From contig JAOBWM010000031.1 in the NCBI GenBank assembly GCA_025463365.1, positions 1 through 33,215 of the forward strand: a stretch of 33,215 nucleotides of DNA. Direction: 5' to 3'. This DNA is from Acidimicrobiales bacterium (GTDB taxonomy: Bacteria > Actinomycetota > Acidimicrobiia > Acidimicrobiales > Iamiaceae). This document shows positions 1-33,215 of this stretch, piece after piece (within the stretch, counting starts at the first letter, position 1; every line of letters starts with the position of its first letter). A program made the translations under genes and the position numbers. The notes beneath the pieces are model-generated. The model made no database searches. It saw only the letters and a list, made by a program, of their open reading frames with translations, and was not told the DNA's origin.

Positions 1-4
1 ATAG

Positions 5-2728
5 CTGCTCGAGGGCAACTGGGCCATCCGGGATCTCGTGCCGCTCGGCGGCACGGGGTCGACGCGCCTGCTCGACGGGATCGACACCGCGCTGCTCGGC
101 GACCACCTGCCCGACGGGTTCCTGCCCACGTTGCACCGCGCCGGCCTGCGGTACCTGCTCGTGCGCAACGACCTCGACCTCCCCCGGACCGAGGGCCCGA
201 GCCCCACGAGCGTGCGCCGGGTGCTCGCCACGGCGTCGCCCCATCTGGACCGGGTCGCGTCGTTCGGGCCGTCCGACGACGCGCGGCGCAACGACGGCCG
301 GGCCACCCCCGAGCCGGGTGCCCCGTCCCTCGGGCGCTACCGGACGATCGACGTGTACGCGGTGCCCCATGCCGTCGACCGGGTCACGAGCTATCCGGCC
401 GCATCGTCACTGGTCGTCGGCGGCGGTCCCGAAGCCGTGCTGCAGCTCCCCGCCTCGGCAACCGACGGCCGAGCCACGGTCCTCGCCGTGGACGAGCCGC
501 GCACCGGGCTCCCCGATTCGATCCGTGTGGCCACCGACACGGCCCGCCGGCGTGACGTCATCTTCGGGGCGATCCGCAACAACGCCACGTACACGTTGAC
601 GCCGGGCGAACGGTCCCCGGTGACCGCCGAACCGCCGGAGGACCGCTGGCCGGGCGACGGACCCGTCGGGCTGAGCGTGGCCCACGTCGACGGAGCGGCG
701 ACGCTGCAGGCCGACGAGCCCCGCACCGACCTGCTCGATCCCGAGGGTCAGCCCGCGTCGGCCTTCGACGGGTCACCCACCACATCCTGGCTCCCGGCCA
801 CGCCCGCCGAGGGCCGCTGGATCGAGGTCGGGCTCGATCGGGCCCGTACGGTCTCCGACGTCACCGTGGCCATCCCATCGACCACCGGTGCCCGGGTCGG
901 TTCGGTCGTCGTCACCACCGACGCGGGGAGCCGGACGGTCACGATCGGCGCCGACGGCTCGGTCCGCGTGCCCGTCGACCACTCGACCACCCGGGTACGG
1001 GTGACGATCGCGTCGGTGATCGGCGGCGTCGAGGTCCGCCCGCTGGGGCTGAGTGAGATCCGCATCGGCGGGCTGCACATCGGTCGTTCGGTCGTCGCCG
1101 CCCCGCCCGGTCGGGGTGGGGCCGCGGCACCGGCCACGGCCGCCTGGTTCTCGCGGCTGCGCCGGGATCGGTTCGACCGCTTCCGCAGCGACGAGGAGGG
1201 GCGCCTGGCCCGCACGGTCGCTCTGACCGGAGGCGAAGGGCTTGAACTGACCGGCACGGCGACGTCGACCCCGGGCCCCGCGCTCGACCGGCTGCTGGCG
1301 ACGGCCGTCCCCTCCGACGGTTCACGGGTGATCGCAGGATCGGGCGCGCCCTCGATCCGGGCGACGGCGTCGAGCCGATGGCGCGACCAGCCGGTCTTCG
1401 ACGCGACGGCGGCGGTGGACGGCGACCCCGCCACGGCGTGGGTCAGTGACTCCGAGGTGAGCACCCCGGCGCTGCGCCTGTCCTGGCCGGGCGCAGTGCC
1501 CGTCGACCGGATCCGCATCCGCACCGCCCCGGTGCCCGGCACCGATCCCGTGCCCACGGTCTCCGTCCTGGTCGACGGTCGGCGATACCTCCGAGACATC
1601 CCGGCCGGCGGGTGGATCCGCATCCCGAAGACCCGCGTCGACCAACTCGTGCTCGCCTTCCCGCGACCGGACCCGACCGATACGGGCGCCCGCCTCGTCG
1701 GCATCCTCGAGGTCGACCTGGCCGGGCTGCACCGGGCCCCGGCAGCCCGCCCGGATCGTGATGCGGCGACCGACCTCCCGTGCGGTTCGGGCCCGGTCAT
1801 CCGGTTCGACGGGCGCTCGATCGCCACCCGGGCCCAGGCCACGGCGGGAGCCCTGCTCGATGGTGCGCCGGTCCCGTGGCAGGCGTGCGAGGCACTCGAC
1901 GTGCGCAGCGGGACCCACCGCATCGAGGGACCGGCCGGCGGTCCGCTCGCCGTCGCGACCGCGTCGTTGACGCCCGGCGGGGGCCTCCCGGTACCGGCCG
2001 CCGCCCGATCCGTGTCGATCCGATCCTGGGGACGGGAACACCGCACCCTCGCGGTCGGCGCCGGATCGGCCACCATCCTCGCCACCACCGAGAACGTGAA
2101 CCGAGGGTGGCGCGCCACACTTGGCGGCCGGACGCTGACCCCGATCCGGGTCGACGGCTGGCGCCAAGGATGGCTCCTTCCGGCGGGGACGCGAGGGACG
2201 ATCCACCTCGACTACGCGCCCGGGACGGGACAGCGCGCCGGGCTGGTCGTCGGTGCGATCGCGGTCATCGGGCTGCTCGCGCTGGCCTTCGTCGGCCGGA
2301 CGAGGCGCGGCGGCGCGGCGGCGCGCTCGGCGTGGTCGGTTCCCGGCGAGCAGCCGTGGCCGGTTCCCGCGCTGCTCGGCTCTGCGGTCCTGGCCGGGGT
2401 CGCCCTCGGCGGCCCGGCGGTGCTGCTCCTGCTTCCAGTGCTGGCCCTGCCCCGCCGCGACCGCAGCCTGCCGCTGGTCGCCATGGGTGCCACCGTGGCG
2501 GCGGGGATCGTGGCGTTCGTGAGCCCCCACGCGGCGATCATCAACCACGAGGGAACGCTGTCCCTGCCGGCTCAGCTGTTCGCCGTGGTTGCGGTCCTGG
2601 CGTTGGCGGCGAGCTCGGTGCCGGAGTCGATCAGCCCGTCGGCTGGGGCTGGTTCCACTCGGTCCAACCATGGCCCGACCGGCCGTCGTCGGCGTCGAAG
2701 CGACACCACGCCCGAGGGAACCGACTGA
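5..2728 (+). CDS. AftD-like alpha-(1->3)-arabinofuranosyltransferase, C-terminal part (5'-partial)
   Basis: The fragment resembles the C-terminal half of the actinobacterial AftD/DUF3367 membrane arabinosyltransferases, which add arabinofuranose to cell-wall arabinan. Two discoidin-like (F5/8 type C) carbohydrate-binding segments are visible, each with a VDG/FDG-x-P-x-T-x-W core, near residues 240-300 and 455-510 counted from the GTG at 38. Membrane helices follow near residues 735-760 and 775-860, and the protein ends in an Arg-rich tail. The family-like stretch WAIRDLVPLGG starts upstream of that GTG, so 38 is not the true start. A TAG at 2-4 is in frame just before it, at the window edge. 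The last 98 bp overlap the convergent gene at 2631. The lipid-linked arabinose donor is family knowledge; membership here is inferred from domain order. Confidence 0.72.
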   Translation: MLEGNWAIRDLVPLGGTGSTRLLDGIDTALLGDHLPDGFLPTLHRAGLRYLLVRNDLDLPRTEGPSPTSVRRVLATASPHLDRVASFGPSDDARRNDGRATPEPGAPSLGRYRTIDVYAVPHAVDRVTSYPAASSLVVGGGPEAVLQLPASATDGRATVLAVDEPRTGLPDSIRVATDTARRRDVIFGAIRNNATYTLTPGERSPVTAEPPEDRWPGDGPVGLSVAHVDGAATLQADEPRTDLLDPEGQPASAFDGSPTTSWLPATPAEGRWIEVGLDRARTVSDVTVAIPSTTGARVGSVVVTTDAGSRTVTIGADGSVRVPVDHSTTRVRVTIASVIGGVEVRPLGLSEIRIGGLHIGRSVVAAPPGRGGAAAPATAAWFSRLRRDRFDRFRSDEEGRLARTVALTGGEGLELTGTATSTPGPALDRLLATAVPSDGSRVIAGSGAPSIRATASSRWRDQPVFDATAAVDGDPATAWVSDSEVSTPALRLSWPGAVPVDRIRIRTAPVPGTDPVPTVSVLVDGRRYLRDIPAGGWIRIPKTRVDQLVLAFPRPDPTDTGARLVGILEVDLAGLHRAPAARPDRDAATDLPCGSGPVIRFDGRSIATRAQATAGALLDGAPVPWQACEALDVRSGTHRIEGPAGGPLAVATASLTPGGGLPVPAAARSVSIRSWGREHRTLAVGAGSATILATTENVNRGWRATLGGRTLTPIRVDGWRQGWLLPAGTRGTIHLDYAPGTGQRAGLVVGAIAVIGLLALAFVGRTRRGGAAARSAWSVPGEQPWPVPALLGSAVLAGVALGGPAVLLLLPVLALPRRDRSLPLVAMGATVAAGIVAFVSPHAAIINHEGTLSLPAQLFAVVAVLALAASSVPESISPSAGAGSTRSNHGPTGRRRRRSDTTPEGTD

Positions 2729-3608
2729 CGCGGCCGTCGTCGGATGACAGCAGCACGGGCGAGAACGCGATCGGGGTGACCGTCATCTGCAGGTCGCCGA
2801 CGTGCCAACGCGAGGTCGTCGGCAACCCGCCCGGGCCGGTCTCGGTCCGGTGGCCGACATCACCGACGGCAGCCATGGCGCCGATCGGGTCCTGCACGTA
2901 GCCGGTCGCGTAGAGCGGGACGCCGTCCACGTCGACCGCTGTTCCATGGAAGCGGGTGCCGTCATCGAGGCGACCGGCCGTCCAGCTCCACGCCATGGAC
3001 CACCAATCACGCACGCCCCACGAGTGATCCCGCTGGCCCCAGCCGTCGAGCTCGATGCGCTCCTGGCCGACGAGGACCTCGCCGTGCACCTTGCACGGCA
3101 CCTCGTAGCGGGTCACGCCCGGGTACACGTAGGTCCCCCCGTCGGTCTCCCACTCGAGGTCGAAGCCGAGCGGGACGCGATCTCCGCGCAGGTCGCCGTA
3201 GACCTCGGTCGGGTCGTCGACACCGACGGCGAACGCCTCAAGCCCGATGGACACGTGATCCAGCGGCGTCTCGACCGTGCAGTCAGCCCAGAGCCCGTCG
3301 GTGCGGATCTCGAACGAGGGGGCCCGGGGCACCGCGATCTCGTGGTCGATGACGGTCACGAGCGGGCGCCCGGGGCCCACGACGCACGCCCAGTACCAGG
3401 CCCGGCCGAGGTTCGGGTAGAGGCCGAGGCGGACGTACCCGCCGATCCCACGCTCGACGTCGAAGAAGTCGAGGTACCAGCTCTCGTTCCAGAGCGGCTC
3501 GTCGGTGGGGGTGTGGCGCGCCTCGTCGATCGCGACCGCGGCCACGGCGCGGGCCGGGTCGAGCTCAGGGGTCGGGGGCGTGCCGGGAGCGTTCGGGGCG
3601 TCGGACAA
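2631..3608 (-). CDS. DUF7064/DUF7065-like protein
   Basis: A 325-residue protein of a family found in actinobacteria, often near lipid or steroid metabolism genes; its reaction is unknown to me. The clearest motif is GQRDHSWG near residues 191-198, recalling the conserved DHxWG of lipocalin-like CrtC/AttH proteins. Many aromatic residues and beta-strand-like stretches follow, with no signal peptide or membrane helix. I chose the TTG at 3608 because GAGGAGG lies 8 nt upstream and the protein-like sequence begins there. The open frame continues much further upstream, but that part is only the antisense of the neighbouring SCP2 and glycosylase genes. It is divergent from the SCP2-like gene, which suggests a shared promoter region at 3609-3743 and perhaps a common hydrophobic-substrate context. 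Confidence 0.7.
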   Translation of the reverse strand: MSDAPNAPGTPPTPELDPARAVAAVAIDEARHTPTDEPLWNESWYLDFFDVERGIGGYVRLGLYPNLGRAWYWACVVGPGRPLVTVIDHEIAVPRAPSFEIRTDGLWADCTVETPLDHVSIGLEAFAVGVDDPTEVYGDLRGDRVPLGFDLEWETDGGTYVYPGVTRYEVPCKVHGEVLVGQERIELDGWGQRDHSWGVRDWWSMAWSWTAGRLDDGTRFHGTAVDVDGVPLYATGYVQDPIGAMAAVGDVGHRTETGPGGLPTTSRWHVGDLQMTVTPIAFSPVLLSSDDGRVSRFPRAWCRFDADDGRSGHGWTEWNQPQPTG

Positions 3609-3743
3609 GCGGAGGGCCTCCTCGGCGGGGTCGGACCGATCGTAGGAGGCCTCGACGCCCGAAGAGGGTCCGGGCCCTCCGGCGACGAACCCCGAGGAGG
3701 TGAACGGTCCGCCTGCGATGCCTGCGCCGATAGCGTGCCCGGC

Positions 3744-4235
3744 GTGGTGGCGTTCTTGAGCACGGAGTGGGTCGAGGCGCTCGACGAGGCGGCCTCGGCC
3801 AGCGAGACCCTCGCGGCGCGGGCGCAGGGCATGAGCCTGGTGGTCCAGCAGCAGGTGTTCGACCTGTCGGCGATGGCGCCCGCCGACGAGCCGACCGGTT
3901 CGACGGGATCGACCGGGTCGACCGGGTCGACCGGGTCGACCGGAGCCGACGACGACTTCACGTACCACGTCGCCTTCGAGGACGGGCGGGTGTCGGTGCG
4001 GGTCGGGCCGGCGCCGTCCGCGACCATCCGGTTCCGCCAGGACCTGGCGACGGCGCTGGCCATCGCCACGGGGGCGATGTCCGCGCAGCGGGCGTTCATG
4101 ACCGGGAAGCTCCGCGTCGGCGGTGACCTCAGCGTGCTGCTCACCCACGGGGAAGCGCTGGCCGAGCTGGACGACGTGTTCGCCGCTGTCCGCGACCGGA
4201 CCGAGCTGCCGTCGGTCGAGGGTTCGCGTGCCTGA
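3744..4235 (+). CDS. SCP2-like sterol/lipid-binding domain protein
   Basis: A 163-residue soluble protein resembling small SCP2 domain proteins, which bind acyl-CoA, sterols or other lipids in a hydrophobic tunnel. The C-terminal part, about residues 88-140, has the typical pattern of a dyad of strands then an FRQDLATALAIATG helix, a LRVGGDLSVLL segment and a closing helix. The N-terminal helix carries AARAQGMSLVVQQQV. Between them is a flexible Thr-Gly-Ser repeat at residues 51-65. GTG 3744 is directly followed by a second GTG at 3747, either of which could start translation. Its last 8 nt overlap the start of the glycosylase gene, so the two are probably co-translated. Confidence 0.75.
   Translation: MVAFLSTEWVEALDEAASASETLAARAQGMSLVVQQQVFDLSAMAPADEPTGSTGSTGSTGSTGSTGADDDFTYHVAFEDGRVSVRVGPAPSATIRFRQDLATALAIATGAMSAQRAFMTGKLRVGGDLSVLLTHGEALAELDDVFAAVRDRTELPSVEGSRA
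3894..3938 (+). repeat. 9-bp tandem repeat encoding Thr-Gly-Ser
   Basis: Five in-frame 9-bp units, consensus accgggtcg; the last three are identical and a degenerate sixth follows at 3939-3947. They encode five TGS units forming a linker within the SCP2-like protein. The unit length is a codon multiple, so copy-number change would keep the frame. Confidence 0.9.
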
Positions 4236-5064
4236 GCTCCCCGAGCTCCAAGCGCACGCCGAACGCCTCGACGCCGCGTTCTCGGGCACGACCCTCGCCG
4301 GGTTCCGACCCCTCACCTTCACCGCCCTCAAGACGGCCAGCCCCGGCCCCGAAGAGGCCATCGGCCATCCCCTCGTGTTCGTCGGGCGGCGCGGCAAGTA
4401 CCTCTTGCTCGACGCCGAAACGGTCACGTTCGTCGTCCACCTCATGCAGGGCGGACGGTTGAAGCCCGACGAGAAGCAGTCCGCCAAGCCGCGCGGCGGG
4501 ATCGCCCGCTGGACCTTCGAGGACGGGCGGGCGCTCCTGCTGACGGAACCGGGCTCGGAGCGCAAGGCCGGAGTGTGGGTGGTGTCGGGCGATCCCGAGT
4601 CCCAGGGCCCGCTCGACACGCTGGGCCCCGATGCCGACCAGGTCGATGCAGCCGCGCTCGGCGATCTGTTGGCCGCGCACCCGATGCGGCTCCACGGCTT
4701 CCTCAGGGACCAGCGGATCATCGCCGGGCTCGGCCGGCGGCTCGCCAACGAGATCTGCCACCGGGCCCGCCTCTCACCGTTCGCCAACACCTCGAAGCTC
4801 GACCGGACCCAGGTCGAGCAGCTGGCCGAGGCCATGTTGACGTGCATCAACGAGTCGTTGGCCGAGGAGCGCGGCCGCGACGAGTTGTCGAACTCCGCGC
4901 AACGCACGAGCCGCGTGCACAACCGGGCCGGCGAACCGTGCCTGGAGTGCGGCGACGCGGTGCGGTCCGTCGAGTACCGGGCCTACACCGTGGCCTACTG
5001 CCCGACGTGCCAGACGGCGGGCAAGATCCTCGCCGACAACACCACCAGCAAGTTCCTCAAGTAG
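4228..5064 (+). CDS. Fpg/Nei family DNA glycosylase
   Basis: Formamidopyrimidine/endonuclease VIII-type bifunctional DNA glycosylase and AP lyase, acting in base-excision repair of oxidised bases; 278 residues. The start is GTG 4228, giving the conserved PELPE beginning in which Pro2 becomes the catalytic N-terminus and Glu3 the general acid. A helix-two-turn-helix region lies near residues 155-185 (QRIIAGLGRRLANEICHRAR). The usual Asn after the Gly-x-Gly turn appears as Arg, which is a departure from canonical Fpg. A zinc finger is formed by C238, C241, C258 and C261, with an unusually long tail of 17 residues after the last Cys. It could be a specialised Nei-like paralogue and not the main MutM. 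It overlaps the SCP2-like gene by 8 nt. Confidence 0.85.
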   Translation: MPELPELQAHAERLDAAFSGTTLAGFRPLTFTALKTASPGPEEAIGHPLVFVGRRGKYLLLDAETVTFVVHLMQGGRLKPDEKQSAKPRGGIARWTFEDGRALLLTEPGSERKAGVWVVSGDPESQGPLDTLGPDADQVDAAALGDLLAAHPMRLHGFLRDQRIIAGLGRRLANEICHRARLSPFANTSKLDRTQVEQLAEAMLTCINESLAEERGRDELSNSAQRTSRVHNRAGEPCLECGDAVRSVEYRAYTVAYCPTCQTAGKILADNTTSKFLK

Positions 5065-5081
5065 CGACCCGGCGGGGTCGC
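5064..5081. terminator. Hairpin between convergent glycosylase and mdh
   Basis: A perfect 7-bp inverted repeat, gcgaccc-ggcg-gggtcgc, starts at the last base of the glycosylase stop codon and lies before the convergent mdh stop. No T-tract follows on either strand, as is common in GC-rich actinobacteria. A bidirectional terminator role is inferred. Confidence 0.45.
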
Positions 5082-5089
5082 CGCTCAGG

Positions 5090-6079
5090 TCAGATCAGGC
5101 CGAGTTCCTTGACGGCGTCGCGCTCCTCGGCGAGCTCGCCGACGCTGGCGTCGATCCGACCCCGGCTGAAGTCGTCGATCTCGAGGCCCTGGACGATCTC
5201 GTACTTGCCGTCCTTGCACACGCACGGGAACGACGACATGAGGCCCTCGGCGACGCCGTAGCTCCCGTCCGACGGCACAGCCATCGACACCCAGTCGCCT
5301 TCAGGCGTGCCGAGGACCCAGTCGTGGACGTGGTCGATGGCGGCGTTGGCGGCCGACGCGGCCGACGACGAGCCGCGGGCCTCGATGATCGCCGCGCCGC
5401 GCTTCTGGACGGTCGGGATGAAGTCGTTCTCCAGCCAGGCCTGGTCGTTCACCAGTTCGGCGGCGTTCTTGCCGGCGACCTCGGCGTGGAAGATGTCCGG
5501 GTACTGGGTGGCGGAGTGGTTGCCCCAGATCGTGACCTTGGCGATGTCAGCGACCGCCGCGCCGGTCTTGGCGGCGAGCTGGGCGGTGGCCCGGTTGTGG
5601 TCGAGACGGGTCATGGCCGTGAACTGCCCGTTCGGGATGTTCGGGGCGTTGTTCATCGCGATGAGGGCGTTGGTGTTGGCCGGGTTGCCGACGACGAGGA
5701 TCTTCACGCCGGCGGCCGCGCTGTCCGACAGCGCCTTGCCCTGGGCCGTGAAGATGGCGCCGTTGGCCGCGAGCAGGTCGGCACGCTCCATGCCGGCGGT
5801 GCGGGGCCGGGAGCCGACGAGCAGGGCGATGTCGGCACCGTCGAACGCCTTGTTGGCGTCGTCGGTCTTCACGATCCCCGCGAGGAGCGGGAACGCACAA
5901 TCGTCGAGCTCCATCGCCACGCCGTCGAGCGCGCCGAGAGCCGGCGTGATCTCGAGCAACTGGAGGATGACGGGCTGGTCCGGCCCGAGGAGGGCACCGC
6001 TCGCGATGCGGAACAACAGGCTGTAGCCGATCTGGCCGGCACCCCCGGTGACGGCGACGCGTACGGGCTCGGTGCTCAT
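5090..6079 (-). CDS. mdh: Malate dehydrogenase
   Basis: NAD(P)-dependent oxidation of malate to oxaloacetate in the TCA cycle; cytosolic. The 329-residue length and sequence match the cytosolic/chloroplast-type MDH group found in many actinobacteria. Visible motifs are the Rossmann turn GGAGQIG at residues 12-18, the active-site loop PRTAGMER near 92-99, GNPANTN at 131-137, Asp160 in MTRLDHNRA and catalytic His188 in [11 protein letters not shown]. The chosen ATG at 6079 has AGGAG 10 nt upstream on the minus strand; 24 residues of open frame before it have no family character. Together with the isocitrate dehydrogenase and succinyl-CoA ligase genes it gives three TCA enzymes in the window, although they are not in one operon. 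Confidence 0.95.
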
Positions 6080-6188
6080 TGCAGGGGGACTCCTCGTGAG
6101 GACATCGGGCGAACGTTCGAACCCTAGCCAGGGTCCTCCGGAACCCTTCAACGGAGCCGGGGCCCCCCGATCGGGTCGCGCCGGGCCC

Positions 6189-7766
6189 TCAGCGCGACGG
6201 CTTGGCCGTCTCCACGAAGTCCTTGGCGCGGGGCCAGGCCGTGGCGGCCCAGTACTGCACGGTCGGGCCCGGCCAGTTGTTCGTGATCTTGCCGGAGTCG
6301 GTCTTGTACCAGGAGTGGCACGAGGCAGCCCACACCGTGTTGTCGAGCCGCTTCACGAGCGACTTGTTCGACGCGGCTTCGGCCTCGGGCTTGACCTCGA
6401 GGGTCGCGTCGCCGGACTCGGTCAGGCGGCGCACGCAGGTGAGGACGTACGCGATCTGTCGCTCGAGCATGAAGATGATCGAGTTGTGCCCAAGGTTCGT
6501 GTTGGGGCCGTAGAGGACGAACAGGTTCGGGAACCCGCTCACCGTCATGCCGAGGTGTGCCTCGGCCCCGGCGGCCCACCGTTCGTGGAGGTCGGCACCG
6601 TTGCGACCGGTGACCCGCATGGGCATGAGGAAGCCGGTGCTGGCGAATCCGGTGCCGAAGATGATCGTGTCGGCGGCACGCTCCTCGCCCCCGGCCACGA
6701 TGCCGCCGGGCGTGACGCGCTCGACGCCTTCCGTCACGACCCTGACGTGCGGCGCCATGAGCGTCGGGTACCAGTCGTTCGAGATGAGGATCCGCTTGCA
6801 GCCGAGCGGATAGTCCGGGATGACGGCCGGCTCGGGCAGGTCCTCGCTCACCAGCAGCCGCAGGCCCTCCTCGAACTTCTTGCGACCGATGTCGCCGGCC
6901 TTCGAGCCCTTGCGGAGCAACAGCCAGCGGGACTCGAACCGGGCCCAGATGGACAGGCGGTAGAGGCGCAACAGGAAGGGCGAGCGCTCGAACCGGCGGC
7001 GGGCGAGATCGGAGATCGGGCCGTCGGGCTTCGGGGCGACGTAGTTGCTGCTGCGCTGGTAGAGCGCCAGCGACTTGGCCTGCTTGGCCACCTCGGGCAC
7101 GAACTGGATGGCGCTGGCGCCGATCCCGACGACGGCGACGTCACGCCCGGTCAGGTCCAGGTCGGCCGGCCAGCGGGCCGAGTGGAACGTGGTGCCGGTG
7201 AAGTCGTCGCGGCCGTCGATCGCCGGGATCCACGGGCGGTTCAGCTGGCCGGTTGCCGCCACGACCACGTCGGCCTCGGCCTCGGTCCCGTCCTGCAGGC
7301 GGAGCCGCCAGCACCGGGCGTCATCGTCGAACGTTGCCTCCTCGACCGCGCATCCGAGGCGGAGGTGGTCGGCGAGGCCGAAGCGGTCCACGAGCGACTC
7401 GAGGTAGCCGAGGATCTCGGGCTGCTGGGGGAACTTCCGGCTCCAGTCCGCCTTGGGGGCGAACGAGAGCGAGTACAGGTGCGAGGGCACGTCGCAGGCC
7501 GCGCCGGGATAGGTGTTGTCCCGCCAGGTCCCGCCGACGCCCTGCTCGCGCTCGTAGATCGTGAAGGTGTCGATGCCGGCCTGGCGCAGCCGGGCCGCCA
7601 TCCCGAGGCCGCCGAAGCCCGTGCCGATGATGGCGACCCGGGGCGTGGACGTGCCCGGTTCGACCGGCGGCGCCAGCGCACCGGGGAGGCGGGCAGCGAC
7701 GCGCCGCAGCGGCTGAGGAAGGTGGGCCGCGAGCCGTGCGGTCCGACCGGGGGAGGGTGCGGTCAT
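6189..7766 (-). CDS. Flavin-containing Baeyer-Villiger-type monooxygenase
   Basis: A 525-residue FAD/NADPH monooxygenase predicted to insert oxygen into ketones or oxidise related lipophilic substrates; the substrate is unknown. The FAD dinucleotide-binding motif GTGFGG is at residues 48-53, the Baeyer-Villiger fingerprint [12 protein letters not shown] at 189-200, and the NADPH-binding motif GIGAS at 214-218. The later FGTGFAST and [12 protein letters not shown] segments are typical of the family. About 40 Arg/Ala/Pro-rich residues precede the FAD domain. ATG 7766 is preferred because GAGG lies 8 nt upstream; ATG 7772 is two codons earlier. A perfect palindrome 26 bp upstream suggests TetR-type control, which fits catabolism of a hydrophobic compound. 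Confidence 0.9.
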
Positions 7767-7791
7767 CGCCATCGCCTCGGAGCGTACCGAT

Positions 7792-7809
7792 CTTGACCGG
7801 GCGGTCAAG
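7792..7809. promoter_or_regulatory. Palindromic operator candidate (TetR type)
   Basis: CTTGACCG-GG-CGGTCAAG is a perfect 8+2+8 inverted repeat in the divergent region between the monooxygenase (start 7766) and the GGCT-like gene (start 7901). Length and symmetry match operators bound by TetR-family dimers. No TetR gene is present in the window, so the regulator is unknown. Confidence 0.6.
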
Positions 7810-7900
7810 TCTTGGCGAGCGTCGGACCCGTCGAGCCGGACGTGGCGGGGCGAACTGGCTCGTTGACCCGCCGGGCCGGGTCGGCTGGCAGAGTTGGCCC

Positions 7901-8341
7901 ATGTCCGAGCCGCTGTTCGTGTACGGCACCCTGCTGCCCGGCCATCTGCGCTGGGGGATGCTGCTCGCCCACGCGGTCGACCAGTGGCCCGCGGTGACCC
8001 CAGGGCAGCTCTACGACACGGGCAACGGCTGGCCGGCGGCCGCCTTCGACACCGGTCGGGGTGCCCAGGTGGCCGACGAACCGGTCGTCCGCGGCTGGAT
8101 CGTCGTGGTCGACCCACCCGACCTCATGGGGCTGTTCGCCGAGATGGACGCGATGGAGGGCATCGCGACGCCGCCCGACCCTGCCGTCGACCCGTACGTG
8201 CGGTTGCGGGTGGCGACCCGACCGCTGGCCGATGCGCGGGAACGGCCGCCGACGATCACGTGGGGCTGGAGCTACCACGTCACGAAGATCGGCCCGTCCT
8301 GGACGCCCATCGATGAGTGGACCGACCAGGACGAGCACTGA
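7901..8341 (+). CDS. Gamma-glutamylcyclotransferase (GGCT/AIG2-like) family protein
   Basis: A 146-residue protein with the GGCT fold. The N-terminal signature LFVYGTLLPG is at residues 5-14, and the catalytic-position glutamate is E86 in MDAMEG. Family members cyclise gamma-glutamyl groups to 5-oxoproline or act on related amide bonds; the substrate here cannot be read from sequence. A Trp-rich C-terminal part (WGWSYHV, SWTPIDEW) is also seen in the family. ATG 7901 opens exactly at the conserved N-terminus, and the longer upstream frame has no family character. The gene stands alone on the plus strand, divergent from the monooxygenase and sharing its palindrome-containing intergenic region, and convergent with the aldehyde dehydrogenase gene. 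Confidence 0.85.
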   Translation: MSEPLFVYGTLLPGHLRWGMLLAHAVDQWPAVTPGQLYDTGNGWPAAAFDTGRGAQVADEPVVRGWIVVVDPPDLMGLFAEMDAMEGIATPPDPAVDPYVRLRVATRPLADARERPPTITWGWSYHVTKIGPSWTPIDEWTDQDEH

Positions 8342-8369
8342 CCGCGACAGCTGCCGGAACGAGCGACCC

Positions 8370-9800
8370 CTACAGCTGGAGCGACTTGGTCTGGAGGAAC
8401 TCTTCCAGGCCGTACTTGCCCAGCTCGCGGCCGTTGCCGGACTGCTTGTAGCCACCGAACGGGGCGAGGGCGTTGAACGAGCCGCCGTTGATCTCGAGCT
8501 GGCCGGTGCGGATGCGGCGGGCGACGGCCTTGGCCGACTCCTTGTCCGCGCCCCAGACGCCGCCGGACAGGCCGTACGGGCTGTCGTTGGCGATGGCCAC
8601 CGCGTCGTCGACGTCGTCGTAGGCGATGACCGACAGGACCGGCCCGAAGATCTCCTCCTGGGCGATGGTCATGTCGTTGCGGACCCCCGCGAAGACCGTG
8701 GGCTTCACGAAGTAGCCGGTGTCGAGGCCGTCGGGCTGCTCGGCCCCACCGGTGACGAGGGTGGCGCCCTCCTCGATGCCCTTCTCGATGAAGCCGCGCA
8801 CGCGATCGCGCTGGGCCGCCGAGATCAGGGGGCCGAGGCGGCCCTCGCCGACGGCCGGGTCACCGAGCGTGTAGACGGACTCGACCTCGTCGCGGAGCAC
8901 GTCGACGATCTGGTCGTGCTTGGCGGCCGGCACGAGCAGCCGGGTGAAGGCGGTGCACGTCTGGCCGGAGTTCAGGTACGCCGACTGCACGGCGGCCCGG
9001 GCGGCCTTCTCCAGCTCGGCGCCGTCGAGGTCGGGCAGGAGGATGTTGGCGGACTTGCCGCCCAGCTCGAGGGCCACGCGCTTGACCGTGGCGGCACCGA
9101 GCTCGGCGACGCGCTTTCCGGCGCGGGTGGAGCCGGTGAACGAGACCATGTCGACGTCGGGGTGGCTGGCGATCGCCTCGCCGACGACCGGGCCGGTGCC
9201 CGACACCAGGTTGAACACGCCGGCGGGGAGGCCGATCTCGTCGATGATCTCGGCGAGGATGAACGCGTTGAGGGGCGCCACCTCGCTCGGCTTCAGCACC
9301 ACGGTGCAGCCGGCGGCCAGCGCGGGGGCGACCTTGGCGACGATCTGGTGCAGCGGGTAGTTCCAGGGCGTGATGCAGCCGACGACGCCGACCGGTTCCT
9401 GAACGACGAGGGAGTTGCCGACCTCTTCCTCCCACGGGAAGGCTTCGACGATCGCCGGGTAGGTGGCGGCGACGGCCTTGGGCAAGCCGGCCTGGATCAG
9501 CTGCGACAAGAACAGCGGCATGCCGACCTCGCCGGTGATCGTCTCCGCGATCTCCTGGTTGCGGGCGCCGATGCCCTCCGAGAGGGCCTGCACGTACTTG
9601 GCCCGGTCCGACGGGTTGGTGGCGGCCCAGCCGTCGAAGGCCGACTTGGCCGCGGCGACGGCCTTGTCGACGTCGGCCGCCGAGCCCTCCGGGATGTGGC
9701 CCATGGGCTGCTCGGTGGTGGCGTTGATGACCTCGATGGAGCCGGTGCCGTCGGGCTGGACCCACTCGCCGTCGATGTAGAGCTTGTCGTAGTCCTGCAC
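8370..9800 (-). CDS. NAD(P)-dependent aldehyde dehydrogenase
   Basis: A 476-residue ALDH superfamily enzyme oxidising an aldehyde to the acid in the cytoplasm. The active site is complete: oxyanion Asn147 in TPWNYP, Lys170 in VLKPSE, general base Glu245 in LELGGKS and nucleophile Cys282 in NSGQTC; EEIFGPV and FGGYKQSG occur later. It resembles broad-substrate ALDHs linked to degradation of alkyl or aromatic compounds. GTG 9800 is supported by GAGGAG 6 nt upstream. It lies downstream of the amidohydrolase and AlkD-like genes on the same strand, 167 bp after the latter, so co-transcription is possible but not shown. The aldehyde substrate is unknown; a link to the nearby monooxygenase is a guess. 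Confidence 0.93.
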
Positions 9801-9967
9801 GCAGATCTCCTCTCGAGCGCCGCTGCGGGAGGTGGCGGCGACGCGTAGCGAATGCCCGCACGACGCTACCGGTGAGCCGATGGGCCCGCTCCCCGCCGCC
9901 GCAGGTTTCGAGGTCAGCTTCAGCGGGGCGGTGAAGACGAGGGTTGGAGGGTTCGCCGGTGGTCAGG

Positions 9968-10644
9968 TCAGACGGCTGAGCCCAGGTCCTTGAGACGGCT
10001 CGTCCGGCCCGGCTGGCATTGGGATCGCCCGACGCTGCAAGTCGGAGGCCGACCTCGGTGGTGGCGTCCGCCACCGTCAGGCGCTTCTTGGCGACCGCCC
10101 GCAACGCCATGATCACCGCCTTGTTGACCAGCGGCCGATCGTCGGTCGCCCCCTCCTCGATGAGCGCGAGCGCATGCTCGAACCGCCCGTCGTCGGCGGT
10201 GCGGTCGTGCAGGGCCAGGGCCCAGATCAAGGCGAACGCGGCGCGTCTCACGAATTCGCGATCGTCGGCGAACCAGGCGTCGACCCGACCCCACGGATCG
10301 GCAGCCCGATCGAACAGGTTGAAGCAGACGGTGTCGCAGATGGCCCAGTTGTCGAACTCGGCGACCCATCGATCCATCTGCTCGACGGTGACGAGCTCGG
10401 CGTCGTCGACGAGGGCAGCCACGGTGCGGGCTTCGTAGCCGCCGTCGGCCCACAGCGCGGCAGCCAGGTCGTGGTCCCGCCCGAGGTCCTTCGCCAGGAC
10501 CTTCATGTCCTTCATCGCCACGCCGAGGGCGCGGTCGGTGTGGATGCCGTAGCGGGGACCCATCTGCTCGCGGACCGATGGGTCCGCATGGGCGGCCAGC
10601 CAGGCGAGGGCGTGGCCGACTCCCGGGTCGACGGCCGGAGGCAC
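9968..10644 (-). CDS. DNA alkylation repair protein (AlkD/HEAT-like), apparent 3' frameshift
   Basis: Resembles COG4912-type AlkD proteins, which wrap DNA with HEAT-like helices and remove alkylated bases. Family-like segments include RYGI, GVAMKDMKVLAKDLGRDH, the conserved MDRW-x5-DNWAICDTVC block, and FVRRAAFALIWALALHD. The expected length is about 225 residues. Up to about 10005 the coding frame gives LAASGDPNASRAGR, but it then continues without a stop to 8860, through half of the aldehyde dehydrogenase gene. Shifting by one base gives a family-like ending, SRLKDLGSAV, with a stop at 9968-9970. One missing base near 9995-10010 explains this best, through mutation or sequence error. The start is GTG 10644, or TTG 10650 overlapping the TGA of the amidohydrolase gene. 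Confidence 0.7.
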
Positions 10645-10646
10645 CG

Positions 10647-12371
10647 TCAACTGGTGGCGACGGTGCGCGTGTCTCGGCCGCTGCGGAGGATGGTTCCGGG
10701 GAGCTCGCCGGTGGGCTTGCCGTCGACGACGACCACGGTGCCGTTGACGAGCACGCGGGTGACGCCGATCGAGTCGGCGGTGAGGCGGGGCGAGTTGCCG
10801 GGGAGGTCGTGGACGAGCTCGGCCAGCTCGGAGCCGACCGTCTCGGGGTCGATGATCGTGATGTCGGCGAAGTTGCCCTCGACCAGCGTGCCGCGGCCGT
10901 TGAGGCCGAACAGCTCGGCCGGCACCTGCGTCATGAGTTGGACCGCCCGCTCCAGGGAGACGAGCTTGCGGCCGCGGAGGGTGTCGCCGAGGAACCGGGT
11001 GGGGAACGGGGCGCCGCACATGCGGTCGAGGTGAGCGCCGGCGTCCGACCCGCCGAGCATGGCCCGGTCGTCGGCCCACGTCTGGCGGCGCAGCTCCCAC
11101 GAGGCGGCGTCGCCGTCGGGCGGGATGGGCCACAAGACCGTGCGCAGCTCGTCGGCCACCACGATGTCGATGAGGGTGGCGAAGGCGTCCTGGCCGCGCT
11201 CGTCGGCCAGCTCGCCGACCCGCCGACCCTTGAGGCCTTCGTTGGCCGCCGAGTAGGTGTCACCGATGATGTAGTTCTCGAAGTCGGCGAGCCGCTTGAA
11301 CACACCGGCCTCGGGGGCCTGCGAGAGCTCAAGCATGCGGGCCTGGATCTCGGGCTTCTGCAGTTCGGCGATGCGCTCGCGCACGGGCAGGCCGAGCACG
11401 AGGTCCTTCCAACCGGGGATCAGGAACAGCCCGCAGTGGTTGAGGAAGCTCATGTTCATGGGCACCAGCACCGGCAACGTGAGGGCCACGATGCGGCCGC
11501 CCTTCTCAGCGGCCCGATCACCGGCCGACAGCTGGCGGGGGATGCGCGTGGGCTCACGGGAGTCGATGGTGAGCACGTTCCAGTTCAGCGGGCGCTTGGC
11601 CGCGGCGGTCATGTCGGAGAACAGCTCGATCTCCTCGTCTGAGAACTTGTCGAGGCACCCGTCGGTCATGGCCTCGAGCGTGGTGCCGGGGTGTTGCTCG
11701 ACGACCTCGCACAGCGCGAGGAGCTCCTCGTTGGTGGCCCAGCGCGACGCCACCGGCTTGCCGTCGCCGTCGGAGTGGGTGCGGCTGAGGGTGGTGGAGA
11801 AGCCGAGGCCGCCGGCCTCGATCGATTCGCCCAGCAGCGCCTGCATGGCGGCGACCTGTTCAGGCGTGGCCTCGTTGCCCACCGACTCCGGACCCATCAC
11901 ATAGCGGCGGATGGCGTTGTGGCCGACGAGGAAGCCGGCGTTCACGCCGACCTTGCCCTCGAGCCGGTCCAGGTACTCGGCGAACGTCTCCCAGTTCCAC
12001 GGGACACCCTCTTCGAGCGCCGCCACCGACATGCCCTCGACCGATGCCATGAACTCGCGGGTGTAGGCCGCGTCCTCCGCCTTGAGCGGGGCGAGCGTGA
12101 AGCCGCAGTTGCCGCCGATCACGGTGGTGACGCCGTGGACGTTCGACGGCGAAGCGCCGCCGTCCCAGAACAGCTGGGCGTCGTAGTGCGTGTGCGGGTC
12201 GATGATCCCGGGGATGACCAGCAGGCCCGTGGCGTCGAGGACCTCGGCCGCCTCCTCGTCGATCGACCCGATGGCCACGATCCGCCCGTCCCGGATCCCG
12301 ACGTCGGCGACGCGAGGAGCAGCCCCGGTCCCGTCGACGACGGTCCCGCCCTTGATGAGGTGATCGAGCAT
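10647..12371 (-). CDS. D-aminoacylase-like amidohydrolase (Amidohydrolase_3)
   Basis: A 574-residue metal-dependent hydrolase of the N-acyl-D-amino-acid deacylase-like group, hydrolysing an amide or cyclic amide; the substrate is unknown. The TIM-barrel metal site begins with the H-x-H motif at H60 and H62 (DPHTHYD). C89 in GGNCGF matches the metal-bridging Cys seen in D-aminoacylases, and GSDAGAHLD late in the protein carries the conserved Asp. The small beta-sandwich halves are visible at the N-terminus (LIKGGTVVDGTG) and C-terminus (VTRVLVNGTVVVVDGKPTGELPG). ATG 12371 has GGAGGG 9 nt upstream. A perfect palindrome lies 31 bp upstream of the start, pointing to repressor control. The AlkD-like gene follows immediately or overlaps. 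Confidence 0.88.
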   Translation of the reverse strand: MLDHLIKGGTVVDGTGAAPRVADVGIRDGRIVAIGSIDEEAAEVLDATGLLVIPGIIDPHTHYDAQLFWDGGASPSNVHGVTTVIGGNCGFTLAPLKAEDAAYTREFMASVEGMSVAALEEGVPWNWETFAEYLDRLEGKVGVNAGFLVGHNAIRRYVMGPESVGNEATPEQVAAMQALLGESIEAGGLGFSTTLSRTHSDGDGKPVASRWATNEELLALCEVVEQHPGTTLEAMTDGCLDKFSDEEIELFSDMTAAAKRPLNWNVLTIDSREPTRIPRQLSAGDRAAEKGGRIVALTLPVLVPMNMSFLNHCGLFLIPGWKDLVLGLPVRERIAELQKPEIQARMLELSQAPEAGVFKRLADFENYIIGDTYSAANEGLKGRRVGELADERGQDAFATLIDIVVADELRTVLWPIPPDGDAASWELRRQTWADDRAMLGGSDAGAHLDRMCGAPFPTRFLGDTLRGRKLVSLERAVQLMTQVPAELFGLNGRGTLVEGNFADITIIDPETVGSELAELVHDLPGNSPRLTADSIGVTRVLVNGTVVVVDGKPTGELPGTILRSGRDTRTVATS

Positions 12372-12402
12372 GGGAGATGGCCCTCCGGGTCGACGCGACG
12401 TT

Positions 12403-12419
12403 TCTGACGGACCGTCAGA
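12403..12419. promoter_or_regulatory. Palindromic operator candidate (TetR type)
   Basis: TCTGACGG-A-CCGTCAGA is a perfect 8+1+8 inverted repeat, 31 bp upstream of the amidohydrolase start. Its TGAC...GTCA core is typical of TetR-family operators. It differs in sequence and spacing from the palindrome at 7792, so it probably binds a different regulator. Confidence 0.6.
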
Positions 12420-12516
12420 TCGTATCGGGTCCCGGCGGGGACCCGCTTGCGCCGGCGGCGGCAACCCTCGAGAGCCGTCGTTCGCACCTCGGCTCGACAC
12501 CTGAGCGTCGTCTCGA

Positions 12517-12858
12517 TCAGGAGGCTTCGCCGGCGTAGTCGTGCCAGTGGTGGGCGACGAAGCTCTCGAACATCTCCTCGTCCTCAGCGATGGAGACGCC
12601 GTCCTCGTCGAACCAGCAGCCGCAGGAGATCATCTGGTGTCGGCAGCACGGGCATCGTTGGACGTCGCATCCGAGGTGGTGGAAGCCGCCGACGGGGACG
12701 CCGCAGTCGCCGCAGCGACCGTCGGGGCGCTTGTAGCGGCCTTGGCGGTCCTTGCCGAAGGGCTTCAGTGGGAACGGGGCGCCGTCTCGGTGGAGGACCT
12801 CCACCGAGTAGCTGATTCCGTCGAGCATCTCTTGTGAGCAGTAGTTGCAAGCAGCCAT
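12517..12858 (-). CDS. Small Cys-rich zinc-ribbon protein
   Basis: A 113-residue hypothetical protein with ten cysteines. The N-terminal knuckle is C4-x2-C7. A second cluster comprises C49-x2-C52, H60, H61, C64, C69-x2-C72 and C79-G-C81. The second block (CGDCGV-x5-HHLGCD-x3-CPCC-x6-CGC) resembles a zinc-ribbon module in many uncharacterised small bacterial proteins and in some phage or plasmid proteins. The C-terminal tail is acidic and aromatic. At least two zinc ions are likely; a nucleic-acid-binding or protein-binding role is inference only. ATG 12858 starts right at the first knuckle, with only a weak upstream ribosome site. It is divergent from the isocitrate dehydrogenase gene. Confidence 0.75.
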   Translation of the reverse strand: MAACNYCSQEMLDGISYSVEVLHRDGAPFPLKPFGKDRQGRYKRPDGRCGDCGVPVGGFHHLGCDVQRCPCCRHQMISCGCWFDEDGVSIAEDEEMFESFVAHHWHDYAGEAS

Positions 12859-12884
12859 GGGGAGATCATCCACACCCCCAGTGA

Positions 12885-15212
<2,328 letters not shown>

Positions 15213-15438
15213 CCGAGTCCGCGACGTGCACCCCGGCCGGTCGGCGAATCGACCGAGCCTCAAGGTCAACACGCCCACCGAGGCCGGCCGGAAGGTCACG
15301 ATCATCGTCGGCGAGGAGGGCCACCACGACGCCGAGGGACAACTCCCCGTCAGCTGGTGGTTCACCTTCAAGCCCGTCGAGACGGAACCGAGCATTTCGC
15401 GGGGTTGGTCGATCTGTGGTGGGCGCGACAATGCGGCC
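15213..15438 (+). other. Coding-like stretch upstream of the DinB gene
   Basis: Between the isocitrate dehydrogenase stop and the DinB ATG, the DinB frame stays open from GTG 15226. It encodes a protein-like sequence (LKVNTPTEAGRKVTIIVGEE, QLPVSWWFTFKPVETE) with nearly all third positions G or C. I do not recognise it. It may be an N-terminal extension of the DinB protein, a gene remnant, or chance. Confidence 0.35.
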
Positions 15439-16005
15439 ATGGCCACGACCCGACGAGCAGACATGTTCATCGATCTCGAGGGCGACCCGCGCGAAGACGG
15501 GCCGACGTTGGGTGACGAGCGCACCACCCTCGTCGAGGGCTTGCGCTGTGCGCGCCTCACGTTGGAGATCAAGTGCTCGGGTCTCGATGCCGAGGAGATG
15601 GCGCGGCGCTCCGTCGAGCCCTCGACCATGTCGCTGCTGGGGCTGGTACGGCACCTGGCGGAGATGGAGCGCGGTTCGTTCCGCATCGTGATGGCTGGGC
15701 AGGACGTGCCTCCGCTGTTCTGCTCCGACACCGACCGCGATGGCGACTTCGACGGCGCGGTTCCCGACCCGCAAGTGGTCGCCGAGGCCTGGGACACATG
15801 GCGAGCAGAGGTGGCCTTCGCCGAGCGATTCGTCGCCGATGCGCCGAGTCTCGACATCACCGCAAAGGAACGGCAAGGCGTCGGCGCAGGGCACGGCCCG
15901 ATCTCTCTGCGCGAGGTGCTGCTCGAGATGTTCCACGAGTACGCCCGCCATCTCGGTCACGCCGACCTCCTGCGTGAGCGGATCGACGGACGCATCGGCC
16001 AGTAA
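15439..16005 (+). CDS. DinB/DUF664 family protein
   Basis: A 188-residue four-helix-bundle protein of the DinB/DUF664 superfamily. In actinobacteria this superfamily includes mycothiol-dependent metalloenzymes. The likely metal ligands are H72 (LVRHLAEMER) and H171 and H174 (YARHLGHADLL). The ERTTLVEGLRCARLT start of the first helix is typical. ATG 15439 is the only in-frame ATG before the fold. The same frame is open upstream to a GTG at 15226, and that stretch has coding-like third-position GC, so an N-terminal extension cannot be excluded. Enzymatic role unknown; mycothiol use is inferred from the family and host type. Confidence 0.85.
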   Translation: MATTRRADMFIDLEGDPREDGPTLGDERTTLVEGLRCARLTLEIKCSGLDAEEMARRSVEPSTMSLLGLVRHLAEMERGSFRIVMAGQDVPPLFCSDTDRDGDFDGAVPDPQVVAEAWDTWRAEVAFAERFVADAPSLDITAKERQGVGAGHGPISLREVLLEMFHEYARHLGHADLLRERIDGRIGQ

Positions 16006-16118
16006 CTCGTACGTGCGGCCGACCGGTGTGCATACGATCGGCCCGGCCTCCCGTGCTCGGCCATCGCTGAGGGGGAACGGGAGCCGGACTGCTTCGATCT
16101 CCACCGAAGGGTGCACCC

Positions 16119-17540
16119 ATGTCTCCGACCCGGCGTGAGTTCCTGGCGGGCGCGCTCGCCACCGCGGGCGTGGCCGCGGTGGCTGGCTGCTCCAACGGCT
16201 CGTCCGATGCCGGCACGAAGGACGACCGCGGCTCGACGACCACCAAGCCCAAGGGGAAGACGACACCGTCGGAGTCGGGGCTCGCCCGGGTGACCACGCC
16301 GCCCGATCCGGCGTCGTCGGGACTCGACCACATCGTGGTGGTGATGATGGAGAACCGCTCCTTCGACCACTACCTCGGCTGGCTGCCCGGCGCCGACGGC
16401 AAGCAGGCCGGACTCACCTTCACCGACAAGAACGGCACGTCGATGGACTCCCATCGGCTGACCGACTTCCAGAACTGCGACCATCCCGACCCTGACCACA
16501 GCTACGAAGGCGGCCGGGTCCAGCTGGCGAAGGGCGCGTGCGACGGGTTCTTGAAGTCGGGGCAGAACGACGAGTTCGCCATCGGGTACTTCACCCAGGA
16601 CGACCTGCCCTTCACCGGCCAGGCCGCGGCCCACTGGTGCACGCTCGATCGCTACTTCAGCGCCACCATGGCCGAGACGTACCCGAACCGCTTCTACCAG
16701 CACAGCGCGGGCACCGATCGCACCCACAACTCGTTCAAGATCAGCACGCTCCCCACGATCTGGGACCGCCTGGGGGCCAAGGGCGTCAGTGCCCGCTACT
16801 ACTTCAACGACGTGCCGTTCATCGCGTTGTACGGCGGCAAGTACGGGTCGATCTCGAAGCCGTTCGACGCCTTCCTCCAGGACGCGGAGAGGGGCACGCT
16901 CCCCGCGGTGTCGTTCGTGGATCCGAAGTTCACGAACGAGGGCAAGGGCACCTCGGCCGACGACCACCCCCACGCCGACATCCGCGCCGGCCAGTGGTTC
17001 CTCGACCAGATCTACGAGGCCGTCACCAAGGGCCCGAGGTGGGACAAGACCCTGGTGGTCGTGAACTACGACGAGTGGGGTGGCTTCTTCGACCACGTGG
17101 CCCCCACCGAGGCCCCCGACCTCACCCCGAAGCAGGGCACCGGCCTCCGCGGCTTCCGGGTCCCGGCGATGCTGTGGGGCCCGACGGTCCAGCGAGGCAC
17201 GATCGGCCACGAGACCTACGACCACACCTCGATCCTCAAGATGATCGAGTGGCGCCACGACCTCGCCCCACTCACGCCTCGGGATCGAGCCGCAAGGAAC
17301 CTCGCCGAAGTCCTCGACCTGAGAGGCAAGCCCGACACCGAAGCCCCCCAGTGGAACGTGGCCAAGTTCGATCCAATCGCCTGCGGAACGCCCCAGGTGG
17401 TCCCGGCCACCGCCTCCAAGAAGGCCGACGAGGGCGACGGCGAGGCGCTCGGCCCCGACGGCGAGGACCACTTCGCCGAATGGCAAGGCATCCGCACCCT
17501 CGCCGACCACCACCGCTTCCCAGCCCCATTTTCCTTCTGA
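16119..17540 (+). CDS. Phospholipase C / phosphoesterase family lipoprotein, Tat-exported
   Basis: A 473-residue member of the bacterial phospholipase C/acid phosphatase (phosphoesterase) family, which hydrolyses phosphodiesters outside the membrane. The N-terminus has a twin-arginine signal (TRREFLAG, R5-R6) and a lipobox ending at C24 (VAGC), so the protein should be Tat-exported and lipid-anchored. A Ser/Thr/Lys-rich linker (25-65) precedes the catalytic domain, which opens with HIVVVMMENRSFDHY (residues 71-85), holding metal ligands Glu78 and Asn79 and the characteristic ENRSFDH. DHPHADIRAGQ, VVNYDEWGGFFDHV and YDHTSILKMIEWR follow as expected. ATG 16119 has GAAGGG 7 nt upstream. A TACGAT hexamer at 16033-16038 could be the -10 box. 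Confidence 0.92.
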   Translation: MSPTRREFLAGALATAGVAAVAGCSNGSSDAGTKDDRGSTTTKPKGKTTPSESGLARVTTPPDPASSGLDHIVVVMMENRSFDHYLGWLPGADGKQAGLTFTDKNGTSMDSHRLTDFQNCDHPDPDHSYEGGRVQLAKGACDGFLKSGQNDEFAIGYFTQDDLPFTGQAAAHWCTLDRYFSATMAETYPNRFYQHSAGTDRTHNSFKISTLPTIWDRLGAKGVSARYYFNDVPFIALYGGKYGSISKPFDAFLQDAERGTLPAVSFVDPKFTNEGKGTSADDHPHADIRAGQWFLDQIYEAVTKGPRWDKTLVVVNYDEWGGFFDHVAPTEAPDLTPKQGTGLRGFRVPAMLWGPTVQRGTIGHETYDHTSILKMIEWRHDLAPLTPRDRAARNLAEVLDLRGKPDTEAPQWNVAKFDPIACGTPQVVPATASKKADEGDGEALGPDGEDHFAEWQGIRTLADHHRFPAPFSF

Positions 17541-17648
17541 ATCGACCGACACCACGCGGCTGGCCAACTTGCATCGAACTCGATGCCGGCTTCCCCCGGG
17601 TCTCGTACATCGCCAAGCAGGCAACCGCAGGGCCTCGGAGCGGAGCCG

Positions 17649-17858
17649 TCAGATCTGGTCCACTATGTCCAGGATCTCGACAACGCGATCACAGGGCTCA
17701 TGCATATCGCCAGCCATCGTCGTACTGCCACGCTGAACACAGGGCTTGCCGTTCCGGAACTCCGCGCAGGCCTTCGAGGTCACCCACTCCCGCAACGCCG
17801 CCTTCTGTGCGCTGCTGATCGCCACTCGACGATCGTAGGACGACGGACAGACACGCAT
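17649..17858 (-). CDS. Small Cys-containing hypothetical protein beside the restriction gene
   Basis: An unrecognised 69-residue frame, 48 bp downstream of the restriction-endonuclease-like gene on the same strand. The central part has coding-like third-position GC from the GTG at 17825 onward (VAISSAQKAALREWV), so the real product may be the 58-residue form starting there. It holds Cys residues in KAC-x7-PC and HEPCDR patterns plus a His, so metal binding is possible. A TACGAT hexamer on the minus strand at 17837-17832 lies 6 nt before GTG 17825, which would suit a leaderless transcript. I cannot assign a function. Its place at the end of the cassette suggests an accessory or controller role, but no helix-turn-helix is visible. 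Confidence 0.42.
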   Translation of the reverse strand: MRVCPSSYDRRVAISSAQKAALREWVTSKACAEFRNGKPCVQRGSTTMAGDMHEPCDRVVEILDIVDQI

Positions 17859-17906
17859 CTCACCGGTCTCAATGCGGCCGCGGACCCCACAAGTGTCGAA
17901 GTGGAA

Positions 17907-19079
17907 CTATCGCTCAGGGTGGAGCAGTAGATCCTGCAGCGTGAAGGACCATGTGTCATCGATTCTTTGAATGGCACCAATCCTCGATGCATCCTTCTTC
18001 CAGGCTGCAAGAGCGGTCGCCTTCTTGAACCTGAATGTCCACCGTCCGGACACCGAAAACATGCACGCTGCAACGATGTCGAATGCATCGAACAAGTACT
18101 TGCGGCCGGCACCGGAGTCCCGGGTCTTCTGCGTCTCGACCTTGGCGTCACCGTCTCGGTAGGTTGAACGAAGGGCGTTCTTGCACTCGATGGTGAGTTC
18201 GCGGCCATCGTGGAGCCAAATTCGAAAATCCGGCTGTCCGTCCTTATCGATCGCCTCATACCTGGCCACCGTTGGGTCGCTCGCGAGCAATCGGCCCAGA
18301 TGGTGCTCTGCGACGCTCCCCCTGACGGCAACGCCGAGTCGAAAGTTTGCTTCGACGATGTCCAGGATCGTCGCAGCATCGATCCCAAAGAGCCGCTCGA
18401 GCGCGTGACGGTCGACGCTCGCCGACGCGAACTGCTCGGCGAGCTTGAGCCTGAGGCCGGTCTCCAGACCCAAGCTCGTCGACAGGGCTTCGAATCGCGC
18501 GTAGTCGAGCAGGCGGTCGGGCTTGAATCCCACCATCGACTCGATGCCTTCCCAGGCCTCGCCTTGCGCGGTGCGAGGCTTCGACTTCTCCTTTGCCCAG
18601 ACCCACCAGCCGTGCTCGGCAACCGCGTCTGCGTGCTCGTCTCGGTAGTACCCGGAGATGCCCATGGGCAGCTCCTCGTAGACGAGCGGGTCGAGACCCA
18701 CGATGACGCCGCGCTCGTCGTCGACCGCGAGTACGACGGTCACGTCGACGCCGGCGGGGTCGTGACCAAGCGGGTTCGGCTCGTTGCGAACTCTCGTGGG
18801 ATCCCCGTACTTGACCTGGAAACGATGCTCCGACTCCGGTCGGTTGGTGATCCTACGCTTCGTCGTTCGGAAGGGATAGGTCAGCAGTCCGTACCGATGG
18901 CCGTCCGAATCCTCGGCGCCGATGAACATCGGAGCGACCAGCTCGTCGGGGAACGAGCACGAGACGACTCGCCCGCCACCCGCCTCGATCCCGTCCAACA
19001 GGATGTCCACCATCGAGCCGCGAGCACGCTGCACGCGGTACAGCTTCGGCACATATTCGCGACCGCCCAGGCTGGTCAC
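17907..19079 (-). CDS. Putative type II restriction endonuclease, PD-(D/E)XK type
   Basis: A 390-residue protein directly downstream of the cytosine methyltransferase gene (30 nt gap). The C-terminal part has a nuclease-like core: PDF at 283-285 and ECK at 298-300 (D284, E298, K300), in strand contexts FRIWLHD and ELTIECKN. A DXXR-like helix with KTRDSGAGRKYLFDAFDIVAA follows. The first 180 residues contain HRFQVKYG, GVDVTVVLAVDDERGVIVGLDP and GWWVWAKE, which look like a separate recognition or modified-DNA-sensing domain; I cannot name it. Start GTG 19079 keeps the whole fold, with no good ribosome site; ATG 19013 is an alternative. Base use is less GC-biased than in neighbouring core genes. 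Nuclease assignment rests on motif and context. Confidence 0.7.
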   Translation of the reverse strand: MTSLGGREYVPKLYRVQRARGSMVDILLDGIEAGGGRVVSCSFPDELVAPMFIGAEDSDGHRYGLLTYPFRTTKRRITNRPESEHRFQVKYGDPTRVRNEPNPLGHDPAGVDVTVVLAVDDERGVIVGLDPLVYEELPMGISGYYRDEHADAVAEHGWWVWAKEKSKPRTAQGEAWEGIESMVGFKPDRLLDYARFEALSTSLGLETGLRLKLAEQFASASVDRHALERLFGIDAATILDIVEANFRLGVAVRGSVAEHHLGRLLASDPTVARYEAIDKDGQPDFRIWLHDGRELTIECKNALRSTYRDGDAKVETQKTRDSGAGRKYLFDAFDIVAACMFSVSGRWTFRFKKATALAAWKKDASRIGAIQRIDDTWSFTLQDLLLHPER

Positions 19080-19109
19080 CTCGCAGGCACAGTCATCCGG
19101 AAACCTCGA

Positions 19110-20327
19110 TCAGACCGATGCTGCGACACCACACGCGACGTGTTGCGCCAGCAGGGGCGGTACGGAGTTGCCGATCTGGGCTTGGACCGAACTGCGCCGA
19201 CCAACGAAGGAGAAGTCATCAGGAAAGGTGAACAATCGTCGTAGCTCGGGGACCCGCAGACGTCGGTTGTCCCAGTGGAACGGACCGACGTTGGGACCGG
19301 GCTGGGCCTGGATGGTCGGTGCGGGCTTGTTGGGATCGAGCTTCAGGAGGAAGGACCAATAGCGGCTCCGCCACTCGAAGATCGGATCCGGGTGGCCCCT
19401 CTCTGCGGTGTAGTGGAGGTAGTTCCCTCCGGGAGGGATCTCTGGGAGAAGATGCCCCCATCGGCCTCGGATCACCTCCTCGGCCTCGGGCTCAGTGATC
19501 AGATCGGCGAGCACCTCGCCTGTCGTCAGGTGCGGGAGAGGTCCACCTCCCGTCTTGCGGCGCTCCCAGTTGCCGTGGTGCGTGGCATCAGGGAGTTCCG
19601 GCAGCTTGTCGCGCTTGCGGGCGCCGACGATGAACAGTCGGGGTCGGGCTTGAGGAACGCCGTAGTCCGCAGCGTTGAGGACCTTCCAGTCGAAGCGGTA
19701 GCCAGCCGCCTCGATCTCGCGCAGAAGGCGCTCGAACGCCGGCTTGCTCGCCCTGTTGTTGAAGGTGAGCGCGTAGACGTTCTCGAGGATGAAATGGCGG
19801 GGCCGCGCCTCGGCGAGGACCTTCGTGTAGGCCTGCAAGAGACTCGCCGCCGGGTCGATGCCGTCCCGCTTCCAATCGAGCCAGAAGCCGGACTTGGAGA
19901 AGGCCACGCATGGCGGACCGCCCACCAAGAGGTCCGGCCGTTCCCGGCCCCTGAGCCCACCGGCTCGCAGGATGTCGCGCGTCGAGACCCCTTCGCCGGC
20001 GCCTGTGGCCAGCTGGTAGAGATCGGCTCGCACGACCTCTTGCAGGCCGGGGAAGAACTCCGGAGCGTTCTTCTCCATCGTGTCGGCCGCGTCCTCATCC
20101 CACTCGACCGCTGCGATCGTGGTGAACCCAGCCGCCTCGATCCCGAGATCGAGGCCCCCTGCACCGGAGAACAGGGAGATCGCTGAGCCGACGGTCACCT
20201 CGCCAGTCTGCCCGGTCCACGGGCGATCGGCTGGCATCGACGACCGGCCCGGACGGATGGGGCTCGGGCGGATCGGAAGCTTCTGCTGGACGGCTCGAGG
20301 ACGACCATCGGGCGGTGCACTGCTCAT
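19110..20327 (-). CDS. DNA (cytosine-5-)-methyltransferase
   Basis: Transfers methyl from S-adenosylmethionine to C5 of cytosine in a specific site; the modification half of a type II system. All main m5C motifs are present, counting from ATG 20327: motif I ISLFSGAGG (50-58), IV with nucleophile Cys140 in GGPPC, VI ENV (182-184), VIII QARPR (226-230) and X QIGNSVPP (384-391). The variable target-recognition region lies between VIII and the C-terminus, about 235-345. The N-terminal 43 residues are Pro/Arg-rich and poorly conserved, so translation may begin at GTG 20198 (residue 44) or ATG 20237. The 405-residue form is reported because it has the longest ATG start. The restriction gene follows and Vsr is divergent. 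Confidence 0.93.
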   Translation of the reverse strand: MSSAPPDGRPRAVQQKLPIRPSPIRPGRSSMPADRPWTGQTGEVTVGSAISLFSGAGGLDLGIEAAGFTTIAAVEWDEDAADTMEKNAPEFFPGLQEVVRADLYQLATGAGEGVSTRDILRAGGLRGRERPDLLVGGPPCVAFSKSGFWLDWKRDGIDPAASLLQAYTKVLAEARPRHFILENVYALTFNNRASKPAFERLLREIEAAGYRFDWKVLNAADYGVPQARPRLFIVGARKRDKLPELPDATHHGNWERRKTGGGPLPHLTTGEVLADLITEPEAEEVIRGRWGHLLPEIPPGGNYLHYTAERGHPDPIFEWRSRYWSFLLKLDPNKPAPTIQAQPGPNVGPFHWDNRRLRVPELRRLFTFPDDFSFVGRRSSVQAQIGNSVPPLLAQHVACGVAASV

Positions 20328-20412
20328 GCACCCAGTAGACCCTGGGTTAGTGACAGCGAAGGATCCGGAACCCCGGGAGGTGGGTCCTGGCCAGGGACGA
20401 CGCCCTCGCACA

Positions 20413-20853
20413 GTGAACCTCGGCGCTGGCCAGATCGTCCCGTACCCCGAGCCCACCAGCGCCGCAGCGACCAAGATCGGCAAGGCGAACCGGCGGGTGG
20501 ACACCAAACCTGAGGTCCAGCTTCGATCGCTGCTGCACCGACGAGGCCTCAGGTTTCGAAAGGACCTGCTGATCAGAGCTGAAGGCGTTCGAGTGCGACC
20601 TGACATCGTGTTCACCCGGCGACGGCTGGCCGTGTTCCTCGATGGCTGCTTCTGGCACGGCTGCCCAGAGCACCAGCACATCCCCAAGAGCAACCGGGAC
20701 TACTGGGTCCCCAAGCTCGAGGCGAACATCAGACGCGACGACCGGGTGTCCGCAGCACTCGTTGAGGCCGGGTGGAGGGTGGTGCGGATCTGGGAGCATG
20801 TGCCCGCCGAGGCCGCCGCTCAGATGGTGCTGGATGCAATGACCGATCGTTGA
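20413..20853 (+). CDS. vsr: Very short patch repair (Vsr-type) endonuclease
   Basis: A Vsr-family nuclease that nicks DNA at T:G mismatches left by deamination of 5-methylcytosine, commonly paired with m5C methyltransferases. Recognisable blocks are YPEP, NRRVDTKPEVQLRSLLHRRGLRFRKD, RPDIVFTRRRLAVFLDGCFWHGCPEH (with catalytic Asp and the FWHGCP zinc/active-site motif), YWVPKLEANIRRD and GWRVVRIWEH. GTG 20413 gives 146 residues and a short leader before the conserved YPEP. The frame is also open to GTG 20350 and ATG 20326; the last would overlap the methyltransferase ATG on the other strand. It ends 11 bp before the convergent 76-residue gene. Confidence 0.92.
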   Translation: MNLGAGQIVPYPEPTSAAATKIGKANRRVDTKPEVQLRSLLHRRGLRFRKDLLIRAEGVRVRPDIVFTRRRLAVFLDGCFWHGCPEHQHIPKSNRDYWVPKLEANIRRDDRVSAALVEAGWRVVRIWEHVPAEAAAQMVLDAMTDR

Positions 20854-20864
20854 GGCCGCCGACC

Positions 20865-21095
20865 TCAGAGGCCAGGGAAGGCCTCTTTGAGGATCGCCAC
20901 GAGGCGGACGGCGGCGTCCCGGTCGATATGGAGCGACTGGCTCGGCTTGCCGACGTTCTCTCGTTGCTTCGAGCCGTAGCTCTCGAGCACGAGGATCCGA
21001 TGGTCCTCATCCTGTGACCAGCGATAGCCGCACTCGACCTCGGACTGGAACCCGATCGAACCCGAACGGTGCTCAAAGCTCTTGATCAGTGCCAT
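20865..21095 (-). CDS. Conserved small hypothetical protein next to Vsr
   Basis: A 76-residue protein with a good ribosome site (GGAGGAGGGACACC directly before ATG 21095). Its sequence resembles a widespread family of small uncharacterised bacterial proteins having an ILVLESYGS core, a K-P-S-Q-S-L strand, and an ending of AAVRL-x2-ILKEAFPGL. There is no signal peptide, helix-turn-helix or obvious catalytic residue; a small alpha/beta fold is likely. It converges on Vsr across 11 bp, so it probably has its own promoter in the 192-bp gap at 21096-21287. Whether it belongs to the restriction cassette or is an ordinary neighbour cannot be decided from one genome. Confidence 0.72.
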   Translation of the reverse strand: MALIKSFEHRSGSIGFQSEVECGYRWSQDEDHRILVLESYGSKQRENVGKPSQSLHIDRDAAVRLVAILKEAFPGL

Positions 21096-21287
21096 GGTGT
21101 CCCTCCTCCGCTCGTGCTCCGCTGCACGCGGATGCATCGGTTGAAGCTAGCCACCGATCCCGATGCCAGTCGCTCCTCCGCCAGCAATGCGGGGCCCGAG
21201 CGCCATCCACAAGGTGCGACGACAGGCCTGTCGAGTTGAGGCTGCCGTGTCGGGGATGGTGCCGCACAGGGACGAGTCGACCGTCTG

Positions 21288-22145
21288 TCAGTGAGGCAGG
21301 CCGAGTTGGGCGTAGATCTCTTGGATGCTCTGGGCGCGGTTGAGGGCGTAGAGGTGGATGCCGGGGACACCGAAGTCGAGGAGCTCGGACACAAGGTCGG
21401 CGGCGACGGCCACACCCAGCTGCCGCGTGGCCTCGGCATCGCCGTCGACCTCGTCCAAACGGGCTTCCAATGCGTCGGGGATCACGCTGCCGTTCATCTT
21501 GGCCATGCGCCTCGTCCCCGGCGTGCTGACGAAGGGCATGACGCCGGGGATCACCGGGACCTCGGAACCGAGGTCGGCCAGCTCCTCGATCATCACGCGG
21601 TAGTCGTTGGCGTCGAAGAAGAACTGGGTGACGCCGAAGTCGGCCAGGGCCAGCTTCTCGGCGAGGTAGCGACGGTCGGTCTCGCGGTCGGGTGAGCGGG
21701 GGTGGATCTCGGGGAAGGCGGCGACGCCCACCGCGAAGTCGCCCACCGACCGGATCAGCTCGATGAGCTCGGTGGCGTAGGTGAAGTCACCGCCGGGGTC
21801 GGAGCCGTCGGCCGGCGGGTCGCCGGCGAGGGCGAGGATGTTCTCCACTCCCCCGGCCTTGTAGCTCTCGAGCAGTTCGATCAGCTCGCCCCGGGTGTGG
21901 CCCACGCACGTGAGGTGCGGCATGAACGGGAACGCTTGCTCCTGGTTGGAGCGGATGACCAGATCACGGGTGGTGTCGCGGGTCGAGCCGAGCGCTCCGT
22001 AGGTCACCGAGGCGTACGACGGCTTCAGCTCGGCCAACGCTGACACCGCCTCGTCGAACGCCACCACGCCCTCGGGCGTCTTGGGCGGGAAGAACTCGAA
22101 CGACCACGTACGGCCAGCAGCGAGGAGGTCAGCGATCCGGGTCAT
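21288..22145 (-). CDS. metF: Methylenetetrahydrofolate reductase
   Basis: Reduces 5,10-methylene-THF to 5-methyl-THF with FAD, supplying methyl groups for methionine. The 285-residue length fits bacterial MetF. The N-terminal FEFFPPKT (residues 16-23) carries the conserved catalytic-region Glu; SVTYGA, HLTC, NILALAGDPP, VAAFPEIHP and QFFFDA follow in family order, ending with GVPGIHLYALNRAQ. The start is ATG 22145. There is no clear ribosome site, but a TAGATT hexamer on the minus strand at 22162-22157 lies 11 nt upstream, consistent with a nearly leaderless transcript. It works in the same folate pool as the nearby folD, purN and purH products. The gene marks the edge of core sequence beside the restriction island. 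Confidence 0.95.
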   Translation of the reverse strand: MTRIADLLAAGRTWSFEFFPPKTPEGVVAFDEAVSALAELKPSYASVTYGALGSTRDTTRDLVIRSNQEQAFPFMPHLTCVGHTRGELIELLESYKAGGVENILALAGDPPADGSDPGGDFTYATELIELIRSVGDFAVGVAAFPEIHPRSPDRETDRRYLAEKLALADFGVTQFFFDANDYRVMIEELADLGSEVPVIPGVMPFVSTPGTRRMAKMNGSVIPDALEARLDEVDGDAEATRQLGVAVAADLVSELLDFGVPGIHLYALNRAQSIQEIYAQLGLPH

Positions 22146-22310
22146 GGTGAGGGTGAAATCTAGGCGAGCCCGCCTTCGCGCCCGAAGACCGATCCGGGGT
22201 TACCTCGGCCTGAAGGCGTCGGAGCCGTGCGTGCGGGCGCTTGCGCGACCGCCATCGCCAGTTCGAGCTACGAGCTGACCGATCACGCCGAATCGCGTCG
22301 GAGCGGCCGC

Positions 22311-22862
22311 TCACCTCTCGTCGAGCCGGCGCACGATCCGTGCCGGGGCGCCGGCGACCAGCGTCGCCGGCGGCACATCACGGCTGATCACCGCTCCGGC
22401 ACCCACGACGGCGTCCTCGCCGACGGTCACGCCCTGCAGGACGATGGCTCCGGCTCCGATCCAGACGTTGCGTTCCACGCTGATGGGCGCGGCGGTGATC
22501 CCCGTGCGTCGCAGGGACGGCTCGAGCGGATGGCCGGCCGTGATCAGGCTCACGTTGGGTCCGATCATGACGTCGTCCCCGATGTCGATCCCGCCGATGT
22601 CCATGAGCGTGCAGCCCTGGTTGATGAAGACGTTGCGGCCCAGCCTGGTGTTGAGCCCGTGTTGGACGTGGATCGGCGGGATGAGTGAGAAGGTCGGGTC
22701 CACGGGTTGACCGGTCAGCTCGCTCCACGCGGCACGGATCGCGTCTGCGTCCTCGTAGGGGGTCGCGTTGAGCCGTTCCGTCAGACGGATCCCCCGTTGG
22801 ATCTTGACGTACATGTCCCGAGACTCGGGCGTCCCCGCCGGGATCGACACGTGGTCGGGCAT
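22311..22862 (-). CDS. Left-handed beta-helix acyltransferase (maltose/nodulation O-acetyltransferase family)
   Basis: A 183-residue hexapeptide-repeat acetyltransferase. It begins with a short helical segment typical of maltose O-acetyltransferases (MYVKIQRGIRLTERLN). The repeat region (GRNVFINQGCTLMDIGGIDIGDDVMIGPNVSLIT) leads to the conserved His in TAGHPLEP. The C-terminal coils (VWIGAGAIVLQGVTVGEDAVVGAGAVI) end with DVPPATLVAGAPARIVRR. It would move an acetyl group from acetyl-CoA to a sugar or small hydroxyl compound; the acceptor is unknown. ATG 22862 has GGAG 7 nt upstream. It sits between metF and folD on the same strand, with gaps of 165 and 109 bp, so it is probably a separate unit. 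Confidence 0.9.
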   Translation of the reverse strand: MPDHVSIPAGTPESRDMYVKIQRGIRLTERLNATPYEDADAIRAAWSELTGQPVDPTFSLIPPIHVQHGLNTRLGRNVFINQGCTLMDIGGIDIGDDVMIGPNVSLITAGHPLEPSLRRTGITAAPISVERNVWIGAGAIVLQGVTVGEDAVVGAGAVISRDVPPATLVAGAPARIVRRLDER

Positions 22863-22971
22863 CGAGCATCTCCGTGGGTCTCGGCGATCGGGTTGCGCAA
22901 CCTAGCCAGCAAGGCTGCGATCGATGGAGACCAGCCCTGACCCTCACACCGTGGGCCGCCGTCCGCGGCGC

Positions 22972-23835
22972 CTACGCCAGGCCGGCCCGGCGTTCGGCGG
23001 CTTCGACGGCGTTGCGGAACAGGAGGGCGATGGTGGTGGGGCCGACGCCGCCGATGCGGGGGGTGATCGCACCGGCCACCTCTTCGCAGCGTTCGTCGAC
23101 GTCGGGCAGCAGCTTCTTGCCCTCGTAGCGGACCCCGCCGCCGACCACGACCACGCCGGGCGTCAGGTGCTCGGGCTGGAGGATGCCGGGAACGCCGGCG
23201 GCGGCGATGACCACGTCGGCCCGCTTCGTGTACTTGTGCCAGTCGGGCACGCCGGTGTGGACCACGGTGACGGCGGCGTTGGCCGTCGGCCGCTTCTGCG
23301 ACAGCAGCAGGGCGAGCGGTCGCCCGAGCGTGGTGCCCCGACCGAGGATGCACACGTCCTTGCCGGCGATCGGGATCTCGTAGTGGGCGAGCAGCGCCTC
23401 GATCCCCGCCGGCGTGCACGGCACCGGGCCGGGCATGCCGAGGGCGAGCCGGCCCATGTTGACGGGGTGCAGGCCGTCGACGTCCTTGTCGGGGTCGAGC
23501 GACAGGAGAGCGGCATCGAAGTCGATCTGCGGCGGGGTCGGGTGCTGCAGCAGCACGCCGTCGATGTCATCGGCGAGGTTCATCGCAGCGATCGCAGCCA
23601 GGACGTCGGCCTGGGTGGCGTCCTGCGGCAGGTGGACGTGGGGCGACGTGAGCCCGAGCGCCGCCGCCTTCTCCTGCTTCATGCGGATGTAGCCGGCACT
23701 GGCCGAGTCGTCTCCCACGAGCAGCGTCCCGAGTCCCGGCGTGTGCCCAGCTGCCTTCAACGCCGCGATGCGCGGCTCCAGGTCAGCGAACACGGCCTCG
23801 GCGACGGGCCCTCCGGGCATCATGCGTGCGGTCAT
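22972..23835 (-). CDS. folD: Bifunctional methylenetetrahydrofolate dehydrogenase/cyclohydrolase
   Basis: Interconverts 5,10-methylene-THF and 10-formyl-THF, feeding formyl groups to PurN and PurH. The 287-residue protein has the FolD landmarks: GTLLVGDDSASAGYIRMKQEKAAALG with the active-site Tyr-Lys pair, DGVLLQHPTP, DKDVDGLHPVNMG, PCTPAGI and the NADP-binding turn ILGRGTTLGRPLALLL (canonical SxxVGxP is varied to GTTLGRP). It ends with ITPRIGGVGPTTIALL. ATG 23835 is chosen; a TTG three codons upstream is less likely. The ATG overlaps by 4 nt (ATGA) the stop of a small Ala/Pro-rich frame that begins at the purH stop, so purH and folD may be translationally linked. Confidence 0.95.
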   Translation of the reverse strand: MTARMMPGGPVAEAVFADLEPRIAALKAAGHTPGLGTLLVGDDSASAGYIRMKQEKAAALGLTSPHVHLPQDATQADVLAAIAAMNLADDIDGVLLQHPTPPQIDFDAALLSLDPDKDVDGLHPVNMGRLALGMPGPVPCTPAGIEALLAHYEIPIAGKDVCILGRGTTLGRPLALLLSQKRPTANAAVTVVHTGVPDWHKYTKRADVVIAAAGVPGILQPEHLTPGVVVVGGGVRYEGKKLLPDVDERCEEVAGAITPRIGGVGPTTIALLFRNAVEAAERRAGLA

Positions 23836-24020
23836 GGGGCCCAATCCTGCGACACGTCAGCCGCGATGCCCCAACCCTGGCGAACTTGTTGTGCGAACCG
23901 TCCGCTGGGGTCAGTTCGCACGACACGTTCGGCGGCGGGGGCGGGGGCGGGGGCGGGGAGGAGTTCGGCGGCGGGGGCGGCGGGGGCGGCGGGGCCGACA
24001 AGTTCGGCGGCGGCCGGCAT
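23832..24020 (-). CDS. Possible 62-residue Ala/Pro-rich linker ORF between purH and folD
   Basis: This frame starts with an ATG sharing one base with the purH TGA (TGATG) and stops with a TGA overlapping the folD ATG (ATGA). It fills the whole gap. The first half encodes repeats ending in AAEL/AAER: PAAAEL, VGPAAPAAPAAEL, LPAPAPAPAAER. Repeat starts at 23927, 23963 and 24002 on the plus strand are 36 and 39 bp apart, multiples of three. The second half (VVRTDPSGRFAQQVRQGWGIAADV) has weaker codon bias than neighbours. No family recognised. The arrangement may reflect real translational coupling or chance in a GC-rich spacer. Confidence 0.28.
   Translation of the reverse strand: MPAAAELVGPAAPAAPAAELLPAPAPAPAAERVVRTDPSGRFAQQVRQGWGIAADVSQDWAP
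23891..23921. repeat. Inverted repeat upstream of folD
   Basis: gtgcgaac and gttcgcac form a perfect 8-bp stem around a 15-nt loop, between purH and folD. No T-tract follows. It could be a weak terminator or leader structure for folD, or simply part of the small reading frame that covers it. Confidence 0.45.
23927..24013 (+). repeat. G-rich degenerate direct repeats with G-quadruplex potential
   Basis: Three copies of GTTCGGCGGCGG start at 23927, 23963 and 24002, each continuing into runs of G separated by single C. The stretch 23936-23958 has four consecutive runs of four or more G with 1-nt spacers on the plus strand, the non-template strand for plus transcription and the template for purH-folD. 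Such a motif can fold as a G-quadruplex and slow polymerase; this is inference. Confidence 0.75.
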
Positions 24021-25564
24021 CAGTGCTTGAACTGGCGTTCGGCGGTGAAGAGCATGGCGACGCCGAGCTCGTCAGCCTTGGCGATGTTCTTCTCGTCGTT
24101 CACCGAGCCGCCGGGCTGGACGATCACGGCCACCCCGGCTGACGCGGCGGTCTCGATGCCGTCGGGGAAGGGGTAGAAGGCGTCCGAGGCGCAGGCGCCA
24201 CCGGCCGCACGACCGGCGGCCTTCTCGGCGGCGATCTGGCCGGCCTCCACCCGGTTCTGCTGGCCGGCACCGATCCCCCACGCCACGCCGTCCTTGACCA
24301 GGACGATCGAGTTGGAGGTGACGGCGGCGCAGATCCGGAAGGCCAGGGCGGCGTCGGCCAGCTCGGCATCGGTGGGCTTGCGCTTGGTGACCACCTTCCA
24401 CTCCGACGGCGGGTTCACGAGCCGGTGCGGCTCCTGCACCAGCCAGCCGCCCGAGATCGGGCGGAGGTGCCGAGCAGCCGCCACCGGAGCCGGCGCCTCC
24501 AGCAGGCGGGTGTTCTTGCGCTTGGCCTGCAGCTGCTCGATCACGCCCGGCGCATACGACGGTGCGATGACCACGTCGGCCTGGGCCGCCGCCACCATCT
24601 CCACGACCGTGTCGTCGTCGACCGGACGGTTCAGGGCCACGATCCCGCCGAACGCCGAGCGAGGGTCGCACTCGAACGCCCGCTGGTACGCCTCGGCCAA
24701 GGTGTCGCCCACCGCGGCACCACAGGGGTTGGCGTGCTTGATGATCGTCACCGTCGGCCTGTCGCCGGCCGAGGCGCCGAGGTCGTGGGCCAGCAGCCAG
24801 GCCGCGTCAGCGTCGTAGAGGTTGAGGTAGCTGAGGGCGACGCCACCGTGCTGCACGGCCTCCGCCCACCACGGGTCCGCGCCCTGCGAGCGGTAGAGCG
24901 CAGCGCGCTGGTGCGGGTTCTCGCCGTATCGGAGCTCCCGGGGCTCGCGCACCGCAGCGACGTGCAGCGTCGGAGCCAGCAGGTCGTCGGCCTCGGCGTC
25001 GAACCAGGCCACCACCGCGGCGTCGTACGCGGCGGTGTGGGCGAACGCGGCCCGGGCCAGGCGGCGGCGCGTGTCGTCGGACAGCGAACCGGATGCCCGC
25101 AGCTCGTCGAGCACACCCGGGTACTCGGCCGGGTCGACGACCACGCCGACGTAGGCGTGGTTCTTGGCCGCGGCGCGCACCATGGCCGGACCGCCGATGT
25201 CGATCACGTCCTCGGCGGCGCCACCACCGTGGGCGAAGGCCGACGGATCGGAACCGAACGGGTACAGGTTCCCGACGACGAGGTCGATGCCGACGATGCC
25301 GTAGGTGTCCATGTCGGCCTGGTGTTCGGGGTTCGATCGGTCGGCGAGGATCCCGCCATGGATCTTGGGGTGGAGGGTCACCACCCGGTGCCCGAGGATC
25401 GCCGGGACCCCGGTGATGTCGGCGGTGTCGGCCACCTCCAGCCCGGCCTCGCGGAGCGAGCGAGCGGTCCCGCCGCTCGACACGAGGTCCCACCCGAGAT
25501 CGGAGAGGCCCTGGGCCAGCTCCAAGATCCCGGTCTTGTCGTAGACGGACAGCAGTGCCCTCAC
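24020..25564 (-). CDS. purH: Bifunctional AICAR formyltransferase / IMP cyclohydrolase
   Basis: Last two steps of de novo IMP synthesis, using 10-formyl-THF. The 514-residue protein has the N-terminal MGS-like cyclohydrolase domain (ALLSVYDKTG, SSGGTAR, TLHPKIHGGIL, NLYPF) and the AICAR transformylase domain (LRYGENPHQ, YLNLYDADAAW, IIKHANPCGAA with catalytic Lys-His, CDPRSAFGGIVALN, then VLVKDGVAWGIGAGQQNRV and ASDAFYPFPDGIE). The start GTG at 25564 overlaps the purN TGA in a GTGA arrangement, a 4-nt overlap showing translational coupling. IMP product feeds purine nucleotides; folD downstream regenerates its formyl donor. The assignment is certain. Confidence 0.97.
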   Translation of the reverse strand: MRALLSVYDKTGILELAQGLSDLGWDLVSSGGTARSLREAGLEVADTADITGVPAILGHRVVTLHPKIHGGILADRSNPEHQADMDTYGIVGIDLVVGNLYPFGSDPSAFAHGGGAAEDVIDIGGPAMVRAAAKNHAYVGVVVDPAEYPGVLDELRASGSLSDDTRRRLARAAFAHTAAYDAAVVAWFDAEADDLLAPTLHVAAVREPRELRYGENPHQRAALYRSQGADPWWAEAVQHGGVALSYLNLYDADAAWLLAHDLGASAGDRPTVTIIKHANPCGAAVGDTLAEAYQRAFECDPRSAFGGIVALNRPVDDDTVVEMVAAAQADVVIAPSYAPGVIEQLQAKRKNTRLLEAPAPVAAARHLRPISGGWLVQEPHRLVNPPSEWKVVTKRKPTDAELADAALAFRICAAVTSNSIVLVKDGVAWGIGAGQQNRVEAGQIAAEKAAGRAAGGACASDAFYPFPDGIETAASAGVAVIVQPGGSVNDEKNIAKADELGVAMLFTAERQFKH

Positions 25565-26145
25565 AGCAGGCAGTTCCCTTCGAGGATGGAGCGGATGGTG
25601 GCGGGGTACAGGCGTCGCTCGACCGCCTTGATCCGTTCGTGCAAGGTGGCCTCGGTGTCGTCGGGCAGGACGGGCACTGCCTCCTGGGCGAGGATCGGCC
25701 CGGTGTCGACGTCGATCCCGGCCACGTGCACGGTGCAGCCGGTGACCTTCACGCCGTAGGCCAGGGCATCGCGGACGGCGTGCCAGCCCTTGAACGACGG
25801 CAGCAGTGCCGGGTGGGTGTTGAGGATGTGCCCACCGAAGGCGTCGTGCATCGGTTGGGTGAGGATCGTGCCGAACCCGGCCATCACCACCAGGTCGACC
25901 TCGTGCTTCTGCAGGACCTCGGCGAGACGAGCCGAGTAGGCGTCACGATCGAAGCTGGCGTCGAAGGCGTCCCGCTCGACCAGTTCGGTGTCGATCCCCG
26001 CATCGGCCGCTCGCAACAGGCCGAGGCACGGACGGTCGGCGAGCACGACGTCGACCGGGATTCCCGCCTCGACGATGGCATCCAGGATCGAGCCCGTTCC
26101 TGACACCAGCACCCCGACACGCACTGGTGGGACGCTACCAGCCAC
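25561..26145 (-). CDS. purN: Phosphoribosylglycinamide formyltransferase
   Basis: Transfers formyl from 10-formyl-THF to GAR in purine synthesis. The protein is 194 residues from GTG 26145. The N-terminal VGVLVSGTGSILDAI loop binds substrate phosphate (SGTGS where SGNGS is usual). The catalytic set is seen in ILNTHPALLPSFKG (Asn and His) and VAGIDVDTGPI (Asp). GTG 26124, seven codons later, is an equally reasonable start, and neither has a strong ribosome site. The gene overlaps purH by 4 nt, and the gene upstream is divergent, so purN leads the purN-purH-(folD) operon. The promoter should lie in 26146-26262, which also serves the membrane-protein gene. Confidence 0.95.
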   Translation of the reverse strand: MAGSVPPVRVGVLVSGTGSILDAIVEAGIPVDVVLADRPCLGLLRAADAGIDTELVERDAFDASFDRDAYSARLAEVLQKHEVDLVVMAGFGTILTQPMHDAFGGHILNTHPALLPSFKGWHAVRDALAYGVKVTGCTVHVAGIDVDTGPILAQEAVPVLPDDTEATLHERIKAVERRLYPATIRSILEGNCLL

Positions 26146-26262
26146 CCCGATCGACCCGAGAAGGCCGACGCCACCAATCCGCCCACCACCGGGTGACCGT
26201 GAGGTACGTTGACGCAGGTCACCCCCTTACCACATCCCCCAGAATCCAGGAGCGCGGGCCAC

Positions 26263-26766
26263 ATGGACCTCAGCAAGCTTTCAACTGGCGACAAGGTGCT
26301 CGGCGGATCCGGCATCGCCCTGTTCATCTTCTCGTTCCTTCGCTGGTACGGCCTTGACCAGACGGTCTCGGCCGGAACGTTCAGCCAGCACTTCTCGTAC
26401 TCCGAGAGCGGGTGGGACTACTTCTTGTTCGGGATCATCCCCGCCCTGCTCGCCCTGGCCCTGGTCGCCTACGTCGTCGTCACCAAGCTGCTCGACGGGG
26501 TGACCCTGCCGGACCTGCCCTTCCCGTGGGCGACCGCCGTGCTCGGAGCCGCTGGGCTGGCCGCACTGCTCGTCGTGCTCAAGCTCCTGATCGGCGCCTC
26601 CCGGGGCGGGGTCGACCTCGATCGCAAGTACGGCATCTTCCTCGCCACCGTGGCCGCGTTGGGCCTTGCGGCCGGCGGATTCTTGAAGTTCCAGGAGGAC
26701 GGCGGCGAGCTGCCGACCAAGAAGGCCAGCGGCACGGGTGACAGCGGCACCCCCACGCCGTTCTGA
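26263..26766 (+). CDS. Four-helix integral membrane protein
   Basis: An unrecognised 167-residue protein with four predicted membrane helices near residues 15-32, 48-73, 88-110 and 124-143, rich in Leu, Ala and Gly. The loop after helix 1 is aromatic (RWYGLDQTV) and may be outside. A short polar C-terminal tail ends in Thr/Pro. ATG 26263 has AGGAG 10 nt upstream. Many actinobacterial genomes carry such small membrane proteins with unknown roles. Its neighbour across the hairpin at 26786 is another Pro/Ala-rich membrane protein; similarity in topology might mean related functions, but the sequences are not obviously homologous. Confidence 0.82.
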   Translation: MDLSKLSTGDKVLGGSGIALFIFSFLRWYGLDQTVSAGTFSQHFSYSESGWDYFLFGIIPALLALALVAYVVVTKLLDGVTLPDLPFPWATAVLGAAGLAALLVVLKLLIGASRGGVDLDRKYGIFLATVAALGLAAGGFLKFQEDGGELPTKKASGTGDSGTPTPF

Positions 26767-26785
26767 TCCAACCCTGACCGAGTCC

Positions 26786-26821
26786 GCGACGATGCCCGCC
26801 CGCCGGGGCGGGCATCGTCGC
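26786..26821. terminator. Strong bidirectional hairpin between convergent membrane-protein genes
   Basis: A perfect 16-bp stem (left arm 26786-26801, right arm 26806-26821) around the tetraloop gccg, 20 bp after the plus gene and 51 bp before the end of the minus gene. GC-rich, without a T-tract in either direction; this type of terminator is common in high-GC actinobacteria. Position and symmetry strongly support transcription termination from both sides. Confidence 0.8.
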
Positions 26822-26872
26822 GTGCGGGGTTCCCACCCGAACCGGCGCCGACCTCCGCCGAGCCACACCCGT

Positions 26873-27823
26873 TCAGAACAGGGAGCTCGACTCCGGTGTG
26901 TAGAGCCCGATCAGCGCGATGAACGGCGGGGCGGCCATGAGGAGCGTCGGCGAGAACGCGTACGTCGAGCCGATGAGGCCCGTCAGCACCAGGATGATGA
27001 TCGACACCACGAGCCAGACGGCGGCGATGGTGCGTGCGGTGCGTTTCCCCGAGGCGGTGAAGAGCACGGTCACCAGCCCGAGGACCCCGATGATCAGGAG
27101 CACGAACCCCACCCCCGCCGCGATCTGGCGCACGTTCTGGAGGTCACCACTCAGCTCGGAGTTCGACGAAGTCAGGAAGAACGAACCCACGACACCGAAC
27201 AGGCCGTAGGCGACGAACAGCAGTGCGGGGAAGCCCATGATGACAATCGAAAGACCCAGCATGAACGGGAGACCCGTCCGCATCGCGCTGGCGGGCTTGG
27301 CGTGGGGTACCTCGGCCGCCGTGCTGTATCCACCGAAGGAACCGGGCGCCAATGGCGGGGGGCCCCAAGCACTGGGGAGGGGCATGATGCCCGGTGCCGG
27401 TGCCGGTGCCGGTGCCGATGCCGCTGTCGGCGCGGCGTACGGGGGGGAGTACGGCTCGGCGGGCGGCGTCACCGGTGGCGTGCTGCTCCAGGGGGTGTGT
27501 CCCGGTTCGTTCCCGGGCGCCGTGGCTGGCGGACCGGCGGCGGCCGCTCCCGCTGCCGGATCCCACGGGTTCCACGCGCTCGGGGCGGGAGTGCCCGGCG
27601 CGGGCGGTGGGTGGCGGAGCCAGGTCGGCCCGCCTTGCCACTCCGTCTCCGGTGGGCCCTGCGCCGTCGGCCCGCCCTCGCTCGGAGGTGACCAGATCGT
27701 CGGATCGCCCGCGTCGGTAGGAGCCGGAGCGGTCGCGTCACCCGTGTCCGCCGCCGGCGGGTCTGCCCCGCCTGCGGGTGCCTCCGCCGAACGCGCGCGC
27801 TCGTCGTTCTCGTCATCCACCAT
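26873..27823 (-). CDS. Pro/Ala-rich N-terminal tail membrane protein
   Basis: A 316-residue protein. Residues 1-178 are low-complexity, Pro/Ala/Gly/Thr-rich and acidic at the very start (MVDDENDERARS), with Trp-Pro motifs and an APAPAPAP run. Membrane helices follow near 181-217, 235-257, 268-288 and 291-310. The disordered tail should face the cytoplasm and may bind partners; that is an inference from composition. No domain recognised; the general layout resembles DUF4190- or DUF4870-like actinobacterial membrane proteins. ATG 27823 is preceded by a G-rich stretch that can serve as ribosome site. It is downstream of sucD on the same strand with a 96-bp gap. Confidence 0.8.
   Translation of the reverse strand: MVDDENDERARSAEAPAGGADPPAADTGDATAPAPTDAGDPTIWSPPSEGGPTAQGPPETEWQGGPTWLRHPPPAPGTPAPSAWNPWDPAAGAAAAGPPATAPGNEPGHTPWSSTPPVTPPAEPYSPPYAAPTAASAPAPAPAPGIMPLPSAWGPPPLAPGSFGGYSTAAEVPHAKPASAMRTGLPFMLGLSIVIMGFPALLFVAYGLFGVVGSFFLTSSNSELSGDLQNVRQIAAGVGFVLLIIGVLGLVTVLFTASGKRTARTIAAVWLVVSIIILVLTGLIGSTYAFSPTLLMAAPPFIALIGLYTPESSSLF
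27393..27422 (+). repeat. 6-bp tandem repeat encoding Ala-Pro
   Basis: Four exact copies of ggtgcc plus one variant (gatgcc), in frame within the minus-strand Pro/Ala-rich protein. Unit length is two codons, so slippage would change the length of the APAP tract without frameshift. Confidence 0.85.
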
Positions 27824-27919
27824 GGATCCCCCCGTCGTCGCCGGAGCGCGAAGGATAGGGCCCGAGGAGTTGCGGCGCCATCGCCCATTCGGTGGCGCCC
27901 CGCCCGGGGCGCCGAGGGC

Positions 27920-28804
27920 TCAGAGGCCCTTGACGATCTCCACCATCAGCTCGCCGGCCTCGGTGGGGTTGTTGCCCACCTTGACCCCGGCATCGGTGAG
28001 GGCCTCCATCTTGGCGGCGGCGGTCCCCTTGCCGCCCGACACGATGGCGCCGGCGTGGCCCATCTTCTTGCCGGGAGGCGCGGTGACGCCGGCGATGTAG
28101 GCGCTGATCGGCTTGGTCATCTTGTGCTTGATGAACTCGGCTGCTTCTTCCTCGGCCGAGCCACCGATCTCACCGATGAGCATGACGGCCTTCGTCTCGG
28201 GATCGGCCTCGAACGCCTCCAGGCAGTCGATGAACGACGTGCCGGGGACCGGGTCGCCACCGATGCCGACGCACGTGGTCACGCCGATGCCTTGGAGCTT
28301 GAGCTCGTAGAGCGCTTGGTAGGTGAGCGTGCCGGAGCGGCTCACGATGCCGACCGGGCCACCGGCCTTGGCGATCTCGCCGGCGGTGATGCCGATGTTG
28401 GCCTTGCCGGGGCTGATGATGCCCGGGCAGTTCGGGCCGAGGATGCGGGTGCCGGGGAAGTCGCGCTTCACCTTGTTGTAGAAGTACGCCTCGTCCTGAG
28501 CCGGCACGCCCTCGGTGATCACGACCACGAGCTCGAGGCCCGCTTCGGCCGCTTCGAGCACCGCCGACTGGACGCCGGGGGCAGGGATGAAGACGCACGA
28601 CACCGTGGCGCCGGTGGCCTGCTTGGCCTCGGCCACCGTGCCGTAGACGGGGATGCCGTCGACGTCGGAGCCGGCCTTCTTCGGGTTGACGCCGGCCACG
28701 ACCTGGGTGCCGTAGTCACGGTTGCGCAGGCCGTAGAAGCGGCCCTGCGATCCGGTCAGCCCCTGGTAGAGGACCTTCGTGTTCTCGTCGACAAAAATCG
28801 CCAT
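27920..28804 (-). CDS. sucD: Succinyl-CoA ligase, alpha subunit
   Basis: Forms the CoA-binding, phospho-histidine half of succinyl-CoA synthetase, making succinate and ATP or GTP in the TCA cycle. The 294-residue protein begins with TKVLYQGLTGSQGRFYG (CoA site), has GVNPKKAG and VPAQDEAYF, then LGPNCPGIISPG, and the phosphohistidine loop KKMGHAGAIVSGGKGTA near residue 242. ATG 28804 follows the sucC stop by 12 nt, so both subunits come from one transcript. The sequence agrees with the family throughout and shows no missing residue. Confidence 0.97.
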   Translation of the reverse strand: MAIFVDENTKVLYQGLTGSQGRFYGLRNRDYGTQVVAGVNPKKAGSDVDGIPVYGTVAEAKQATGATVSCVFIPAPGVQSAVLEAAEAGLELVVVITEGVPAQDEAYFYNKVKRDFPGTRILGPNCPGIISPGKANIGITAGEIAKAGGPVGIVSRSGTLTYQALYELKLQGIGVTTCVGIGGDPVPGTSFIDCLEAFEADPETKAVMLIGEIGGSAEEEAAEFIKHKMTKPISAYIAGVTAPPGKKMGHAGAIVSGGKGTAAAKMEALTDAGVKVGNNPTEAGELMVEIVKGL

Positions 28805-28816
28805 GGCTGCGTTCCT

Positions 28817-29956
28817 CTACTTCGCCAGCTCGACGACGGCGCGGGCCGCTTCGAGCATCGTGGGCTTGGAGATGAGCTTGTCGGACTCGTGCTCGGCGAG
28901 GATCGCCCGGCCTTCGTCCGCGTTGGTCCCGTCGATCCGGATCACGATCGGGGCGTCGATGTGCACGCGCCCGAGGGCCGTGACGATGCCGTTGGCGACC
29001 TCGTCGCCCTTGGTGATCCCACCGAAGATGTTGATGAAGATCGCCTTGACGTTGGGGTCGTTGTTGATGACCTCCAGCGCGCCGGCCATCACCTCGGCGT
29101 TGGCGCCGCCGCCGATGTCGAGGAAGTTGGCCGGGCTGCCGCCGACCTGGTTGACGATGTCGACGGTGGACATGGCCAGGCCGGCGCCGTTGGCGATCAC
29201 CCCGACGGAGCCGTCGAGGCCGACGTACTGCAGCCCCTTGTCGTGGGCGGCCTGCTCGCGCTCGTCGCGGACCTGGGTGGCGTCGTAGACCTCCCAGCCC
29301 TCGTGGCGGAACTGGGCGTTGCCGTCGAGCGTGACCTTGGCGTCGAGGGCGTGCACCTCACCGGTGGGCTTGAGGATGAGCGGGTTGATCTCGCAGAGGT
29401 CCGCGTCGCCCTCGGTGTAGGCCCGGTACAGCTTCAAGAGGATGTCGACAGCACCATCGGTGGCGGCGGGGTTCAGGTTGGCCGCCGAGACCCACGCCTT
29501 GGCGACGTCCTCGGTGAGCCCGTCGACGGGGTCGATCCAGATCTTGGCGATGGCATCGGGGTTGGTCTCGGCGACCGCCTCGATCTCCACGCCGCCCTCG
29601 GCCGACAGCATGCCGAGGTGCTTCTTGGCGGCCCGGTCGAGCGTGAACGAGGCGTAGTACTCCTCGGCGATGTCGGACGCCTGCTCGATCCACACGATCT
29701 TGACGACGTGGCCCTTGATGTCGAGCCCGAGGATGTTCCCGGCGTGCTCGCGGGCCTCCTCGGTGTTGCTCGCCAGCTTCACGCCACCCGCCTTCCCGCG
29801 CCCACCGACGTGGACCTGCGCCTTCACCACGACCGGGTAGCCGATGCGATCCGCGGCGGCCACCGCCTCGTCGACGGTGGTCGCGGCCTCGCCGGGCGAG
29901 ACCGGGATGTCGAACTTGGCGAAGAACTGCTTGCCTTGGTACTCGAGAAGGTCCAC
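28817..29956 (-). CDS. sucC: Succinyl-CoA ligase, beta subunit
   Basis: The ATP-grasp subunit of succinyl-CoA synthetase, binding nucleotide and succinate; partner of the sucD product. It has 379 residues. Conserved parts are LEYQGKQFFAKFDIPVSPG at the N-terminus, VKAQVHVGGRGKAGGVK in the ATP-grasp fold, EINPLI with metal-binding Glu and Asn, ALDAKV, and the C-terminal GGSPANFLDIGGGA and FINIFGGI loops. GTG 29956 is supported by AGGAG about 6 nt upstream. The gene leads the sucCD operon; the divergent gene at 30066 is 109 bp away, so the promoter lies in 29957-30065. Confidence 0.97.
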   Translation of the reverse strand: MDLLEYQGKQFFAKFDIPVSPGEAATTVDEAVAAADRIGYPVVVKAQVHVGGRGKAGGVKLASNTEEAREHAGNILGLDIKGHVVKIVWIEQASDIAEEYYASFTLDRAAKKHLGMLSAEGGVEIEAVAETNPDAIAKIWIDPVDGLTEDVAKAWVSAANLNPAATDGAVDILLKLYRAYTEGDADLCEINPLILKPTGEVHALDAKVTLDGNAQFRHEGWEVYDATQVRDEREQAAHDKGLQYVGLDGSVGVIANGAGLAMSTVDIVNQVGGSPANFLDIGGGANAEVMAGALEVINNDPNVKAIFINIFGGITKGDEVANGIVTALGRVHIDAPIVIRIDGTNADEGRAILAEHESDKLISKPTMLEAARAVVELAK

Positions 29957-30065
29957 TCGGACTCCTGGATCGGGCTGCTGGATGGGGCCGCCGCACGTGG
30001 CCCGGCGATACTAGGCAAGTGCCCGGAACCACCACCCAACTGCGCCACCGCGGCATCGGCGGCCG

Positions 30066-30596
30066 ATGAGCCCGGTCGACCAATCACGCAACCACGTGGG
30101 GAGGGCCGCAACGGTCGCGCTCGTCGGCGTCGTCGTCCTCGGGCTCGCCCTGTGGCTGGCCACCGTCGCCCTCAACCGCGAGCCGAGCACGGACCTCAAG
30201 CTGGGCGACCAGACGTTCCAGGGCGGCAGCACCGAACACTTCGCCGTCGAGATCGCGGAGCGCGGGCCGATCTTCTACGGCGACGTGTCCGGCCGCAAGG
30301 ACCGGGACCTGATCCTCCAGCACCTCGGGCGCAAGCGGGACAAGGGCTGGTACGCCTTCCGCGCCGCCCCGATCGACAAGCGACGCGACTGCACCTGGCA
30401 GTGGCAGGCCGACGAGCACCTGTTCCGTGCCAAGTGCGACCACTCCCTCACGGCCCCCGCCGACGGGAAGGGCCTGCACCAGTTCAAGGTGACGATCTCC
30501 AACGGCCGCATCGACGTCGACCTCAACGCCGACGCCCGCAAGACCACCCCGACCACGTCGACCACCACGACCACCTCGACCACCTCGACCGGCTGA
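30066..30596 (+). CDS. Membrane-anchored hypothetical protein with Thr-rich tail
   Basis: A 176-residue protein with an N-terminal membrane anchor near residues 14-36 (VALVGVVVLGLALWLATVAL) and a mostly extracytoplasmic domain. The domain has FAVEIAERGPIFYGDVSG and two cysteines, in RDCTW and RAKCDH, that could form a disulfide. The C-terminus is a Thr/Ser tract typical of exported actinobacterial proteins. I do not recognise the family. ATG 30066 has only a weak GGCGG upstream. It is divergent from sucC and convergent with the acyl-CoA synthetase gene, whose end is 29 bp away. Confidence 0.75.
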   Translation: MSPVDQSRNHVGRAATVALVGVVVLGLALWLATVALNREPSTDLKLGDQTFQGGSTEHFAVEIAERGPIFYGDVSGRKDRDLILQHLGRKRDKGWYAFRAAPIDKRRDCTWQWQADEHLFRAKCDHSLTAPADGKGLHQFKVTISNGRIDVDLNADARKTTPTTSTTTTTSTTSTG

Positions 30597-30614
30597 CCGG
30601 CTGACCGGCTGATC
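30591..30614 (+). repeat. 8-bp tandem repeat at gene end
   Basis: ggctgacc occurs twice and then as ggctgatc, spanning the stop codon of the membrane-anchored protein gene and placing a further TGA in each following register. It may be a slippage product that reinforces stops. Confidence 0.8.
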
Positions 30615-30625
30615 GGCGGTCGCTG

Positions 30626-32230
30626 CTACGAGGCGGGGCCTGGTCGCGCGGTGGGCGACTTCGGCGTCGCCTTCCGCGCCGCAGATTTCCGCGGGGGCGA
30701 TTTCCGCGGGGGCGAGTCCCGGGCCGAGCGCTCGGCGGACACGAGGGCCACGACCTCGCCGCGCTGGACCTTGTTCGTCCCGGTTCGGGGCAGCTCGTCG
30801 ACGGCAACGAACCGGACCGGCACCTTGTACCGCGACAAGCGCTCGGCCGCCCAGGAGTCGAGGTCGAGCCCGGCCAGGTCGGTGCCGGCCGACAGCCGCA
30901 CGGCCGCCACCGGCACCTCGCCATCGCGCTCGTCGGGGATCGGCACCACCGCCGCCTCGAGCACGTCGGGATGCTCCTCCAGCGCCTGCTCCACCTCGAC
31001 GGCGTACACGGAGTACCCGCCCCGCTTGATCACGTCCTTCATCCGCCCCTCGAGGTTCACGATGCCGAACGGTCCGCGGCGGGCCAGATCCCCGGTGCGG
31101 AGCCAGCCGTCGTGGGTGAAGGCCCCCTTCGTCGCGTCCGGGGCGCCGTGGTAGCCCCGCAGCACGCCGGGACCCGTGAGCAGCAACTCGCCCACCCCGC
31201 CCACCGCGACCTCGTCGCCGGACTCGTCGACGACCTTGAAGCGGTTGCCCGGCAGCGGCGCCGTCATCGATCCGCCGAACGACGCCGGCACCATCGGTGG
31301 CGACACCTTGATCGCCACACCGCCGCCGGTCTCGACCATGCCGTACCCCTCGGCGAACACCGCCTCTCCGACGGGCCCCACCAACGGGAGCGTGAGCGAG
31401 GCGCCGAACTTCTTGAACGTGCCCGCCAGCTCCGCCGGCATGGCGTCAGCGCCCGACATCCAGATCCGCACGCACGACAGGTCGCGATCCGCGGCCCCGG
31501 CCTCGAGGAGCATCCGGTACATCGCCGGGACCCCGGCGAACATCGACGATCGCCGCTCCTCGATCGCGTCGAGCACCCGGAGCGGGTTGAAGCGGGGCAG
31601 GAAGAAGATGGGCATGCCCGCGCAAGCGGCACCGACCGCGATCGCGAAGCCGTAGATGTGCGCGACGGGCAGGGCGACGACCAGTTCGTCCTTGCGGAGC
31701 TCGCTCGGGAACGCCGCCGCGAGCGGCATGGCACCCAACAAGCCACGGTGCGTCAGCTCGGCCCCCTTGGGCTTGCCGGTCGTGCCCGACGTGTAGAAGA
31801 GCGCGGCGATCGACGAGGGGTCGGTGGCCACCGCGGTGCCGAACGGCTCGCCATCGGCGACCTCGGCCGCGTCACGCAGGACCAGCGCGGCGCCCGAGTC
31901 GGCCACGACATGATCGATCTCGCGGGCCGACATCTGGTCGTTCACCGGGGCGGGAACTCGACCGGCGCGTGCCGCCGCCAAGGTCAACAGGAACTGGTCG
32001 TAGCCGTTGGCCGTTGCGATCACGACCCGCTCGCCCGGTGCCGTCCGAGCCGCGATGCCCCCTGCCCACCGGTCGACCAGGTCGGCCGCCTCGGCGAACG
32101 TCAGCGATCGTCCCGTCCCGGCCTCCTCGACGAGCCGGCGGGATCCGTGCGCCGCAGCGATCCGTTGCATGAGCGTGCCGAGGGTCAGGTCCCGCCCGAG
32201 GACGAGCGCGATGCGATCGGTGAGCCACAT
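30626..32230 (-). CDS. AMP-dependent acyl-CoA synthetase/ligase family protein
   Basis: A 534-residue adenylate-forming enzyme that activates a carboxylic acid as acyl-AMP and then normally a CoA thioester; the acid is unknown. Motifs include the P-loop TSGTTGKPKG (147-156), A4 VALPVAHIYGF, A5 EGYGMVETG, A7 GWLRTGDLA, A8 GRMKDVIKRGGYSVYAVEVEQ and the A10 Lys487 in PRTGTNKVQRGEV. Beyond the usual end lies a 35-residue basic tail with SPPRKSPPRKS and further Arg/Lys-Ala-Pro repeats, which I do not know in this family. ATG 32230 has AGGG 8 nt upstream. The frame open further upstream is antisense to the FKBP-like gene. Confidence 0.9.
   Translation of the reverse strand: MWLTDRIALVLGRDLTLGTLMQRIAAAHGSRRLVEEAGTGRSLTFAEAADLVDRWAGGIAARTAPGERVVIATANGYDQFLLTLAAARAGRVPAPVNDQMSAREIDHVVADSGAALVLRDAAEVADGEPFGTAVATDPSSIAALFYTSGTTGKPKGAELTHRGLLGAMPLAAAFPSELRKDELVVALPVAHIYGFAIAVGAACAGMPIFFLPRFNPLRVLDAIEERRSSMFAGVPAMYRMLLEAGAADRDLSCVRIWMSGADAMPAELAGTFKKFGASLTLPLVGPVGEAVFAEGYGMVETGGGVAIKVSPPMVPASFGGSMTAPLPGNRFKVVDESGDEVAVGGVGELLLTGPGVLRGYHGAPDATKGAFTHDGWLRTGDLARRGPFGIVNLEGRMKDVIKRGGYSVYAVEVEQALEEHPDVLEAAVVPIPDERDGEVPVAAVRLSAGTDLAGLDLDSWAAERLSRYKVPVRFVAVDELPRTGTNKVQRGEVVALVSAERSARDSPPRKSPPRKSAARKATPKSPTARPGPAS
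30684..30713 (+). repeat. 15-bp tandem duplication in the acyl-CoA synthetase tail
   Basis: Two exact copies of gatttccgcgggggc side by side. On the minus strand they encode two five-residue units of the SPPRK type in the basic C-terminal tail. The unit keeps frame. Confidence 0.9.
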
Positions 32231-32357
32231 GGGTCGCACCCTAGGGACCGAGCCCGGGCCCATCGACCTGGTGGCATGCACGTGCGATCGCGCCGCCGTG
32301 CGCGAACCTGTCCCCGCCCACCACCCCGGGCGGACCCGACGGACCGAGGACCAACTC

Positions 32358-33005
32358 TTGCGCACCACCCGAAGCCCCCTGTTCGCAGCTGTCTGCCTGC
32401 TCGCCACGACCGTGCTGCTCGGCGCGTGCGGCTCCTCGGCCGGGAGCGACGCATCGGTCGACGCCAAAGCCCACGCCAGCGGGACGGGCGCGACCACGAC
32501 CACCGGAGCCGACACCCCGACGTCGACCGAGGCGGCCGGCGCGACCGGCGGCTCGTCAGCTCCAGGGACGCCCCCCTTGATCCCGCAGACGCCGGCCAAC
32601 GCCAAGGGATGCCGGACGCCCGAGGAAGCCGCCGCTGAGAAGACGGCCCCCGACCCCGACCCGCCGGCCAAGCCGGAGACCTCCATCCGCGTGGTGGACG
32701 ACATCCCCGGCTGTGGTGATCCCGTGACGAGCACGTCCACCGCGAAGGTGCAGTACCTGCTCAAGTCGAAGTCGAGCGGCAAGGTCGTCGACAGCTCGTG
32801 GAGCAGGAACGAACCGTTCGACGTCATGCTCGGCCAGGGCCAGGTCATCTCCGGATGGGACCTCGGCATCCCGGGCATGCGTGCCGGCGGCCGCCGCACG
32901 CTGTACCTCGGCCCCGACTACGGCTACGGCGCGAACGGCGCCGGTGGCGACATCGCTCCGAACGACACGCTCGTGTTCGTGGTCGACGTCTTGTCGGTGA
33001 GCTGA
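32358..33005 (+). CDS. FKBP-type peptidyl-prolyl isomerase lipoprotein
   Basis: A 215-residue exported protein. A signal sequence (FAAVCLLATTVLLGAC) with lipobox LLGAC at residues 20-24 makes Cys24 the lipid anchor. A Thr/Ala/Ser-rich linker follows. From about residue 120 is the FKBP domain: KVQYLLKSKSSGKVVDSSW, FDVMLGQGQVISGWDLGIPGMRAGGRRTLYLGPDYGYG and a final APNDTLVFVVDVLSV. It should catalyse cis-trans proline isomerisation and help fold proteins outside the membrane. TTG 32358 is chosen because GAGGA lies 7 nt upstream and the signal peptide starts there; the longer frame has no ribosome site. Convergent with the helicase gene. Confidence 0.88.
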   Translation: MRTTRSPLFAAVCLLATTVLLGACGSSAGSDASVDAKAHASGTGATTTTGADTPTSTEAAGATGGSSAPGTPPLIPQTPANAKGCRTPEEAAAEKTAPDPDPPAKPETSIRVVDDIPGCGDPVTSTSTAKVQYLLKSKSSGKVVDSSWSRNEPFDVMLGQGQVISGWDLGIPGMRAGGRRTLYLGPDYGYGANGAGGDIAPNDTLVFVVDVLSVS

Positions 33006-33051
33006 CTCGCCGGTCTGCAGGCCGCCTTGGGACCGAGCGCGACCGCGCCGT

Positions 33052-33215
33052 TCAGACCTTCTTGAGAGGCGCCCACGCCAGCAGCAGGACCTTCGGCCCG
33101 AGGTCGGGGAAGTGGACGGTGACCTCGGTCTTGTCGCCGCTGCCCTGCAGGTCGATCACGACACCTTCGCCCCACTTGCCGTGCATGACGTCGTCGCCGA
33201 CGCGGAGGCCGCCGA
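33052..33215 (-). CDS. PcrA/UvrD-type ATP-dependent DNA helicase, C-terminal end (partial)
   Basis: Only the final 53 residues are in the window; the gene continues past its right edge. The peptide (GLRVGDDVMHGKWGEGVVIDL, TVHFPDLGPKVLLLAWAPLKKV) matches the Tudor-like C-terminal domain of PcrA-type helicases, which contacts RNA polymerase. Motor domains cannot be seen. The gene converges with the FKBP-like gene, with 46 bp between the two stops. The symbol pcrA is likely but withheld because only the tail is available. Confidence 0.75.
   Translation of the reverse strand, partial: GGLRVGDDVMHGKWGEGVVIDLQGSGDKTEVTVHFPDLGPKVLLLAWAPLKKV

What the first reader, a model, noticed from the sequence alone, without database searches (positions are those of the whole stretch)
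17649..21095. Restriction-modification-Vsr cassette with an unfamiliar nuclease
A complete m5C methyltransferase, a divergent Vsr nuclease and a 390-residue PD-(D/E)XK protein (D284, E298, K300) 30 nt downstream form a coherent type II system. I cannot match the nuclease to a named restriction enzyme. Its first 180 residues look like a separate recognition or modified-base-sensing domain. Two small proteins flank the set. This is the best candidate for an undescribed defence system in the window.
Basis: partly seen in the sequence, partly recalled or inferred. Interest (0 to 1): 0.62.

Follow-up and report, generated by a model that had tools for sequence, protein, structure and literature searches.

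The report
Restriction-modification cassette with unnamed nuclease
This is a probably horizontally acquired bacterial restriction-modification cassette whose cutting enzyme belongs to a family that the searched databases do not name; its methylase suggests that it protects, and its nuclease cuts, the same DNA site as the laboratory enzyme SacI.

Summary
An m5C methyltransferase (19110-20198, -), a 390-aa nuclease 30 nt downstream (17907-19079, -) and an oppositely oriented Vsr gene (about 20413-20853, +) are real, and homologues recur together: of 26 nuclease loci from GTDB contigs, 22 carry this methyltransferase subfamily and 9 a Vsr. The nuclease has two domains: N-terminal Pfam MTaX1 (known, methylase-associated) and a C-terminal PD-(D/E)XK domain without a significant Pfam, NCBIfam, PADLOC or PDB sequence match; D284, E298 and K300 are invariant in 24 sequences and the AF2 model fits I-Ssp6803I (Z 13.5). 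The methyltransferase shares its target-recognition region with methyltransferases beside SacI-family enzymes; one of these lies in a 100/100-supported clade with partners of this nuclease. I therefore predict a Type II system for GAGCTC, the nuclease being a non-homologous stand-in for SacI. Site-avoidance counts do not support this; recent acquisition (empty site in 5 of 8 relatives, lower GC) could explain that. The two small flanking proteins are not part of it. MTaX1 itself models like a catalytically dead PD-(D/E)XK fold (Z 8.4, marginal). Verdict: an unnamed restriction-enzyme family in an ordinary kind of system; moderate interest.

The parts
17907..19079 (-). 390-aa restriction endonuclease: MTaX1 domain (about residues 15-205; Pfam match 66-193) plus PD-(D/E)XK domain (about 208-390; D284, E298, K300)
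19110..20198 (-). m5C DNA methyltransferase (362 aa), target-recognition region of the kind found beside SacI-family enzymes; predicted GAGCTC
20413..20853 (+). Vsr endonuclease (TIGR00632); alternative in-frame start at 20380
20199..20412 (.). intergenic region between the divergent methyltransferase and Vsr starts, presumed to hold their promoters (inferred, not tested)
15213..21287 (.). about 6-kb island between the monomeric isocitrate dehydrogenase gene and MTHFR, absent from 5 of 8 same-genus loci; holds the cassette, a mycothiol-S-transferase/DinB gene and a phosphoesterase gene

Best explanation
A horizontally acquired Type II restriction-modification-Vsr cassette. The methyltransferase puts 5-methylcytosine in both strands of a short palindrome, most likely GAGCTC. 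The 390-aa nuclease, probably as a dimer, cuts the same site when it is unmethylated; its C-terminal PD-(D/E)XK domain does the cutting and, since it also occurs alone beside M.PvuII-like methyltransferases (CAGCTG), probably reads at least the AGCT core. The N-terminal MTaX1 domain adds contacts with the site or checks its modification. Vsr nicks at T:G mismatches left when the 5-methylcytosine deaminates. Shown here: gene content, domains, conserved catalytic residues, predicted fold, co-occurrence, shared methyltransferase subfamily with SacI-family loci. Inferred: activity, sequence specificity, dimer, role of MTaX1, role of Vsr.
For: Methyltransferase of the same subfamily near the nuclease in 22 of 26 GTDB-contig loci, Vsr in 9 of 26, orientation varying. 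D284/E298/K300 invariant in 24 sequences. C-terminal half fits I-Ssp6803I (2ost_A, Z 13.5, rmsd 2.8, 127 residues) and Hjc resolvases (Z about 10). The methyltransferase beside a SacI-family enzyme in actinobacterial genome G285 (PF09566, 119.1 bits over 19.3) forms a 100/100 clade with four methyltransferases whose partner is the MTaX1-PD-(D/E)XK nuclease, 65-68% identical overall and 74-79% in the target-recognition region. The Haladaptatus SacI-family locus also has this subfamily. Own methyltransferase against the two SacI-linked ones in the recognition region: 57% and 52%, against 20-29% for six other m5C methyltransferases. The C-terminal domain alone (185-203 aa) lies beside methyltransferases matching M.PvuII (1boo) at E 4.7e-113 and 1.1e-100. 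Empty site in 5 of 8 relatives and GC 0.63-0.66 against 0.70-0.71 point to acquisition.
Against: GAGCTC is not avoided: observed/expected 0.91 in 340 kb of the host, 0.89 and 0.98 in two other carriers, against 0.89 and 0.83 in two genomes in which the nuclease was not found. One of three SacI-family loci seen has an adenine methylase instead of this methyltransferase. Three of 26 nuclease loci show no methyltransferase match and one has a methyltransferase with a different recognition region. Recognition by the SacI-family and M.PvuII-like proteins in these loci is assumed from the named enzymes (GAGCTC and CAGCTG are recalled), not tested.
Confidence: 0.7

Rival explanations
1. Same kind of Type II system, but with another recognition sequence: the recognition region has drifted since the split from the SacI-linked methyltransferases.
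For: No GAGCTC avoidance. The window's own methyltransferase lies outside the 100/100 clade that holds the actinobacterial SacI-linked one; 57% identity in the recognition region.
Against: Recognition region far closer to the SacI-linked proteins (52-57%) than to six other m5C methyltransferases (20-29%); the same nuclease family partners both sub-clades.
Confidence: 0.2
2. The nuclease is modification-dependent (Type IV or IIM-like), with MTaX1 as a modified-base reader, and attacks phage DNA that carries modified cytosine.
For: [quoted passage not shown] NhoI, solved with quadruply methylated target DNA, is among the structural matches (Z 8.9, rmsd 3.5, 111 residues).
Against: A nuclease cutting 5mC sites would attack DNA modified by its usual m5C partner (22 of 26 loci); other structures fit better (Z 13.5 and about 10).
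Confidence: 0.06
3. The nuclease is not a restriction enzyme but a homing endonuclease or Holliday-junction resolvase that merely travels with a methyltransferase.
For: Best structural matches are I-Ssp6803I and Hjc.
Against: Usual partnership with a methyltransferase (22 of 26), and SacI-family or HNH enzymes in its place beside related methyltransferases. Introns and inteins were not searched for.
Confidence: 0.04

Closest known systems
SacI restriction-modification system (RE_SacI, PF09566, with its m5C methyltransferase)
   Same: Methyltransferase subfamily and recognition region
   Different: Nuclease unrelated in sequence: no RE_SacI match, best BLAST E 9.9; Vsr present in some loci here (9 of 26)
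MTaX1 (PF20296) R-M proteins
   Same: N-terminal domain, fused to a nuclease and beside a methyltransferase
   Different: Other members seen here carry an HNH domain or a C-terminal region without a confident Pfam match beside tandem methyltransferase-like genes; the 2020 paper cited for it could not be read
PvuII-type systems (M.PvuII, 1boo)
   Same: M.PvuII-like methyltransferases sit beside the stand-alone C-terminal domain and beside an MTaX1-HNH protein
   Different: They are N4-cytosine methyltransferases; R.PvuII is a different protein, weak structural match only (1pvu Z 6.8, rmsd 6.2)
I-Ssp6803I and Hjc resolvases
   Same: PD-(D/E)XK core
   Different: 14-15% identity in the four best rows; different biological role
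Dcm-Vsr pair and Vsr-bearing Type II systems
   Same: m5C methyltransferase with a TIGR00632 Vsr
   Different: The residues aligned with Thr-His before GCFWH of E. coli Vsr are Leu-Asp here

Membership tests
Type II restriction-modification system | Separate methyltransferase and nuclease genes kept together across genomes | tested here: met
   22 of 26 GTDB-contig loci
Type II restriction-modification system | Nuclease cuts the site that the methyltransferase protects | not testable with these tools
   Needs protein or methylome data
Type II restriction-modification system | Avoidance of the site in the host (frequent, not defining) | tested here: inconclusive
   Predicted site GAGCTC not avoided: 0.91 in the host, no lower than in two genomes without a nuclease match; a survey finds avoidance in about 50% of orthodox cases, less often for recently acquired ones (PMC4687349, abstract)
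PD-(D/E)XK nuclease superfamily | Conserved D ... E-x-K | tested here: met
   D284, E298, K300 invariant in 24 of 24 rows
PD-(D/E)XK nuclease superfamily | Core fold | tested here: met
   2ost_A Z 13.5, rmsd 2.8, 127 residues; AF2 pLDDT 83, pTM 0.64
MTaX1 (PF20296) | Score above the curated cut-off | tested here: met
   45.3 bits against 25, residues 66-193
RE_SacI (PF09566) | Sequence match of the nuclease | tested here: not met
   No match; BLAST against the Haladaptatus SacI-family enzyme best E 9.9
m5C DNA methyltransferase | PF00145 with the catalytic PPC motif | tested here: met
   P95-P96-C97 invariant in 11 rows
Vsr | TIGR00632 above cut-off | tested here: met
   136.1 against 97.85 bits; 1cw0 E 1.2e-15
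Vsr | T:G mismatch nicking | not testable with these tools
   Biochemistry needed; Leu-Asp in place of the Thr-His before GCFWH
Druantia (DruM label in PADLOC) | DruM-like methyltransferase | tested here: met
   PDLC00026 E 3e-106; the SacI-linked methyltransferase gets the same best label, so the label is not specific
Druantia (DruM label in PADLOC) | Large DruE protein nearby (recalled) | tested here: inconclusive
   Longest open frame in the window is 1031 aa; the rest of the window was not scanned with PADLOC

The most novel reading that the evidence does not exclude
MTaX1 is a catalytically dead PD-(D/E)XK domain, so the enzyme is a pseudo-tandem of one dead DNA-reading copy and one live cutting copy. 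MTaX1, this nuclease domain, HNH and SacI-type enzymes form an exchangeable set of non-homologous cutters around methyltransferases that share an AGCT core (m5C SacI-like and m4C PvuII-like), which would show enzyme replacement with the recognition core held fixed.
Probability: 0.3. Interest if true: 0.55.

Novelty: new member of a known kind. Interest (0 to 1): 0.36.

Why it matters
It would give a restriction-enzyme family missing from Pfam, NCBIfam and PADLOC a predicted site that one digestion can test, and a well-bounded case of unrelated nucleases replacing one another beside one methyltransferase subfamily. It would also give the MTaX1 domain, whose role is only a suggestion in the one passage that I could read, a testable structural and functional proposal.

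Tried and rejected
Small flanking proteins as members: rejected, no conservation with the system. Named relatives of the nuclease: no significant PDB sequence match (one search gave one row at E 1.7; none), a sub-threshold RmuC row at E 0.3 in Pfam, no NCBIfam or PADLOC match, none among phage records at E 1e-3, two partial plasmid matches. Site avoidance: GAGCTC ranks 11 of 64 six-base palindromes by z in the host; in the comparison of three carriers with two genomes in which the nuclease was not found it is 24th of the 34 palindromes kept, those with an expected count under 15 in any set being dropped. Under the same filter 12 of 16 four-base palindromes were kept and AGCT is the lowest, but the host itself (1.37) equals one genome of the other group (1.39), so I count it as nothing. 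One search ended in a script error after its main table; one search repeated the rest. Profile-profile comparison of MTaX1 with the C-terminal domain found no sequence similarity, so the dead-nuclease reading rests on predicted structure alone; Foldseek found no match at E 0.001 or better for MTaX1. The 'DinB' query was translated in the wrong frame, so that call says nothing on that gene. Druantia: considered because of the DruM label, not pursued. Paper searches on MTaX1, methylase-associated domains, SacI and its methylase, Vsr in R-M systems and PvuII/SacI gave one paper on MTaX1, PMC10853773, seen as passages; PMC4687349 was seen as outline and abstract, PMC4081073 as passages, the others only as listings. 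The MTaX1 family search missed the window's own genome, so its tally of 5 of 396 is a lower bound.

Full report
What is there. The window is contig 32 of a 4.3-Mb, 219-contig genome; among named genomes the closest relatives of its nuclease are in Acidimicrobiia metagenome bins. The minus strand carries a methyltransferase (19110-20198) followed 30 nt later by a 390-aa nuclease (17907-19079); Vsr starts on the plus strand at about 20413 and ends at 20853. Pfam gives DNA_methylase (E 3.3e-53), Vsr (E 3.2e-16) and, for the nuclease, MTaX1 (residues 66-193, 45.3 bits against a cut-off of 25). NCBIfam TIGR00632 scores the Vsr at 136 bits against 97.85. PADLOC and NCBIfam have nothing for the nuclease.

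Nuclease anatomy. In 24 aligned sequences, the window's included, D284, E298 and K300 are invariant, as are H225, E228, R247, H260, Q317, T319 and R320. The AF2 model (24 sequences, mean pLDDT 83, pTM 0.64) has two domains. Foldseek's only match at E 0.001 or better is I-Ssp6803I. By VIA-align the C-terminal half fits I-Ssp6803I (2ost_A, Z 13.5, rmsd 2.8, 127 residues), Hjc resolvases (Z about 10), SPARDA chains and NhoI (Z 8.9). This confirms a PD-(D/E)XK core. MTaX1 modelled alone (pLDDT 84.8, pTM 0.85) gave no Foldseek match at E 0.001; VIA-align puts 2ost_A first again (Z 8.4, rmsd 3.8, 138 residues), then SPARDA chains and NhoI (Z 5.5 to 3.9), then EcoRV and BglI (Z under 3, no better than unrelated rows such as a tRNA synthetase and RecJ). 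The order of elements (helix, two strands, a long strand, a strand, then a hairpin) is alike in both halves. Where the live domain has its catalytic residues, MTaX1 seems to have none: by my reading of the strand order, A49-P50 and Y68-F70 take the places of P283-D284 and E298-K300. That placement is by eye, the Z-score is near the background the tool warns of (best Z typically 7 to 8), and a profile comparison gives no support. I hold it as a hypothesis.

Distribution and partners. The nuclease is patchy: 3 of 41 relatives, 10 of 298 genomes of the order (one of them a weak fragment) and 5 of 396 of the phylum, the own genome counted each time; two of the five in the phylum hold only the C-terminal part and one is a weak fragment. 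A scan of GTDB contigs gave 26 loci, partly the same genomes. Of these 26, 22 hold a methyltransferase of the window's subfamily within the fetched flanks (one, L052, only as a fragment beside a nuclease fragment); L049 has an m5C methyltransferase with a different recognition region; L032, L041 and L054 have no match. L032 is a second copy in a genome whose other copy has one. Nine of 26 have a Vsr match. Several loci are cut by contig ends, so both counts are lower bounds. One predicted viral contig carries Vsr, a nuclease match split into two pieces, and the methyltransferase.

Predicted site. The methyltransferase's subfamily also sits beside enzymes of the SacI family: on a Haladaptatus plasmid (PF09566 E 2.8e-35) and in actinobacterial genome G285, the only one of 396 with a match to that family. 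A third SacI-family locus, in Halorussus, has an adenine methylase. In a maximum-likelihood tree of 29 methyltransferases the G285 one groups at 100/100 with those of Leifsonia, Actinotalea, Nocardioides and Marmoricola, whose partner is the MTaX1-PD-(D/E)XK nuclease; identities are 65-68% overall and 74-79% in the recognition region. The window's own protein is 57% and 52% identical to the two SacI-linked ones in that region and 20-29% to six other m5C methyltransferases. So one methyltransferase clade is served by two unrelated nucleases, and GAGCTC (the SacI site, recalled) is the best guess. Deep joins in that tree involve long branches and are not relied on.

A wider set. The C-terminal domain alone occurs in two actinobacterial genomes of one genus (L020, L021) and on a Methanothrix plasmid (L058), each time near an N4/N6-type methyltransferase gene; Pfam was run on those of L020 and L058, which match M.PvuII at E 4.7e-113 and 1.1e-100, while that of L021 is taken from its close likeness to L020's. 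MTaX1 fused to HNH sits beside an M.PvuII-like methyltransferase in G129 (E 1.6e-104) and beside a member of the SacI-like subfamily on a Paracoccus plasmid. PvuII (CAGCTG, recalled) and SacI share AGCT. This suggests nuclease exchange around a shared core. Against a strict rule, MTaX1 in G302 and G378 sits beside tandem methyltransferase-like genes (named from their sequence, not searched) of unknown site, and the sub-threshold match in G305 was fetched but showed none of the window's genes and was not resolved further.

Acquisition and site counts. In 5 of 8 same-genus loci the isocitrate dehydrogenase gene (window 12912-15212) lies next to MTHFR with nothing of the cassette between; the other three show MTHFR without that neighbour in the fetched stretch, and none of the eight has a nuclease, methyltransferase or Vsr match at E 1e-4 there. 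The cassette genes have GC 0.63-0.66 against 0.70-0.71 on either side. GAGCTC is not avoided in three carriers relative to two genomes in which the nuclease was not found. A large survey reports avoidance in about half of orthodox Type II cases and less often for recently acquired systems (PMC4687349, abstract), so the result neither supports nor refutes the predicted site.

Judgement. The system is of a known kind. The nuclease domain is unnamed in the libraries that I could search, MTaX1-bearing R-M systems are in print (PMC10853773, one passage), and REBASE was out of reach. The useful additions are the predicted site, the evidence for replacement of one restriction enzyme by another beside one methyltransferase clade, and the tentative structural reading of MTaX1.

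Noticed in passing
L056 (Amycolatopsis sp. AA4 plasmid) 6885-9817: A methyltransferase of the same subfamily (63% identical) follows a 364-aa protein without a Pfam match and without a match to the nuclease: perhaps yet another partner enzyme.
   Followed up: partly
L088 5344-9924 and L089 2640-7438: MTaX1 fused to a C-terminal region without a confident Pfam match, beside two tandem methyltransferase-like genes with DPPFGSN or DPPFGNN motifs in two actinobacterial genomes: a different MTaX1 system.
   Followed up: partly
L022 and L023 (one contig): Two nuclease copies 24 kb apart, one with methyltransferase and no Vsr match, the other with Vsr and no methyltransferase match in the fetched stretch.
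   Followed up: no
L055 5508-8138: Vsr, nuclease (match in two pieces) and methyltransferase on a predicted viral contig.
   Followed up: no
window 15451-17540: The same island carries a mycothiol-S-transferase/DinB gene and a phosphoesterase-family gene with a weak TAT-signal match at its start.
   Followed up: no
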